A stretch of DNA of 64,000 bases from Massilia sp. 9096 (lineage in GTDB: Bacteria; Pseudomonadota; Gammaproteobacteria; Burkholderiales; Burkholderiaceae_D), in assembly GCF_000745265.1 (NCBI RefSeq), contig NZ_JQNN01000001.1, positions 2,852,001 through 2,916,000 of the forward strand, written 5' to 3'. Within the stretch, counting starts at the first letter, position 1; every line of letters starts with the position of its first letter. The notes below the pieces were generated by a model. The model did not search any database, was not told the DNA's origin, and saw nothing but the letters and a program-made list of their open reading frames with translations. The translations under genes were made by a program, and so were the position numbers. Below, piece by piece: positions 1-64,000 of the stretch.

Positions 1-1
1 C

Positions 2-727
2 CACATTCCGGCTGCCGTGTCGATGAATACCGAAGAACTGCTGTTCCAGCACGTGCAGTTCAAGACGGGCCAGCGCGTGCACACCATCGGCCAGGCGTTC
101 GACACCCTGTACATCGTCAATTCCGGTTTTCTGAAAACCGTGCTCATCGACGAGTTCGGCAACGAACAGGTGCTGAGCTTCCCCATGAAGGGCGACATGC
201 TCGGCGTCGACGGCATCCACACCCGGCACTATGCCTCGGAAGCAGTCGCCCTGTCCGATTGCGACCTGATCCTGGTGCCGTTCAAGAAGCTGACCGCCCT
301 CGGCCGCGTACACGCCGAGCTCGAGAACCTCATGTACGGGGTGATGAGCCGGGAACTGGTGCGCGAACAAGCGATGATCGGCATGCTGGGCGCGCTGTCG
401 GCCGAAGCCCGCGTGGCGCGCTTCCTGATCTCGCTGGCCGACCGCTTCGCCGCGATGGGCTACTCGAGCAAACTGTTCAACCTGCGCATGACGCGCCACG
501 AGATCGGCAGCTATCTGGGCCTGACGCTCGAAACCGTCAGCCGCACGCTGTCGGCTTTCAACGAGATCGGCCTGATCACGGTCGACCAGCGTACGATCGG
601 CATCAAGGATCCGGAAGCGCTCAAAACTCTGCGCCGCCTGCCGCCCTCGCGCTCGCGCGCGAAGCAGAACGCCAAGCACAAGGCCGATGCCGATTCCGGC
701 GACGGCCAGGTGCTGGCTACGGCCTGA
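2..727 (+). CDS. Crp/Fnr family transcriptional regulator (5' end outside window)
   Basis: Cyclic-nucleotide-binding-fold regulator of the Fnr type. The reading frame is open to the left edge, so the true start lies outside the window; the first in-window start (GTG at 17) is probably internal. The visible protein has an N-terminal beta-roll sensor domain, a long dimerisation helix and a C-terminal winged helix whose recognition helix carries ETVSR (in LGLTLETVSRTLSAF), the Fnr signature for binding TTGAT half-sites. The segment that would hold the Fnr N-terminal iron-sulfur cysteines is mostly missing, so oxygen sensing cannot be judged. The C-terminal tail is long and basic. Family assignment is firm; the specific regulon is unknown. 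Confidence 0.9.
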   Translation, partial: HIPAAVSMNTEELLFQHVQFKTGQRVHTIGQAFDTLYIVNSGFLKTVLIDEFGNEQVLSFPMKGDMLGVDGIHTRHYASEAVALSDCDLILVPFKKLTALGRVHAELENLMYGVMSRELVREQAMIGMLGALSAEARVARFLISLADRFAAMGYSSKLFNLRMTRHEIGSYLGLTLETVSRTLSAFNEIGLITVDQRTIGIKDPEALKTLRRLPPSRSRAKQNAKHKADADSGDGQVLATA

Positions 728-752
728 GCCTTTGCTCCAGCTGCGCAAGCGT

Positions 753-782
753 AAAAAAGCCGGCTTCGCGAGAAACCGGCTT
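753..782 (-). terminator. Rho-independent terminator after the glycine-zipper gene
   Basis: A seven-base-pair stem (AAGCCGG/CCGGCTT) with a 12-base loop is followed on the minus strand by a run of six Ts. It lies about 60 bases past the stop codon of the minus-strand glycine-zipper gene. It also sits just after the convergent Crp/Fnr gene, but there is no T run on that strand. Confidence 0.7.
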
Positions 783-841
783 CGTCGATGCCGCCTCACT
801 TCCACGACGGCGGCATTTGTCTGGCACGGTTTGCCAGATGA

Positions 842-1969
842 TCAATCGCGGGCAAGCACGCCGTCGTTGACCTTCACCTGTTCGCCTACGCGGAAGCCTG
901 GATCGTTATCGTAGCGCATGGTCTGGGTCGAGCCGTCGCTGAAGCGCACCACGACGTCGTAGCGCTGGCCGCCATTGCGGTTGCGTTCGATCTCGCGCCC
1001 GGCGATAGCGCCGCCGAGCGCGCCCGCCACCGTCGCCGCCGTCCGACCATTGCCACTGCCGACCTGGTTGCCCAGCAAGCCGCCGACCACCGCGCCGGCG
1101 CCGGTCGCCAGCGCGCCGCCGTTACCGCTGGACTCGATCGCGTTGACCGCTTCCACGGTCGCGCAATTGGTGCAGTAGCGCGCCACTTGCTGGTCGCCGC
1201 GCCGACGGTCGCTACCGGGACCGTCGTCGCGCGGACGATCCATGCGCGGACCGCCGGCCAACAGCGGACGGCCCAGCAGCGCGGTCGACAGGCGGCCATT
1301 GGCGCGGATCGTCGCCGTCACCGGCGCGTCCGGGGCGATGCGGTCGTCGCGGCGGATCGTGTACAAGCCGCTGTATTGGCCCGGCTGCACTTCCGGCAGG
1401 AAGAACACGCCCTGGGTGCCGGCGATCTTCACGTCGACCTTCGCGCCCGGCGTGCCCATCACCGTGAAGTTGAGCTGGTTGCCCGGGCCCAGATCGTCGC
1501 TGCCGCGTACATCGAAGCGGTCGACGTGCGGCACCGTCGCAACGTTGCCGACGCGGCTGTCGTAGTTCGGCGCGCCGCGCACGATCGACTCGGCCAGCAG
1601 CTTGGTGTCGGTCATGTTATTCAGGCGCAGGTTGGCGGTCACACGGCTGCCAGGATCGAGGCGATCGTGCGGGCCGACCGTGTAGGTGCCCTGGTAGGTG
1701 CCGGGCGAGGTCTCGGTCAGGTTCAGGTTGCGCGTGGCGCCGTCGATGCGCAGCGAGGCATAGCCGCCGGGCGTGCCGTACAGCTCGAAATTCAGTTCGG
1801 TGCCTGGTCCCAGCGCGCGCACTTCATCGACGTTGAAACCGGTGATGTGCGGCTCGAGCCGGGCTGCGCGCGGGTGGTCCTGGGCCTGCACGGTCGCGGG
1901 CACCGTCACCGAGAGAAGGGGCAGTGCGGCAACCATGGCTGCGGCCAGCGTGTGTCGGGATTTAGCCAT
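842..1969 (-). CDS. Exported glycine-zipper 2TM domain protein
   Basis: A 375-residue envelope protein. The first 29 residues form a signal peptide ending AQA. Two related segments follow (roughly 35-120 and 145-225), each with a GPG-type turn and a STTVTA-like beta pattern, so the middle looks like a duplicated beta domain. Residues about 285-325 form a glycine zipper with GAVVGGLLGNQVG and GALGGAIAGREIE, as in SlyB/YmgG-like outer membrane proteins, followed by a short beta domain. A CTNC pair precedes the zipper. The start has GGAGG eight bases upstream. The zipper is certain; cellular role is not known. Confidence 0.85.
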   Translation of the reverse strand: MAKSRHTLAAAMVAALPLLSVTVPATVQAQDHPRAARLEPHITGFNVDEVRALGPGTELNFELYGTPGGYASLRIDGATRNLNLTETSPGTYQGTYTVGPHDRLDPGSRVTANLRLNNMTDTKLLAESIVRGAPNYDSRVGNVATVPHVDRFDVRGSDDLGPGNQLNFTVMGTPGAKVDVKIAGTQGVFFLPEVQPGQYSGLYTIRRDDRIAPDAPVTATIRANGRLSTALLGRPLLAGGPRMDRPRDDGPGSDRRRGDQQVARYCTNCATVEAVNAIESSGNGGALATGAGAVVGGLLGNQVGSGNGRTAATVAGALGGAIAGREIERNRNGGQRYDVVVRFSDGSTQTMRYDNDPGFRVGEQVKVNDGVLARD

Positions 1970-2036
1970 GTCGTCCTCCGAAGCAATGATGTCAATGTAG
2001 CCAGCTTACCCCTGCTGACCTCGATGAATCAGTGCG

Positions 2037-2708
2037 CTAGCGCACGCCGTGCACCGCTTCGCCCGAGCTGACGAAAATCCGCTCGCCCGCCTCGGCGCGC
2101 ACCGTATAGCCGCCGGTAAAAGCGCCGAACGAGGGTAGGATCATGCGCGAGGGCCCGACCACGAAACACGGCAGGCGCAGCGCATCGAAACGCGTCTGCA
2201 GCACGTAGGCCGGGTGCACGTGGCCGGCCAGGATGTAGGCGTCGGCGGCCAGATCCGGGTGGTGGCAGAAGGCGAACGGCCCCACGGTCCAGGGCTCGTC
2301 GACCAGGTCGATGCCGAGCGCCGCCGCCGGGTCGCCCGCATGCTTGTCGTGGTTGCCGCGCACGAGTGTGAGCGTGAGCTCGCAGCGGCGCCGGCGCCAG
2401 GCCAGCATCGCCGCTTGCGTGCTGCTCGCGTGCGCCGCGCGCGCGTGCAGGAAGTCGCCGAGGAACAGCACGTGGTCCGCACCCGTGACGTCGATCAGGT
2501 CGTCGAGCGCATCCAGGTTTTCGGTGGTGGTCCCGCGCGGCACCGGGATGCCGGACGCACGGAACGCCGCCGCCTTGCCGAAGTGGATGTCGGCGATGAC
2601 CAGCATGCGCTCGCGCGGCCACAGCACCGCCTTCTTCGCCAGCAGCACCAGCGTCTCGCCGGCCACCTCGATCTCGACACTCCCCACGATACCGAACACG
2701 GAACTCAT
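2037..2708 (-). CDS. pdeM: Ligase-associated DNA damage response endonuclease PdeM
   Basis: A 223-residue calcineurin-fold metallophosphoesterase, the last gene of the ligase-associated repair set. The metal-binding motifs appear in order: [22 protein letters not shown] and GHVHPAY. The start ATG overlaps the helicase stop codon (ATGA), so translation is coupled. In the family this protein travels with the helicase, ligase and exonuclease, which is exactly the context here. It is inferred to process DNA ends; the substrate cannot be read from the sequence. Confidence 0.92.
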
Positions 2709-5197
2709 ACCTCGGCCGCCTTCTCCAGCTCGCGCAGCATGCGTGCCACGCGGTCGTTGAGCTTCTCGGTGCTGACCTTTTCGCGAAAGCGCGCCACCAT
2801 CAGCGGAAACGCGAACGGCGTGGCGCGCGCGATGTCGCGGTAGGCGATGCGCCGGCCGTGCAGTTCGCGCAGCGTGTCGCGCAATCGCGTGATCTCCAGC
2901 TCCTGCTCGAGCACTTCGCGCTCGGCTTGCGTGAGCAGCAGGTTGTCGCGGTCGTGCTTGCGAAAGACCTCGAAAAACAGCGACGACGACGCCTGCACCT
3001 GGCGCATCGATTTCTTCTGGCCCGGATAGCCCTGGAAGATCAGGCCGGCGATGCGCGCCACTTCCCGGAAGCGCTGCTGCGACAGCTGGGTCGCGTTCAG
3101 GCTGTCGAGCACGTCCTCGAGCAGCTGCGTGGTGTCGAACAGGCCGACGCCCTCGCCCGTCTCGGCGTCGAACGCCGCGGCCCAGTCGACCGGCTCCGGC
3201 GCCAGCAGCTCGAACCCGTAGTCGTTGACCGCGACCGAGAACGTCGATGGCATCACCTGCCCGACGCGGTACGCCAGCAGCGAAGCCAGGCCGGTGTGCA
3301 CCGAGCGCCCGGCGAACGGATACATGAACAGGTGGTAGCCTTCGCGGCTCTTCATGCTCTCGACCAGCAGCACGTCGCTGCTGGGCAGCGCCGACCAGCG
3401 TTCCTGGATCTCGAACAGGGGCTTCAGGGCGCGCATCTCCGGGCCTTCGAAGCGGCCTTCGCTGGCCAGTTTCAGCTCTTCGCGCGCGGCGTGCGCCAGC
3501 TCGGCCGACAGCGGCACCTTGGCCCCGCTCCAGCGGCTCACCGCGCCCTTGCTCGACTCGGAGCGCTTCACGAACGCCGTCATCTCGTGCACGCGCACGA
3601 GCTCCAGGATCCGGCCCGAGAACAGGAAGCGGTCGCCCGGCTTCATGCGCCCGATGAAGGATTCCTCGACGGTGCCGATGCGCCCGCCGCTGACGTACTG
3701 CACCTTCATCTGCGCATCCGAGACGATGGTGCCGATGCTCATGCGGTGGCGCCGGCCGATGGTCGCGTCGGGCACGCGGTACACGCCCTCCTCGTCCGGC
3801 AGCACGCGCCGGTACTCGGGATAGATCGTCAGGCTCTGGCCGCCGCGCGCGACGAAGTCGAGCGCCCACTGCCACTCCTCTTCGCTCAGCTCGCGGTAGG
3901 ACCAGGCGGTTTTGACCTCTGCGTACAGCTCGTCGGAGCGAAAGCCCCCGCCCAAGGCCATCGTCACCAGGTGCTGCACCAGCACGTCGAACGGTTTGTT
4001 GGGCGCCTGGCGCGCTTCGATGCGGTGCGTGGCCACCGCGCGCTTGACCGCGGCCGCTTCCAGCAATTCCAGGCTGTGGGTCGGCACCAGCGTCACGCGC
4101 GACACGCGCCCGGGCGCGTGGCCGCTGCGTCCGGCGCGCTGCAGGATACGCGCGATGCCTTTGGCGCTGCCGATCTGCAGCACGCGCTCGACCGGCAGGA
4201 AGTCCACGCCCAGGTCGAGCGAGGCAGTACACACCACGGCTTTCAAGTCGCCGCGCTTCAGGCCATTCTCGACCCATTCGCGCACCTCGCGGTCGAGCGA
4301 GCCGTGGTGCAGCGCGACCAGCCCGGCCCAGTCGGGCCGTGCTTCGATCAGGTTCTGGTACCACAGCTCGGCCTGCGGACGCGTGTTGCAGAACACCAGC
4401 GTCGACCCATGCCCGTCGATCTCGTCGACCACCGGCTGCAGCATGCGCAGGCCCAAATGCCCGGCCCAGGGAAAGCGCGACGGGTTGTCCGGCACCAGCG
4501 TGTCGATGATGATCTGCTTCTTCAAACCGCCCTCGACCAGCACGCCTTGCGCTTCGCCCTCGACACCCAGCAGCACCTTGCGTGCCTCGTCGAGGTTGCC
4601 CATCGTCGCCGACACGCCCCACACCACCAGCTCCGGATTCCAGCGCCGCAGCCGGGCCAGCGCCAGCTGCACCTGCACGCCGCGCTTGCTGCCCATCAGC
4701 TCGTGCCACTCGTCGATGATGACCATGTCGAGGTGCTTGAACTGCTCGCGCGCGCCCGCGTGCGAGAGCAGCAGCGACAGGCTTTCCGGCGTCGTGATCA
4801 AGGCGCCAGGCAGGCTTTTCGATTGGCGCGCGCGCTCGGCCGAGCCGGTGTCGCCGGTGCGCGCGCCGACGCTCCATTGCTTGAACAGGTCGGGACTGGC
4901 GGCCGCCAGTTCGGAAGCGGACACGTCGAGCGAACGCTGGGTGTCGGCGGCCAATGCACGCATCGGCGTGATCCACAGCACGCGCAGGCCGGCGCGGTTG
5001 CGACGGCCCTTGTTCGCCCCGCGCAGCAGCGCCGCGAACCACACCGCGTAGGTTTTACCGGCGCCGGTGTTCGCATGCAGCAGCCCGGACTCGCCTTTGA
5101 GCGCCGCATGCCAGACCGCGCGCTGGAACGGGAACACTTTCCAGCCGCGTCCCGCGAACCAGGCGTCGACCGCGCCTTCCGCCTGCGACTTGCTCAT
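2705..5197 (-). CDS. Ligase-associated DNA damage response DEXH-box helicase (Lhr-like)
   Basis: An 830-residue superfamily 2 helicase. Walker A is NTGAGKT (residues 43-49), the DEXH box is DEWH (162-165), and motif VI lies in the QRAGRSGH stretch. The C-terminal half is the winged-helix and Lhr-core region typical of Lhr proteins. It overlaps the ligase upstream and pdeM downstream by four bases each (ATGA), so all are co-translated. The family is the helicase partner of bacterial LigC-type repair clusters. An 882-codon open frame on the opposite strand is a by-product of GC-rich codon use. Confidence 0.95.
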
Positions 5198-6873
5198 TTG
5201 GCGGCCACCGCGTCTTCCTGGCCGGTTTCATCCACCGCCTCCACTGGACCGCTCGCATCGAGCAAACCCTTGAGCGTATCGAGCGTATCGGCCTGCTCGA
5301 CCGTCTTGTCGTCGCGCCGGCGCAGGATGCGCGGGAAGCGCACGGCGATGCCGGCCTTGTGGCGCGGCGACAGCGCGATGCCCTCGAAGCCGATCTCGAA
5401 CACCATCGTCGGCTTGACCGACCTGACCGGCCCGAATTTTTCCACCGTGGTCTTGCGGATCGTGGCGTCGACCTGGCGGATCTCGGCATCGGTCAAGCCG
5501 GAATAGGCCTTGGCGAACGGCACCAGCTTGCGCGCCTCGCCCTCGCCATCCCACACCGCGAAGGTATAGTCGGTGTACAGCGACGCGCGCCGGCCGCTGC
5601 CCGGCTGGGCATAGATCAGCACCGCGTCGACCGCGTACGGATCGATCTTCCACTTCCACCAGGTGCCGACGTCCTTGGTCCGTCCGACCCCGTACTGCGC
5701 CTCGCGCGCCTTGAGCATCAAGCCTTCGACGCCGCGCGCGCGCGATTCGCTGCGCAGCTTCGCAAGATCGTCCCAGTTGTCGGCCGTGACCAGCGGCGAA
5801 ATGCGCAGCTGCGGCCTGGCGATGCCCGTCACCAGCGTCTCGAGCTGGGCGCGCCGCTCGTGCTGGGGCAGCGAGCGGATGTCGACGCCGTCCAGTTCCA
5901 GCAGGTCGTAAGCCAGCAGCACGGCCGGCAGCTCGCCCAGGATCTTGTTGGACAAGGTCTTGCGGCCGATGCGCTTTTGCAGGTCGGCGAAGGGTGCGGG
6001 AGCATCGGCCTCCAGCCAGATCAGCACCTCCCCATCCACCACGGTCCCTTCCGGCAGGTCGAGCGCGGCCAGCTCCGGAAAGCGTTCGGTGATCAGGTCT
6101 TCGCCGCGCGACCACAGGTAGTTCTGGCCGCCGCGCCGCACCAGCTGGGCGCGGATGCCGTCGTACTTCCATTCCACCTGCCACGCGCCCAGGCTGCCGA
6201 GCGCGGAGGGCTCGCCCTGCAGCTGGTGCGCCAGGAAGAAGGGATACGGCTGGCCGCCGCGCAGCTTGTGCTCGTCGTCCGACTGGGCCGCGATCAGTCC
6301 CAGGTACCCGGCCGCGGTCGGGCGCACCCGGCCATCGGTCCAGCCCATCAGGCGCTGCGCGATCAGCTTGGCGTCGACCGCGGCAATCGCCGCCAGCGCG
6401 CGCGTCACCAGCAGCTTGGACACGCCGACCCGGAAACCGCCGCCGATGAGTTTCACGAACAGGAAGCGCTCGCGCCAGGTCAATTCGTCCCAGTACGAAA
6501 ACAGGGCTTCGCGGATGCGCTCGGGATCGGCGCCACGCAAGGGGCCGATGCGCTCTTCCATCCACACCGCCAGGCCGATGTCGCTTTCGCGCGTGGGCGG
6601 CGGCAGGATGTGGGCGATGGTCTCGGCCATGTCGCCGACCGCCGCGTGGCTTTCCTCGAACAGCCACTCGTCCAGGCCGGCGTACTCGATCGCATACTGG
6701 CGCAGCAGCTTGGTCGGCACCGCCTGGCGCGGCTTGCCGCCGGCCAGGAAGTAGACCGCCCAGGCGGCGTTTTCCGGCGCCGCGTGCTCGAAGTAGTTCT
6801 GCAGCGCCTCGAGCTTGCGGTTGGTGGCGGTGGTCTCGTCGAGTTCGGCGTAGAGGCGCGCGAATTCACGCAT
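5194..6873 (-). CDS. ATP-dependent DNA ligase of the ligase-associated repair cluster
   Basis: Nick-sealing ligase, 559 residues from the chosen start. The nucleotidyl-lysine motif is EWKYDGIR, with the catalytic lysine at residue 236. An N-terminal DNA-binding domain precedes it; the OB domain follows, with the late motif WWKWK. Reading could begin 15 codons earlier, but the start [14 protein letters not shown] matches the family and gives an 8-base overlap with the exonuclease stop. It is an ATP-dependent enzyme additional to the essential NAD-dependent LigA expected elsewhere in the genome. Role in repair is from the family and the operon. Confidence 0.93.
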
Positions 6874-7978
6874 CGTTCGCCTCCTTGCCGTCGACGCCTT
6901 CGCCGTTTTCGCTGGCATCCGACTTGGAAGGCGGCCTGCTGTCGTGTGGACCGCCCTCCCCTTGTTCCGGCGCGGCCGAACCTTCGGCGTTGTCGTCTTC
7001 CTCGCCGTACTCGGTTTCGAACGCCTTCGCGTCCAGCCCGATCTGGCGCAGCCAGCGCACCATCACCGGGATCGAGCCGTGCGTGACCACGACCTGGGTG
7101 GCCTCGGTGGCGCGGATGGCGCTGAGCAAGCCGGGCCAGTCGGCATGGTCGGACAGCACGAAGCCGCGGTCGACGCCACGCCGGCGGCGCGCGCCCCGCA
7201 GCAGCATCCAGCCGCTGGCGAAGGCGTCGGAATAGTCGCCGAAGCGGCGCGTCCAGGTCGAGCCGGCCGCCGACGGCGGGGCCAGCACGAGCGCGCGCTT
7301 CATCTCGTCCTTGCCGGTCTCGCTGACCAGCTGGGTGTGCGGCAGCTCGACGCCGCCTTCGCGGTAGACGCGATTCAAAGGCTCGACCGCGCCATGGCAG
7401 ACGATCGGCCCGATGCTGGCGTCCAGGCCGGACAGCACGCGCTGGGCCTTGCCGAAGGCATAGGCGTACAGCACGCTGGTGCGGCCCTCGTCGGCGTTGC
7501 GGCGCCACCAGCGGTTGATGTCGGCGTAGACCTCTTCCTGCGGATCCCAGCGGTAGATCGGCAACCCGAAAGTCGATTCGGTGATGAAGCTGTGGCAGCG
7601 CACCGGCTCGAACGGCGCGCAGGTGACGTCCGGCTCGACCTTGTAGTCGCCCGAGGCGACCCAGATTTCGCCGCCGTACTCCATGCGCACTTGGGCGGAA
7701 CCGAGTACGTGCCCGGCCGGATGCAGCGAGATCGTCACGCCGTTGTGATTGACACGTTCGCCGTAGGCCAGGCCGTCGATGTTGATGTCGGCGCCGAGGC
7801 GCGACTTGAGGATGCCCAGGCTCGGGTTCGACGCGAGGTAGTGCCGGTGGCCCCAGCGGGCATGGTCGCCGTGCGCATGCGTGATGACGGCCCGGTCCAC
7901 CGGCCGCCAGGGGTCGATGTAGAAATCACCGGGGACGCAATACAGCCCCTCCTTGCGTACTACAACCATGTCGCTCAT
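6866..7978 (-). CDS. Ligase-associated DNA exonuclease, metallo-beta-lactamase/beta-CASP fold
   Basis: A 370-residue nuclease, first gene of the four-gene repair operon. The metal site starts with THAHGDHARWG (HxHxDH) and a later SDHADW motif belongs to the beta-CASP part. The start is set by AAGGAG seven to eight bases upstream; a start ten codons earlier lacks a ribosome site. The C-terminal 60 residues are acidic, low complexity and probably disordered. It is related to SNM1/Pso2-type nucleases, whose members trim damaged or crosslinked DNA ends. Confidence 0.92.
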   Translation of the reverse strand: MSDMVVVRKEGLYCVPGDFYIDPWRPVDRAVITHAHGDHARWGHRHYLASNPSLGILKSRLGADINIDGLAYGERVNHNGVTISLHPAGHVLGSAQVRMEYGGEIWVASGDYKVEPDVTCAPFEPVRCHSFITESTFGLPIYRWDPQEEVYADINRWWRRNADEGRTSVLYAYAFGKAQRVLSGLDASIGPIVCHGAVEPLNRVYREGGVELPHTQLVSETGKDEMKRALVLAPPSAAGSTWTRRFGDYSDAFASGWMLLRGARRRRGVDRGFVLSDHADWPGLLSAIRATEATQVVVTHGSIPVMVRWLRQIGLDAKAFETEYGEEDDNAEGSAAPEQGEGGPHDSRPPSKSDASENGEGVDGKEANDA

Positions 7979-8000
7979 GGGTCTCCTTTCTGATGGGGAC

Positions 8001-8109
8001 CCTCGCAAACCTGCTGCGCGTTGCAGATTCCGTCTGCGATGCTCGCCGTACCGTAAGTACGGCTGTGCTTCTCAACCAAATCTGCGGCCGCTCGCTACGG
8101 TTTGCGAGG
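8001..8109. repeat. Long hairpin repeat between recQ and the ligase operon
   Basis: Outer arms CCTCGCAAAC and GTTTGCGAGG are a perfect ten-base inverted repeat, and the centre holds a second perfect hairpin, GCCGTAC/GTACGGC, at about 8045-8063. Parts of the intervening arms also pair (around TGCAGATT and AATCTGC). The whole block could fold into one long imperfect stem. Its build is like the REP/long-stem intergenic repeats common in beta- and gammaproteobacteria. It sits between two genes of the same direction, where it could limit read-through from recQ. No second copy was noticed in the window. Confidence 0.65.
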
Positions 8110-8120
8110 CCCCTGTGACT

Positions 8121-9842
8121 TCAAACCTTCTCGACAAAATTAACCATGAACGACCGGTGTTCGCCATCCGGGAACTCGATCGACACCTGATCGCCGGCCA
8201 CCGACAGCACCACGCCTTCGCCGTACTTCGGCACCTTCACGTGGGCCCCGGCGTCGAAGGCCGGGCCGGCGGGGACTTCGGGTTCGCTCTCGTGGCTGAA
8301 CTCGTCGTCGCGGATCTCGATGTCGGCCAGTTCGGCCGCCGGCGGGTTCAGGCAGTTGTCGCAGCGGCAGCATTTTTCGAAGCCTTCGACTTCGTCGCCG
8401 AAGTAGTCGAACAGCAGCTTCCAGCGGCAGGCGCCGCTGACGGCGTAGTGCACCATCTGCTCGAGGGAATCCTTGTCATGCTCCTGCTTCCTGCGATAGA
8501 CCTCGGCCATCGCCTCGAACAGCTTGGGTTCCGGTTCGGTGGCGGTGACCGCGTAGGCCAGCTTGCGGCTCTGGCGCAGCAGTTTGGCATCCTTGAGCAG
8601 CTTCAGGCAGACCTTGAGATTGCCGCCGCCGTGCGCCCCGGCCAGCTCGCCCGCGACGTCGTCCACGCGCTCGGGCGTGGCGGGTTCGTTTTCCGCCAGG
8701 GTGCGCACGGCCTCGTACACGGCGCGGATCTCGTCGGCGCTCGGGTAATGCTTCACCAGGAAGAACTGCTGGATGCGCTTGTCGTCCTGCAGGAACAGCA
8801 GCGTGCACTCGGCGTCCAGGCCGTCGCGGCCGGCGCGGCCCGATTCCTGGTAGTAGGCTTCCAGGTTGGCCGGGATCTGCAGGTGCACCACGAAACGCGT
8901 GTCGGGCTTGTCGATGCCCATGCCGAAGGCGTTGGTCGCGACCATCACCCGGCGTTCGTCGTTCATGAACAGGTCCTGGTTGGCCTTGCGCTCGGCGGCC
9001 GGCAGCTTGCCGTGGTAGATCGTGACCGATTCGCCGGCTTCCTCGAGCAGGTGCAGCATCTCTTCGGCGAGCTTGACGGTGGCGGCGTAGACGATGCCCT
9101 TGCCCGGCGTCTCGCGCACCAGGCGCAGCGCTTCCTGCATCTTTTCGTCGGGATTGGTCACCTGCACGACGCGATACTGCAGGTTGGGCCGGTAGATGCC
9201 GGTGTTGACCACGTTCAGGCGCGGACGGCTCAGTTGGCGGCCGATGTCCTCGACCACCTCGTCGGTCGCGGTGGCGGTCAGCGCCAGCACGGTCGGGCGG
9301 CCCAGCGCGGCCAGCGCGGACGACATCTCGAGGTAGGCCGGGCGGAAATCGTGGCCCCACTGCGAGATGCAGTGCGCTTCGTCGACCACGAACAGCGCCA
9401 CCTTCACGTCCTTCAATATGTCGATGAACTCCGGCGTGCTCAGGCGCTCCGGCGTGCAGAACACGATCTCGCAGCGGTTTTCCTGGATCGCCGCCAGCGC
9501 CGCGTGCTCCTCGGCCGCGGCCAGGCTGCTGTTGACCTGCACCGCGCGAATGCCGAGCTCCTCGAGTTTTTCGAGCTGGTCCTTCATCAGCGAGATCAAG
9601 GGCGAGACGACGATGGTCATGCCCTCCAGGATACGGGCGGGAATCTGGTAGCACAGCGATTTACCGCTGCCGGTCGGCATGATCGCCAGCGTGTCCTTGC
9701 CGTCAAGGACGCTGTCGATTACACGTTGCTGACCGTCGCGCAGGCGTTCGATGCCGAACACGTTGTTGAGCAGGCGGCGAATGGTGTTGCGGCGTACCGC
9801 AAGTGCACCCTTGTGCAGGAGTTTGGGATCGTGGGTCGTCAT
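8121..9842 (-). CDS. recQ: ATP-dependent DNA helicase RecQ, HRDC-less form
   Basis: A 573-residue RecQ family helicase unwinding branched and gapped DNA. Walker A is MPTGSGKS, the DEAH box is VVDEAHCISQWGHDFRP, and the aromatic loop follows. The zinc-binding region has C-x16-CxxCxxC spacing (ending CCRCDNC). The usual HRDC domain is absent; instead the last 45 residues (GAHVKVPKYGEGVVLSVAG and on) look like the small Tudor/KOW-like barrel found at the C-terminus of UvrD/PcrA helicases. The start chosen is the ATG beginning MTTHDPK; upstream sequence in frame is not protein-like. It lies 142 bases upstream of the ligase operon on the same strand. Confidence 0.93.
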   Translation of the reverse strand: MTTHDPKLLHKGALAVRRNTIRRLLNNVFGIERLRDGQQRVIDSVLDGKDTLAIMPTGSGKSLCYQIPARILEGMTIVVSPLISLMKDQLEKLEELGIRAVQVNSSLAAAEEHAALAAIQENRCEIVFCTPERLSTPEFIDILKDVKVALFVVDEAHCISQWGHDFRPAYLEMSSALAALGRPTVLALTATATDEVVEDIGRQLSRPRLNVVNTGIYRPNLQYRVVQVTNPDEKMQEALRLVRETPGKGIVYAATVKLAEEMLHLLEEAGESVTIYHGKLPAAERKANQDLFMNDERRVMVATNAFGMGIDKPDTRFVVHLQIPANLEAYYQESGRAGRDGLDAECTLLFLQDDKRIQQFFLVKHYPSADEIRAVYEAVRTLAENEPATPERVDDVAGELAGAHGGGNLKVCLKLLKDAKLLRQSRKLAYAVTATEPEPKLFEAMAEVYRRKQEHDKDSLEQMVHYAVSGACRWKLLFDYFGDEVEGFEKCCRCDNCLNPPAAELADIEIRDDEFSHESEPEVPAGPAFDAGAHVKVPKYGEGVVLSVAGDQVSIEFPDGEHRSFMVNFVEKV

Positions 9843-9850
9843 GATGGTTC

Positions 9851-9944
9851 CACTGTATGCCTGGGCTCGAGCACACGCTATAGGACGCAACCTACAGCTA
9901 CCGTAGGAGGCCGATTGCAGGCGGCCACGACCGGGCATACAGTG
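9851..9944. repeat. Nested inverted repeat upstream of recQ
   Basis: Arms CACTGTATGCC (9851-9861) and GGCATACAGTG (9934-9944) are a perfect 11-base inverted repeat. A smaller dyad, CCTAC/GTAGG (9891-9907), has almost the same centre. The block begins eight bases upstream of the recQ start codon, so it would form the 5' leader or cover the promoter. It may be a structured leader or an old mobile repeat. Confidence 0.45.
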
Positions 9945-10063
9945 CGGCAAGGTGGCGTCCTACAAGTCGACGGAGATCCCGCCGATAGTTTCCCTGCAGC
10001 ACCTGTCCTATGATGACATCATCCCAATCGGGATTGTCGAATCGTCGAACCGGAGACCCCATC

Positions 10064-10183
10064 ATGATCCGCATCTTCCCCACCGCCATGACCGCCGCCT
10101 ACCTCGTCGTCACCAGTCTGGCCACCTGGCTGCTGTGCGAAACCGACGCGCTCAGCGCCGCCGCTCCGGTGTTCTTCCACTGA
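10064..10183 (+). CDS. Small putative membrane peptide (39 aa)
   Basis: A short open frame starting MIRIFPTAMTAAYLVV, with GGAG about eight bases before the ATG and one hydrophobic segment (residues about 8-25) able to span the membrane. It is preceded by two dyads, ATGATG-A-CATCAT (10010-10022) and CAATC-GG-GATTG (10025-10036), that could be operator sites. It resembles no family I recognise. Length alone gives weak support; the ribosome site and hydrophobic core are the reasons to list it. Confidence 0.4.
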   Translation: MIRIFPTAMTAAYLVVTSLATWLLCETDALSAAAPVFFH

Positions 10184-10526
10184 ACCCCCGGCCAGCGATG
10201 CCGACGCTGTTCGTCGTGCGTTTGTTCGTCGTTCCGGGCCTGCAGCCCCGCTGCCTGCGCTCGTCCGTGCCTTGCGCACCTCCACGCAACGCTGCCTTTG
10301 CCGGCCGGCGCGTTTGCGCTCGTCCCGCCCGTTAATTCCGGATTCGTGATCCCCAGCCGAAGCCGCGGCGACATCTCTGTTTTTCAATAAATAAAGTTCC
10401 TCTCCGAATCAAAACCCCTGCCGGTTTGCGCCAGGTTTGGACTGTGTCGCGTTCGTATTGACGAGCTGGGCGCCTGATGGGATGCTGCGTCCGGCTGAAT
10501 CGTCGGCCGCACGACAGGAGCACGCC
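10184..10526. other. Non-coding stretch before the VirK-like gene
   Basis: About 340 bases with no convincing gene. The centre (around 10375-10425) is AT-rich relative to the rest and is the likely promoter area for the VirK-like gene, but no clear -35/-10 pair stands out. No repeat or RNA gene was seen. Confidence 0.4.
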
Positions 10527-11546
10527 ATGGTCTTCGCTTACCTGGTCCGCCATTGGCTGGCCCGGCGCCACTATCCGTTTCCATCCTGGGCGGCATGCAT
10601 CGCGCGCAGCCTGCGGGTGCTGCTGTTCTACCGCACCCACGCGCGCCTGGCCGCCAGCACGCTGTACCGCGACTGCCTGATTCCGGCGCACGACGACGTC
10701 TTCCACCACCTCAGCCACCGCGACTACCTGGCCAAGGGCTTGACGCTGCGCGAACGGGTGCGCTGCGTGCTGGTGCACAGCCGTTTCGAAGAGAAGACCT
10801 TCGACGCCGCCTACCGCCAGGCGGTTTACCGCGACGGCGGCCTGATGCTGTGGCGCCACGACGGCGAGGGCAAGGTGTTCACGATCCGCCTGACGATGGC
10901 CTCGCGCCTGAATGCGGAGGGCGACCTGACGCTGGTGGCCAGCACCGACGGCACCTGCCTGCACCGCCTCTCGTTCAGCTGGATGGAAGGCGGCCTCGCC
11001 GGTGTCGACCTGCCGATCTTGCCTTTCGTCGCGCGCAACCAGGGCCACCACGAGGGCGCATTCGACGCGTTCGCAGCATTCAATGCCGCGTTCCCGAACA
11101 ATTCCCCGAGCTTCTTTTGCGCCGCTGCGCTGAGCGGCATCGCGCAGGCGCTCGGCATGGACGGCTTCATGGCCGTCAAGTCAGCCTGCCAGAGCGCCTA
11201 CGATCCGGCCGACGACAAGCATTTCAGTAATGCCTACGACAACTTCTGGCAGACGCTGGGCGGCGTCGACATGCCGGGCCGGGCCTGGCACGTGGCCCTG
11301 CCGTTCCGGCTGCGGCCCCTGTCCGAGACGCCGTCCAAGCACCGCAAGCGGGCGGCCATGCGGCGCGCGCACTGGGCTGCGATCGCCGAGTCGGCGTGCG
11401 CGGCGATCGCCGGCCATCTCGTGCGTGCGCACTTTGACGGCGGCACGCATTCGCCTGCGCGGACGCCGAAACCCGCTCCGCCCAGCCTGACCGAGCAAAC
11501 GGGTGCCTGCGAGTCTCCCCTTATTCTTCAGAGCGCGCCGCGATAA
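10527..11546 (+). CDS. VirK/YbjX family protein (DUF535)
   Basis: A 339-residue cytoplasmic protein of the DUF535 family. Family blocks visible are HRDYLAKGLTLRERV, YRDGGLMLW and LPFVARNQG. The start is set by AGGAG seven bases before ATG; an in-frame start 30 codons earlier has no ribosome site and poor composition. The tail beyond residue about 300 is Ala/Pro-rich and probably disordered. VirK/YbjX proteins are linked with envelope stress and antimicrobial-peptide resistance in enterobacteria; the biochemical role is unknown. Its 3' end overlaps a small convergent ORF by 26 bases. Confidence 0.85.
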   Translation: MVFAYLVRHWLARRHYPFPSWAACIARSLRVLLFYRTHARLAASTLYRDCLIPAHDDVFHHLSHRDYLAKGLTLRERVRCVLVHSRFEEKTFDAAYRQAVYRDGGLMLWRHDGEGKVFTIRLTMASRLNAEGDLTLVASTDGTCLHRLSFSWMEGGLAGVDLPILPFVARNQGHHEGAFDAFAAFNAAFPNNSPSFFCAAALSGIAQALGMDGFMAVKSACQSAYDPADDKHFSNAYDNFWQTLGGVDMPGRAWHVALPFRLRPLSETPSKHRKRAAMRRAHWAAIAESACAAIAGHLVRAHFDGGTHSPARTPKPAPPSLTEQTGACESPLILQSAPR

Positions 11547-11697
11547 ACGCAAGCAGTTCGTCGTCGGACTTGCCGAGGATTTCGTCGGGGAAGATCGCGA
11601 TCGCCCCCGTCTGCGCGCGAGCGATCACGAGGACGGCGCCGGGCGCTTCTGCCTCGGCGCGAATATTTGCGAGCCATGCGTTTTTTTCAGTGTTCAT
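11521..11697 (-). CDS. Hypothetical 58-residue protein
   Basis: Compact acidic protein starting MNTEKNAWLANIRAEAEA, with a central hydrophobic strand pattern (GAVLVIARAQTGAIAIF) and a helical end (SDDELLAFIAARSEE). The composition is protein-like, but no good ribosome site is visible before the ATG. It runs convergently into the VirK-like gene with overlapping ends. An upstream extension of the frame is not protein-like. No family recognised. Confidence 0.5.
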   Translation of the reverse strand: MNTEKNAWLANIRAEAEAPGAVLVIARAQTGAIAIFPDEILGKSDDELLAFIAARSEE

Positions 11698-11871
11698 ATG
11701 TAGTGATGAGCAGTGATGACGGCGTCCGCCGACGTGAACCGACACGTGAGCAAACGCCTTGCCAATGGTTGAGCAGAGCCTTTGACTCTGCCGTAGCATG
11801 TTACCAATGGTCAATCCCTGTAACAAACTGACATACATTCTCTAGAAAACTTACACATTCGCTTCGTGGGC

Positions 11872-12180
11872 TCATCCGCTGTTATCGGGCGGGTATTGCT
11901 GCAGAATGTCGACGATTTCACCGAGCGGCTCCGGCGCCGCATCGGTATGAAAGCGCAGCTGGCGCCGCTGGCCATTCTCGATCGTCAGCGTGTACACGAA
12001 GTCCCACGGCTGCGGATGTGGCTTCATCAGCGAGGCCGGCAAATGCGCCGGATCGAGTGCGGCCACCAGTGCGTGCAGCCGCGCCGCGTCGGCGGCAGGC
12101 AAGCGCTCGAGCTCGACGCTGACGGTCTGGGCGCCGGCCGGACCGGTGAAGCCGCCCACCCAATGCAGCGACAGCCGCAT
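11872..12180 (-). CDS. Emfourin-type inhibitor of the M4 protease
   Basis: A 102-residue cytosolic protein beginning MRLSLHWVGGFTG, ending PPDNSG. Emfourins are small slow-binding inhibitors encoded directly beside protealysin-like M4 proteases, and that is the arrangement here: its ATG shares a base with the protease stop (TGATG), so expression is coupled and downstream of the protease. The overlap argues for this ATG rather than the GTG one codon before. Assignment rests on length, position and the characteristic beta-strand start and WDF-Y-TL-I core. Confidence 0.85.
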   Translation of the reverse strand: MRLSLHWVGGFTGPAGAQTVSVELERLPAADAARLHALVAALDPAHLPASLMKPHPQPWDFVYTLTIENGQRRQLRFHTDAAPEPLGEIVDILQQYPPDNSG

Positions 12181-13217
12181 CACGACATGACGCCGACCTC
12201 GCGCCAGGCGGCCTGCACCGCCGCCGCCTCGCTCGATCCGGTGCCGTACAGCACTTGCGCCGCCTTGACCGTCGCGTTGGCGGCGTCGAGGAAGCTTGCG
12301 TTGGAGCGCAGCAGCGGCAGCGCCTGGTACCAGATCGGTCCGGCCTTTTCCCAGCTGTTCACGTTCAGCTTCATCGCCGCCAGGTAGAACGCATGGTTCG
12401 GAATGCCAGAATTAGTGTGCACGTCGCCATCTTCGACATAGCCGGCCATGGTGGCGGGCTGGTCGTCGCCCGACCAGGTGACGGCCGTGTTGCCGGGCTC
12501 GGCCATCGAGCGCAGCGCCTTGCCGACCGACGGCGCCAGGATGCCGGCGCCGATCAGCCAGTCGGCCTGCTGCGGCGTCTGCTTCAAGTGCCATTGCTTG
12601 ACGACCGAGCCGAACACGTCGGAGATCGATTCGTTCAGCGCCCCGCTCTGGCCTTCGTACACCAGGCCGCCGCCCGGCACCGTGTACTGGGTGACGCCAT
12701 GGGTCAGCTCGTGCGCGATGACGTCGAGGGCGCCGGTGAAACCGTTGAACAGCTTGCCGTCGCCATCGCCGTACACCATCTGGCTGCCGTTCCAGAAGGC
12801 ATTGTTGTACTTCTTGCTGTAGTGAACACTCGAATCGATGCGCATGCCGTTGCCGTCGATCGAATTGCGACGCAGCACCTGCTCGTAGAAGTCGTAGGTC
12901 GTGCCGGCGTTATCGAAAGCCTGGTTGACCGCGGTGTCGGCGACCGGGGCGCCGTTCTCGTCGCGTACGCGCTTGCCTGGCAGGCGGGTGCCATGGCCGG
13001 CGTCGTAGACGGTGCGGTGTTTTTCGCCGCCCGAGGCGACCAGGCCGGGCGCCGCCACGCCGCGCGCGGCGCGCTGGCCGCGGATGAAGGCGGAGCGCTC
13101 GAGCTGGTCCAGCAGCAGCTTGCGCTCGGCCTCGTCGGCATCCAACGCGAGCTTGCGCAGCATTTTGGGAGGAATGATGAAACAGCAGCAGGGATGAAGG
13201 TGCTTGTCGGCTTGCAT
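12180..13217 (-). CDS. Protealysin-like M4 family metallopeptidase
   Basis: Thermolysin-fold zinc protease, 345 residues. A short propeptide with the protealysin-type CCCFIIPP box stands at residues 10-17, and there is no signal peptide, so the enzyme is probably made and held in the cytoplasm. Zinc ligands are H169 and H173 in HELTHG, with E170 as the base and E196 in NESISD; the HTNSGIPNHAFYL motif supplies the later catalytic His. The start has GGAG eight bases upstream. It is translationally coupled to the inhibitor gene that follows. Confidence 0.93.
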   Translation of the reverse strand: MQADKHLHPCCCFIIPPKMLRKLALDADEAERKLLLDQLERSAFIRGQRAARGVAAPGLVASGGEKHRTVYDAGHGTRLPGKRVRDENGAPVADTAVNQAFDNAGTTYDFYEQVLRRNSIDGNGMRIDSSVHYSKKYNNAFWNGSQMVYGDGDGKLFNGFTGALDVIAHELTHGVTQYTVPGGGLVYEGQSGALNESISDVFGSVVKQWHLKQTPQQADWLIGAGILAPSVGKALRSMAEPGNTAVTWSGDDQPATMAGYVEDGDVHTNSGIPNHAFYLAAMKLNVNSWEKAGPIWYQALPLLRSNASFLDAANATVKAAQVLYGTGSSEAAAVQAAWREVGVMS

Positions 13218-13333
13218 GAAATCTCCAGCGGTTGCGAACGGAATGCTTGCCGACTCAGCGTATGCCAGTCGCACCCGCATCAGCGCACGATATGCGCCGA
13301 TCTGCTGTCTTTACGCGCCGATCCGGCCTTTGT

Positions 13334-13480
13334 TCACGATGGCGAGGCATTGGACGGCAGTTTTTCCTGCTTGTTCTGCTTATAGAAGAACATCGCCATC
13401 GCGGCAGACGCCAGCAACAGGACCACACCCGCCATATCCACACCCACGTTCACGCGCACATCCACTTTCACGTCTTTCAT
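13334..13480 (-). CDS. Small single-span membrane protein (48 aa)
   Basis: The protein starts MKDVKVDVRVNVGVDM with alternating charged/valine residues, then one transmembrane segment (MAGVVLLLASAAMAMFFY) and a short polar, lysine-containing tail. The start at 13480 gives a normal small membrane protein; an ATG 14 codons earlier is possible. Ribosome site weak (AGGG about ten bases upstream). It lies between the ahpF terminator and the M4 protease gene. Unknown family. Confidence 0.5.
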   Translation of the reverse strand: MKDVKVDVRVNVGVDMAGVVLLLASAAMAMFFYKQNKQEKLPSNASPS

Positions 13481-13528
13481 CGCTTTGCCCTGATACTTGT
13501 TGTCTTGGCTCGAGCATAGCAACCCACG

Positions 13529-13562
13529 AAAAAAAACAGCGCCACCCTCGCGGGCGGCGCTG
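13529..13562 (-). terminator. Rho-independent terminator of ahpF
   Basis: Minus-strand hairpin AGCGCC-CCC paired across a TCGC-type loop with one mismatch, followed by eight Ts. It stands about 30 bases beyond the ahpF stop codon and separates ahpF from the small membrane protein. Confidence 0.85.
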
Positions 13563-13594
13563 CCGATTCCAACCTCAAACTGGAGAACTGAAGC

Positions 13595-15178
13595 TTACGC
13601 CGCTTCGACCGCCACCGGCATGCGGATCAGGTAGTCGAAGGCCGACAGCGCCGCACGTGCACCCTCGCCCGCCGCGATCACGATCTGCTTGAACGGCGTC
13701 GTGGTAGCGTCGCCGCCGGCGAACACGCCCGGCACGCTGGTGCGGCCGTGGCCGTCGACCACGATCTCGCCGAAGCGCGACAGTTCCAGCGTGCCCTTGA
13801 GCCATTCGGTGTTCGGCACCAGGCCGATCTGCACGAACACGCCTTCCAGCTCGACGTGCTTGTCTTCGCCGCTGACACGGTCCTTGAAGCCGATGCCGTT
13901 GACCTTCTTGCCGTCGCCGGTGATCTCGGTGGTCTGGGCATTGACGTGGATGGTCACGTTCGCCAGGCTTTGCAGCTTGTTGACCAGCACCGCGTCGGCC
14001 TTCAGCTGGTTGGCGAATTCGATCAGGGTCACGTGCTCGACGATGCCGGCCAGGTCGATCGCCGCTTCGACGCCCGAGTTGCCGCCGCCGATGACCGCCA
14101 CGCGCTTGCCTTTGTACAGCGGGCCGTCGCAGTGCGGGCAGTAGTTCACGCCGGCGTTCTTGTATTCCTGCTCGCCCGGCACGTTGACGTTCCTCCAGCG
14201 CGCACCGGTCGACAGGATCACGGTGGCCGACTTCAGCGAGCCGCCATTGGCGAACTGCACTTCGACCAGTTCACCCGGCTGCGACGGCGGGATGATCTTG
14301 GCGGCGGTCTGCTGGGTCATGATGTCGACGCCATAGTGGCGCACCTGCGCTTCCAGCGCGGCCGAGAATTTCGGGCCGTCGGTTTCCAGCACCGAGATGT
14401 AGTTCTCGATCGACATGGTGTCGTTTACCTGGCCGCCCATGCGCTCGGTGGCGATACCGGTGCGGATGCCCTTGCGGGCCGCGTACACGGCGGCCGCCGA
14501 ACCCGACGGGCCACCGCCGACGATCAGCACGTCGTACGGATCTTTCGCATTCAGCTTGGCGGCGTCGCGCTCGCCGGCGCCCTTGTCCAGCTTGGCGACG
14601 ATCTCTTCGATCATCATGCGGCCCGAACCGAACAGTTCGCCGTTCAGGAACACCATCGGCACCGCCATCACCTGGCGCTGCTCGACTTCCTTCTGGAAGG
14701 CGCCGCCTTCGATCACGGTGGTTTTGACACGCGGGTTCAGGATGGCCATCAGCGACAACGCCTGCACCACGTCCGGGCAGTTATGGCAGGTCAGCGACAT
14801 GTACATCTCGAAGTTGTAGTCGCCGTCCAGGGCCTTGATCGCGTCGATCGTGTCCTGCTCGACCTTCGGCGGGTGGCCGCCGGTCCACAGCAGCGCCAGC
14901 ACCAGCGAGGTGAACTCGTGGCCCAGCGGCAGGCCGGCGAAACGCAGCGAGGTGTCGCTGCCGGTGCGCTGGACGGAAAACGACGGCTTGCGCGCATCGT
15001 TGCCGTCGAGACGGACGGTGATCTTGTCGGCGCGCAGGCTCTGGATGGTCTGCAGCAGTTCGAGCGTCTGCTTGGAAGTGTCGCTGTCGTCCAGGGAGGC
15101 GACGAGCTCGAACGGTTGCTGCACACGCTGCAGGTAGGCGCCCAGCTGGGTCTTCAGGTCGTTGTCAAGCACGCTCAT
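13595..15178 (-). CDS. ahpF: Alkyl hydroperoxide reductase subunit F
   Basis: Flavoprotein disulfide reductase that passes electrons from NADH to AhpC, 527 residues. An N-terminal tandem thioredoxin-fold domain carries the CHNC pair (C131, C134). The FAD dinucleotide motif [10 protein letters not shown] lies near residue 222, and the thioredoxin-reductase redox centre is CPHC (C347, C350), followed by the NAD motif [10 protein letters not shown]. Start chosen because GAGG sits eight bases upstream; an ATG two codons earlier would be too close. It follows ahpC on the same strand after a 280-base gap. Confidence 0.97.
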
Positions 15179-15247
15179 GGTCATATCCTCTGTCGTATCG
15201 TTATTCGTAAGTTCTAAAATTTCGGGCAAGACGGGGCCCCGACGCAT

Positions 15248-15261
15248 CGATGAGTTCATCG
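15248..15261. promoter_or_regulatory. Palindrome in the ahpF leader
   Basis: CGATGA-GT-TCATCG, six-base arms with a two-base centre, lies about 70 bases upstream of the ahpF start. It is a plausible operator for separate control of ahpF within the 280-base ahpC-ahpF gap, but no regulator is indicated. Confidence 0.35.
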
Positions 15262-15415
15262 TGCATCAATCAAATTAGACAATCTGGCGCGGCAAAATCG
15301 ACTAGTTTGATCGCCTGGTTGAGGCGGGATCGTGCGGCGCGGTCAAGAAGTGGGGACGTCGGACGGCATCGCAAGAGGGCGGCCGACGTCGTGTTGCTGC
15401 GGTACTGCTACTGCT

Positions 15416-15446
15416 GCGGGCCGCGCCGTGAAACACAGCGGCCCGC
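15416..15446 (-). terminator. Hairpin just after ahpC
   Basis: A perfect nine-base stem (GCGGGCCGC/GCGGCCCGC) with a 13-base loop starts about a dozen bases after the ahpC stop. No T run follows, so it may be a weak terminator or an RNA-stabilising end that lowers ahpF expression relative to ahpC. Confidence 0.45.
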
Positions 15447-15458
15447 GTCCGATCTTTA

Positions 15459-16022
15459 TTAGATCTTGCCGACCAGGTCCAGCGACGGCTTCAGGGTTTC
15501 GGCGCCTTCGCTCCACTTGGCCGGGCAGACTTCGCCCGGGTGTGCTGCGACGTACTGGGCTGCCTTGACCTTGCGCATCAGTTCCGATGCGTCGCGGCCG
15601 ATGCCGTTGTCGTGCACTTCCATGATCTTGACCTGGCCTTCCGGATTGATCACGAAGGTGCCGCGCAGCGCCATGCCTTCTTCTTCGATCATGACTTCGA
15701 AGTTACGGGCCAGGGTGCCGGTCGGGTCGCCGATCAGCGGGTAGTTGACCTTCTTGATGGCTTCCGACGTGTCGTGCCATGCCTTGTGAGCGAAGTGGCT
15801 GTCGGTCGACACGCCGTACACCTTCACGCCCATCTTGGCGAACTCCGGCTGGAAAGCAGCCAGGTCTTCCAGTTCGGTCGGGCAGACGAAAGTGAAGTCG
15901 GCCGGGTAGAACATCAGAACCGACCAGGTGCCTTTGAAATCGGCTTCGGTCAGGTCGACGAACTTGCCATCGTGGAAAGCGGTTGCCTTGAACGGTTTGA
16001 TCGTGGTGTTGATGATGGACAT
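15459..16022 (-). CDS. ahpC: Alkyl hydroperoxide reductase subunit C (typical 2-Cys peroxiredoxin)
   Basis: Peroxiredoxin reducing hydrogen peroxide and organic peroxides, 187 residues, the standard length. The peroxidatic cysteine is C47 in FTFVCPTE and the resolving cysteine is C166 in GEVCPAKW. Start ATG has GAGG nine bases upstream. It is the first gene of the ahpC-ahpF pair and has its own promoter with a LysR-type dyad upstream. Confidence 0.98.
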
Positions 16023-16074
16023 GAATATTCCTCTTTTCGGGTTGAAAGGGCTTGGTTGAGAAGCACAGGACCAC

Positions 16075-16122
16075 ACTATACCGCGCGCTTAATTGGATGT
16101 GAAATTAATTGAACGGATTTCA
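16075..16122 (-). promoter_or_regulatory. ahpC promoter with LysR-type (OxyR-like) dyad
   Basis: Minus strand: -35 TTCACA (16103-16098), 17-base spacer, -10 TATAGT (16080-16075). A dyad TGAAAT-N11-ATTTCA (16100-16122) covers the -35, fitting the T-N11-A pattern of LysR family sites. OxyR is the usual activator of ahpC and is the natural candidate, but this is inferred. Confidence 0.65.
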
Positions 16123-16208
16123 TCAATTGAATTTAGCTATCAGCTCTACTGAGGCTGAAGCTATCACGCCGATTGCCGCCCCAGCGTGCGCCGGGGCAGC
16201 GGCGTCTT

Positions 16209-17438
16209 TCAGGCCGATGCCGTGGCCGGCACCGCCACCACCAGGCACGGCAGCGTCAGGCTGAAGGTGGCGCCCTGCCCCAGCGTGCTCTGCACGGTCA
16301 GCTGGCCGCCGTGGGAAGCGGCCAGCTGGCGCGAGATGTACAAACCCAGGCCCAGCCCCTTGGTCTCGCCGGTCTTGGCGCCGCGCTCGTAGGGCTCGAA
16401 GATGCGTTCGATGAAGTCGGGCGCGATGCCCTTGCCGTGGTCGCGCACGTCGATGCGCACCTGGCCGCCGGCCCGGGTGCAGTCTTCGTCGTGCACGCTG
16501 ATCTCGACCGTGCCGCCGCCGCCGTAGCGCAGCGCATTCGTCAAGAGGTTCACGACCACCTGCTCGATGCGGAACTCGTCCCACCAGCCTTCGACCGGCG
16601 CATGCGGCGCCAGCACGAAATCGGTGCCGGTGGCATGGGCCTGCAGCCCGAGATCGGCCACCACGCGCTCGAGCAGCCCGGTCAGCTCGACCCGGCCCGG
16701 CCGGATCGACAGCGTGCCGCTCTTCATGCGCGAGACGTCGAGCATGTCGTCGATCAGGCGGATCATCGACTTGATCTGGCGTTCGTCGCGCCGGATCATG
16801 GTCTCCATCTGCTCCGGCTGGAACGCGGCCATGGTGCCGCGCTTGAGCTGCAGGCTGCGCATCTGGGTTTCCAGGAACAGCGTGTTGAGCGGCGTGCGCA
16901 GCTCGTGCGCGACCAGCGACATGAATTCGTCGCGCATGCGCAGCGAGCGCTGCAGCTCGGCCTGGGTATCGTTCAACTCGCGCACCAGCACTTCCTGCTC
17001 GCGCCGGGCGCGCTCCAGGGCCGCCATCTGGCGCTGCATCTCGCGCCGCTGCTGGTCGAGCGTGACGAACACCTGCACCTTGCTGCGCATCGCGTCCGGA
17101 TCGATCGGCTTGTGCAGGAAGTCGACGGCGCCCTGCTCGTAGCCCTTGAACGCATAATTCAGCTCGCGCCCGGCGGCCGACACGAACACGATCGGGATGT
17201 TGCGCGTGCGCGAGGTGGCGCGCATCAGCTCGGCCAGCTCGAAGCCGTCCATGCCCGGCATCTGCACGTCCAGGATGGCCAGCGCGAATTCGTGTTCGAG
17301 CATCAGCGACAGCGCATCCTCGCCGGACGCAGCCTGGAAGATCAGGCGCGCCTCGTCCCGGATCACGGCTTCCAGCGCGCGCAGGTTTTCCGGAAGATCG
17401 TCGACGATCAGCACTTTGCTTGGGTCGTGTGCGCTCAT
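16209..17438 (-). CDS. Receiver-histidine kinase (response regulator with kinase output)
   Basis: A 409-residue protein with no membrane segment. Receiver domain residues 1-120 (phospho-acceptor D57, acidic pair in VDD at 12-14), a coiled coil about 125-170, HisKA with H178 in VAHELRTPL, then a HATPase with G-rich boxes DHGKGIAPDF and GLGLGLYISRQ. Its ATG overlaps the cheB stop (ATGA), with GGAGG upstream. It is the last gene of the four-gene signalling operon and probably takes phosphate from the hybrid kinase at the head of it, or feeds back on it. Confidence 0.92.
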   Translation of the reverse strand: MSAHDPSKVLIVDDLPENLRALEAVIRDEARLIFQAASGEDALSLMLEHEFALAILDVQMPGMDGFELAELMRATSRTRNIPIVFVSAAGRELNYAFKGYEQGAVDFLHKPIDPDAMRSKVQVFVTLDQQRREMQRQMAALERARREQEVLVRELNDTQAELQRSLRMRDEFMSLVAHELRTPLNTLFLETQMRSLQLKRGTMAAFQPEQMETMIRRDERQIKSMIRLIDDMLDVSRMKSGTLSIRPGRVELTGLLERVVADLGLQAHATGTDFVLAPHAPVEGWWDEFRIEQVVVNLLTNALRYGGGGTVEISVHDEDCTRAGGQVRIDVRDHGKGIAPDFIERIFEPYERGAKTGETKGLGLGLYISRQLAASHGGQLTVQSTLGQGATFSLTLPCLVVAVPATASA

Positions 17439-18106
17439 GGTTCCTCCCTCTCCAACATCGGCAACAGCGCATGGATCGCTGCCAGCGGCAGCACCAGGTT
17501 CGGCTTGATGCGGCGCAGCGCCTCCTGCGGCATGATCGGCACTTGCGCGTCCTGCGGGTCCTGGACCACGGTGAAGCCGCCGCGGGCGTGGATCGCGGCC
17601 ATGCCGGTGGCGCCGTCGTGGTTGGCCCCGGTCAGCAGGATCGCGGCCAGGTTCGGACCGTAGGCGTCGGCGGCCGACTCCATCAGCACGTCGATGGCCG
17701 GCCGCGCGAACGCCACCGGCGGCTCGCAGCTCAGCGAGAAGGTGCGGTCGCGTTCGACCGACAGGTGGTAGCCGGGGCCGGCGAAGTAGATCGTGCCGGG
17801 CGCGATCGAGGCCTTGTCGAGCGCTTCGCGTACCGGCACCGGCAGGCGCTCGTCGAACAGCTCGGCCAGGCGGCTCTCGCGGTCGGCCGGCAGGTGCAGC
17901 ATGCAGAACACCGGCAGCGTGTAGCCGGCCGGGATCCCCGGCAGCAGCGCCACCAAGGCGTCCACCCCGCCGGCCGAGCCGCCGATCACGATCGCCTCGA
18001 TGCGCCGCCCGCCCAGCGCCGCACGCACCTGTGCGCGCGACAGCGCCGCCGGGTGGGCGCCGGCGCCTGTCCCGGCCCGGCTCGATGTGGGTCGGGCGCC
18101 GCTCAT
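17435..18106 (-). CDS. Stand-alone CheB-type protein-glutamate methylesterase
   Basis: A 223-residue CheB catalytic domain without the usual N-terminal receiver. The triad is visible: S44 in GGSAGG, H71 in MLHLP and D165 in GANHDGATG. Overlaps cheR upstream and the receiver-kinase downstream by four bases each. Because there is no receiver, its activity cannot be set by direct phosphorylation in the classical way. Its targets may be the chemoreceptor elsewhere in the window, or a non-chemotaxis signalling protein. Confidence 0.92.
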   Translation of the reverse strand: MSGARPTSSRAGTGAGAHPAALSRAQVRAALGGRRIEAIVIGGSAGGVDALVALLPGIPAGYTLPVFCMLHLPADRESRLAELFDERLPVPVREALDKASIAPGTIYFAGPGYHLSVERDRTFSLSCEPPVAFARPAIDVLMESAADAYGPNLAAILLTGANHDGATGMAAIHARGGFTVVQDPQDAQVPIMPQEALRRIKPNLVLPLAAIHALLPMLEREEP

Positions 18107-18921
18107 GCGCCCACCTTGCGGAACACGCGTTCCCGGCGGGCCAGCGGCTCGAACGCCTGGGCATGGCTGGAGAACTCGATGCTCTCCTTGCTGCCCAGGC
18201 CGAGGAAGCCACGGTGGCACAGCGATTCGTGGAACAGTCCGAGCACCCGGTTCTGCAGGCGCCGGTTAAAGTAGATCATCACGTTGCGGCAGCTGATGAA
18301 GTGGGTCTCGGCGAACACGCTGTCGGTGGCCAGGCTGTGGTCGGCGAAGGTGACGTTGTCGACCAGTGCGCGCTCGAACAAGGCGCCGCCGTAGGCCGCC
18401 GTGTAGTAGTCGGAAAAGGCGCGTTTGCCGCCTGCCTTCTGGTAGTTCTCGGTGTAGGCGCGCATGCGCTCGAGCGGCATCACGCCGCGCCGCGCCGCCG
18501 CCAGCGACTCCGGATTGATGTCGGTCGCGTAGATCTGGGTGCGCTCGATCAGCCCTTCTTCCTGCAGCAGGATGGCCATCGAATAGACTTCCTCGCCGGT
18601 GCTGCAGCCGGCCACCCAGACGTTCAGCGACGGATAGGTCTTCAGGATCGGCACCACGTGCTGGCGCAGCGCGAGGTAATACTCGGGGTCGCGGAACATT
18701 TCCGTCACCGGGATGGTCAGGAACTGCAGCAGCTGGCGGAACGCGTCGGCGTCGTGCATCACGCGCGCCTGCAGTTCGGACACGGTCGCCACTTCCATCT
18801 CGCGCAGCGCGACCAGCACGCGGCGCTTCTGCGAAGCGCCGGTGTAGTCGCGGAAGTCGTAGTTGTACTTCAGGTAGACGGCTTCGACGAGCATCCGCAG
18901 CTCGATGTCGATGTCGCTCAT
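18103..18921 (-). CDS. CheR-type protein-glutamate O-methyltransferase
   Basis: S-adenosylmethionine-dependent methyltransferase, 272 residues. The N-terminal helical domain contains YDFRDYTGASQKRRV, and the cofactor loop is VAGCSTGEEVYSMA; the ISCRNVMIYF block is a CheR signature. It starts eight bases after the hybrid kinase stop and overlaps cheB by ATGA, so CheR and CheB are made together. No C-terminal TPR or pentapeptide-binding extension is present. Confidence 0.93.
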   Translation of the reverse strand: MSDIDIELRMLVEAVYLKYNYDFRDYTGASQKRRVLVALREMEVATVSELQARVMHDADAFRQLLQFLTIPVTEMFRDPEYYLALRQHVVPILKTYPSLNVWVAGCSTGEEVYSMAILLQEEGLIERTQIYATDINPESLAAARRGVMPLERMRAYTENYQKAGGKRAFSDYYTAAYGGALFERALVDNVTFADHSLATDSVFAETHFISCRNVMIYFNRRLQNRVLGLFHESLCHRGFLGLGSKESIEFSSHAQAFEPLARRERVFRKVGA

Positions 18922-18929
18922 TGAGGTCG

Positions 18930-21900
18930 TCAAATGCGCTCCAGGGTCGGCATCCATACGCGCAGCAGCGAGTACAGCCGGGTCAGGTCGATCGGCTTGG
19001 CCAGGTAGTCGTTGGCGCCCGCGGCCAGGCATTGTTCCTGGTCATCCTTCATCGCCTTGGCGGTCACGGCGATGATCGGCAGGCGCGTGAAGCGCGGGTC
19101 CTGGCGGATGCGGCGCGTGGCTTCCAGGCCGTCCATGCCCGGCATCATCACGTCCATCAGCACCAGGTCGACCGCTTCCAGTTCGTTCAGCTTGGAGATG
19201 GCCTCGAAGCCGTTGCGGCCCACCTCGACCTTGGCGCCGCGCTGCTCCAGCGCGGAGGTCAAGGCGAACACGTTGCGCACGTCGTCGTCGACCAGTAGGA
19301 TGGTGCGGCCCTCGAATACGCGGTCGCGCCCGCGCACGGTCTTGAGCATGTTCTGGCGTTCGGACGAGAGCTTGGACTCGACCTTGTGCAGGAACAGCGT
19401 GACCTCGTCGAGCAGGCGCTCCGGCGAGCGCGCGCCCTTGATGATGATCGATCGCGAGTACTTCGACAATTCGGCTTCCTCGTCGCGCGTCAGGTTGCGG
19501 CCGGTGTAGACGATCACCGGCGGGAACGAGCACAGCTCTTCCTGCGACATGCGCTTGAGCAGCTCGTTGCCCTGCATGTCGGGCAGCTTCAGGTCGATGA
19601 TCATGCAATCGAAAATCTCGGCGCGCAACAGGGTCAAGGCTTCCTCGCCCGAACCGACCGCCGCGATGTCGACGTCGCTGTCCGAGATCAGATGGACCAC
19701 GCTGTCGCGCTGGCGCTCGTCGTCCTCGACCAGCAGCACGCGCTTGACCTTCTGCGACGACTTGTCCTTGAGCTTGACGAAGACTTCTTCCAGCTGCTCG
19801 CGCGAGGTCGGCTTGAGAGCGTAGCCGATCGCGCCCAGCTGCAGCGCCTCGCCGGCATTGTCCTGGCTCGACACCATGTGCACCGGGATGTGGCGGGTGG
19901 CCGCGTTGTCCTTGAGCTGCTGCAGCACCGACAGGCCGGAGCCGTCGGGCAGGCGCACGTCGAGCAGGATCGCGTCCGGGTTCTCGCCCATCGCCAGCTC
20001 CAGGCCTTCGCCGGCGGAGTGCGCGACCAGGCAGCGGAATTCCATGTCGTGCGCCAGGCCGTACAGGATGCGCGCGAATTCCGGATCGTCCTCGACCACC
20101 AGCACGGTGCGCACGCCGGCGGCGGGCTGGCCGCGGTCGTCGGCGAAGCTCGGGATCGAAGGCTGCGGCGCGGCTTCCTCGGCAGCGGCGCTCGCACGGG
20201 CACGCGCAGCCGCCGGCACGGGCGCGGGCGTATGCGCGACCGGGGCCGGCGGCGTGGCCGCCACCGCGCCGTTGCGTGGCAGGCTTAGGGTGAAGGTGCT
20301 GCCGGCGCCCGGGGTACTGGTCACCTGGATGGTGCCGCCCAGCAGGCCGGCCAGGTCGCGCGAGATCGACAGGCCCAGGCCGGTGCCGCCGTACTTGCGC
20401 GCGGTCGAGCCGTCGGCCTGGTGGAAGGCGTCGAAGATGCGTTCCAGCTGGTCGGCGGAAATGCCGATGCCGGAATCCTGCACCGCGAACTGGACCCAGC
20501 CATCGTCGCGCGCCGTCACGCTCAGGCTGACGCGGCCGCCGTCGGTGAACTTGACCGCGTTCGACAGCATGTTCTTGAGGATCTGCTCCAGGCGCTGGCG
20601 GTCGGTGTGGATCGTGGCCGGCACTTCCGGCGCCACCTGCAGCACGAATTCGAGCTCCTTCTGGCGCGCCAGCGGCTCGAAGGTGCGCGCCATCCCCTCG
20701 ATCACGCGGCGCAGCGGCAGGTCTTCCGGCACCAGTTCGAGCTTGCCGGCTTCGACCTTCGAGATGTCGAGGATGTCGTTGATCAGGTTCAGCAGGTCGT
20801 TGCCGGCCGAATAGATGGTCTGGGCGAAGCGCACCTGCTCTTCGTTCAGGTTGCCGGCCTGGTTGTCGGACAACAGCTTGGCCAGGATCAGCGAGCTGTT
20901 CAGCGGCGTCCTGAGTTCGTGCGACATGTTCGCCAGGAACTCGGATTTGTAGCGGCTGGCGCGCTCCAGCTCCAGCGCGCGCTCGCGCAGCTGGTTCTGG
21001 GCCAGGGTCAGCGCGACGTTCTTCAGGTCGAGGTTGTTGGCCTGCTCGGCCAGCTGCTCGTTGGTCTGCTCCAGTTCGGCCTGCTGGTTTTCCAGCGCCG
21101 ACTGCGATTCCTCCAGCGCGCGCGACTGCTCTTCGAGTTCCTCGTTGGCGGTGCGCAGCTCTTCCTGCTGCACCTGCAGTTCCTCGTTGAGCGCCTGCTG
21201 CTCTTCCAGCGCGACCTGCAGGCGCTGGCGGTACAGCACCGCGGCCACCGACGAGCCCACCGCCGGGCCGATCAGTCCCATGAAATCCTGGTCGCGCTGG
21301 GTGACGAGGCGCAGGAAGCCGATCTCGATGATGCCCTTGATCTTGCCGTGGTTCGATATCGGTGCGATCAGCAGTTCGCGCGGCGCGGCTTCGCCCAGGC
21401 TCGACCCGACCTTGATGTAGTCCGGCGGCAGGTCGCGCAGCACCAGCGCCCGGCCCTCGTTGGCGGCCTTGGCGGCCAGCGACTCGTCCGGCTGGATCAC
21501 TTCGTTATGCCTGGCCAGGCCGGGCGCCAAGCCGTAGGTGCCGATGCGGGTCAGCACGCCGTCTTCGCTGCGCACGTACATCGCCGCCACGGCGCCGTCC
21601 AGGTAGCGCGCGACGTAGTTCAGCACGCGCTCGGCCAGGCCGCTCAGCTCGTGGATGCCGGTACTCTGGCTGGCCAGCTCGGCCTGGCCGGTACGCAGCC
21701 AGTCCTGCTGGCGCAGTTCCTCGTTGTGCTGGGCCTCGTGCTCGAGGGTCTCGTTATACGAACGCGACAGGTGGGTCAGGTCGCGCCGGCCGAACATCGC
21801 CAGCAGGCCGGCCACGATCAGGCTGAAGGTCAGGAACGCCGCGACCGACCATCCGATCACGTTGCGCGACGAGGCGTTACGCTCGTGCAGCAGGTCCTCC

Positions 21901-22403
21901 TCGACGCGCAGGAACTCGTCGGCACGCATCCGCATTTCTGTGCTCAAGGCCTTGCCGCGTCCGCTCTTGACGATCTCGACCACGTCGGCGTTCTTGCCGC
22001 GCAGGGCCATCATCTCATCGGCGTAGGCCTGCCATTGCAGGTGGGCGGCGCGCCAGCGCCCGACGCGCTCCACCTGGGCAGGATTGTCGACCACCTGGCG
22101 GGCCAACTCCTCCAGCTCGGCGCTGACCTTGGTTTTGGCGCCCGAATAAAACTGGAGGTAATCGTTGTCGCCGGACAGCAGATAACCACGCGTGTTGGTC
22201 TGCATGTCGGAAGCCAGCTTGCCGATTTCATTGGCTTGGCCGATCACGTGTTCGGAATGCTCGACCCAGCTCAATACGTTGATCAAATAGGCGATGATGC
22301 CAACGAAGACCAGCGCGCTGAGCACGCCCATGCCCAGCGGCATGGCGACGTTGCGGGAAAGGATGCGGCGGAACTGATCGCTATCTATACTCGAAGCGGA
22401 CAT
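18930..22403 (-). CDS. CHASE3-GAF hybrid histidine kinase with three receiver domains
   Basis: An 1157-residue membrane sensor kinase heading a four-gene operon. TM1 about 24-44, CHASE3 periplasmic domain 45-180 and TM2 184-204 are followed by a GAF domain (240-390), a long Glu/Gln-rich coiled coil (395-485), HisKA with H495 in NMSHELRTPL, HATPase (to about 715), an Ala/Pro linker, then three receivers (about 770-885, 890-1010 and 1030-1155). The middle receiver has the phospho-acceptor in IIDLKLPD; the last in LMDVMMPGMDG. CHASE3 ligands are mostly unknown. No strong ribosome site is visible. Confidence 0.94.
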   Translation of the reverse strand: MSASSIDSDQFRRILSRNVAMPLGMGVLSALVFVGIIAYLINVLSWVEHSEHVIGQANEIGKLASDMQTNTRGYLLSGDNDYLQFYSGAKTKVSAELEELARQVVDNPAQVERVGRWRAAHLQWQAYADEMMALRGKNADVVEIVKSGRGKALSTEMRMRADEFLRVEEDLLHERNASSRNVIGWSVAAFLTFSLIVAGLLAMFGRRDLTHLSRSYNETLEHEAQHNEELRQQDWLRTGQAELASQSTGIHELSGLAERVLNYVARYLDGAVAAMYVRSEDGVLTRIGTYGLAPGLARHNEVIQPDESLAAKAANEGRALVLRDLPPDYIKVGSSLGEAAPRELLIAPISNHGKIKGIIEIGFLRLVTQRDQDFMGLIGPAVGSSVAAVLYRQRLQVALEEQQALNEELQVQQEELRTANEELEEQSRALEESQSALENQQAELEQTNEQLAEQANNLDLKNVALTLAQNQLRERALELERASRYKSEFLANMSHELRTPLNSSLILAKLLSDNQAGNLNEEQVRFAQTIYSAGNDLLNLINDILDISKVEAGKLELVPEDLPLRRVIEGMARTFEPLARQKELEFVLQVAPEVPATIHTDRQRLEQILKNMLSNAVKFTDGGRVSLSVTARDDGWVQFAVQDSGIGISADQLERIFDAFHQADGSTARKYGGTGLGLSISRDLAGLLGGTIQVTSTPGAGSTFTLSLPRNGAVAATPPAPVAHTPAPVPAAARARASAAAEEAAPQPSIPSFADDRGQPAAGVRTVLVVEDDPEFARILYGLAHDMEFRCLVAHSAGEGLELAMGENPDAILLDVRLPDGSGLSVLQQLKDNAATRHIPVHMVSSQDNAGEALQLGAIGYALKPTSREQLEEVFVKLKDKSSQKVKRVLLVEDDERQRDSVVHLISDSDVDIAAVGSGEEALTLLRAEIFDCMIIDLKLPDMQGNELLKRMSQEELCSFPPVIVYTGRNLTRDEEAELSKYSRSIIIKGARSPERLLDEVTLFLHKVESKLSSERQNMLKTVRGRDRVFEGRTILLVDDDVRNVFALTSALEQRGAKVEVGRNGFEAISKLNELEAVDLVLMDVMMPGMDGLEATRRIRQDPRFTRLPIIAVTAKAMKDDQEQCLAAGANDYLAKPIDLTRLYSLLRVWMPTLERI

Positions 22404-22514
22404 GCGTATGCGTTACGGTAGGAAAAAAATATCTCAAGTGTAACGCACTTATCGAAACCGGCGTGTTCTTTTGGACGTCGGGTTTCGCTTCTGAACCGGA
22501 TATTTACATGCCGT

Positions 22515-25136
22515 TTATCGCCGTTCGGCTAAAGTTGCTGACAAGTAAGGTGCGGTTTTGCTGCCCCGCGTCCGCGCGACCTCGGCCGGCGGCCCTTCCG
22601 CCACCACCTGGCCGCCCGCCTCGCCGGCGCCCGGTCCGATGTCGATGATCCAGTCGCAGGCCGCCACCACGCGCATCGTGTGCTCGACCATGATGACGCT
22701 GTTGCCGGCCTCGACCAGCCGGTCGAGCTGCACCAGCAGGCGGTCGGCGTCGAGCGGATGCAGGCCGGTGGTCGGCTCGTCGAGGATGTACAGCGTGCCG
22801 CCGCGGCCGGCGCGCTGCAGCTCGGTGGCCAGCTTGATGCGCTGGGCTTCGCCGCCGGACAATTCGGTTGCGCTCTGGCCCAGCCGCAGGTAGCCCAGGC
22901 CGACTTCGCGCAGCACCTGCAGCGGCCGCGCCACCGCTTCCTCGTCCTCGAAGAAGGCATGGGCCTCGTCGACCGTCATCCCGAGCACTTCCGCGACGTT
23001 GCGCTCCTTGTAGGTGATTCTCAGCGTATCGGCGTTGTAGCGCGCGCCGCCGCAGGTCGGGCACGGCGCGTAGACGCTCGGCAGGAACAGCAGTTCGACC
23101 ATGACGAAGCCTTCGCCGGCGCAATGCTCGCAGCGGCCCTTGGCGACGTTGAACGAGAAGCGTCCGGCGTCGTAGCGGTGGCGTTTCGCCTGCGCCGTAG
23201 AAGCGAACAGCTTGCGTACCGAGTCGAACAGGCCGGTGTAGGTCGCCAGGTTCGAGCGCGGCGTGCGCCCGATCGGCTTCTGGTCGACCCGCACCAGGCG
23301 GCGCACGCCTTCCATGCCCTCGAGGATGCGGCCCTCGAGCGGAATCTCTTCCTCGCGGTCCAGGCCAGGCTCCTCGTCCGGCTCGTCCTCGGGCGCGGCC
23401 TGGCCGAGCGCGCGCGCGACCAGCTCGACCAGCACCTGGCTGACCAGCGACGACTTGCCCGAGCCGGACACGCCGGTGACGCCGCACAGCACGCCGAGCG
23501 GGAACCCGACCGCCAGCCGGTTCAGATTGTTGCGCGTGACGCCTTCCAGGCGCAGCCAGCCGGACGGTTCGCGCCGCGCGGCGCCGGCCCGCACCAGCTG
23601 CGCGGCGTCGGCCGCATCGTCGAACAGGTAGCGCCGCGTGTGCGAGCCTTCCACCTCCTTCAAGCCCTCGGGCACGCCGCTGTACAGCACCTGCCCGCCC
23701 TTCTCGCCGGCTTGCGGACCGACGTCGACGATCCAGTCGGCGTGGCGGATCACGTCCAGCGCGTGCTCGACCACGAACAGCGAGTTGCCGGCGCTTTTCA
23801 ACTGGGCCAGCGCGTCGAGCAGCGCCTCGGTGTCGGCCGGGTGCAGGCCTGCCGAGGGTTCGTCCAGCACGTAGACCACGCCGAACAGGTTCGAACGCAC
23901 CTGGGTCGCCAGGCGCAGGCGCTGCAGTTCACCCGGCGACAGCGTCGGCGTGCTGCGCTCCAGCGCCAGGTAACCCAGGCCCATGGCCAGCAGCACCTGC
24001 AAACGCGCGCACAGGTCGGCGGCGATGCGCTGCGTGACGATCAGCTGCTCGGGGTGCTTGGCGGCGCGCGCCTTGCCCGAAGGCGCGGCGCCGTCGACGA
24101 ACGGCGCCAGCAGGCGCGCCAGGCGCTCGAGCGGCAGGCGCGACAGCTCGGTGATGTCCAGCCCGGCAAACGTGATCGACAGCGCTTCCGGACGCAGGCG
24201 CTTGCCATGGCAGGTCGGGCATTCCTGGCTGACCATGTAGCGCGCCACGCGCTTCTTCATCGACGCGCTCTCGGTATTGGCGAAGGTCTGCAGCACGTAG
24301 CGCCGCGCGCCGGTAAAGGTGCCCTGGTAGCTGGGGGTGTCCTTGCGCTTGAGGGCCTGCTCCGTTTCCGCAGGGTTCAAGCCGGCGTAGACCGGCACGG
24401 TCGGGGTCTCGTCGGTAAACAGGATCCAGTCGCGGTCCTTTTTGGGCAGGTCGCGCCAGGGCGTGTCGACGTCGTAGCCCATCGTGACCAGGATGTCGCG
24501 CAGGTTCTGGCCGTGCCAGGCCGGCGGCCAGGCGGCCACCGCGCGCTCGCGGATGGTAAGCGAATCGTCGGGCACCATCGACTGCTCGGTCACCTCGTAG
24601 ATGCGGCCCAGGCCCGAGCACTGCGGGCAGGCGCCCTCGGCGGTGTTGGGCGAAAACGATTCGGCGTACAGCAATTCCTGGCCGGGCGGATAGTCGCCGG
24701 CGCGCGAGTACAGCATGCGCAGCGAGTTGGAGAGCGTGCTGACGCTGCCGACCGAGGAGCGCGTGGTCGGCGTGCCGCGCTGCTGCTGCAGGGCCACGGC
24801 CGGCGGCAGGCCGTCGATCTCGTCGACTTCCGGCACCGGCATCTGGTGAAACAGCCGGCGCGCGTAGGGCGAGACCGATTCCAGGTAGCGCCGCTGCGCT
24901 TCCGCGTACAGCGTGCCGAAGGCCAGCGACGATTTGCCGGACCCCGAGACGCCGGTGAACACCACCAGCGCATCGCGCGGGATATCCAGGCTGACGTTTT
25001 TCAGGTTGTGCTCGCGCGCGCCGCGCACGCGCACGTAGCCGCGCGCGGCGCGGTCCTGGTCGCGGTTTTCAGCGCCGGGGCCAGGGCCGGCTGCGGCGCG
25101 GTCGTTGACGTTGCTGGTGTCCTGCTTGCGGCGCAT
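22515..25136 (-). CDS. Class II UvrA (UvrA2) excinuclease-like ATPase
   Basis: An 873-residue UvrA paralogue with two ABC ATPase units, each with GVSGSGKSS Walker A. Signature sequences are [15 protein letters not shown] and [15 protein letters not shown]. Zinc fingers are visible ([33 protein letters not shown]). It is shorter than standard UvrA, and the UvrB-binding segment after the first ATP site is missing, as in class II UvrA proteins, which cannot replace UvrA in excision repair and have been linked to drug or damage tolerance. The start has GGAG at a suitable distance. Confidence 0.9.
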
Positions 25137-25226
25137 CGGGTCTCCGGAATGCGATTGACGATGAAGCCATTACAGCGCACACCGCGGCTTGCGGCGGTGC
25201 GCTGACGCACTCAAGATGCCAGGACG

Positions 25227-26294
25227 TCAAGGAATCAGCCGCTGCGCGCGCAGCGCCGAGAACAGGTCGAAGAAGGAATCCTCGCTCGCCTGCCAGTCGC
25301 AAAAGCCGAGGCGGCGGCTGTTGGCCATGTCGGTCATGACCTCGATCGGACGCCCCAGGTCGAGATCGGTGTGCCAGCTTGATGCCAGGCGATCCAGGTC
25401 GGGCTCGACCAGCTTGTGCTTGCGCGCGATCTCGCGCCAGAGCTCGCGGTCGTTCGCCATCTCGGCTTCGAGAGGGCGCACGGTGCCGTCGAAGCCGGCC
25501 GCCTGCACGCCGAACCAGGCCGCCAGGCGGCGCCACAGCCAGCTCCAGCGGAAATAGTCGCCGTTGGCGATGTTGAAGGCTTCGTTGCGCGCCGCGTCGG
25601 TGTCGGCGGCCCAGCGCAGCTGCCTGGCCAGGATGCGCGCGTCGGTGACGTCGCACAGGCCGTCCCACTGCGCTTGCGAGCCGGGGAACTGGAATGGACG
25701 CCCGGTCTCCTTGCAGATCGAGGCGTACACGGCCAGCGTGGTGCCCATGTTCATCGCGTTGCCCACCGCCAGGCCGATGATGCTGTGCGGACGGTGCACG
25801 GTCCAGGTGAAGCGGTCGCGCTCGGCGGCGGCATAGACCTCGTCTTCCTGGGCGTAGTAGAAATTCTCCAGCGGCAGGCGCGGCTGCGATTCGCGCAGCG
25901 GCGTGTCCGGCAGCGTCCCCGAACTGGCGTAGGCTTCGAACGGGCCGAGGTAGTGCTTCAGTCCGGTCACCAGCGCCACGTGGCGCACGGACTTCCTGTG
26001 CGACAGCGCCTCGAGCAGGTTGCGCACCATGCCGGCGTTGACGCGGATGTTTTCAAGCTCGCTGTCCCGGCGCATCCAGGTCGTGATGAACACGTGGGTC
26101 GGGGCCACGTCCGACAGCGCATTCGCCAGCGCGGCCGGGTCGAGCAGGTCGGCCGCGACCGGGATCATGCCCGGCAAGTCCTTGGGCGGACGGCGCGCCA
26201 GGCCGTACACGGTCCAGCCATGGTTCAACAATTCATGAACGGTATGGCGACCGCCGATACCGCTGGCGCCGACGACCAGTGCGCTTCGTTGCAT
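25227..26294 (-). CDS. PRISE-type short-chain reductase (progesterone 5-beta-reductase/iridoid synthase-like)
   Basis: An NAD(P)H-dependent extended SDR, 355 residues. The Rossmann motif is VVGASGIGGRH at residues 7-17. The catalytic region is NFYYAQEDEVY, which matches the NFYYxxED motif of PRISE enzymes in place of the usual YxxxK. Such enzymes reduce activated C=C bonds of enones; bacterial substrates are largely unknown. The ATG has AGGA nine bases upstream. It follows the glycosyltransferase on the same strand after 107 bases, suggesting a small-molecule modification pair. Confidence 0.85.
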   Translation of the reverse strand: MQRSALVVGASGIGGRHTVHELLNHGWTVYGLARRPPKDLPGMIPVAADLLDPAALANALSDVAPTHVFITTWMRRDSELENIRVNAGMVRNLLEALSHRKSVRHVALVTGLKHYLGPFEAYASSGTLPDTPLRESQPRLPLENFYYAQEDEVYAAAERDRFTWTVHRPHSIIGLAVGNAMNMGTTLAVYASICKETGRPFQFPGSQAQWDGLCDVTDARILARQLRWAADTDAARNEAFNIANGDYFRWSWLWRRLAAWFGVQAAGFDGTVRPLEAEMANDRELWREIARKHKLVEPDLDRLASSWHTDLDLGRPIEVMTDMANSRRLGFCDWQASEDSFFDLFSALRAQRLIP

Positions 26295-26366
26295 GGTGAT
26301 TCCTTTCGCAGATTGCCCGGACAAAAGGCATTGTGACACGCTTCGCAACGGGCTGTTGCCGGGTTG

Positions 26367-26388
26367 CGCCGGGATAGCGATCCCGGCG
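26367..26388. other. Strong hairpin between glycosyltransferase and reductase genes
   Basis: CGCCGGGAT-AGCG-ATCCCGGCG, a perfect nine-base stem with a four-base loop, flanked by a further GCGCCGG/CCGGCGC pairing. There is no T run, so it is more likely an mRNA-processing or stability element than a terminator. Confidence 0.5.
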
Positions 26389-26401
26389 TCCGGCGCAAGG
26401 G

Positions 26402-27685
26402 CTAGCCGCCCGGCTGGCCCGGGCGCGCCAGCGCCTCCAGCGCCCGGCACGCGTCCTCCAGGCCGGCGCCGGCCTGCAGGCGCGCACTCTGGCGCCGCGC
26501 TCCTTGCGCGATCGCGGGCGCCGCCAGCAGCGCGCGCAGGCAGCGCGTCATGCGCGCACGCGTCACGCGCGCGGCGTGCAGGACCAGGCCCGCGTCCAGC
26601 GCGGCGACGCGCGCGGCATTGTCGAACTGGTCGTGCGCCAGCGGCACCACCAGCTGCGGCGTGCCCGCGCGCAGCGCCTCGGCCGTGGTGCCGATGCCGC
26701 CGTGATGCACCAGCGCCGCCACCTGCGGCAGCAGGCGCCGCAGCGGCACGTATCCCTGCCACAGGACGTGTGAGGGCAGCTCGGGCGGCAGCTGTGCGCG
26801 GTGCAGCGTCAGGAAGATCGCGCGCAGTCCGAGCGCGCGCGTGGCGGCGGCGGCATGGCGAAAATACGCGCCCGCCTGCAGGTTGCCGGTACCGGGCGTG
26901 AACACCACCGGGGCCGCGCCGGCGGCCAGGAAGCTTGCCAGTTCCGGCGCCAGCGGCGCATCCGGCATCGAGTCCGGCGACGGGTCGTACAGCGGAAAGC
27001 CGGCCTGGTGCATCGGCTGCGGCCAGTCGGGCTGGATCGGTCCGAACCAGGACGGGAACAAGGCGATCGACAAGTCGGCCAGGTTCAGCATGTCGGGCAG
27101 CATGCTGGCGAGCGGCGCCAGGCCGCGCGCCGCGCGCGCCGCGTTCACCTCGTCCAGTGCGACCGGATCGACGAAACGGCGCACGCCCCAGCGCAGCAGT
27201 TGGCGGCGCGCGCCGAGCGGCACCCAGCGCGGCACGCGCCAGGGTCCGATCATCAGCGGATCGTGTACGCTCGGCAGGTTCGACGGCGCCAGGTAGGCCG
27301 CCGCCACGCTCAGGCGCGGATGGCGCGCGCGGCACAGGGCGGCTTCGGGCAAGGCCAGCGGGTGCACCAGCAGTACGCAATCCTCGTCCGCGGGCAAGGC
27401 ATCGATGAAAGGCAGCAGGTGCGCCATCGCCGGCCGCGTCGCGCGCCAGACCACGCCGAAGCCGCGCGTCGGATGCCACAGGTCGGGGTCGCGCAGCACT
27501 TCCTCGTCGACCGGCAGCCCGGTCGAATCCAGCCCGGCCTCGACCACGTAGGCGCCGTGCTGTTCGGGCGCGAGGAAACTGACCCGGTGAGCGCGCGCGC
27601 GCAGGGCCAGCGCCATCGCCATGAAGGGGAACAGGTCGCCGGCCGAGCCCATGGTGACGACGACGTAATGGATCTGCTGGGACAT
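26402..27685 (-). CDS. UGT-like glycosyltransferase (GT1 family)
   Basis: A 427-residue GT-B fold enzyme related to macrolide and sterol glucosyltransferases. The N-terminal acceptor domain starts MSQQIHYVVVTMGSAGDLFP, a typical GT1 loop. The donor-binding motif is HHGGIGTTAEALRAGTPQLV followed by PLAHDQFDNAARV. No membrane segment or signal peptide. The acceptor may be a lipid or polyketide-like small molecule; the adjacent PRISE reductase supports a role in a specialised pathway, by inference only. Confidence 0.88.
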   Translation of the reverse strand: MSQQIHYVVVTMGSAGDLFPFMAMALALRARAHRVSFLAPEQHGAYVVEAGLDSTGLPVDEEVLRDPDLWHPTRGFGVVWRATRPAMAHLLPFIDALPADEDCVLLVHPLALPEAALCRARHPRLSVAAAYLAPSNLPSVHDPLMIGPWRVPRWVPLGARRQLLRWGVRRFVDPVALDEVNAARAARGLAPLASMLPDMLNLADLSIALFPSWFGPIQPDWPQPMHQAGFPLYDPSPDSMPDAPLAPELASFLAAGAAPVVFTPGTGNLQAGAYFRHAAAATRALGLRAIFLTLHRAQLPPELPSHVLWQGYVPLRRLLPQVAALVHHGGIGTTAEALRAGTPQLVVPLAHDQFDNAARVAALDAGLVLHAARVTRARMTRCLRALLAAPAIAQGARRQSARLQAGAGLEDACRALEALARPGQPGG

Positions 27686-27870
27686 ATCCGGACTTTACGC
27701 GAAAACGCGTCCTGCGCCACACGTTACCGATGAGAATCTTCGCCCGCGCCCTCGCCCGCGACTGTTGTTAAACGCGCCAATGTTGCGTTTGACCGGACCG
27801 AATGGCGCGGCAAAACCCGTAAGATCGACGGGCAGGCAAGCCCTGCGCTTCCTTTCCTGACGGAGATGCC

Positions 27871-29142
27871 ATGACCTTCCCTCGCAAGCCCCTGTACGCC
27901 GCATTCCTCCTGCTCATCTCTGCCTCCAACGCCGCGCTGGCGGCCAAGGACTATACGTATTCCTACCTCGGCAATCCCGACGATCCGAGCGTGAGCGCGA
28001 AGCCGCTGTCCTGTAGTCAAGGCAACTGCACGCCGGCCGTCGCACTGGTGGGCGGCGGCTACGACGTCGGCGAAGCGTTCCGCTGGCTGATCGCGCGCGC
28101 GGGCATCTCCAGATCCACCGGCGGGCGCTTCCTGATCATCCGCGCCAGCGGGGGCGACGCCTACAATCCCTACATCTACAGCAAGCTGGGCGACGTCGAC
28201 ACGACCACGCCGCGCAATTACGAAATGGTCGGCGGCGCCGACCTCGGCCTGACTTCCGTCGAGACCCTGATCATCCCCAGCCGCAAGGCGGCGGAGGATC
28301 CGTTCGTCCTGAACGTGGTGGCGCGCGCGAACGCCATCTTCATCGCCGGCGGCGACCAGGCCGCCTACTACAACCAGTGGCAGGAGACGTCGCTGAACAA
28401 GCTGCTCCAGGGCGCGATCCGCGCCGGCGTCCCGGTCGGCGGCACCAGCGCCGGCACAGCCATGCTGGGGCAATATGCGTTCGCCGCGCTGAACGACACG
28501 GTCGAGTCGACGGCGGCCTTGAAGAACCCCTTCAACCGCTACATGACGATCGACCCCTTGAACACCTCGTCGAACAAGTTCGTGCAGAAAGGCAGCTTCC
28601 TGAACATTCCCTCGCTGGCAAAGGTGATCACCGATCCCCACTTGAACACCCGCGACCGCCTGGGCCGGCTGTTTTCCTTCGTGGCGAGGATCGGCAATGG
28701 CTGCAGCGGCGGCGTCGAACAATTCGGCAGCGTGGTCGGCATGGGGATCGACGAGGAGACCGCCCTGCTGGTCTCCGGCCCGGCGGGACAAGCCAGGGTG
28801 GAACTGGCGGCCAATCCCTACAACCAGGAAAACACGACCGCTTCCTACACGGCGCAAAATTCGGCCTATCTGGTCAGGTACGCGCGCGCGCCGAGCCAGT
28901 GCGTCGACGGCAAACCGCTGGTGGACAACACCGGCATCCAGGTGTACCGGCTGAGCGCGCAACCGGCCCAGCCGTCGCCGCGCTCGGGCGCGGCGCAAAC
29001 CAGTTTCAAGGCAGGCGCCTGGTTCAACCTTGCCGATTGGACGGCGCAGACCGTGCAGACCTATCCCGACGGCTCGTCGCTGAACGGACCGTACTACTAC
29101 GGCACGGCGGACGGCAACGTGCTGGGCAGCCCGGTCCACTGA
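27871..29142 (+). CDS. Secreted cyanophycinase-like peptidase (family S51)
   Basis: A 423-residue exported hydrolase. Signal peptide residues 1-24 ends ALAA. The S51 nucleophile is the serine in GGTSAGTAML, and upstream motifs VALVGGGYDVG and FIAGGDQAAYY are the conserved cyanophycinase loops. Extracellular members of the family (CphE type) cut cyanophycin to beta-Asp-Arg dipeptides. Start has GGAG seven bases upstream. The gene lies five kilobases from the cyanophycin synthetases, with the associated transporter and chemoreceptor between them. Confidence 0.88.
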   Translation: MTFPRKPLYAAFLLLISASNAALAAKDYTYSYLGNPDDPSVSAKPLSCSQGNCTPAVALVGGGYDVGEAFRWLIARAGISRSTGGRFLIIRASGGDAYNPYIYSKLGDVDTTTPRNYEMVGGADLGLTSVETLIIPSRKAAEDPFVLNVVARANAIFIAGGDQAAYYNQWQETSLNKLLQGAIRAGVPVGGTSAGTAMLGQYAFAALNDTVESTAALKNPFNRYMTIDPLNTSSNKFVQKGSFLNIPSLAKVITDPHLNTRDRLGRLFSFVARIGNGCSGGVEQFGSVVGMGIDEETALLVSGPAGQARVELAANPYNQENTTASYTAQNSAYLVRYARAPSQCVDGKPLVDNTGIQVYRLSAQPAQPSPRSGAAQTSFKAGAWFNLADWTAQTVQTYPDGSSLNGPYYYGTADGNVLGSPVH

Positions 29143-29212
29143 GCCTCGGCTCGAGCCTGAACCCAAGCCCGAGCCGCACGCGCGCACGTACCCGCACGCG
29201 CGCGCGGCCGGC

Positions 29213-30835
29213 TCAATGCCGCGCCAGCAGGCGTTCCGGGCGAGCGCCGGCCTGCAGGGGCGCCGCCGCGCGTTGGCGTCCGGCAGCCGCCTCGAGCTTG
29301 AACACGCCGACCACCTCCGCCAGCGCCGCGGCCTGCTGCTGCATTTCCTGGGCCGCGGCCGAGGCCTCCTCGACCAGCGCGGTATTCTGCTGGGTCATGC
29401 CGTCCATGGCGCCGATCGAGGTGTTGACCTGCTCGATGCCGGCCGTCTGTTCGAGGCTGGCGCTGCTGATCTCGGCCATGATGCCGGTCACGCGGCCGAC
29501 ACTCTCGACCACCTTGCGCATGGTGTCGCCGGCCTGCTCGACCAGACGGGCACCGGTGTCGACGCGGTCGACCGAATCGACGATCAGGCCCTTGATCTCC
29601 TTCGCCGCGGCCGCCGAGCGCTGGGCCAGGTTGCGCACTTCGCTCGCCACCACGGCGAAGCCGCGTCCCTGCTCGCCGGCGCGTGCGGCTTCCACCGCCG
29701 CGTTCAGGGCCAGGATATTGGTCTGGAAAGCGATGCCGTCGATGACCGCGATGATGTCGACGATTTTCTTCGACGAGTCGTTGATCGAACCCATGGTCCG
29801 CACCACGTCTTCGACCACGCGGCCGCCTTCGCACGACACTTCCGACGCGGTCTGGGCGAGCAGGTTGGCCTGGGTCGCGTTGTCGGCATTCTGGCGCACG
29901 GTCGAGGTCAGCTCTTCCATCGCCGACGCGACCGCTTCCAGCGCGCCGGCCTGCTGCTCGGTGCGCCGTGCGAGATCCTCGCTGCCGCTGGCGATGTCGC
30001 TCGATGCATGGGTGATCGAGTCGGTGCCGCTGCGCACCTGGCCGACGATGGCGGCCAGCTTGTCGCGCATCGAGCGGATCGAATACAGCAGGCTGGACTC
30101 GTCGCCGCTGCGGGTGTCGACATCGATCGCCAGTTCGCCGTGGGCGATGCGGTCGGCGATGTCGGCCGCGTAGGCCGGCTCGCCGCCCAGCTGGCGCAGC
30201 AGGCTGCGCGTGATCGCCCAGCCGATGGCCATGCACAGCACGAAGGCGAATCCGGTGACCAGGGCGACCTCCACGATCGATTGCGAGAACACGGTATCGG
30301 CAAGCGTGACGGCGCCCGCGCTTTCGGCCTGCTCGGCTTTGACCAGCACGGCGATCTCGTCCACGATGCGGCGGCGCAACGGGCTGCATTCGTTCATGAG
30401 GAACTGGCCGTAAGCGTTCATGTCGCCAGCATCGCGGTACTTGCGCGGACGATCGAGCTCGTGCGCCATCTTCAGCATGTCGGCCCGCATCTGTTCGAAC
30501 TGGGGGTTGCCGGCAAAGCGCGGCGCGAGCTGCTCGAGCTGGGCCAGGTACAGGCTGCGCTGCTGGTCGAGGATGTCCAGCTCGTGCACGGCCGCTGCGG
30601 CGTCGGTGAAGATGAAGGCGTTGCGAGCCGCCAGGCCGGTCTGGTCGAGCGCTTCGCGCGCGACGTACAGCGGATCGAGGCGCTCGATCTGCACGTGTTC
30701 CATGCGCTCGACGGCATTCGACATCGCGCCCATCCGCCACAGCGAGACAGTGGCGAGCACGAGCATCAAGGCGACCAGGGCGCCAAAGCCGAGACTGAGT
30801 TTGGTACGGATCTTCAGGTTTTCGAAAGAGAACAT
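29213..30835 (-). CDS. Methyl-accepting chemotaxis protein with four-helix-bundle sensor
   Basis: A 540-residue chemoreceptor. TM1 residues 11-31, periplasmic helical bundle to about 190, TM2 about 192-212, HAMP, then the cytoplasmic coiled coil with the tip [20 protein letters not shown]. The periplasmic part is long-helical like the Tar/4HB_MCP class. No C-terminal CheR-tethering pentapeptide is seen; the tail is Ala/Arg-rich. The start is weakly supported; an ATG 12 codons earlier is possible. It lies between the cyanophycinase and the cyanophycin transporter genes. Confidence 0.93.
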
Positions 30836-31149
30836 GGCGGATGGCTCAATGAATTGATTTGAAGAAATCATATCGGTAACTGCGCGTATCAAAAAGCAGC
30901 TTGAAGTCGAGTTGCCGATTTTTCCGTTTTTGTCGCTTCCTGCGTTGCCTATCGACAACAGCGGCGTCAAATTCATTGTGTTCGCCGGGGCGCCGCGCTC
31001 GACGAGCCAGGGGCCGCGTGTGTGGCCCTCATATCCCTCAATTCTTGACGAAACTGTAAATACCTGCAGACAAATACAATACGACCGAAAGTCACCGCCA
31101 ACGCCACTTGACTGGGCACGGCTTCGCGCCGACACCGCGTAAACAACGG
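30836..31149. other. Leader region of the chemoreceptor gene
   Basis: About 310 bases without a gene. It contains a sigma-28-like promoter and AT-rich sequence close to the start. No repeat or RNA gene was seen. Confidence 0.4.
30949..30975 (-). promoter_or_regulatory. Sigma-28 (FliA)-like promoter of the chemoreceptor gene
   Basis: Minus strand TGAATTTG-N11-GTCGATAG compared with consensus TAAAGTTT-N11-GCCGATAA: five of eight and six of eight matches at exactly the right spacing. It would give a leader of about 100 bases. A flagellar-class promoter is expected for a chemoreceptor gene. Confidence 0.45.
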
Positions 31150-31172
31150 CGGGCGGCTCTAGGCCGCCCGCA
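31150..31172 (-). terminator. Terminator-like hairpin after the DUF1854 gene
   Basis: GCGGGCGGC-TCTAG-GCCGCCCGC, a perfect nine-base stem about 20 bases beyond the stop codon of the DUF1854 gene. The following minus-strand sequence (GTTGTTTA) is only mildly T-rich, so efficiency is uncertain. Confidence 0.55.
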
Positions 31173-31193
31173 CCGGCAATAGCAAATGCGTGA

Positions 31194-31685
31194 TTACAGG
31201 AAGCGGTCGAGAATCTTGCGGCTGCCCTTGTCGATTGCAAACATGTCGCGGATCAGGAACTGGATGCCGTGGCTGTCCGTCACCAGCAGCGAGAAGGCGC
31301 CCAGGCGGCGGATGTCTTCCTCGGCCTTGAGCACGAACTCGGTGTCGCCGCGGTCGGTCGCCACCGTCCAGGTGGTCGGCGTGGCGAAACTCGACACCGA
31401 CTTGATCTGCAAGACCTCGGGCATGAATTCGCGCCCATCGAGTTCCTCGGTGACCAGTGAACGGATCTCGGCCGGCATGGCTTCCAGGTCTTCGATCCAG
31501 GCCACTTCCTTGCCGCCGTCGCGCACCAGCGAGATGCCGCGCATCGGCGCCTGGACCGGGAAGGAGCGTACCGGCGCCACCCCGACGAATTCCTCGCCGT
31601 CGGCATTGGTCAGCACCAGCTTGCCGAAGGCGTCACGCCGCAGTCGAAACTCGGGTTGAAACTGAGTATTGAACGAAATAGTCAT
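31194..31685 (-). CDS. Cyanophycin metabolism-associated DUF1854 protein
   Basis: A 163-residue cytoplasmic protein starting [21 protein letters not shown], of the DUF1854 family, whose members occur next to cyanophycin synthetases and a dedicated ABC transporter. It is mostly beta with strongly alternating charged residues and no membrane segment. It begins three bases after the transporter stop, so the two form an operon. The function is unknown; a regulatory or accessory role to the transporter is inferred from the coupling. Confidence 0.88.
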
Positions 31686-31688
31686 GGG

Positions 31689-33971
31689 TCACTCTTCCTC
31701 GCCGCCATCCGGGTCCTGGTCGACGTTGCGCGCCTGCGCTTCGTACAAGCGGTAGTAGGCGCCTTCCTTGGCCATCAGCGCGTCGTGGCTGCCCTCTTCC
31801 ACCACTTCGCCGCGGTCGAGCACGACCAGGCGGTCGGCGCGGTGCAGCGTCGACAGGCGGTGCGCGATCGCGATGGTCGTACGGCCCTGCACCAGATTGT
31901 CGAGGGCCTTCTGGATTTCCTTTTCGGTTTCCGAGTCCACCGACGAGGTCGCTTCGTCGAGGATCAGGATCGGCGGGTCGATCAGCAGCGCGCGCGCGAT
32001 CGAGATGCGCTGGCGCTCGCCACCCGACAGGCCCTGGCCGCGCTCGCCGACCATCGAATCGTAGCCTTGCGGCAGGCGCAGGATGAACTCGTGCGCGTGC
32101 GCGGCGCGCGCGGAGGCGATGATGTCTTCGCGCGTCGCGTCCGGCTTGCCGTAGGCGATGTTCTCGGCGATCGTGCCGAAGAACAGGAAAGGCTCCTGCA
32201 GCACCAGGCCGATGTGGCGGCGGTAATCGGCCACCGCGAACGAACGGATGTCCTTGCTGTCGAGCAGGATCGCGCCTTCCGAGACGTCGTAGAAACGGCA
32301 GATCAGGTTGACCAGCGTCGATTTGCCGGAACCCGAATGACCGACCAGGCCGACCATTTCGCCGGCCTTGATGTTCAGCGAAATGCCGCGGTTGACCGCG
32401 CGGTTGCCGTAGCGGAAACCGACCTGGCGCAATTCGATGTTGCCGTCGACCTTGTCCAGCCTGGCGGGATTGACCGGGTCCGGCACGCTCGAAACGTGGT
32501 CCAGGATGTCGAAGATGCGCTTGGCGGCCGAGGCCGACTTTTGCGTGACCGAGACGATGCGGCTCATCGAATCGAGGCGCGTGTAGAAGCGGCCGCTGTA
32601 GGCGATGAACGAGGTCAGCGTACCGGTCGTGGTCTCGCCGCGGCTGACCTGCCAGATGCCGAAGCACCAGATCACCAGCAGGCCGATTTCGGTCAGGAAG
32701 GAGACGGTCGGCGAGAACAGCGACCACACCTTGTTCAGCTTGTCGTTGACGTCGAGGTTGTGCTTGTTGGCGGCGCGGAAACGCTGCGCTTCGCGCTTTT
32801 CCTGTGCAAACGCCTTCACCACGCGGATGCCGGGAATCGTATCGGCCAGCACGTTGGTGACTTCGCCCCAGACACGGTCAATCTTCTCGAAGCCGGTACG
32901 CAGCTTGTCGCGCACGACGTGGATCATCCAGGCGATGAAGGGCAGCGGCAGCAGCGTGATCGCGGCCAGCTCGGCGTTCATCGAGAACAGGATCACGCCC
33001 GTCATGATGATCATCAGGCAGTCCGACAGGAAGTCGAGCAGGTGCAGCGACAGGAACACGCAGATGCGGTCCGAGCCGCTGCCGATCCGGCTCATCAGGT
33101 CGCCGGTACGCTTGCCGCCAAAAAATTCCAGCGACAGGCGCAACAGGTGCTCGTAGGTTTCCGAGCGCATGTCGGCGCCCATCCGTTCCGAGACGATGGC
33201 CAGGATGTAGGTGCGCCACCAGCCCAGCGCCCAGGCCAGCACCGAGGATGCCAGCAGGCCGGCCATGTATTTGTAGACCAGGCCGGTGTCGACCTGGTGG
33301 CCGGTCTGGTAGGGAATCAGGACGTTGTCGGTCAGCGGCTGGGTCAGGTACGGCGGGATCATGTGTGCGCCGGTACTTGCGAACATCAGCAAGAATCCGA
33401 GGAACAACTGGCCTTTGTAAGGCTTGGCGAAACGCCATAAACGGAACAGGGTCCAGGTCGACGGCGGCGTATGCAGCACCTTGGTGCAGATCGGGCAATC
33501 GTCCTGGTCCGCTTCGAGCGGCGCCTTGCAGCTCGGGCAAGTGTGCTGTTCGGGCGGCTGGACGGCCTTGCCCGAGACGTGGCTTTCGACCTGGTCGTGG
33601 AACCCGTCGACCACGCGGATCGCGTGCAGGTTCTGGCCGAGCGTAAAGCGCCAGGCTTTGATCAGGCCGTGGTCGTCGACCAGTTCGAGGTGGCCGACAC
33701 CGGCGTGGTCGTAGTGGCGCAGCTGCAGGCCGGCCCGGTAAGGCCAGTCCTGCCAGGTGGTTTCGCCGGGCGCGCGCGCGAGCAGGCGGCGGTCGGTGAC
33801 GACCAGCAGGCCCTTGGTGAAGCGTAATTTCGCATCGAGGTCAACCTCGACGCTGGTTAAAACGTTTTCCCCGGGCGCAAGCTTTTTCTCGACGTCCGCC
33901 TGCCAGTGCTCAGGCAGGAAACTGGCGGCGACCGCCAGCGGTACGGGGGGAACAAGTTGTTGAGTTGTCAT
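31689..33971 (-). CDS. Cyanophycin metabolism-associated ABC transporter (permease-ATPase fusion)
   Basis: A 760-residue half-transporter of the exporter type. A cytoplasmic N-terminal domain (about 1-170) of beta-rich character ends in a zinc ribbon, CPSCKAPLEADQDDCPIC, which ordinary exporters lack. Six membrane helices run from about 195 to 470. The ATPase has Walker A GHSGSGKST, signature LSGGERQR and Walker B ILILDEATS. The substrate is unknown; association with cyanophycin genes suggests Asp-Arg peptides, the monomers or a cofactor. The leader carries a terminator-like hairpin. Confidence 0.9.
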   Translation of the reverse strand: MTTQQLVPPVPLAVAASFLPEHWQADVEKKLAPGENVLTSVEVDLDAKLRFTKGLLVVTDRRLLARAPGETTWQDWPYRAGLQLRHYDHAGVGHLELVDDHGLIKAWRFTLGQNLHAIRVVDGFHDQVESHVSGKAVQPPEQHTCPSCKAPLEADQDDCPICTKVLHTPPSTWTLFRLWRFAKPYKGQLFLGFLLMFASTGAHMIPPYLTQPLTDNVLIPYQTGHQVDTGLVYKYMAGLLASSVLAWALGWWRTYILAIVSERMGADMRSETYEHLLRLSLEFFGGKRTGDLMSRIGSGSDRICVFLSLHLLDFLSDCLMIIMTGVILFSMNAELAAITLLPLPFIAWMIHVVRDKLRTGFEKIDRVWGEVTNVLADTIPGIRVVKAFAQEKREAQRFRAANKHNLDVNDKLNKVWSLFSPTVSFLTEIGLLVIWCFGIWQVSRGETTTGTLTSFIAYSGRFYTRLDSMSRIVSVTQKSASAAKRIFDILDHVSSVPDPVNPARLDKVDGNIELRQVGFRYGNRAVNRGISLNIKAGEMVGLVGHSGSGKSTLVNLICRFYDVSEGAILLDSKDIRSFAVADYRRHIGLVLQEPFLFFGTIAENIAYGKPDATREDIIASARAAHAHEFILRLPQGYDSMVGERGQGLSGGERQRISIARALLIDPPILILDEATSSVDSETEKEIQKALDNLVQGRTTIAIAHRLSTLHRADRLVVLDRGEVVEEGSHDALMAKEGAYYRLYEAQARNVDQDPDGGEEE

Positions 33972-34366
33972 GGTCTTGCCGCGTTGTGCGGCTGGGTTTC
34001 CGTCTATTAGTAATGATTGGGAATCGCGCCGCAATCGGCAGATCAGAACGATGGAACGTTGCGAGGGGGTTTGCCGTTGACAAGCGACTCGTCCGGAAGC
34101 CAAAAAACCGGAAAATCCGGTAGAGTTCGGCTGAAAGATTGGCTGCAGGTTTTTCGGAGTTCCGGCTGGAGCGTTGCGGTATGCTATCTGGGCACGAGAC
34201 TGGCAGAAATCGGTTTGGCACGGTAAGCTTCGTTTCGGCAAGTATACAACATGTGCGCCGCAGAAAAAAACGGGGGCGTCGCCAGGACGGCGGCGTGCGG
34301 CGCGGCGCACAAACATAGGCAAAGCGGCGCAGTGAGTGAGCGGACACTGCGTGGCAAGAAATTTTC
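33972..34366. promoter_or_regulatory. Divergent control region between ABC transporter and cphA'
   Basis: A 395-base divergent intergenic region. It is less GC-rich than its surroundings in parts and contains one clear hairpin (34102-34121, described separately). TATACT/TATACA at about 34240-34245 could serve as a -10 on either strand, without a good -35. No sigma-54 site with correct spacing was found; a TGGCACG at 34215 lacks the matching -12. Confidence 0.45.
34102..34121 (-). terminator. Intrinsic-terminator-like hairpin in the ABC transporter leader (candidate attenuator)
   Basis: Minus-strand ACCGGA-TTT-TCCGGT followed directly by TTTTTT, a textbook terminator. It lies about 130 bases upstream of the transporter ATG and no minus-strand gene lies upstream of it for which it could be the end. 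It is therefore a candidate attenuator controlling entry into the transporter/DUF1854 operon. Confidence 0.55.
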
Positions 34367-36574
34367 ATGACAAATAAGAAAGACATCGAAATTCTTCGTG
34401 TAACCCACCTGCGTGGACCGAACATCTGGACGTACCGCCCCGTCATCGAAGCCTGGCTCGACATCGGCGAACTCGAAGAATTTCCCTCGAATACCCTCCC
34501 CGGCCTGTACGAGCGCCTGACCGGCTGGCTGCCCGGCCTGGTCGAGCACCGCTGCGGCGTCGGCGAGCGCGGCGGCTTCCTCGAGCGCCTGCGCGACGGC
34601 ACCTGGGCCGGCCACATCCTCGAGCACGTCGTGCTCGAAGTGCAGAACATGGCCGGCATGAAGACCGGCTTCGGCAAGACCCGCTCCACGGCCGACCGCG
34701 GCATCTACAAGATGGCGTTCCGCACGCGCGACGAGATCGTCGGCCGCGCCGCCCTGCAGGCCGGCCACGCGCTGCTGCTGGCGGCGATCAACGACACGCC
34801 GTTCGACCTGAAGGCCAGCGTGGCCGAGCTGACCGAGCTGGTCGACCGCTACTGCCTCGGTCCCTCGACCGCCAGCATCGTCGATGCCGCCACCGAGCGC
34901 CGCATCCCCTCGATCCGCCTCACCGAGGGCAACCTGGTGCAGTTCGGCCACGGCGCCGCCCAGCGCCGCATCTGGACCGCCGAGACCGACCGCACCAGCG
35001 CGATCGGCGAATCGATCGCCAGCGACAAGGACCTGACCAAGACCCTGCTGGCCTCGTGCGGCGTGCCGGTCCCGGAAGGCGCCATCGTGCGCAATCCGGC
35101 CGACGCCTGGGAAGAGGCGCAGGACATCGGCCTGCCGGTCGCCATCAAGCCGGTCGACGGCAACCACGGGCGCGGCGTCTCGCTCAACCTGATGAACGAA
35201 GCCGACGTCCACGCGGCCTATGCGATCGCCTCCGAAGAAGGCGATTCCAGCGCGGTGCTGGTCGAGCGCTTCGTGCCCGGCAACGAGCACCGCCTGCTGG
35301 TGGTCGGCCAGAAAGTCGTGGCCGCGGCCAAGGGCGAGTCGCTGTGGGTGACCGGCGACGGCGCGTCGACCATCGTCGGGCTGTGCGACAGCCAGATCAA
35401 CGTCGACCCGCGCCGCGGCGAGAGCGAAGAACATCCGCTCAGCCTGGTCAAACCGCAGGAGAGCGACGAGATCAAGCTCGACCTCAAGCGCCAGGGCTTC
35501 ACGCCCGAGTCCGTGCCGCAGGCCGGCCAGAAAGTGCTGATCCAGTTGAACGGCAACGTCGCCGACGACGTCACCGACCAGGTGCACCCGGACGTGGCCT
35601 ACATGGCCGCGCTGGCGGCGCGCGTGGTCGGCCTGGACATCGCCGGCATCGACCTGGTGTGCGAAGACATCGCGCGTCCGCTCGAAGAACAGCGCGGCGC
35701 CATCATCGAAGTCAACGCCAGCCCGGGCCTGCTGGCCCACATCAAGCCGGCCCAGGGCCAGCCGCGTGCGGTCGGCCAGGCCATCGTCGAGCACCTGTTC
35801 GCGGACGCCGCCGACGCCACCGGCCGCATCCCGCTGGTCGGCGTGACCGGCACCTCGCCGGAAGCGGCGCTGGTCACGCGCCTGGTCGGCACCGTGCTGA
35901 ACCACTCCGGCAAGCACGTCGGCGTGGCCAACCGCGACGGCCTGTTCCTCGACGGCCGCCGCGTCACGGCCAAGGACGGCACCCGTTTCGACGCCGGCCA
36001 GCGCCTGCTGATCAACCGCACCGTGCAGGCCGCCGTGTTCGAATCGAACGCGCGCACCATCCTGCTCGAAGGCCTGCCCTACGACCGCTGCCTGGTCGGC
36101 ATCGTGACCGACATGGGCAAGGTCGCCGAGGTCGAAGACCTGTACGTGCGCGACGACGACGCCCTGTTCAACGTGGTGCGCAGCCAGGTCGACGTGGTGC
36201 TGTCCGATGGCGCCGCCGTGCTCAACGCCGAAGATGCGCAAGTGGTCGAGCTGGCCGGCCTGTCCGACGGCGCCGTGATCTTCTACGCGCTGGAGGAGAA
36301 CAACGCGGTCCTGCAGCAGCACCGCGCGGCCGGCAAGCGCGTGGTGTTCCTGCGCGACCAGCACATCGTGATGGCCGCGGGCAGCGAGGAAGCGCCGCTG
36401 CTGGGCCTGGCCAAGATCAAGCCGGCCACCGTCAAGCACCCGGCGGCGCTGCTGGCCGCGGCCGCCGCCAGCTGGGCGCTGGACGTGCCGACCGACCTGA
36501 TCTGCGCCGGCCTGCGCACCCACGACGCGGCCGCGCAGGCGCAGGCGCCCGCGCGCGCGAAGGCCGCGGTGTAA
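34367..36574 (+). CDS. Cyanophycin synthetase-like protein CphA' with inactive second ATP site
   Basis: A 735-residue CphA homologue. The N-terminal domain and the ATP-grasp domain (about 220-480, with VAIKPVDGNHGRGV and IIEVNASPG) are intact, so one ligation reaction may remain. In the Mur ligase-like C-terminal half, the P-loop that should read GTNGKTT is GTSPEAA (495-501): the lysine and both threonines are lost. The C-terminus is also about 120 residues shorter than in the neighbouring CphA. Matches the CphA'/CphA2 type; CphA2 of cyanobacteria polymerises beta-Asp-Arg dipeptides using only the ATP-grasp site, a likely model for this enzyme. Confidence 0.9.
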   Translation: MTNKKDIEILRVTHLRGPNIWTYRPVIEAWLDIGELEEFPSNTLPGLYERLTGWLPGLVEHRCGVGERGGFLERLRDGTWAGHILEHVVLEVQNMAGMKTGFGKTRSTADRGIYKMAFRTRDEIVGRAALQAGHALLLAAINDTPFDLKASVAELTELVDRYCLGPSTASIVDAATERRIPSIRLTEGNLVQFGHGAAQRRIWTAETDRTSAIGESIASDKDLTKTLLASCGVPVPEGAIVRNPADAWEEAQDIGLPVAIKPVDGNHGRGVSLNLMNEADVHAAYAIASEEGDSSAVLVERFVPGNEHRLLVVGQKVVAAAKGESLWVTGDGASTIVGLCDSQINVDPRRGESEEHPLSLVKPQESDEIKLDLKRQGFTPESVPQAGQKVLIQLNGNVADDVTDQVHPDVAYMAALAARVVGLDIAGIDLVCEDIARPLEEQRGAIIEVNASPGLLAHIKPAQGQPRAVGQAIVEHLFADAADATGRIPLVGVTGTSPEAALVTRLVGTVLNHSGKHVGVANRDGLFLDGRRVTAKDGTRFDAGQRLLINRTVQAAVFESNARTILLEGLPYDRCLVGIVTDMGKVAEVEDLYVRDDDALFNVVRSQVDVVLSDGAAVLNAEDAQVVELAGLSDGAVIFYALEENNAVLQQHRAAGKRVVFLRDQHIVMAAGSEEAPLLGLAKIKPATVKHPAALLAAAAASWALDVPTDLICAGLRTHDAAAQAQAPARAKAAV

Positions 36575-36612
36575 CGGACAGCGACACGGTAACGACGACA
36601 CAACGATAACGA

Positions 36613-36633
36613 GGGCCCGGCACGACCGGGCCC
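36613..36633 (+). other. Hairpin between cphA' and cphA
   Basis: GGGCCCGG-CACGA-CCGGGCCC, a perfect eight-base stem in the 115-base gap between the two synthetase genes, with no T run. It may set the ratio of the two proteins through RNA processing or partial termination. Confidence 0.5.
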
Positions 36634-36689
36634 ATGCGCCGCGCAACAGCAGCGGCGCCCGCGAGAGAATACAAAAGGATCGAAGGTTT

Positions 36690-39266
36690 ATGGAAGTATC
36701 ACGCGTACGGGCCCTGCGCGGGCCCAACCTCTGGAGCCATCACACCTCGGTGGAGGCGATCGTGTCCTGCACGCCGGAGGAAGAGTCGATCGGCGCGCTG
36801 GCCGGGTTCGAGCCGCGCCTGCGCGCGCTGTTCCCGCAGCTCGGCCCGCTGCAGCCGACCGGCCACGACGACACCGTCCCGCTGGCCCAGGTGCTGGAAG
36901 TGGCGGCCCTGGCCCTGCAGGCCCAGGCCGGCTGCCCGGTCACCTTCAGCCGCACCACCGCCACGCTCGAGCGCGGCATCTACCAGGTGGTGGTCGAATA
37001 CAGCGAGGAAGACGTCGGCCGCCTGGCGCTGGAACTGGCCGAACAGCTGATCGCCGCCGCACGCCAGGACCAGCCGTTCGACCTGGAAGGCGCGCTGGCC
37101 CAGCTGCGCGACCTCGACGAGGACGTGCGCCTCGGCCCCTCCACCGGCTCGATCGTCTACGCCGCCGTGGCGCGCGGCATCCCGTTCCGCCGCTTGACCG
37201 AAGGCAGCCTGGTGCAGTTCGGCTGGGGCAGCAAGCAGCGCCGCATCCAGGCCGCCGAGATCGACGCCACCGGCGCCATCGCCGAGACCATCGCCCAGGA
37301 CAAGGAACTGACCAAGAAGCTGCTCGACGCGGCCGGCGTGCCGGTGCCGCTGGGCCGCACCGTGACCGACCCGGACGACGCCTGGGAAGCCGCACTGGAC
37401 ATCGGCCTGCCGGTCGTAATCAAGCCGCGAGACGGCAACCAGGGCAAGGGCGTGACCGTCAACGTGACCACGCGCGAGCAGCTGAGCGCGGGCTATCTCG
37501 CCGCCTCGGAATTCCGCGACGACATCATGGTCGAGAAGTACCTGCCGGGCCACGACTACCGCCTGCTGGTGGTCGGCGACAAGCTGGTCGCCGCCGCCCG
37601 GCGCGACCCGCCGCACGTGGTCGGCGACGGCAAGAGCACGGTGCGCCAGCTGGTCGACACCGTCAACCTCGACCCGCGCCGCGGCTCCGGCCACGCCACC
37701 TCGCTCACCAAGATCCGCTTCGACGACATCGCGCTGGCGTCGCTCGCCAAGCAGGACATGGATGCCGACTCGGTCGCGCCGAAAGGCAAGCGCGTCACGC
37801 TGCGCAACAACGCCAACCTCTCGACCGGCGGCTCGGCCACCGACGTCACCGACGACGTCCATCCGGAAGTCGCCGCGCGCGCGATCGCGGCCGCGCAGAT
37901 GGTCGGCCTGGACATCTGCGGCGTCGACCTGGTGTGCGACAGCGTGCTCAAACCGATAGAAGACCAGGGCGGCGGCATCGTCGAGGTCAACGCGGCGCCC
38001 GGCCTGCGCATGCACATCTCGCCCTCGTTCGGCAAAGGCCGCGCGGTCGGCGAAGCGATCATGGACACCCTGTACGCCCCGGGCGACGACGGCCGCATCC
38101 CGGTCGTGGCCGTGACCGGCACCAACGGCAAGACCACCACCGTGCGCCTGATCGCGCACCTGCTGGCCAGCTCGGGCCTGCGCACCGGCATGACCAACAC
38201 CGACGGCGTATACATCCAGGGCCGCCGCATCGACAGCGGCGACTGCAGCGGTCCGCGCAGCGCGCGCAACGTGCTGCTGCACCCGGACGTCGACGCGGCC
38301 GTGTTCGAGACCGCGCGCGGCGGCATCCTGCGCGAAGGCCTGGCCTTCGACCGCTGCGAGGTCGGCGTGGTCACCAACATCGGCTCGGGCGACCACCTCG
38401 GCCTGAACTACATCACCACGCTGGAAGACCTGGCGGTACTGAAACGCGTGATCGTCCAGAACGTGGCGCCGACCGGCATGGCGGTGCTCAACGCCGCCGA
38501 CCCGATCGTGGCCGGCATGGCCGAGAACACGCGCGGCGACATCACCTACTTCGCCCAGGATTGCTCGCTGCCGCTGATGCAGAAGCACCGCGCACGCGGC
38601 CGCCGCATCGTCTACGTCGACAACGGCGACCTGGTCTGCGCCCAGGGCAAGACCGAGCAACGCGTCGCGCTGGCGGAAGTGCCGATCACGCGCGGCGGCA
38701 TCATCGGCTTCCAAGTCGAGAACACGATGGCCGCGGTGGCGGCGGCGTGGGCGGTCGGGATCTCCTGGGATGCGATCCGCCTCGGCCTGAAGACCTTCGT
38801 CGGCGAAAGCGACAACGCGCCGGGCCGCTTCAACGTGTTCGACTACAAGGGCGCGACCGTGATCGCCGACTACGGCCACAACCCGGACGCGATCCAGGCG
38901 CTGGTCAACGCGGTCGAGTCAATGCCGGCCAAGCGCCGCTCGGTCGTGATCTCCGGTGCGGGCGACCGCCGCGACGAGGACATCCGCGACCAGACCCGTA
39001 TCCTCGGCAAGGCTTTCGATGACGTGCTGCTGTACGAAGACCAGTGCCAGCGCGGGCGTTCCGAGGGCGAAGTCGTCGCCCTGCTGCGCCAGGGTTTGAT
39101 CGATGCGACCCGCACCAGCCACGTCGACGAGATCAAGGGCGAGTTCGTCGCCATCGACACGGCGCTGGCGCGCTTGCAGCCGGGCGACCTGTCCCTGATC
39201 CTGATCGACCAGGTCGACGAGGCGCTGGCTCACATCGCCAGGCGCGTCGGCGAAGCGCAGGCGTGA
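36690..39266 (+). CDS. cphA: Cyanophycin synthetase
   Basis: Makes the storage polymer multi-L-arginyl-poly-aspartate by adding Asp then Arg at the cost of ATP; 858 residues, full length for the family. An N-terminal domain (to about 160) is followed by ATP-grasp (IKPRDGNQGKGV at 245-256; VEVNAAPG at 431-438), then a Mur ligase-like domain with P-loop GTNGKTT (477-483), FETARGGILREGL and the C-terminal domain with YGHNPDAI. Both ATP sites look intact, unlike the upstream paralogue. A GAAGG lies just before the ATG. It is followed by a clear terminator. Confidence 0.97.
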   Translation: MEVSRVRALRGPNLWSHHTSVEAIVSCTPEEESIGALAGFEPRLRALFPQLGPLQPTGHDDTVPLAQVLEVAALALQAQAGCPVTFSRTTATLERGIYQVVVEYSEEDVGRLALELAEQLIAAARQDQPFDLEGALAQLRDLDEDVRLGPSTGSIVYAAVARGIPFRRLTEGSLVQFGWGSKQRRIQAAEIDATGAIAETIAQDKELTKKLLDAAGVPVPLGRTVTDPDDAWEAALDIGLPVVIKPRDGNQGKGVTVNVTTREQLSAGYLAASEFRDDIMVEKYLPGHDYRLLVVGDKLVAAARRDPPHVVGDGKSTVRQLVDTVNLDPRRGSGHATSLTKIRFDDIALASLAKQDMDADSVAPKGKRVTLRNNANLSTGGSATDVTDDVHPEVAARAIAAAQMVGLDICGVDLVCDSVLKPIEDQGGGIVEVNAAPGLRMHISPSFGKGRAVGEAIMDTLYAPGDDGRIPVVAVTGTNGKTTTVRLIAHLLASSGLRTGMTNTDGVYIQGRRIDSGDCSGPRSARNVLLHPDVDAAVFETARGGILREGLAFDRCEVGVVTNIGSGDHLGLNYITTLEDLAVLKRVIVQNVAPTGMAVLNAADPIVAGMAENTRGDITYFAQDCSLPLMQKHRARGRRIVYVDNGDLVCAQGKTEQRVALAEVPITRGGIIGFQVENTMAAVAAAWAVGISWDAIRLGLKTFVGESDNAPGRFNVFDYKGATVIADYGHNPDAIQALVNAVESMPAKRRSVVISGAGDRRDEDIRDQTRILGKAFDDVLLYEDQCQRGRSEGEVVALLRQGLIDATRTSHVDEIKGEFVAIDTALARLQPGDLSLILIDQVDEALAHIARRVGEAQA

Positions 39267-39313
39267 CCGGGCGCGCATAAGGACGTATGCCAGCGCTGCG
39301 GCGCCGGAGACGA

Positions 39314-39340
39314 ACGGGCGCTGCGGCGCCCGTTTGTTTT
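39314..39340 (+). terminator. Rho-independent terminator of the cphA'-cphA operon
   Basis: ACGGGCGC-TGCG-GCGCCCGT (eight-base stem) followed by TTGTTTT, about 50 bases beyond the cphA stop. Confidence 0.85.
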
Positions 39341-39450
39341 AATGTGTACGCTCGGTCCGGTGTCGGTTAGTTGCGAATATCGCTGACGCAACGCAAGCGA
39401 GGCACGTTACGTTAGCCACCGCACGGGGCTGCCGCGCGCGATCGCATACC

Positions 39451-39852
39451 ATGTCAGGTCACGGCGACCATCAGGACGGTAACCATCATGCCCACCGACA
39501 AGGACACCCGGCAAGACGAAGGCACGCCGCGCCGGCCCTCACGTTCTCGCAACTGCTGTACCGCTTCCTGTTCTTCGACTGGCTGTTCCGCGACGTCAGC
39601 AGCACGCGCACCCTGCTCGAGCGCCACGCCGCGCGCCAGCACAACCGCAAGATGAGCTGCTACCTGCCGGTCTACCTGCGCCGCTGGTCCTTCCTCACCG
39701 CCTTCGATTTCGGCCTCGGCCTGCTGTTCGAGAAAGTGCTGCAGGCCGGCGTGCTGTCGGCCTGGTTTTTCACCTGGTCGTGCGTGACCTTTACGGGCCT
39801 GATCGTGATCAGCGTGGCCTGGCTCATCCTGGCATACACGCGAATTCCGTAA
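39451..39852 (+). CDS. Small putative membrane protein, possibly frameshifted near its N-terminus
   Basis: The frame from 39451 gives 133 residues with two membrane segments near the C-terminus (about 85-130) after an amphipathic LTFSQLLYRFLFFDWLF helix. Its first 30 residues (MSGHGDHQDGNHHAHRQG...) look unnatural. A different frame starting at 39489 gives a normal-looking MPTDKDTRQDEGTPRRP and would join the membrane protein if one base were added around 39530-39540. The coding part from LTFSQ on is convincing. Unknown family; it lies just after the cyanophycin operon but with a terminator between. Confidence 0.6.
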   Translation: MSGHGDHQDGNHHAHRQGHPARRRHAAPALTFSQLLYRFLFFDWLFRDVSSTRTLLERHAARQHNRKMSCYLPVYLRRWSFLTAFDFGLGLLFEKVLQAGVLSAWFFTWSCVTFTGLIVISVAWLILAYTRIP

Positions 39853-40009
39853 ACGCACTTGGGCAGTTGCTTAGTAATGTCTTCCAAGCAACTGATATAA
39901 TGAGTCGTCAGCGACCAAACCTGCGGTTTCGCCGGCCGGCCATCCCGCTCCGTCGGTTCCGCCATCCAGATAGAGCCTTAGCTCATTCCCTTCATACATC
40001 AACGTAGCG

Positions 40010-41860
40010 ATGCGTTTCCTGAAAATCCGACTTACCGCCTTTGAAGCCTGGCTAGACCGTCGAACGGCTTTGCTGAACCACTTACCGAATGCAAAACGAG
40101 CCGCCCTGCTCGCTCCAGTGCTGTTCGGTCTGTTTTCCGTCTGGATGGGCCAGGACATCAATTGGGACATGCAAAATTACCACTGGTATAACGCATACGC
40201 CCTGTTCAACGGCCGCCTGGATATCGATATCGCACCTGGCCAGTTCCAGAGCTATTTCAATCCGACGATCGATATCCTGTATTGGCTGATGAATCAGGCC
40301 TTGCCGCCGCCCATCGTCGGCTTTGTCATGGGCTTTCTGCATGGGTTGAATTTCCTGCTGCTGTTCGCCATCGCGCGTCAGTTGTTCGGCAGCGCGGGCA
40401 CGAGCCGCCTGCCCCTGTTCCTGGCGGCGGCCGGCGTCTGCAGCGCAGGCTTCCTGTCCGAGTTGGGCAATACGATGGGGGACAATACGACGGCGTTGCT
40501 GGTGCTGTCATCCTTGTTGCTGGTCTTGCGAAAATGGCAGGGTTTGCAGAGCGGGTCCCGCGCTGCAGTCGGCATGCCGTTCCTCGCAGGCATCCTGATG
40601 GGGGTGGGGGCCGGCCTGAAACTGACCAACGCATGCTACGCCGTGGCCCTGACGCTCGCCTTGCTGTCCTTGCCGATCAACGTCGGCCGGCGCCTGACGG
40701 CGTCCATGGTGTACGGGTGCGGGGTAGTGGCGGGACTGGTCGCCTCGGCCGGCTATTGGTGGTCGATCATGTGGCGCCATTTTGGCAGCCCGCTGTTTCC
40801 TCAATTTAACAGTATCTTCCGCAGCCCATTCGCGACGCAAGTCGGCGTGGTCGATACCGTCCACCTTCCACACGGCCTGCTCGAATCGCTTTTCTGGCCC
40901 TTCATTTTTTTGGCGGACTACAAGCGCGTGGGCGAAATTCCCACCCGCCCTGTCCTGATGGCCGCGTTGTACGCCATCGCCATCGTCTTCGCCGCCACCT
41001 GGCTGGTGAAACGCTTCAACCGTCCACTCCAGCGCGTGTCCGTGCCGATGGCGCCGCAAGCCCGCTTCGTCCTTTTGTTCGGTCTGGTCGCCTACCTGGT
41101 CTGGATGAAACTGTTCAGCATTTACCGCTACCTGGTGCCGCTGGAATTGCTGGCGCCATTGATGCTGTGGCTACTGATCGAACGCATCGTCGTGCGCCGC
41201 CACGCCGCGCGTATCGGCGCCTGGCTGATTGCCACGACCGCCTTGGCCGCGTTTCCCATCATGTCCTGGGGCCATGCGAACTGGACGCATGCCGGATTCA
41301 GCGCGCAATTTCCCACGTTCGAACGGCCTTCGGCGACGATTGTCTTCACCGCCCATGGCGATCCACCGATGGGCTGGCTGGCGACCTTCGTGCCACCCGA
41401 GGTGCGTGTCATCGGGCTCGGACTGGGCGTACCGCTCGCGCCGGCCTGGGTCGACCGCATCCAAGCTGCCATCGCCGCCCGTCCGGGTCCGCATTACGTG
41501 ATGGTGGCCACCGCCAAGAACGAAAAGGAAGGCGGCTTGCAGCGCAAGCTGGCGGTGGCGAATGCGCTCGGCCTGACCGCCGACGCCTCCAGCTGCGCGC
41601 GCCTGGACCGCCTGCTGCACCGGGTGCGCTTCCAGGTGCAGGTCAAGTTCGCGCCCGAGGCCGGGCACGCCTGCACGCTCGAGCTGCAGCCGCAGTACCG
41701 GGTCGACCTGGCGGCGCGCGACGCCGCGATCCTGCAGACCGCCCAGGCGAATCTGGCGGCCTTCGGCTTGCAGGCCGATGCCGCCGCTTGCCGCCGGTAC
41801 CCCGCGGCGATCGGAACCGAAGCCTTCCCGTTCCGCTTGTGCCCGGTCAGCCGTCAATAA
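40010..41860 (+). CDS. Polytopic membrane protein, GT-C glycosyltransferase-like
   Basis: A 616-residue protein with about ten to eleven hydrophobic helices between residues 30 and 420 and a soluble C-terminal third. The first loop has WMGQDINWDMQNYHWYNAYAL, whose acidic residues resemble the catalytic first loop of GT-C enzymes that use polyprenyl-phosphate sugars. The C-terminal part has no motif I recognise. Start ATG is the first in frame, with weak ribosome site. The role, perhaps cell-surface glycan assembly, is a guess from topology. Confidence 0.7.
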   Translation: MRFLKIRLTAFEAWLDRRTALLNHLPNAKRAALLAPVLFGLFSVWMGQDINWDMQNYHWYNAYALFNGRLDIDIAPGQFQSYFNPTIDILYWLMNQALPPPIVGFVMGFLHGLNFLLLFAIARQLFGSAGTSRLPLFLAAAGVCSAGFLSELGNTMGDNTTALLVLSSLLLVLRKWQGLQSGSRAAVGMPFLAGILMGVGAGLKLTNACYAVALTLALLSLPINVGRRLTASMVYGCGVVAGLVASAGYWWSIMWRHFGSPLFPQFNSIFRSPFATQVGVVDTVHLPHGLLESLFWPFIFLADYKRVGEIPTRPVLMAALYAIAIVFAATWLVKRFNRPLQRVSVPMAPQARFVLLFGLVAYLVWMKLFSIYRYLVPLELLAPLMLWLLIERIVVRRHAARIGAWLIATTALAAFPIMSWGHANWTHAGFSAQFPTFERPSATIVFTAHGDPPMGWLATFVPPEVRVIGLGLGVPLAPAWVDRIQAAIAARPGPHYVMVATAKNEKEGGLQRKLAVANALGLTADASSCARLDRLLHRVRFQVQVKFAPEAGHACTLELQPQYRVDLAARDAAILQTAQANLAAFGLQADAAACRRYPAAIGTEAFPFRLCPVSRQ

Positions 41861-41878
41861 GCGGCTGTCAACGAGCCT

Positions 41879-41908
41879 GGCGCCGATAAGCTTTCGAAGC
41901 ACGGCGCC
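41879..41908. terminator. Hairpin between convergent genes
   Basis: GGCGCCG/CGGCGCC with a 16-base loop in the 50-base gap between two convergent genes. No T run on either strand, so a bidirectional terminator role is only suggested. Confidence 0.3.
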
Positions 41909-41910
41909 GG

Positions 41911-44067
41911 TCAGGCCGGCTGCAGCGCGCTCAAGTGCCTGGCCAGCAGCGCATACAAGCCGGCGCGGTCGATCGGCTTGGCCAGGCAGGCGTCGAAACC
42001 GGCTTCCAGGTAGCGCTTGCGCTCGGCATGCAGCACGTTGGCGGTCAGCGCGATCGCCGGGCGCGTCCACCCGCGCGCGCGCAGGCGGTGCAGCGCGCTG
42101 ACGCCATCCAGGCGCGGCATCTGGATGTCCATCAGGATCAGGTCCGGTGCGCTCGACTCGGCCAGGCGCACGCCCTCCTCGCCGTCCTCGGCATGGATCA
42201 CCTCCAGGCCGCAGCCCTGCAGCAGGGCGCCGATCAGCAGCCGGTTATCCATCCCGTCCTCGACCAGCAGCACGCGCCCCGACAACTGCGGCGGCGCGGC
42301 TACGCGTTCGATCGCGCCGACCGACGGCACCCGCAGCAGCGTGGCGCCGTGCGCCAGCGGGGCGTGCACCGCCACCGTCATCGTGGTGCCCTGGCCGAGC
42401 GTGCTGTCGACGCCGACCGTGCCACCCATCGCCGCGGCGAGGCGCTGCACCAGGTGCAAGCCCAGGCCGGTGCCGCCGAAGCGCCGCATCACGCTGCTGT
42501 CGGCCTGCTCGAACGGCTTGAACAGGCGTTCGACCTGGTCCGGCGACATGCCGATGCCGCTGTCGCGCACCGTGCAGACCAGCATGGCGTCCTCGCCGCG
42601 GTAAGCCAGGTGCACGCTGACGGCGCCGCGCTCGGTGAACTTGACCGCGTTCGACACCAGGTTGAGCAGGATCTGGCGCCAGCGCGTCGGGTCGCCCAGC
42701 GCGGCGCTCGGCAAGGGGCCGTCGAAGTGCAGCCCGAGCCCGATGCCGCGCGCCTCGGCCTGGCCCTGCAGCGACGAGACCGCCGCCGCCGCCGCGTCGC
42801 TGGGCGCGAACGGCACCTGTTCGAGGACCAGCTTGCCGGACTCGATCTTCGACATGTCGAGGATGTCATTGATCAGCGACAGCAGGTGCTGGCCGTTGCG
42901 CACGATGATCGCGCTGAACTCGGCGCTTTCCGGGTCGGTGCTGGCGCGCTGCAGGAACTCGGCGAAGCCGATCACGGCGGTCAGCGGCGTGCGGATCTCG
43001 TGGCTCATCATGGCCAGGAAGTCGCTCTTGGCGCGGTTGGCGGCGTCGGCCTCGGCCTTCAGGCGCGCCTGCTCCTCCAGCGCGTGGTCATGCTTGCGCA
43101 TCGAATGCAGCAGTCCGCTCAGCGCCGCGCACACCGCCAGCAGGCAGGCCAGGCCAGCCCCGGCCAGCTGCCAGGCATACTCGCGCCACTGGCGCAGGTA
43201 CAGCGACTCGGTCACGCACACGGCGACCATCAACGGGTATTGCGGAATCACGCGCGCCGCGCCGATGCGCTTGTCGCTCACCTCCTGCAACTCGCGCCGC
43301 GGGCCCTCCATGAACGTCACGCCGTGGTCCAGCTTGCGCCGTCCGAGCACTTCGTAGGCCACGCCGCTGTTGTTGACCATGCCCATCGTGTTGTCGATGT
43401 GGGGCCAGCGCGCCATGACGGTGAAGTCGCTGCGGTACAGCGTCACGCTGGCTTCCTTGCCGAGGTTGATCTTGCTGTAGCCCTCGCTGATCCGCAGTGG
43501 CGACAGCCCGACCATCACCACGCCGAGGAAACGGCCGTCCGGCGCTTCGATGCGCCGCGTCAGGTAGAACGTCCACTCGTTGTTGCTCTTGTTGCGCACC
43601 GGCTTGCTGACGTACAGGCCACGGCTGGCGGAATCGCGCTGGGCCACGAAGAAATCGCGCTCGGCCAGGTTCAACTGCGGCGTCGGAAAACGGCGCGTGA
43701 TGTTGACCACGTCGCCATCCTCGTCGAGTACGGTGGCGACGTCGATGTCGGGCACGGCCCGCTTGCGGTCGACCAGGCGCTGGAATTCGGCCGCGCCGGA
43801 CAGCCGTTCGCGCAGCTCGTCGCGGTTGCTGACTTCCAGCATGCGGATGCGCTCGAGCATGCCTTCCAACACCAGGTTGGCCGCCTGCATCTGGTGTGCA
43901 GTCTGTTCGGCCAGCAGCAGCGAGGTGTTGTCGAGCTGACTGGACCATTCCTGCTCTTCGCTTTCACGCGCGTGGTACACGGAATACGAAAAAGCAGCAC
44001 AGATTGTGAGCAGCAAGGCGGTGCCGATGGCGACGACGATACGCTGCGAGCGACGCGATTCAGACAT
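41911..44067 (-). CDS. Hybrid sensor histidine kinase with double-Cache-like sensor
   Basis: A 718-residue membrane kinase. TM1 about 9-28, a large periplasmic sensor (30-285) with the Cache-type stretch RDFFVAQRDSASRGLYVSKPV, TM2 about 290-312, HisKA (FLAMMSHEIRTPL), HATPase (DSGIGMSPDQVERLF; GTGLGLHLVQ) and a C-terminal receiver (LMDIQMPRLDG). The start has GGGAAG upstream; a longer frame to 44325 has unlikely composition. Single receiver and no output partner next to it, so its target is unknown. It may sense a small amino or organic acid as Cache domains often do. Confidence 0.93.
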   Translation of the reverse strand: MSESRRSQRIVVAIGTALLLTICAAFSYSVYHARESEEQEWSSQLDNTSLLLAEQTAHQMQAANLVLEGMLERIRMLEVSNRDELRERLSGAAEFQRLVDRKRAVPDIDVATVLDEDGDVVNITRRFPTPQLNLAERDFFVAQRDSASRGLYVSKPVRNKSNNEWTFYLTRRIEAPDGRFLGVVMVGLSPLRISEGYSKINLGKEASVTLYRSDFTVMARWPHIDNTMGMVNNSGVAYEVLGRRKLDHGVTFMEGPRRELQEVSDKRIGAARVIPQYPLMVAVCVTESLYLRQWREYAWQLAGAGLACLLAVCAALSGLLHSMRKHDHALEEQARLKAEADAANRAKSDFLAMMSHEIRTPLTAVIGFAEFLQRASTDPESAEFSAIIVRNGQHLLSLINDILDMSKIESGKLVLEQVPFAPSDAAAAAVSSLQGQAEARGIGLGLHFDGPLPSAALGDPTRWRQILLNLVSNAVKFTERGAVSVHLAYRGEDAMLVCTVRDSGIGMSPDQVERLFKPFEQADSSVMRRFGGTGLGLHLVQRLAAAMGGTVGVDSTLGQGTTMTVAVHAPLAHGATLLRVPSVGAIERVAAPPQLSGRVLLVEDGMDNRLLIGALLQGCGLEVIHAEDGEEGVRLAESSAPDLILMDIQMPRLDGVSALHRLRARGWTRPAIALTANVLHAERKRYLEAGFDACLAKPIDRAGLYALLARHLSALQPA

Positions 44068-44340
44068 GTACTTCCCGATTGAGATCCAGATTCCTTGATG
44101 ACTTTCACCTTGCGGTGACGCTGAAGCAGACGTTGTTTGGGTCAGCTCATGGATTCTCGGGGAAAAATCAAACTCAGTAAATATGATACACCGACCTTGT
44201 TGCGACTTGTTGGAAACTGGCAACAAGTCAGCGCGGGCCAGGTTCAAAATTTGCTTTGCATCATCGTTTTTCTTGACATCAATAAAGTATCCGTGAAGGC
44301 AAGCTGGCACGATGCATTCATTCAACTTTTGGAGAACCTC

Positions 44341-44649
44341 ATGACATTCCTATGGCTCGACAACGATGGCTTGCCGCGCCGTCCGCTGCGCCAGCAGCGT
44401 TTCGAGCGCCGCATCGACGACCGCACCGCCGCCGACATCGCCGATGCCTTGCGCGCGCGCGGCGTGCAGGCGGCGGCGCTGGCGATGGACCATTTGCAAG
44501 TGGACATGGACGTCGCCCTGCGCGTGCTGGCCGGCGCGACTACCCGGCGCGGCTCGCTGATGGGCATGCCGTCGCCGTATTGGCGCCAGCGCGGCGCCGG
44601 CCGCAAGCCGCTGGCGATCGGCGTGAAGGCCGAGCTGGCCGAAGCCTGA
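44341..44649 (+). CDS. Hypothetical 102-residue protein
   Basis: Basic cytoplasmic protein starting MTFLWLDNDGLPRRPLRQQRFERRIDDR, with helical repeats and a C-terminal Arg/Gly-rich segment. GGAG ten bases before the ATG supports this start; an in-frame upstream ATG at 44137 has no ribosome site. It sits between a divergent kinase and mutS. No family recognised. Confidence 0.65.
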   Translation: MTFLWLDNDGLPRRPLRQQRFERRIDDRTAADIADALRARGVQAAALAMDHLQVDMDVALRVLAGATTRRGSLMGMPSPYWRQRGAGRKPLAIGVKAELAEA

Positions 44650-44826
44650 TTTGCGGCGGCCTGGCGCGTCTGTTCGCCCCGGGCCGCTGCGCCGCCATTG
44701 ATTGTCAATTCCGCCTTGGCGAGCAGGCTGTTGCCAAACAAGCTTTCCGCTCTCCCGGTCGAGTCCTAACGCGGTAAAATGACGGCCCTGGCCACCTTCC
44801 CGGCCTGCCGTCCCGATCTTGACCAC

Positions 44827-47535
44827 ATGAACGTTCCACGCGAAATCAATCCCGCCGCGGCCAAGGCGCTTGCCACCGCCGAGAAGCACACCCCCATGAT
44901 GCAACAGTACCTGCGCATCAAGGCGGATTACCCGACGATGCTGGTGTTCTACCGCATGGGCGACTTCTACGAGCTGTTCTTCGAAGATGCGGAAAAGGCG
45001 GCGCGCATCCTCGGCATTACACTCACCGCGCGCGGCACGTCGAACGGCAATCCGATCAAGATGGCGGGCGTGCCCTTCCACGCGCTCGACCCCTACCTGG
45101 CCAAGCTGGTGAAACTGGGCGAATCGTGCGCGATCTGCGAGCAGATCGGCGACCCGGCGCTGGCCAAGGGCCCGGTCGAGCGCAAGGTGGTGCGCGTGGT
45201 CACGCCCGGCACGCTGACCGATTCCGACCTGCTGCCCGAAAAGGCCGAGCGCCCGCTGCTGGCGCTGTGCACCGTGGTCAACCGCAAGCAGGTCACGACC
45301 GGCCTGGCCTGGCTGTCGCTGGCCAGCGGCGCATTGAAACTGATGGAATTCGCGGCCGACGCCAAGGCCGCCGCCGTGCGCCTGGTGCAGGAACTCGAGC
45401 GCATCGCGCCGGCGGAGGTGCTGCGCGCCGACCTGATCGATGCGGGCGAGGACATGTTCGACACCAATCCGATCGGCCACACCCAGCGCGTGCCCGAGTG
45501 GCACTTCGACGTGGTGCATGGCCACAAGTCGCTGCTCGACCAGCTCGGCGTGTCGACCCTGTCCGGCTTCGGCTGCGACGGCCTGGGCGCGGCGTTCGGC
45601 GCGGCCGGCGCGCTGCTGCGCTATGCCCAGTCGACCCAGGGCCGCGGCCTGCAGCACGTGAAAAGCCTGGCGGTCGAATCGGAAAGCGAATTCATCGGCC
45701 TGGACGCGGCCACCCGCCGTAACCTCGAGCTGACCGAGACCATCCGCGGGTTCGAGTCGCCGACGCTGTTTTCCCTGCTCGATGGCTGCCGCACCGCGAT
45801 GGGGTCGCGCCTGCTGCGCCACTGGATCCACCACCCGCGGCGCGACCAGCGCGTCGCGCGCGCGCGTCACGAGGCCATCGCCGCGCTGGCGCAGAGCGAG
45901 GCGTGCGACGAGTTGTCCAGCACGCTGGCGCACGTGCCCGACGTCGAGCGCATCACCACGCGCATCGCGCTGCTCACCGCGCGTCCGCGCGACCTGGCCA
46001 GCCTGCGCGACGGCCTGAAGCAACTGCCCGCCCTGCGCGAGGGGGTGGCGCGTTGCTTCATCCCCGGTGACTCGACGCTGCTGCGCGACATCCACGAGGC
46101 GATCGATATCCCGCACGCTTGCCTGGACCTGCTGCAGCGCGCGATCGCCGAGGAACCGGCCGCCATGGTGCGCGACGGCGGCGTGTTCGCGCGCGGCTTC
46201 GACGCCGAGCTGGACGAATTGCGCGCGCTGTCCGAGAACGCCGGCCAGTTCCTGGTCGAGCTGGAAGCGCGCGAGCGCGCCCGTACCGGCATCGCCAACC
46301 TGCGCGTCGAATTCAACCGCGTGCACGGCTTTTACATCGAGGTCACCAACGGCCAGGCCGACAAGGTGCCCGACGACTACCGCCGCCGCCAGACGCTGAA
46401 GAACTGCGAGCGCTACATCACGCCGGAACTCAAGGCCTTCGAAGACAAGGCGCTGTCGGCGCAGGACCGCGCGCTGGCGCGCGAGAAGCTGCTGTACGAC
46501 CAGCTGCTGGGCGAGCTGGCGCCGCACATCGGGTGCCTGCAACGCGTGGCCGGCGGCATCGCCCAGGTCGACACGCTGGTGGCATTGGGCGCGCATGCGA
46601 TCCGCCACAACTGGTGCGCGCCGCAACTGGTCGACGCGCCTTGCCTGACCATCACCGAGGGCCGCCATCCGGTGGTCGAAAACCAGATCGAGCGCTTCAT
46701 CGCCAACGACTGCCGCTTCAGCAACGAACGGCGCCTCTTGCTGATCACCGGCCCGAACATGGGCGGTAAATCGACCTTCATGCGCCAGGTCGCCCTGATC
46801 ACGCTGCTGGCCTACATCGGCAGCTACGTGCCGGCGCGCCAAGCAACCATCGGCCCGATCGACCGCATCTTCACCCGCATCGGCGCGTCCGACGACCTGG
46901 CCGGCGGGCGCTCCACCTTCATGGTCGAGATGACCGAATCGGCGGCGATCCTGAACGGCGCCTCCGAGCATTCGCTGGTGCTGATGGACGAGGTCGGGCG
47001 CGGCACCTCCACGTTCGACGGCCTGGCGCTGGCCTGGGCGATCGCGCGCCACCTGATCGAGGCGAGCCGCAGCTTCACGCTGTTCGCGACCCACTATTTC
47101 GAGCTGACCCAGCTGCCCGAGACGCACCCGAGCGCGGCCAACGTGCACCTGTCGGCGGTCGAGCACAAGGACAGCATCGTGTTCCTGCACGCGGTGCAGG
47201 ATGGACCGGCGTCGCAGAGCTACGGCCTGCAGGTGGCGCAGCTGGCCGGCGTGCCTTCGAGCGTGATCCGCGCCGCGCGCAAGCACCTGGCGCGGCTGGA
47301 ATCGCAGGCGCTGGATGCGACGCCGCAGCTGGACTTGTTCGCGGCGCCCGCTGCCGACGCCGACGTGGACGCCGATGCCGCCCTCACCGCGGCAAGCGCC
47401 CCCGAGCCGGCTTTTGTTCCGGCCCCGGCGCTGGCCCTGTTGGACACGATCGACCCGGATGCGCTGACCCCGCGCGAAGCGCTCGAACGCCTGTACGAAC
47501 TCAAGCGCCTGGCTTCGACGGTCGGACCGGTATAA
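44827..47535 (+). CDS. mutS: DNA mismatch repair ATPase MutS
   Basis: Recognises mismatches and starts mismatch repair with MutL; 902 residues from this start. The mismatch-reading Phe-x-Glu is in GDFYELF. The lever and clamp regions follow, then the ATPase with Walker [10 protein letters not shown], the [10 protein letters not shown] signature and Walker [12 protein letters not shown]. The C-terminus has an Ala-rich linker and the short helical tetramerisation-like tail ([16 protein letters not shown]). ATG at 44779 is an alternative start, 16 codons longer; neither has a strong ribosome site. Confidence 0.97.
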
Positions 47536-47546
47536 TTCGCAGCACC

Positions 47547-48491
47547 ATGCTGCGCATCCGTCCGCTTGCCGCCCTCCTCTTTCTTGCCCTGCTCGTGGCG
47601 GCCGGTCCGGCTGCGGCCGACGGCCAGCCCGACGAAGCCTACCGCTTCGCCATCATCGGCCACGGCTTTGCCGATACCGGCGAAGCCCACCTGCAGCGCG
47701 CGATCGAAGCCACCGCCGACAAGACGGTGGCCTTCGTCGTCGTCACCGGCATCAAGGGCAACCAGGAAGCCTGCACCGACAAGCTGTACCAGAAGCGTTT
47801 CCAGCTGATCGCCGATGCGCCGCGCGCGACCATCATGCTGCCGGCCGGCAGCGATTGGACCGAATGCAAGAACACGGCCGGCCGTTCGAACGCGATCGAG
47901 CGCCTGAACCGCCTGCGCGAACTGTTCTACGGCGAGCCCAATTCGCTCGGCATGAACAAGGTCGCGCTGACGCGCCAGTCGATGAGCCCGCGCTGGCGCA
48001 GCTACGCCGAGAATTCGCACTGGTCGGTCGGCAAGGTGCTGTATGCGACCGTCAACGTCCCGGCCGACAACAACCACTACCTGAACGAGGCCGGCCGCAA
48101 CAGCGAGTACGAAGACCGGCTGGTGGCCAACCGCTTCTGGCTGCATCGCTTGTTCGCGATCGCGCGGCGCGACAAGCTGGCGGCGGTGGTGCTGTTCACG
48201 GAAGGCGACCTGAGGGCGCTGTCGCAGCCGACCGGCCTGCGCGCATTGCTGCGCGAAGCGCTGCCGGAGAACGACGGCTTCGCCGAGACGCGGCGCGAGG
48301 TACTGGCGCTGGCACAAAAGTTCTCGGGCAAGGTGCTGCTGGTCGACAGCGCACGCCTGGCCAGGGGCGCGAAACCGGCGATCGAGTGGCGCGGCAACGT
48401 CGGCCACATCTCGGCCGGGGGACAGGCGCTGGAGATGGAAGTGGATGCGGGGAGCAAGACCTTGTTCAAGGTCGAGAAGTCGGGAAAATAA
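47547..48491 (+). CDS. Exported protein of unknown function, phosphoesterase-like
   Basis: A 314-residue protein with signal peptide (residues 1-24, ending AAADG). The mature part begins YRFAIIGHGFADTG and has DNNHYLNEAG, so it faintly resembles periplasmic calcineurin-like phosphoesterases, but clear metal motifs (DxH, GDxxD, GNHD) are not complete. It starts 11 bases after mutS and may be co-transcribed; a TATAAT at the mutS stop could give it its own promoter. Function should be regarded as unknown. Confidence 0.75.
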   Translation: MLRIRPLAALLFLALLVAAGPAAADGQPDEAYRFAIIGHGFADTGEAHLQRAIEATADKTVAFVVVTGIKGNQEACTDKLYQKRFQLIADAPRATIMLPAGSDWTECKNTAGRSNAIERLNRLRELFYGEPNSLGMNKVALTRQSMSPRWRSYAENSHWSVGKVLYATVNVPADNNHYLNEAGRNSEYEDRLVANRFWLHRLFAIARRDKLAAVVLFTEGDLRALSQPTGLRALLREALPENDGFAETRREVLALAQKFSGKVLLVDSARLARGAKPAIEWRGNVGHISAGGQALEMEVDAGSKTLFKVEKSGK

Positions 48492-48548
48492 TCGTCGCGC
48501 CCGGCACTGCCGGACACCCCGGCGCAGGCCGGGGGGACAGCAACGCTA

Positions 48549-49091
48549 TCAGTTCAGCGGCTGGCTGCGAAAGTGATCGCCTTCTTCGCCGTCGTCGTCG
48601 TCGCCGTGACCATGGTCATGGCCGTGGGCGCCATGCACGTGGCCGTGCTGGATTTCTTCCGCGGTCGCCGCACGCACGTCGATCACCGACAGTTCGAAAC
48701 GCAGGGCCATGCCGGCCAGCGGGTGGTTGCCGTCCAGGACGACCTTGTCGTCGGCGATTTCGGTGACCGTGAAGATGGTCGGCTCGTCCTCGGCGCCGTC
48801 GGCCACGCCTTCGAACTGCATGCCGACTTCGAGTGGCTCCGGCAGGCGGTTGCGGTCTTCGACCTTGACCATGTTCGGATCGTAGTCGCCGAACGCGTCT
48901 TCCGGCTCGAGCTGGATGGTCGACGTGTAACCCACGTCCTTGCCGTCCAGCTCTTCTTCGATCTTCGGCAGCGTGTTTTCGTAGCCGCCATGCAGGTAGA
49001 CCATCGGCTGGGCGCCGTCTTCGATCAGGTTGTTCTGGGCGTCGGAGAGTTTGTAGTTCACCGATACAACCGTGTTCTGGGCAATCTTCAT
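48549..49091 (-). CDS. slyD: FKBP-type peptidyl-prolyl isomerase SlyD
   Basis: Folding helper and metallochaperone, 180 residues. The FKBP domain starts MKIAQNTVVSVNYKL, with GYENTLPKIEEELDGK, and holds the chaperone flap insert (about 70-120). The C-terminal tail is His/Asp-rich (HGHVHGAHGHDHGHG), the nickel- and zinc-binding tail of SlyD that serves hydrogenase or other metal enzymes. AAAGGA lies before the ATG. It is divergent from the uL16 hydroxylase gene. Confidence 0.95.
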   Translation of the reverse strand: MKIAQNTVVSVNYKLSDAQNNLIEDGAQPMVYLHGGYENTLPKIEEELDGKDVGYTSTIQLEPEDAFGDYDPNMVKVEDRNRLPEPLEVGMQFEGVADGAEDEPTIFTVTEIADDKVVLDGNHPLAGMALRFELSVIDVRAATAEEIQHGHVHGAHGHDHGHGDDDDGEEGDHFRSQPLN

Positions 49092-49120
49092 TGCGGAATC
49101 CTTTCGTGGGTAAGGTGCGG

Positions 49121-49179
49121 ATTATAACCTGCAGATTTTCGAGGCCTCTTGGAGATCGTAGTTTAAGCCTGGTTATAAT
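49121..49179. promoter_or_regulatory. Divergent slyD/roxA promoter region
   Basis: TATAAT reads on the minus strand at 49126-49121, correctly placed for slyD with a leader of about 22 bases holding AAAGGA. On the plus strand TATAAT at 49174-49179 is only five bases before the roxA ATG, with TTGGAG 19 bases upstream as a weak -35. If used, roxA mRNA would be leaderless. Confidence 0.4.
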
Positions 49180-49184
49180 GGCGA

Positions 49185-50306
49185 ATGCAAAAATTACAGC
49201 TTCTCGGGGATATTACCCCAGCTCAGTTTCTTCGCGATTACTGGCACAAGAAACCGCTCCTGATCCGTCAGGCCATTCCCAACTTCAAGCCGCTGCTCAA
49301 GTTCGAGAAGCTGGCCGAACTGGCGCAGCTGAACCACGTCGAATCGCGCCTGGTCACGCTCGCCGACGGCCAGTGGGACATGCAGCACGGCCCGCTGACC
49401 CAGCTGCCGCCGCGCACCCAGCGCGAATGGACCATGCTGGTGCAAGGCATGAACCTGCACGAGCCGAAGATCGATGCGTTGCTGCGCCAGTTCCGCTTCG
49501 TGCCGGACGCCCGCCTGGACGACCTGATGATCAGCTACGCCAGCGATGGCGGCGGCGTCGGTCCTCACTTCGACTCCTATGACGTGTTCCTGTTGCAGGC
49601 GCAGGGCCGCCGCCGCTGGCGCATCGGCGCGCAACAGGACCTGTCGCTGGTCGAAGGCCTGCCCCTGAAAATCCTCGCCAACTTCGAGCCCGAGCAGGAA
49701 TTCGTGCTGGAGCCGGGCGACATGCTCTACCTGCCGCCCCAGTATGCCCACGACGGCATCGCCGAGGGCGAGTGCATGACCTATTCGATCGGTTTCCGCG
49801 CGCCGTCGTTCCAGGAACTGGGCGAGGCCTTCCTGCAATTCATGGCCGATTCGATCGACCTGCCCGGCCGCTACGCCGACCCCGGCCTTCAACACGCCAA
49901 GAACCCGGCCGAGATCCCGCGCGAGATGCTGGCCAGCGTCACCGAGGAACTCAACAAGGTGCGCTGGGACGAGGAAGACGTCACCATCTTCCTGGGCGAA
50001 TACCTGTCCGAGCCGAAGCACAACGTGTTCTTCACCCCGGTGGCCAAGCCGCTGACGGTCGGCCGTTTCATGGAGCAGGCGGCCAGGAAGGGCCTCAAAC
50101 TCTCGCCCAAGACCTTGATGCTGTACCGCGGCAAGCACGTGTTCATCAACGGCGAGTCGTTCGCCGTCGGACGCGCGGACAAGACCGTGCTCGACGTGCT
50201 GGCCAACGCGCGCGCGCTCGAGGGCGCGATGCTCGGGCAGGCATCCGACGACGTGCTCGACGCGCTCTACACCTGGTACCAGGACGGCTGGCTGGAACTG
50301 GGCTGA
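49185..50306 (+). CDS. roxA: Ribosomal protein uL16 arginine hydroxylase (RoxA/YcfD), cupin/JmjC fold
   Basis: 2-Oxoglutarate/Fe(II) oxygenase that hydroxylates an arginine of ribosomal protein uL16; 373 residues. The iron ligands are H128 and D130 (GPHFDSYDVF) and H189 (YAHDGIA), and the C-terminal part holds the dimerisation and winged-helix domains. Start ATG has no ribosome site. The gene is divergent from slyD and has no operon partner except a small gene 25 bases downstream. Confidence 0.92.
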   Translation: MQKLQLLGDITPAQFLRDYWHKKPLLIRQAIPNFKPLLKFEKLAELAQLNHVESRLVTLADGQWDMQHGPLTQLPPRTQREWTMLVQGMNLHEPKIDALLRQFRFVPDARLDDLMISYASDGGGVGPHFDSYDVFLLQAQGRRRWRIGAQQDLSLVEGLPLKILANFEPEQEFVLEPGDMLYLPPQYAHDGIAEGECMTYSIGFRAPSFQELGEAFLQFMADSIDLPGRYADPGLQHAKNPAEIPREMLASVTEELNKVRWDEEDVTIFLGEYLSEPKHNVFFTPVAKPLTVGRFMEQAARKGLKLSPKTLMLYRGKHVFINGESFAVGRADKTVLDVLANARALEGAMLGQASDDVLDALYTWYQDGWLELG

Positions 50307-50331
50307 AGCACTGACCAGGGAGCCACATCGG

Positions 50332-50811
50332 ATGAACGCGCCCTCGAGCATCGGCTTCGACAGCCGCGCCGGCTTCCAGCAGCGGCTGCGGGAGCTGATG
50401 CGGCGCAGTTTCGTCACCCTCGACCTGTTCGATCCGGACCTGGCGCTGTTCCAGCTCGGCGCATCGGACGTAGATGCCGAACTGCGCCGTTTCCTCCATG
50501 CCGGCGGCTTCCTGCGCCTGGCGATGCATTCAAGCGCCCACCTGGCACGCCACGCGCCGCGCTTCCCGCGCCTGCTGCGCGACTACAGCCATCGCATCGA
50601 GTGCCGCCTGACGCCGCGCAGCCTGCGCCAGCTGACCGATTCCTTCGCGATCGGCGATGGGATGCACGTGGTGCGGCGCTTTCACAGCGCCCATCTGCGT
50701 GGCGAGGCAGCGTTTGATGCACCGCAAGAAATCGAACTGCCGCGCGCACGATTCCTGGCGCTCTGGCAGGATGCCGAGCCCGGTCTGCAGCCGACCATCA
50801 CAGGCTTGTAA
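50332..50811 (+). CDS. Hypothetical 159-residue protein, possible DUF7931-type
   Basis: Cytoplasmic protein starting MNAPSSIGFDSRAGFQQRL. It has a SFVTLDLFDPDLALF strand and FAIGDGMHVVRRFHSAHLRGEAAFD near the end, a fold pattern somewhat like phospholipase D nuclease-type repeats though without the HKD residues. It follows roxA by 25 bases and is probably co-transcribed. Family assignment is tentative. Confidence 0.6.
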   Translation: MNAPSSIGFDSRAGFQQRLRELMRRSFVTLDLFDPDLALFQLGASDVDAELRRFLHAGGFLRLAMHSSAHLARHAPRFPRLLRDYSHRIECRLTPRSLRQLTDSFAIGDGMHVVRRFHSAHLRGEAAFDAPQEIELPRARFLALWQDAEPGLQPTITGL

Positions 50812-50917
50812 CGACAAAATTTTGCTTAAAAACAAAGACTTGCGTTACGGTCACATCTTGTAACAAAATAAAGCTTGTTTCGTTAGACAATAGTTACAAC
50901 TTGGCACGACTTTTCTA

Positions 50918-50944
50918 TTGCGATTCAGTAAATTTGGCTATAAT
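50918..50944 (+). promoter_or_regulatory. Promoter of the Ala-rich lipoprotein gene
   Basis: TTGCGA, 15-base spacer, perfect TATAAT. The whole region 50812-51073 is very AT-rich for this genome and holds CTTGTAAC direct repeats (50805 and 50858), a CAAAATTTTG palindrome (50815-50824) and an inverted TTGTAAC/GTTACAA pair. The leader to the ATG is about 120 bases, long for such a small gene. Confidence 0.6.
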
Positions 50945-51073
50945 ATCGGGTTAGGAAGGTTCCGTTGTTGTAGGCACTTTTTCCAAGTTAATAAAGCTAC
51001 GAGAATTCCTAACGAGCGATAATTACCGGTAATTATTCATCGCACCACCTTTCGAATTAATTAAGGAAAAACC

Positions 51074-51364
51074 ATGAAAAAATCTCTGCTGATCGTTTCC
51101 CTGCTGGCTGTTGCCCTGGCTGCTTGCAGCAAGAAAGAAGAAACCACCGTGACCCCGGCTGCTCCGGCTGCTGACACCGCTGCTGCTCCGGCTGCTGCTC
51201 CGGCCGCCGCTCCGGCTGCTGACGCAACCGCTACCCCGGCTGCTCCGGCTGCTGGCACCGACGCTGCTGCTGCTGGCGCCGCTGCTCCGGCTGCTTCGAC
51301 CACCGAAAGCACCACCACCACCACGACCACCCCGGCTGCTGCTGCTCCGGCTGCGTCGAAGTAA
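51074..51364 (+). CDS. Ala/Pro/Thr-rich small lipoprotein
   Basis: A 96-residue lipoprotein: signal peptide MKKSLLIVSLLAVALAACSKK with lipobox LAAC (Cys18 or 19 lipidated). The mature part is only Ala, Pro, Thr, Ser, Asp and Glu, in AAPAA repeats and a Thr-rich stretch, so it is unfolded. AAGGAAA precedes the ATG. Preceded by a strong promoter in an AT-rich region and closed by a strong terminator, so it is likely a highly expressed monocistronic gene. Could act as a spacer or coat lipoprotein; unknown. Confidence 0.85.
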   Translation: MKKSLLIVSLLAVALAACSKKEETTVTPAAPAADTAAAPAAAPAAAPAADATATPAAPAAGTDAAAAGAAAPAASTTESTTTTTTTPAAAAPAASK

Positions 51365-51388
51365 TCAGAGCTCTGCTCGATTCGAAAG

Positions 51389-51412
51389 CCGGCCTTCGGG
51401 CCGGTTTTTTTT
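51389..51412 (+). terminator. Rho-independent terminator of the lipoprotein gene
   Basis: CCGGCC-TTCG-GGCCGG stem with a stable TTCG loop followed by eight Ts, about 25 bases after the stop. Confidence 0.95.
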
Positions 51413-51439
51413 CGTCCCGATGAACGTGAAGGAGTCACC

Positions 51440-52072
51440 ATGCACGGCCCCGATGCCGGCAACCCTTATCCGATGCCCGGTTTCCCGCAAGTGTGCTTTC
51501 TCAAGAACGTGATCACGCGGCCGAACATCGAGGTCGGCGACTTCACCTATTACGACGACCCGGACGGCGCGCACCACTTCGAGAACAACGTGCTGTACCA
51601 TTTCCCCTTCATCGGCGACCGCCTCGTGATCGGGAAATTCTGCGCCATCGCGCGTGGCGTCAAATTCATCATGAATGGCGCCAATCACCAGATGAACGGC
51701 ATCTCGACCTATCCCTTCTTCATCTTCGGCAATGGCTGGGAAAGCACCCGGCCGGAACCCGGGGACTTGCCATACAAGGGCGATACCGTGATCGGCAACG
51801 ACGTCTGGATCGGTTACGACGCCATGGTCATGCCGGGCGTGACGATCGGCGACGGCGCCATCGTGTCGGCGCGCTCGGTGGTGACCGGCGACGTGCCGCC
51901 GTATGCCATCGTCGGCGGCAATCCCGCGCGCGTGCTGCGCGAACGCTTCGATGCCGACAGCGTGCGGCGGTTGCTGGCGATCGCCTGGTGGGACCGCCCG
52001 CTCGACTGGATCACGCGCCATCTCGGCCTGATCCGCGCGGCCGACGTCGGCGCGCTCGAAGCCGCAAAATAA
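51440..52072 (+). CDS. Vat family O-acetyltransferase (streptogramin A acetyltransferase-like)
   Basis: A 210-residue left-handed beta-helix acyltransferase of the Vat/xenobiotic class. Conserved blocks FPQVCFLKNVI, GDFTYYDDPD, IGKFCAIARGV, GANHQMNG (catalytic His at 83, cf. His82 of VatD), FGNGWES and VVGGNPARVLRERF match the Vat family closely. Ribosome site AAGGAG is strong. Resistance to streptogramin A antibiotics is inferred from similarity only; distant chromosomal family members may act on other acceptors. The gene follows the lipoprotein terminator, and its own promoter is not obvious. Confidence 0.85.
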   Translation: MHGPDAGNPYPMPGFPQVCFLKNVITRPNIEVGDFTYYDDPDGAHHFENNVLYHFPFIGDRLVIGKFCAIARGVKFIMNGANHQMNGISTYPFFIFGNGWESTRPEPGDLPYKGDTVIGNDVWIGYDAMVMPGVTIGDGAIVSARSVVTGDVPPYAIVGGNPARVLRERFDADSVRRLLAIAWWDRPLDWITRHLGLIRAADVGALEAAK

Positions 52073-52105
52073 AAAACCCCGATCGCCGGCGTGGCGTTCG
52101 GGGTT
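52071..52105 (-). terminator. Terminator between vat-like gene and bamC
   Basis: AACCCCGA/TCGGGGTT stem; on the minus strand it is followed by TTTTTT, making it the end of the dapA-bamC transcript. It lies directly after the convergent vat-like gene. Confidence 0.85.
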
Positions 52106-52159
52106 GTCTGCCTGCAGGCCGGCTTGGCGCCGCCCTGCAGGCACGTGGCCTGTTACAGC

Positions 52160-53308
52160 TTACTTCAGTTCGCCCACCAGCAGACTCAGGATCTTGGCGC
52201 CGGTCGGCGAGGTTTCCGGCTTGCCGTCGTTGGTCTGGACCGTCACGTCGCTGCTGGTCGCGCCCTGGGCGGCAGAGACGATCACGCGGTAGCGCTGGGC
52301 TTCCTTGTTCTTGTCTTCGTTGCCGAACAGCTTGCTGAAGAAGCCCGGCTCCTTGACCGAATCCGGATCGACGTAGCGCACGAAGTAGATGCCTTGCACG
52401 CGGTCGCGGTCTTCCACGGTGAAGCCGACGCGGTCGAGCGCCAGGCCGACACGGCGCCATGCGCGGTCGAAGCCTTCGTCGACGATGACCTTGTTGCCTT
52501 CCAGCTTGGCGTGCTGCACTTCCGGCGCGGCGTCGGCGGCGGCGACCGTCGCTTCGGCTTGCTTGACCTTGTCGCCATTCAGCTTGGCCATCAGGCGCGC
52601 CAGGAATTCGGCTTCCAGGCCCGGGTCGTTCGGACGCACGGTCCAGGTCGTGGTTTCCTTTTGCGGACCGGTCAGCACCTCTTCGGCGCCACGGTGGCTG
52701 ATGTAGATTTCCGTCGAACCGTCGGCGCGGCGCTCGAGGCGGGTGCGGAACTTGTCGCGCTCGCCGGTCGAGTAAGCCGAATCGAACACCTTGCCGATCG
52801 TGCGGCGGATGATGTCGACCGGGATCTTGGAGCGGTTCTCGGCCCAGTTGGTTTCCATCACGCCGGTCTGGGCGTTTTCGATTTCCACCGTGAAGCCCGA
52901 GTCGTGCCAGAACTGTTCCAGTTGCGGCCACAGCTGTTCCGGGGTCTGGCCGACCACCAGCCAGCGCTCGTTGCCGGAACGCTCCAGGCGCACCTTGTCG
53001 GTCGAGACCGGGCCGACCTGGCCGGCGGCCGGGGCAACGCCGGCGCCCACTGCGGCGGCCGGGCCGGCTGCGGCGTTGCGCTGCTGCTGGAAGCCCGAGG
53101 CGGTGGCGACACCGCGCTCCGGCACCGCGTAGCGGTTGTCCTTTTCGAGCTGGGTCAGGTCGGGCGGCACGTCGAGCGCGGCGACCTTTTTGGTCGTGGC
53201 CGACTGGTAATCCACCTTATTCGATTCGAACACGGTCGTGCAGGCGGCCAGGCTGAGCGCCATCGTGGTCAGCGCGGCGGTGCGGGTGATATTCTTGCTT
53301 TTGATCAT
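52160..53308 (-). CDS. bamC: Outer membrane assembly lipoprotein BamC
   Basis: A 382-residue lipoprotein of the BAM complex that inserts beta-barrel proteins. Lipoprotein signal ends LSLAACTT. Two helix-grip domains separated by a linker are evident: LEQFWHDSGFTVEIENAQTGVMETNWAENR is the first, and the second includes DRAWRRVGLALDRVGFTVEDRDR. It lies 19 bases after dapA on the same strand, the classical betaproteobacterial and enterobacterial order. Confidence 0.93.
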   Translation of the reverse strand: MIKSKNITRTAALTTMALSLAACTTVFESNKVDYQSATTKKVAALDVPPDLTQLEKDNRYAVPERGVATASGFQQQRNAAAGPAAAVGAGVAPAAGQVGPVSTDKVRLERSGNERWLVVGQTPEQLWPQLEQFWHDSGFTVEIENAQTGVMETNWAENRSKIPVDIIRRTIGKVFDSAYSTGERDKFRTRLERRADGSTEIYISHRGAEEVLTGPQKETTTWTVRPNDPGLEAEFLARLMAKLNGDKVKQAEATVAAADAAPEVQHAKLEGNKVIVDEGFDRAWRRVGLALDRVGFTVEDRDRVQGIYFVRYVDPDSVKEPGFFSKLFGNEDKNKEAQRYRVIVSAAQGATSSDVTVQTNDGKPETSPTGAKILSLLVGELK

Positions 53309-53327
53309 ATTCGCTAAAGCTCGTTCA

Positions 53328-54221
53328 TCAAAGGACGCCGGCTTCGCGCAGCGCGGCGCGAACGGTGTCGTGGTATTGCGCGGACAGCGGCGCCAGCGGC
53401 AGGCGCAGCCCGGCCGGCATCTTGCCCATTTCGGCCAGCGCCCACTTCACGGGCACCGGATTCGGCTCGACAAACAGCTTGCTGTGCAGCGACAGCACGC
53501 GGTTGTTGATTTCGATGGCGCGCGCGATCTGGCCCGACATCGCCGCGGCGCACATCTCGCTCATCGCGCGCGGCGCCACGTTGGCGGTGACGGAGATGTT
53601 GCCGGCGCCGCCGCACAGCATCAGCGCCAGCGCACTGGCATCGTCGCCCGAGAACACGCCGAATGGCTTGTTGCCGGCGAACGAACGGTCGAGCTCGCGC
53701 AGCAGTTCGATGCCGCGCGCCAGGCTGCCGGTCGCATCCTTGATGCCGATAATGTTGTCGATCGGCGCCAGGCGCAGCACGGTCTCGGTGCTCATGTCGG
53801 CGACGGTACGGCCCGGCACGTTGTACAGGATCACCGGCAGGTCGACGGATTCGGCGATCGCCTTGAAGTGGCGGAACATGCCTTCCTGCGTCGGGCGATT
53901 ATAGTACGGGACCACTTGCAGCGAAGCATTTGCGCCGACGTCCTTAGCGTGACGGGTCAGCGCGATCGCTTCGGCGGTCGAGTTGCCGCCGGTGCCGGCG
54001 ATGACCGGAATGCGCCCCGCGACGTGCTCGACCGCCAGCTTGACCAGTTCGCAGTGTTCGTCCGGGCTGACGGTGGCCGACTCGCCGGTGGTGCCGACGA
54101 TGCAGATCGCGTTCGTGCCTTCCGCAATATGCCAGTCGATCAGTTTGCGCAGGCTGTCCTTGTCGACAGTGCCATCTTCAAACATCGGCGTGACGATTGC
54201 TACTATGCTGCCCTTAATCAT
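53328..54221 (-). CDS. dapA: 4-hydroxy-tetrahydrodipicolinate synthase
   Basis: First committed enzyme of lysine and diaminopimelate synthesis: condenses pyruvate with aspartate semialdehyde. 297 residues, normal length. Schiff-base lysine K161 in IGIKDATGS, catalytic Y133 in LYNVPGRT, and pyruvate loop GTTGES at 43-48. A TACAAT -10 lies about 40 bases upstream of the ATG. Followed by bamC. Confidence 0.97.
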
Positions 54222-54346
54222 AATCAGTGGACCGTGCCGTTAATAAATAAAAAGCTGATTGTAGCGGATAGCCCGAGGTTATGGTTCATTCCAGCCCAAG
54301 ATTAATAGCGCGGCCACGGCACTGTTACAGCTCATTTACAAATCCT

Positions 54347-54901
54347 TCAGGCATCCAGCCGCGCCGCCGCCGGATCGAACCGCGGCGCCGCCGCGCACAG
54401 GCGTTGCACGCGCGCCGGCCTGGGCTGGGCCGTCACGCCGTCCTCGTACGCGATGACGTGCAGGCCGGCCTGGCGCGCGAACTCGAGCAGCTCGCCGGGC
54501 GCCAGCAGGAAGGCCGGATTGGATGGTTTGCCGAAGACTTCGTTCCCCTGGCCGAAGGTTTCGTAGACCAGGACGCCACCCGGCGCGAGCGCGCGCGCGA
54601 GCCCCGCCATCAACGGCCGGTGCAGGTAGTTGGTGACGACGATGCCGGCAAAACGCCCATCCGCGAACGGCCAGGCCGCGCCGGGCGCTTCCAGGTCGTA
54701 TTCGACGGTGGCGATGCCCTGCCCCGCGCCCTGGCGGACGCGCGCCAGCGCCTGCGGGTCGCGGTCGAGCGCGAGCACCGGGTGGCCCAGCGCGGCCAGC
54801 AGGCGCGCATGGCGTCCGCCGCCGCACGCCAGGTCGAGCGTCTCGCCGGGCGGCATGATGGGCGCGAAGCGCGCGACCCAGGCGGATGGTAAATCAACCA
54901 T
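54347..54901 (-). CDS. Class I SAM-dependent methyltransferase, TehB-like
   Basis: A 184-residue small methyltransferase. Motif I is LDLACGGGRHARLLAA; the acidic post-I residue is in VLALDRDPQ; YETFGQGNEVFGKP and LLEFARQAGLHV follow in the order seen in TehB-type enzymes. It overlaps the trpS stop by eight bases (ATGGTTGA). Substrate unknown, possibly thiol or metalloid compounds. Confidence 0.88.
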   Translation of the reverse strand: MVDLPSAWVARFAPIMPPGETLDLACGGGRHARLLAALGHPVLALDRDPQALARVRQGAGQGIATVEYDLEAPGAAWPFADGRFAGIVVTNYLHRPLMAGLARALAPGGVLVYETFGQGNEVFGKPSNPAFLLAPGELLEFARQAGLHVIAYEDGVTAQPRPARVQRLCAAAPRFDPAAARLDA

Positions 54902-55844
54902 ACGACAAGCCCATCGCCTCGCGCACGTCGCGCATGGTCTCCTGGGCCAGTTTACGCGCCTTGTCGCAGCCGTCGGCGACGATGGCGCGCACCAGCGACG
55001 GATCGTCCAGGTAGGGCTGGGCGCGTTCGCGCACCGGCGCCTGCTCGGCCAGCACGGCGTCGATCACCGGCTGCTTGCACTCCAGGCAGCCGATGCCGGC
55101 GCCGGTGCAGCCCTTGACCACCCAATCCTTCGTACTCGCGCCCGAATACACCTCGTGCAGCCGCCACACCGGGCATTTCAGAGGGTCGCCCGGGTCGGTG
55201 CGGTGCACGCGCGCCGGGTCGGTCGGCATGGTGCGGATCTTCCTGGTGACGCCGGCCGGGTCTTCGCGCAGCGCGATCGCATTGGCGTAGCTCTTGCTCA
55301 TCTTGCGGCCGTCCAGGCCCGGCAGGCGCGACGCCTCGGCCAGCGTGACCTGCGGCTCGACCAGGATGATCTTGTGACCGCCCTCGAGGTAGCCGAACAG
55401 GCGCTCGCGGTCGATGTTCGACAGGCTGCCGGCGTCATCGAGCATGGCCTGGGCCTGCTCGAGTGCGGCGGCGTCACCTTCCTGGCGGTAGGCGGTGCGC
55501 AGCTCGGCGTACAGCCTGGCGCGCTTGCTGCCCAGCTTACTGACCGCGTCGAGCGCCTTTTGCTCGAAGTCCGGCTCCTTGCCGTACAGGTGATTGAAGC
55601 GGCGTGCGATCTCGCGCATCATCCCGATGCCGGCCGCCAGCCAGTCGACCACCATGTCCCAGGTGTGCTTCTCGATGATCGCCGGGCCGTCGTAATGCGT
55701 GGTCGGCGCGTGCCAGTCGGCCACGAAGAACAGGCAGGGCAGCTCCGACTGCATGCGGATCCAGTTCTTCAGCGCCCCATGGTAGTGACCGAGGTGCAGC
55801 AGCCCGGTCGGCCGCATGCCGGAAACGACGCGATCGGGATACAT
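54894..55844 (-). CDS. trpS: Tryptophan--tRNA ligase missing about 83 residues of the catalytic core
   Basis: A 316-residue TrpRS-like frame. The start (MYPDRVVSGMRPTG), HLGH (the HIGH motif, residues 17-20), KMSKS (in GLDGRKMSKSYANAI) and the conserved tail up to GLSYG are all present. Betaproteobacterial TrpRS is about 400 residues. At residues 73-75 the text jumps from DWLAAGI straight to MMREIARRFNHLYG, skipping the segment that normally carries FVQSxVPEHAEL, the LLQSADIL block and VPVGEDQxxH, which bind tryptophan and ATP. The frame is not broken, but the product could hardly be active. See findings. Confidence 0.9.
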   Translation of the reverse strand: MYPDRVVSGMRPTGLLHLGHYHGALKNWIRMQSELPCLFFVADWHAPTTHYDGPAIIEKHTWDMVVDWLAAGIGMMREIARRFNHLYGKEPDFEQKALDAVSKLGSKRARLYAELRTAYRQEGDAAALEQAQAMLDDAGSLSNIDRERLFGYLEGGHKIILVEPQVTLAEASRLPGLDGRKMSKSYANAIALREDPAGVTRKIRTMPTDPARVHRTDPGDPLKCPVWRLHEVYSGASTKDWVVKGCTGAGIGCLECKQPVIDAVLAEQAPVRERAQPYLDDPSLVRAIVADGCDKARKLAQETMRDVREAMGLSYG

Positions 55845-55848
55845 CGGC

Positions 55849-56502
55849 TCAGGTCAGCAGGAAGTTCAGCGGCGAGACGATCGCGTTCAGCAGCACTTCG
55901 CCGAGCACGCCGAAGATCGCCAGCCAGTAGCCGATCACGTGGGTCACGATCAGCACCAGCAGGATGATCAGGCCGTAGGGCTCGAGGCGCGCGTACTTGT
56001 AGGCGGCCTTGTGCGGCAGCAGGCTGAACACGACGCGTCCGCCGTCCATCGGCGGGATCGGCAGAAGGTTGAAGGCCATCAGCCACAGGTTGGTGGTAAT
56101 GCCGGCCTGCGCCACCAGGGTCGGGAAGCGCTCGTTGACCTGGAAATGCTGCAGCAGGATGCCGAACACGGCCCAGATCACGGCCATCACGAAGTTGGCG
56201 GCCGGGCCGGACAGCGCGACCCAGGCCATGTCGCGCTTCGGGTTGCGCATCTGGCCGTAGTCGATCGGCAGCGGCTTGGCGTAGCCGAACACCGGCAGGC
56301 CCATCAGATAAAGCACCGCCGGAATGACGATCGTGCCGACCAGGTCGATGTGGGCGAGCGGATTGAAGGTGGTGCGGCCGGCGGCGTGGCCAGTGTTGTC
56401 TCCGAAGTGCCGTGCGACGAAGGCCTGGACGGCGTCGTGCATCGTGAGCGCGAAAATGATCGGAAGTGCGTAGACCGCGAGGTTGCGTATGAGTTCATCC
56501 AT
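55849..56502 (-). CDS. Site-2 protease (M50) family membrane protein with altered HExxH motif
   Basis: A 217-residue polytopic protein of the S2P/M50 family: four to five membrane helices, FGYAKPLPIDYGQMRNPKRDM and NLLPIPPMDGGRVVF (D153) as in the family. The first zinc motif, normally HEAAH-like, reads H22-D-A-V-Q26, losing the catalytic Glu and the second His. It lies four bases upstream of trpS in the usual cluster. It is either a pseudoprotease or uses Asp in place of Glu. Confidence 0.88.
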   Translation of the reverse strand: MDELIRNLAVYALPIIFALTMHDAVQAFVARHFGDNTGHAAGRTTFNPLAHIDLVGTIVIPAVLYLMGLPVFGYAKPLPIDYGQMRNPKRDMAWVALSGPAANFVMAVIWAVFGILLQHFQVNERFPTLVAQAGITTNLWLMAFNLLPIPPMDGGRVVFSLLPHKAAYKYARLEPYGLIILLVLIVTHVIGYWLAIFGVLGEVLLNAIVSPLNFLLT

Positions 56503-56577
56503 AAGCTGCGATTCTAGCAGAGCACGCGCCGCAAGCGCTCGCGGCGTTGGCGGCGTCCCTCTTTTTTACCGCCGGAT

Positions 56578-57201
56578 CTACAAGCCGAACGCCGCCGGAT
56601 CGCCGCGTCCCGCGCGCAGCAGCACCGGCTCCAGGCCGGTCAGGTCGACGATGGTGGTCGGCTCCAGCGTGCCGGCGCCGCCATCGATGATCAGGTCGAT
56701 CTGCTTGCCGAGGCGCTCGCGCACCTCGTCCGGATCGGACAGCATGTGGTCGTCGCCGGGCAGCTGCAGCGTGGTGCCGATCAGCGGCTGGCCCAGCTCG
56801 CCCAAAAGCGCCAGCAGGATCGCGTTCTCGGGCACGCGGATGCCGATCGTCTTGCGCGACGGGTGCGACAGCCGGCGCGGCACCTCGTGGGTCGCGTCCA
56901 GGATGACGGTGTACGGCCCCGGCGTGCTGGCCTTGAGCAGGCGGTACTGGCGGTTGTCGACGCGCGCGTAGGTCGAGATTTCGGACAGGTCGCGCACCAG
57001 CAGCGTCAGATGGTGTTTCTCGTCGACGCCGCGGATCCGGCGCAGCTTCTCGACCGCGGATTTATCGTCGAGACGGCATACCAGCGCATACGCCGAATCG
57101 GTCGGGACCGCGACGATGCCGCCCGATTCGATGATCTGGGCGGCCTGGCGGATCAGGCGCGGCTGCGGGTTCTCGGGGTGGATTTCGAAAAATTGACTCA
57201 T
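56578..57201 (-). CDS. YciO/TsaC-family L-threonylcarbamoyladenylate synthase-like protein
   Basis: A 207-residue YrdC-domain protein that binds nucleotides and double-stranded RNA. Block IVAVPTDSAYALVCRL is the family start loop, and KHHLTLLVRDLSEISTYARV and TIGIRVPENAI are further conserved elements. Its length and position with rnm suggest YciO rather than the essential TsaC, which is expected elsewhere. Precedes the M50 gene by 75 bases. Confidence 0.92.
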   Translation of the reverse strand: MSQFFEIHPENPQPRLIRQAAQIIESGGIVAVPTDSAYALVCRLDDKSAVEKLRRIRGVDEKHHLTLLVRDLSEISTYARVDNRQYRLLKASTPGPYTVILDATHEVPRRLSHPSRKTIGIRVPENAILLALLGELGQPLIGTTLQLPGDDHMLSDPDEVRERLGKQIDLIIDGGAGTLEPTTIVDLTGLEPVLLRAGRGDPAAFGL

Positions 57202-57255
57202 GGCGCGGAAATGCGGACGCGGTGGAGAAAGTTCAAGCCCAAGCTGGCGCCGCCT

Positions 57256-58086
57256 TCAGAACCAGTCATGCCACACCGGCGTCAGGCCGGCCGGCAGCGG
57301 CGGCAGCTTGTCGAATTCGACGCGCGCCTCGCCGGGGGCGTGGAAGTCGGTGCCGCGCGAGGCCATGAAACCGTAGCGGCGCGCGATCTCGGCATAGGTC
57401 GCGTACTGGTCCGGCGTGTGACTGCCGGTCACCACCTCGATGGTCTTGCCGCCCAGGCCGATGAATTCGTCGAAAAGCGCGCCTTCGGCGGTGCGGTCGA
57501 ACGGATAGCGGCCCGGGTGGGCGATCACCGGGATGCCGCCGGCGCCCCGGATCCAGCCGACCGCATCGGCCAGCGTGGCCCAGCGGTGCGGCACGTAGCC
57601 CGGCTTGCCTTCGGTCAGGTATTTGCGGAAGACCTCGGACGTGCTGGCGCACATGCCGATCTCGCACAGGTAGCGCGCGAAGTGGGTGCGCGACAGCAGG
57701 TCCGGGTTGCCGACGTATTTGACAGCGCCCTCGTAGGCGTTCGGGATGCCGGCCTGCTCCAGCTGGCGCGCGATCTCGCGCCCGCGCGCGTCGCGCCCGT
57801 TGCGGGTGGCGGCCAGGCCCTGCACCAGGGCGGCGTTGTTCTCGTCGATCTGCAGGCCGACCACGTGCACGGTCTCGTTGGCCCAGGTGACGGAAATTTC
57901 GACACCCGCCACGAAGCGCATCCCCTGTTGGGCGGCGGCGGCGCGACCGGCGCCTATACCTTTGACTTCGTCATGGTCGGTGAGCGCCCAGACATCGACG
58001 CCGCCCTTGCGGGCATAAGCGGCCACGGCGGCCGGGGCGAGCACGCCGTCGGAGACGTTGGAATGGCAGTGGAGGTCGACTTTCAT
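57256..58086 (-). CDS. rnm: PHP-domain 3',5'-nucleoside bisphosphate phosphatase / RNase AM
   Basis: A 276-residue PHP enzyme. Metal ligands appear in MKVDLHCHSNVSDG (DxHxH), LTDHDE, GVEIS, GNPDLLSRTHF, IAHPGRYP and RGTDFHAP. In E. coli the orthologue trims RNA 5' ends and removes 3'-phosphate from pAp. First gene of the rnm/yciO-like/M50/trpS operon. Confidence 0.93.
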   Translation of the reverse strand: MKVDLHCHSNVSDGVLAPAAVAAYARKGGVDVWALTDHDEVKGIGAGRAAAAQQGMRFVAGVEISVTWANETVHVVGLQIDENNAALVQGLAATRNGRDARGREIARQLEQAGIPNAYEGAVKYVGNPDLLSRTHFARYLCEIGMCASTSEVFRKYLTEGKPGYVPHRWATLADAVGWIRGAGGIPVIAHPGRYPFDRTAEGALFDEFIGLGGKTIEVVTGSHTPDQYATYAEIARRYGFMASRGTDFHAPGEARVEFDKLPPLPAGLTPVWHDWF

Positions 58087-58286
58087 GATGAGCGGTGCGT
58101 GGTATCTGATTAGGCTGTGTGAGCGTTCATTGTACGCGGATCGCCAGGCTTGCGACGGGCTTGCCCAAGCTGCATCGATTGCCGTTCATATGTCCGCTGG
58201 CGCACTGTCGGCAGACTTTACATATGCACCCCGCATGAGACTGCGCAGTTTCAGCTTCTCTATTACTAACAATGAGTTACAGAACA

Positions 58287-58302
58287 TGGCCCGGGAATTG
58301 CT
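58287..58302 (+). promoter_or_regulatory. Sigma-54 promoter of the PEP-CTERM gene
   Basis: TGGCCCG-GGAA-TTGCT with GG at 58288-58289 and GC at 58300-58301, the exact ten-base spacing of the -24/-12 class. The leader would be about 45 bases. A palindrome ACTGCGCAGT (58240-58249) and a related CTGTCGGCAG (58205-58214) lie 40 to 80 bases upstream and could bind an enhancer protein. PEP-CTERM genes in other bacteria are under the PrsK/PrsR two-component system and sigma-54. Confidence 0.7.
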
Positions 58303-58356
58303 TACTAAAAGTTTCGTAAAAAGACTTTTCCCACCGATCACTAAAGGAATACCGAA

Positions 58357-59199
58357 ATGCGCGCAATCATCAAAACCCTGGTAGGCACTGCAATCACCGT
58401 GGCAGCCATGTCGGCCGCCCATGCAGATAGCCAGCTGTTCAACTGGAACCTGAACCTGCCGGGCGGGAATGCCGTCACCGGTATCAACCAGCTGGGCTTC
58501 AACGGCGACAGCTTCATCCAGAACAACGGCTTCGGCACCGGCGACAACTTCACCTTCACCGACAACGGCATCTTCAACATCACGACCAAGAACGCCGGTA
58601 CGTCGATCACCAGCAACGGCCTGGGCGGCGGCCAGCTGACCGGCAACTACTTCGGCGGCACCGGTACCGGCAGCATCAGCAGCGGCCAGATCACGTTCAA
58701 CGCCGGTGGCGAACTGGACATCTACTACAACCCGACCCAGACCTATGACGGCGCCGGCGCGACCGTGGCCAACCGTGACGGCGCCACCAGCGGCACGCTG
58801 ATCGCCCGCTTCACCCAGGTCGCCGGTGGCGGCGGTGCGATCAATCCGGACGGCACCCCGAACAGCAACGGCCAGCTGACCCTGAATTTCGTGTCGAGCT
58901 ATTTCGCACCGGGCGTGTTCACCGATGCCAACGGCAATGCGCTGATGTCCGGCTACACCATCGGCTTCGTGACCGCCAACGCGTCGCAAGACCTGGGCAA
59001 CGCCTCGAGCGCCACCGCCCGCGAAGCGCTGAGCGGTTCGGCTGACACCATGAACGCCCCGCCGGCCTACTTCTACGTCAACAACGGCGGCCAGCTGAAG
59101 CTGAACACCAGCACCAGCGCCGTGCCGGAACCGGCATCGCTGGCGATCTTCGGCGCCGGCCTGATGGGCCTGGCCTTCCTGCGTCGCCGCAAGTCGTAA
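58357..59199 (+). CDS. PEP-CTERM sorted surface protein
   Basis: A 280-residue exported protein: signal peptide 1-23 ending AHA, a Gly/Asn/Thr-rich beta domain, and a C-terminal sorting signal VPEPASLAIFGAGLMGLAFL with a final RRRKS. Such proteins are cut at the PEP motif by exosortase A and linked with exopolysaccharide and flocculation. A sigma-54 promoter precedes it; TCGGCCGG terminator follows. The function of the central domain is unknown. Confidence 0.93.
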   Translation: MRAIIKTLVGTAITVAAMSAAHADSQLFNWNLNLPGGNAVTGINQLGFNGDSFIQNNGFGTGDNFTFTDNGIFNITTKNAGTSITSNGLGGGQLTGNYFGGTGTGSISSGQITFNAGGELDIYYNPTQTYDGAGATVANRDGATSGTLIARFTQVAGGGGAINPDGTPNSNGQLTLNFVSSYFAPGVFTDANGNALMSGYTIGFVTANASQDLGNASSATAREALSGSADTMNAPPAYFYVNNGGQLKLNTSTSAVPEPASLAIFGAGLMGLAFLRRRKS

Positions 59200-59223
59200 T
59201 TGCGCGGCTGCGTCAGCGGCATG

Positions 59224-59250
59224 AAAAAACCGGCTTCGGCCGGTTTTTTT
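59224..59250. terminator. Bidirectional terminator between PEP-CTERM and hydrolase genes
   Basis: AAAAAACCGGC-TTCG-GCCGGTTTTTTT works on both strands: A/T runs flank a GC stem with a TTCG loop. It sits between two convergent genes and overlaps the hydrolase stop codon. Confidence 0.93.
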
Positions 59251-60124
59251 ACGCCAAAAATTCCTCGATCATCTGCGCCAGCAATTCCGGCTGGTCGTGA
59301 TGCAGCATATGCCCCGCCTGCGGCATCATCTTCGGCGTGACGTGGGCGATCTGCGCCAGGCGGCGGTCGACCTCCGCGCGCGCCTGCTCTTTCGGCCCCA
59401 TCCAGCGCCACATATCGGTGTGCTCGGCTTCGATCCACAATACCGGCGCGACGATCTTGCGCCAGCAGGCCAGCACCTCTTCCGCCTGGTACAGCAGGGG
59501 CCCGGTCATCTTGTGGGCCGGGTCGCCCAGGATTTCCCAGAGTCCCTCGCCATTGCGCGCCGCCCAGTGCCCGGCCAGGAACGCCGCGCGCGCGTTGGAC
59601 AGGCGCGGATTGGTCTTCTGCAGGCGCGCCGCCACCTCGTCCAGGCTGGCATACCCGCGCATCGCCGGCGGCAGCTTGACCTCGTCGAGCCATTTGGCAT
59701 AACGTCCCGGCGCCTGCTCGGGTTGGGTGGCCGGCAGCCCGAAGCCTTCCAGGTTGATCAGCCTGGCAATACGGCCGGGGCGCACGCCCGCATACACGCT
59801 GACGATGTTGCCGCCCATGCTATGGCCGAGCAGATTGACCGGCGCCCGCGGCGAATAATGGTCGAGGATGGCTTCCAGGTCGGCGAAATAATCCGGGAAC
59901 CAGTAAGTGTCGCTGCCGGAGCGCTCGGACAGGCCGAAACCGCGCCAGTCCGGCGCGATCACGTGCCAGTCGCCCCGCAAGGCGTCGACCACGAACTGGA
60001 ACGAGGCCGACATGTCCATCCAGCCATGCGCCATGAACAGCTTGGGCGCGTCCTCCCGGCCCCAGTGGCGCACGTGCAGGCGCAAGCCGCGGATGTCGAG
60101 GAATTCGGAGCGGGACGGGGTCAT
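59249..60124 (-). CDS. Alpha/beta hydrolase
   Basis: A 291-residue cytoplasmic hydrolase. Nucleophile elbow GHSMGGN; oxyanion region MAHGWMDMSASF; DWRGFGLSERSG block, and the catalytic His in MPQAGHMLHHDQP. Cap domain of the epoxide hydrolase/haloalkane type. Substrate not identifiable. Confidence 0.88.
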   Translation of the reverse strand: MTPSRSEFLDIRGLRLHVRHWGREDAPKLFMAHGWMDMSASFQFVVDALRGDWHVIAPDWRGFGLSERSGSDTYWFPDYFADLEAILDHYSPRAPVNLLGHSMGGNIVSVYAGVRPGRIARLINLEGFGLPATQPEQAPGRYAKWLDEVKLPPAMRGYASLDEVAARLQKTNPRLSNARAAFLAGHWAARNGEGLWEILGDPAHKMTGPLLYQAEEVLACWRKIVAPVLWIEAEHTDMWRWMGPKEQARAEVDRRLAQIAHVTPKMMPQAGHMLHHDQPELLAQMIEEFLA

Positions 60125-60284
60125 GGCGGCCTCAAAATAGTACGGTCGTTCAGATTATAGCCCAAGCTTGATTTCGCGCGGTGCATCCCCATCTGCCGGG
60201 CTTGCCGGACGATGGCGGGCGCAGGGCGTACAATGTCGGCGTTTGCAAATCACCCTTCAACCCTTCCCTTTAGCGAGCACATCC

Positions 60285-60809
60285 ATGGCGATTTACCAGT
60301 TGGGCGATGACGCGCCTGAAATCGACGCCTCGGCTTACGTTGCCGAGTCGGCCAACCTGATCGGCAAGGTGACGATCGAGGCCGGCGGCTCGGTCTGGTT
60401 CGGGGTGACGATCCGCGGCGATAACGAGCGCATCACGATCGGCGAAAACAGCAACGTGCAGGAAGGCACGGTCATGCACACCGACATGGGTTACCCGCTC
60501 GTGATCGGCAAGAACGTGACCATCGGCCACCAGGCGATGCTGCATGGCTGCACGGTCGGCGACGGCGCGCTGATCGGCATCCAGGCCGTGGTGCTGAATG
60601 GCGCCAGGATCGGCAAGGGTTGCCTGGTCGGCGCCGGCGCCGTGGTCACCGAGGGCAAGGAATTCCCGGACAATTCGCTGATCCTGGGCGCGCCGGCCAA
60701 GGTCGTGCGCACGCTGACGGAACAGGATGCACAGCGCCTGCTCGCCAGCGCCGCCGGTTATGCGGCGCGCGGGCAGCGCTACAAGACGGATCTCAAGAAA
60801 ATCGGATAA
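60285..60809 (+). CDS. Gamma carbonic anhydrase family protein
   Basis: A 174-residue left-handed beta-helix protein. Hexapeptide repeats run through most of the chain; the zinc ligands are the His of MHTD, IGHQ and HGCTV. The start codon follows TCC with an ordinary leader; an in-frame start 39 codons upstream has unsuitable composition. It lies three bases before hslO. Typical YrdA-like; activity is not proven for this subgroup. Confidence 0.9.
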
Positions 60810-60812
60810 AGA

Positions 60813-61769
60813 ATGACGACTGACACCAGCAAGGACATCCTCCAGAAATTCATCTTCGACAACGCCGCCGTGCGCGGCGAGCTGATCGAAGTCTCCAACG
60901 CATGGCGCGAAATCCAGTCGCGCCATGCCTACCCGAAGGCGGTGCGCAACCTGCTGGGCGAGATGGTCGCCGCGGCCGCGCTGCTGTCGGCCAACCTGAA
61001 GTTCAACGGCTCGATCATCATGCAGATCCATGGCGACGGCCCGGTCAAGCTGCTGGTGGTCGAATGCGACGCCAGCCTGCGCCTGCGCGCCACCGCCAAG
61101 CTGGGCGAAAACGTGCAGATCGCCGACGACGCGTCGCCGGAGCAGCTGCTCAACCAGAACGGCCGCGGCCGCTTCGTGATCACGCTCGACCCGCAGGACA
61201 AGGTCCCGGGCCAGCAGCCCTACCAGGGCGTGGTGCCGCTGGTCGGCGACGACATGGCGACCATCATCGAGAACTACATGCTGCGCTCGGAGCAGATGGA
61301 CACCCGGCTGTGGCTTGCGGCCGACGAGAACGTCGCGCGCGGCCTGCTGCTGCAAAAGCTGCCGCGCAACAGCAGCATCGAAGGCCAGGTCGCCCAGGCC
61401 ACCGAGGAAGAAGACCTCGAGACCTGGACCCGCGCCACCATGCTCGGCCAGACCCTCAAGCGCGAAGAAATGCTCAGCACCGACGTGCAGACCCTGCTCA
61501 AGCGCCTGTTCTGGGAAGAGACGATCCGCGTGTTCGATCCGCTGCATCCGGAGTTCCATTGCACCTGCTCGCGCGAAAAGGTCGGCAACATGCTCAAGAT
61601 GCTGGGCAAGCCGGAAGTCGACGAGGCCCTGGCCGAACTCGGCCGCCTCGACATCAACTGCGACTTCTGCGGCAAGCATTACGGCTTCGACGCGGTCGAC
61701 TGCGCCCAGCTGTTCGCCTCCGGGCTGTCGGCCGACGCGGTGGCGCAGGCTTCCAGCGTCAAGCACTGA
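60813..61769 (+). CDS. hslO: Redox-regulated chaperone Hsp33
   Basis: A 318-residue holdase switched on by oxidation. The zinc-binding redox cysteines are C250 and C252 (CTCSREKV) and C283 and C286 (CDFCGKHYGF). N-terminal folding domain FVFDNAAVRGELIEV-type block is present. Starts three bases after the gamma carbonic anhydrase gene, so co-transcribed. Confidence 0.96.
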   Translation: MTTDTSKDILQKFIFDNAAVRGELIEVSNAWREIQSRHAYPKAVRNLLGEMVAAAALLSANLKFNGSIIMQIHGDGPVKLLVVECDASLRLRATAKLGENVQIADDASPEQLLNQNGRGRFVITLDPQDKVPGQQPYQGVVPLVGDDMATIIENYMLRSEQMDTRLWLAADENVARGLLLQKLPRNSSIEGQVAQATEEEDLETWTRATMLGQTLKREEMLSTDVQTLLKRLFWEETIRVFDPLHPEFHCTCSREKVGNMLKMLGKPEVDEALAELGRLDINCDFCGKHYGFDAVDCAQLFASGLSADAVAQASSVKH

Positions 61770-61815
61770 GTCAAGCACCAGGCGAGCACGCCCATGCGCG
61801 ACGGCGGAGCGCTGG

Positions 61816-62004
61816 ATGGACAACGGCGTGGATGGCCATGTCAGCAACGTCCATGACGACAGCGACGTCGACACGGCGGTGAACCGTTTCCTGATCGAGC
61901 GGGGCGTGCCCGGTATCCGCGTCTGCGTCGACCGCAAGAGCAAGCGCCCGGTACCGATCCCGGACCGGACGCGCGCCCTGCTGGCGCGCTTGCAGGCGGC
62001 GTGA
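61816..62004 (+). pseudogene. Remnant of an acyl-CoA thioesterase (4-hydroxybenzoyl-CoA type)
   Basis: A 62-codon frame whose two halves match the two ends of hotdog-fold thioesterases. MDNGVDGHVSNVHDDSDVDTAVNRF corresponds to the family WxDNDxYGHVNNVVYYSxFDTAVNRF, but the catalytic Asp (second D of DND) is Gly and the YY is DD. It then jumps to VCVDRKSKRPVPIPDRTR, the very end of the family, so about 70 middle residues are missing. Located 46 bases after hslO. Most likely a decayed gene rather than a real small protein. Confidence 0.6.
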
Positions 62005-62099
62005 CGGTGGCGCTGCAGCCACACATGCATATCCATTTTTTGTTGCCTTAAAGACTATCTGCTCGGCATACTGGTCCGGTCCCCCTACCGGAGCCCGCC

Positions 62100-62876
62100 A
62101 TGCCGATTCCGCGCCTCGTTCTCCCCCTCGCCGTTGCCCTCGTCTTCGCCGGTTTGGCCGCCGCCAGCCAGGCCGCGGTCCAGAACATCGACGTCGGCAC
62201 CCCGCTGGCGCGTTTCGGCCTGCTCAAGCCGGGCACCCACCGCTACCTGCGCTACCTGAAGACCGGCGAGGCCACCCAGCCGATCGACATCTGGACGCGC
62301 GAGATCCGCTTCGAGCCGCACGACGGCCGGCCGCAGATGCACATCGTCCAGCGCTGGGACGGCGTGTTCCCCGCCGTGAGCACGCGCACCTTCGACTCCT
62401 GGTTCGACCTCGACACCTTCCGCCCGCACACGCACGCGCGCACGAGCGTGAACGGGAAGGACGGCAAGCCCGTGGTCGAAGGCTTCTTGTTCGCGCCGGA
62501 CCGCGTCACCGGCATGCAGGACCTGGCCGGCAACACGCAGAAGGACTTGAACGTCGCATCGAGCGAACCGACCTTCAACTTCGAGACCGACATCGAATTC
62601 CTGCAGGCGCTGCCGCTGGCCGACGGCTACGAGGCGCGCGTGAACTTTTATCACCCGGGCGGTTCGACACCACCGCAGCGCTACACCTTCAAGGTCACCG
62701 GTTCGCAGACCATCGCCGGGCCGGCCGGGCCGGTCGACTGCTGGGTGGTCTTCACCGATTACAACACGCCCGGCGACGGCGCCAAGTTCTGGTTCGCCAA
62801 GGGCAGCCAGCTGATGGTGCGCCAGGAAGGTGCGCTGCCCGATGGCCGGCGACTGGTCAAGACGCTGATCGAGTAA
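62100..62876 (+). CDS. Exported protein of unknown function, DUF3108-like
   Basis: A 258-residue protein with signal peptide (1-26, ending QAA). The mature part is beta-rich with the tail FWFAKGSQLMVRQEGALPDGR, which is reminiscent of DUF3108-type periplasmic proteins. No catalytic motif is evident. SD near the ATG is weak (GGAG 7 bases upstream in CCGGAGCCCGCC). Confidence 0.65.
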   Translation: MPIPRLVLPLAVALVFAGLAAASQAAVQNIDVGTPLARFGLLKPGTHRYLRYLKTGEATQPIDIWTREIRFEPHDGRPQMHIVQRWDGVFPAVSTRTFDSWFDLDTFRPHTHARTSVNGKDGKPVVEGFLFAPDRVTGMQDLAGNTQKDLNVASSEPTFNFETDIEFLQALPLADGYEARVNFYHPGGSTPPQRYTFKVTGSQTIAGPAGPVDCWVVFTDYNTPGDGAKFWFAKGSQLMVRQEGALPDGRRLVKTLIE

Positions 62877-63215
62877 GAGTTCTTCTGAATTATCCGGCTC
62901 AATTATCCGAAAACAGTCGGATTCGAATACGGGTTTGTCGCTGTCGAGTTCATCCGGTCCTGGCTGGGGTGACAGCCGATGCTATCTTTTTGTTGCTGAA
63001 TTACGCTGTCGGTTTCTACCCACAGAAACGATCGGAAAAACCTGAATTCATCCGATGTCCATAATCAACTTGATTGGAATCAATTGGCATAAATCAACGA
63101 CACGCTTCAATGAGCACCGGTGTACGAATTCGTACCCGTGGCTCTGGGATAATGTCGCTTTATGCATACGACAAACGACATTCCCCGGTCAAATTCGCAG
63201 ACCATGGAGGAAAGC
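62877..63215. promoter_or_regulatory. Upstream region of PAAR gene with 14-base palindrome
   Basis: About 340 bases, AT-rich for this genome. GTACGAATTCGTAC at 63122-63135 is a perfect palindrome just upstream of a GATAAT -10 (63148-63153). The palindrome lies where a -35 would be, as for an operator or activator site. No coding frame. Confidence 0.5.
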
Positions 63216-63614
63216 GTGAATAGCATGAACCAATCGAGCAACATCCAGCTGCCGGGCGGCGCCCAGCCGCGCAAGATCATCGCCCGCTACCCGATTGCCA
63301 CGATCGGGTCGCGCACCCGGCGCGGCGGCCAGGTCGTCCGTGCCGACGGCAACGCCGACGACTTCTGCGTCGCCTGCGTCGGCGACCGCGTGCGTTATCC
63401 GGACGGCAGCGAGAGCGTGATCACGTCGGGCGCGGGCCACGCATCGACCTTCGCCAACCGGCCGGTCGCGCTGGTCGGCAGCCACATCGCCAACGGCGAC
63501 CGCATCGTCGCGCCGGCCCAGAGCATGGGCGAAATCATCGTGGTCGAGGGCGAACAGGTGCCCGGCCTGCTCGAACCCGGCTACAAGCCGCCGCGCCTGG
63601 CCGTCCCCGGCTGA
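63216..63614 (+). CDS. PAAR domain protein (type VI spike-tip type)
   Basis: A 132-residue protein beginning at GTG, chosen because GGAGG lies five bases upstream; the ATG at 63162 is in frame but without a ribosome site. The PAAR repeat is RYPIATIGSRTRRGGQVVRA, VGDRVRYPDG and VGSHIANGDRIV. PAAR proteins cap the VgrG spike of type VI secretion systems. No VgrG, effector or immunity gene is next to it, so it is an orphan here. Confidence 0.85.
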   Translation: MNSMNQSSNIQLPGGAQPRKIIARYPIATIGSRTRRGGQVVRADGNADDFCVACVGDRVRYPDGSESVITSGAGHASTFANRPVALVGSHIANGDRIVAPAQSMGEIIVVEGEQVPGLLEPGYKPPRLAVPG

Positions 63615-63642
63615 AGCCATTCCCTCCCCGCGCGCCGTTCGC

Positions 63643-64000
63643 TCAGGACTTGCGGCGGCGCGCGGCGGCCATCGATGCCAGTCCCGCCAGCATCACCGCC
63701 ACCATCCCCGGCTCCGGCACGTCCGACGTGTCGGCGGCCGGGGCAAACGCCACCCCCTTGAAGTTCGAATCGGCCGGCGCCGTGTCGAGCGTGACGAAGG
63801 CTTCGCCCGCCGGCTTGATTAGGGCCGCCAGGTCGTCGCTGATGCCCAGCAGGTAGGTCGGATCGAGGTCGCCGATCGTGTAGTTGGTGGCGAACAGTTC
63901 GACCTGGCCGCCGACCACCGCGCCCGTCAGGCCGAGCAGGCCGGTGGTGCCCCCGGCGGCGTTGTTGGCCACCAGGTTCAGGCCGTTCGACAGCGTATAG
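63643..64000 (-). CDS. PEP-CTERM protein (5' end outside window)
   Basis: C-terminal 118 residues of an exported protein. The sorting signal is DVPEPGMVAVMLAGLASMAAA followed by RRRKS. The reading frame is open to the right edge of the window, so the start and signal peptide are not visible. Upstream part LDPTYLLGISDDLAALIKP has no known domain. It is convergent to the PAAR gene. Confidence 0.88.
   Translation of the reverse strand, partial: YTLSNGLNLVANNAAGGTTGLLGLTGAVVGGQVELFATNYTIGDLDPTYLLGISDDLAALIKPAGEAFVTLDTAPADSNFKGVAFAPAADTSDVPEPGMVAVMLAGLASMAAARRRKS

Follow-up and report, generated by a model that had tools for sequence, protein, structure and literature searches.

The tryptophanyl-tRNA synthetase gene trpS1 in the window (the whole stretch of 64,000 nucleotides analysed here, from Massilia sp. 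9096) is very probably a pseudogene in decay, a redundant housekeeping gene seen midway through its loss. The case for a dead gene is built on the site that its product has lost, the presence of a second gene, repeated losses in relatives and the fact that no other short form turned up in what was searched. Two features expected of a pseudogene were seen: an intact gene of the same family lies elsewhere in the genome, and loss is tolerated in relatives, since no trpS1 copy was found in 36 of the 62 genomes of the genus. The latter count also dissolves the paradox implied by an earlier sequence-only reading of this DNA, which had presented the gene as a broken copy of an essential enzyme.

The truncated gene and the residues removed from it

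The trpS1 remnant (54894..55844, minus strand; 316 residues) encodes a tryptophan–tRNA ligase of the PRK12283/NF008922 type from which an internal segment has been deleted in frame. The reading frame is free of internal stops and frameshifts and runs, as the sequence-only reading had described, from HLGH (residue 17) through KMSKS (residue 181). Alignment with related TrpRS proteins, which that reading had proposed as a check, places the gap precisely: relative to the orthologue from Massilia sp. Bi118 (L034; 399 residues), residues 75–158 are gone, corresponding to 84 residues or 252 bp in frame, and the join carries one changed residue. The deletion, its frame and its position (junction codon 55623–55625) therefore stand as first described, whereas the size given then, about 83 residues, becomes 84 on alignment with relatives. 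Among the best 120 of 8000 scored candidate proteins, only the window's own has 316 residues and the remaining 119 have 399–400, in agreement with the length of about 400 that had been expected for relatives. No comparable gap was found in the other 25 trpS1 matches among the 62 genus genomes, which span 398 or 399 of the 399 residues. The NF008922 model (400 positions) matches the remnant in two pieces with 524.9 bits, below its curated cut-off of 572; a full-length relative scores 754.2 bits.

The best-scoring solved structure for a full-length trpS1 relative was the TrpRS of Thermotoga maritima (TM0492; 2G36). Asp138 of the relative pairs with Thermotoga Asp136 (chain position 148 in the 2G36 alignment, with the numbering offset of 12 derived from the HIGH motif), a prokaryote-conserved residue in contact with the indole nitrogen, according to PMC2954223. 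The deleted residues 75–158 contain the equivalent of this aspartate together with the VPVGEDQ stretch. Column conservation was assessed on a panel of 93 distinct sequences, the remnant included, and 43 of the 84 deleted columns are invariant in the other 92. From this mapping we infer with high confidence that the 316-residue product would have lost tryptophan activation, which supports the earlier expectation that it should not bind tryptophan. It is extremely unlikely that the short protein still acts as a tryptophan enzyme, either alone or paired with the product of the second gene, TrpS2: the HLGH and KMSKS motifs are intact, but the Asp136 equivalent and the VPVGEDQ stretch are gone, and TrpS2 shares only about 33–43% identity with the TrpS1 type where the two match, so that mixed dimers would be unlikely.

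The C-terminal half retains a four-cysteine stretch, C-x21-C-x6-C-x2-C (Cys224, Cys246, Cys253 and Cys256; 55077..55175, minus strand), which resembles the [4Fe-4S] site of the Thermotoga enzyme. The four cysteines are present in all 93 distinct panel sequences, the remnant among them, and fit the pattern C-x(21–24)-C-x6-C-x2-C in the anticodon-binding domain; by motif, trpS1 is an Fe–S-type TrpRS.

The deletion junction lies at 55623..55629 (minus strand), where the 84 codons present in relatives are missing. The first eight of 80 relative loci, taken as the sample for comparison of repeats, all carry a direct repeat at both edges of the stretch that is deleted in the window, of 6 bp (CATCGA or CGTCGA) in seven and of 4 bp in the eighth (L034). 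Repeats of at least 6 bp occur in 0.6% of 52752 breakpoint pairs with similar spacing in the same genes, and the window's join is the plain product of a repeat deletion except for one base. The edge repeats and the join thus fit a putative deletion between short direct repeats.

The missing stretch was sought elsewhere in the genome. A DNA search (40 of 273 candidates scored) gave 41 short matches, the best with an E value of 0.001 over 24 bases and the longest covering 55 bases at 75%, and in a protein search (six of six candidates scored) its residues matched trpS2 only. Translocation of the stretch was dropped as an explanation, because neither of these searches found it in the genome.

The sequence-only reading had also offered the option that the sequence is wrong. 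An error of sequencing or assembly, or a variant confined to the sequenced culture, would leave the organism itself with a full trpS1; this would accord with a short form represented by a single sequence on a single contig from one strain of the species and with a remnant that shows at most mild decay. We regard it as unlikely, however, because the assembly is in two contigs with a completeness of 100, the corresponding edges in relatives carry the short repeat, as a real deletion would leave, and the missing DNA does not turn up elsewhere in the assembly. A true loss is moreover plausible given the presence of trpS2, and such loss is common in the genus.

A second synthetase gene and the distribution of the two types

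In the family search, the window's assembly was found to hold, besides the two trpS1 pieces, one trpS above the TIGR00233 cut-off (G000:C1:197237-198223; 227.2 bits against 176.75). This gene, trpS2, encodes 341 uninterrupted residues, with HLGH, KMSKS and VPVGDDQ present, and contains a single cysteine, so that it is without the four-cysteine motif. Among solved structures it scored best against Deinococcus radiodurans TrpRS II (1YI8 and 2A4M; E value 2.7e-119). A second trpS elsewhere in the genome, one of the explanations put forward from the sequence of the window, is thus present and intact, and trpS2 probably does the tryptophan charging in this strain. Some bacteria are described in PMC2954223 as having two TrpRS genes, only one of which has the Fe–S motif.

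Of the 62 genus genomes, the window's included, 25 have a full-length trpS1, one has the cut gene and 36 gave none, and an open frame for trpS2 is present in 60. A repeat search with trpS2 as the query sampled 56 of the 62 genomes and matched 55; the other five of the 60 are based on the first protein search. Of the two genomes short of an open trpS2 frame, both among the 36 without trpS1, G025, a fragmentary draft, shows a piece at a contig end. G073, a draft rated 100% complete, gave no TrpRS by protein search or with the TrpRS family model, probably owing to a contig gap in the draft. Two further observations concern gene number. G064, in which trpS1 was not found, has an extra TrpRS-like gene in a 449-residue frame beside trpS2 (G064:C1:3837472-3838314; L152), and G018, with contamination rated at 7%, carries a pair of trpS2-like genes separated by about 3.8 kb (G018:C5:55479-56459 and 59260-60240).

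A survey of the family covered 392 genomes drawn evenly, with thresholds of E ≤ 1e-70 for trpS2 and E ≤ 1e-60 for trpS1; contig-end pieces and the window's own cut gene were scored as present. trpS1 was found in 260 genomes and trpS2 in 278, with both in 153, trpS1 only in 107, trpS2 only in 125 and neither in seven. One of these seven has another TrpRS above the cut-off, and four are at least 90% complete, yet yielded no TrpRS with the family model; some assemblies are thus without any visible TrpRS, which puts a small error on the counts of absence. A trpS1 gene is present in some member of all 44 sampled genera of the family compared with 15 of 44 for trpS2, leading us to take trpS1 as the older state. 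The 153 genomes that hold both genes argue against loss as a rule, as trpS1 is not always dropped.

Thirteen family genomes with weak, split or double trpS1 matches, picked from the per-genome table, were searched again. In seven the gene is cut by contig ends (G102, G148, G157, G170, G311, G345 and G398), in four it is full or nearly full and divergent (G086, G093, G134 and G225) and in G307, an assembly rated 48% complete, it is split with a stop. In G285, of another genus, trpS1 is split over two frames inside a contig (G285:C54:17835-19030; L219) and trpS2 is present; this is a possible second case of decay, or a draft error. G276 has equal-score trpS1 matches near both ends of one contig (G276:C1:31017-32213 and 7421505-7422701), possibly from an untrimmed circular overlap.

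The locus, the number of losses and selection on the remnant

All of the neighbouring genes considered here lie on the minus strand. Upstream of trpS1 is an M50 peptidase gene (55849..56502), the stop of which is 4 bp from the trpS1 start, and beyond it an L-threonylcarbamoyladenylate synthase gene of the sua5 type (56578..57201), which served as the upstream synteny anchor. Downstream, a methyltransferase-domain gene (54347..54901) has a listed start that overlaps the end of trpS1 by 8 bp and is followed by dapA (53328..54221), the anchor used to find the locus in relatives. The M50, trpS1 and methyltransferase genes look like one operon. Elsewhere in the window, the gene at 58357-59199 (plus strand) encodes a protein whose C-terminus carries a PEP-CTERM sorting signal.

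Apart from the window's own, the genus set has 61 genomes, and loci around dapA were taken from 60 of them, G025 being left out because its dapA is at a contig end. The order sua5–M50–[trpS1]–methyltransferase is kept in 59 of the 60; the locus of the 60th, G062, is cut by a contig end, and this genome has its full trpS1 on a different contig. trpS1 lies between the M50 and methyltransferase genes in 24 loci, while in 35 those two genes adjoin, so that the locus was read in 35 of the 36 genomes without trpS1. In G034, G067 and G080 dapA is some kilobases further off. In the 35 trpS1-free loci, 2–87 bp (median 18) separate the M50 stop from the position aligned with the window's methyltransferase start, an end point set by the alignment rather than by the start codon of each locus. 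Reading these gaps by eye for a trpS1 scar gave one resemblance of ten bases (G013), judged to be chance. In the 24 intact loci, the M50 stop is 1–21 bp from the trpS1 start, and 19 of them allow a methyltransferase start that would share 1 or 4 nucleotides with the trpS1 stop.

Maximum-likelihood trees were calculated from five neighbour proteins, with 61 rows or, without G062, 60 rows, and G062 was excluded from the counts of trpS1 change. On the 60-genome tree, the presence and absence of trpS1 requires at least six changes. The tree count alone cannot tell loss from gain; the changes are best read as losses, because trpS1 is taken as the older gene and always occupies the same place in the loci that were read. 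Of the 57 inner branches of the 60-row tree, 38 are well supported. Support is weak inside a group of six genomes that includes G071 and G075 (81/36) and at the placement of the window itself (93/67); the window's row sits on a long branch and is no more than 83% identical to any other. We estimate that the number of changes could fall to about five if weak branches were rearranged.

On its own branch the remnant has a dN/dS of 0.256 (0.144–0.394), far below 1. Intact trpS1 lineages gave 0.062, 0.111 and 0.146, with intervals that overlap that of the remnant, and the full-length gene of G075 gave 0.285, above the remnant; for the window's own lineage, five other genes gave values between 0.116 and 0.408. 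Of 142 columns that do not vary otherwise, the remnant departs at four, more than any other of the 93 sequences (the next has two), although one of the four is the junction itself, and under a laxer rule (columns at which all except three sequences agree) its six departures tie with those of the intact L204. About six stops would be expected in the remnant if the whole of its own branch were neutral; dN/dS and stop codons are too loose a basis for dating the deletion. With no stop or frameshift and a dN/dS that is far below 1 and not above that of all intact lineages, the data do not establish relaxed selection after the deletion, which would have to be recent. Decay is mild at most and the deletion looks recent on these measures; dN/dS and departures by themselves would fit a dead gene as well as one that is kept. 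Four full-length trpS1 genes (G017, G005, G035 and G021; L208, L210, L206 and L207), found beside trpS1-free groups, show about twice the protein divergence of several other intact lineages, which may reflect loosening before loss.

A low dN/dS is also what might be seen had the remnant been kept for a new, non-catalytic role, for example binding tRNA-Trp or an Fe–S cluster through its C-terminal half, and the open frame, the four cysteines and the retention of that half point the same way. Synthetase duplicates with roles outside translation are covered in a review (PMC9437257). Such a role, which the sequence-only reading had raised, is nevertheless very unlikely and has gained no positive support: no second short form was found in the best 120 of 8000 proteins or in the 62 genus genomes, the loss of 43 invariant residues of the catalytic core makes folding itself doubtful, and the low dN/dS may date from before the deletion. 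Its more specific form, in which the remnant was fixed after the TrpS2 takeover as a tRNA-Trp binder or as an iron or redox sensor acting through the Fe–S half, is if anything less probable still.

A decaying pseudogene remains the preferred reading, and the following course of events would account for it. trpS2 would have taken over tryptophanyl-tRNA synthesis, after which trpS1 would have become dispensable; slippage or recombination between short repeats may then have cut out the core of trpS1, leaving a product presumably unable to activate tryptophan. As the cut was in frame, translation of trpS1 would still terminate within the beginning of the following gene, an arrangement that might preserve translational coupling in the operon, but an in-frame deletion is expected one time in three by chance. 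The end state would be full excision, as seen in relatives.

Significance and comparison with known systems

A loss intermediate of a redundant aminoacyl-tRNA synthetase is known in kind and ordinary, and synthetase duplicates have already been reviewed (PMC9437257). Repeated loss of TrpRS within one genus together with a half-way case was not met in the literature searched, and we claim no wider novelty. The mildly interesting part is the repeated loss of an Fe–S-type TrpRS. One family spans genomes with the Fe–S type only, with both types and with the TrpRS-II-like type only, and within the genus loss takes place at one conserved locus, which should make the replacement of one synthetase by another traceable step by step. 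This raises the question of why some lineages keep the Fe–S-type TrpRS and others drop it.

Among known systems, the TrpRS of T. maritima resembles trpS1 in its four cysteines, which align with those of trpS1. The first spacing is C-x21 in trpS1 and C-x22 in the Thermotoga enzyme, the former within the C-x(21–24) range given in PMC2954223. The trpS1 relative L034 differs in having about 70 residues (approximately 173–244) between the Rossmann part and KMSKS that are unmatched in the Thermotoga protein, and the window's copy, unlike that protein, is without the tryptophan site. According to the same source, most carriers of the Fe–S motif are thermophiles or other extremophiles, whereas the motif occurs here in the Massilia group. 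The likeness of trpS2 to TrpRS II of Deinococcus makes it TrpRS-II-like, with the difference that trpS2 is here the widespread TrpRS of the genus. With respect to the PRK12283/NF008922 ligases, the remnant is orthologous by sequence and locus but falls below the model's cut-off, 84 residues of the catalytic core being gone. In the general pattern, a redundant housekeeping gene is lost after a second synthetase gene has taken over. The present case is the same in that old and new genes coexist and the old one has been lost repeatedly, and differs in that an internal in-frame deletion is observed ahead of full excision.
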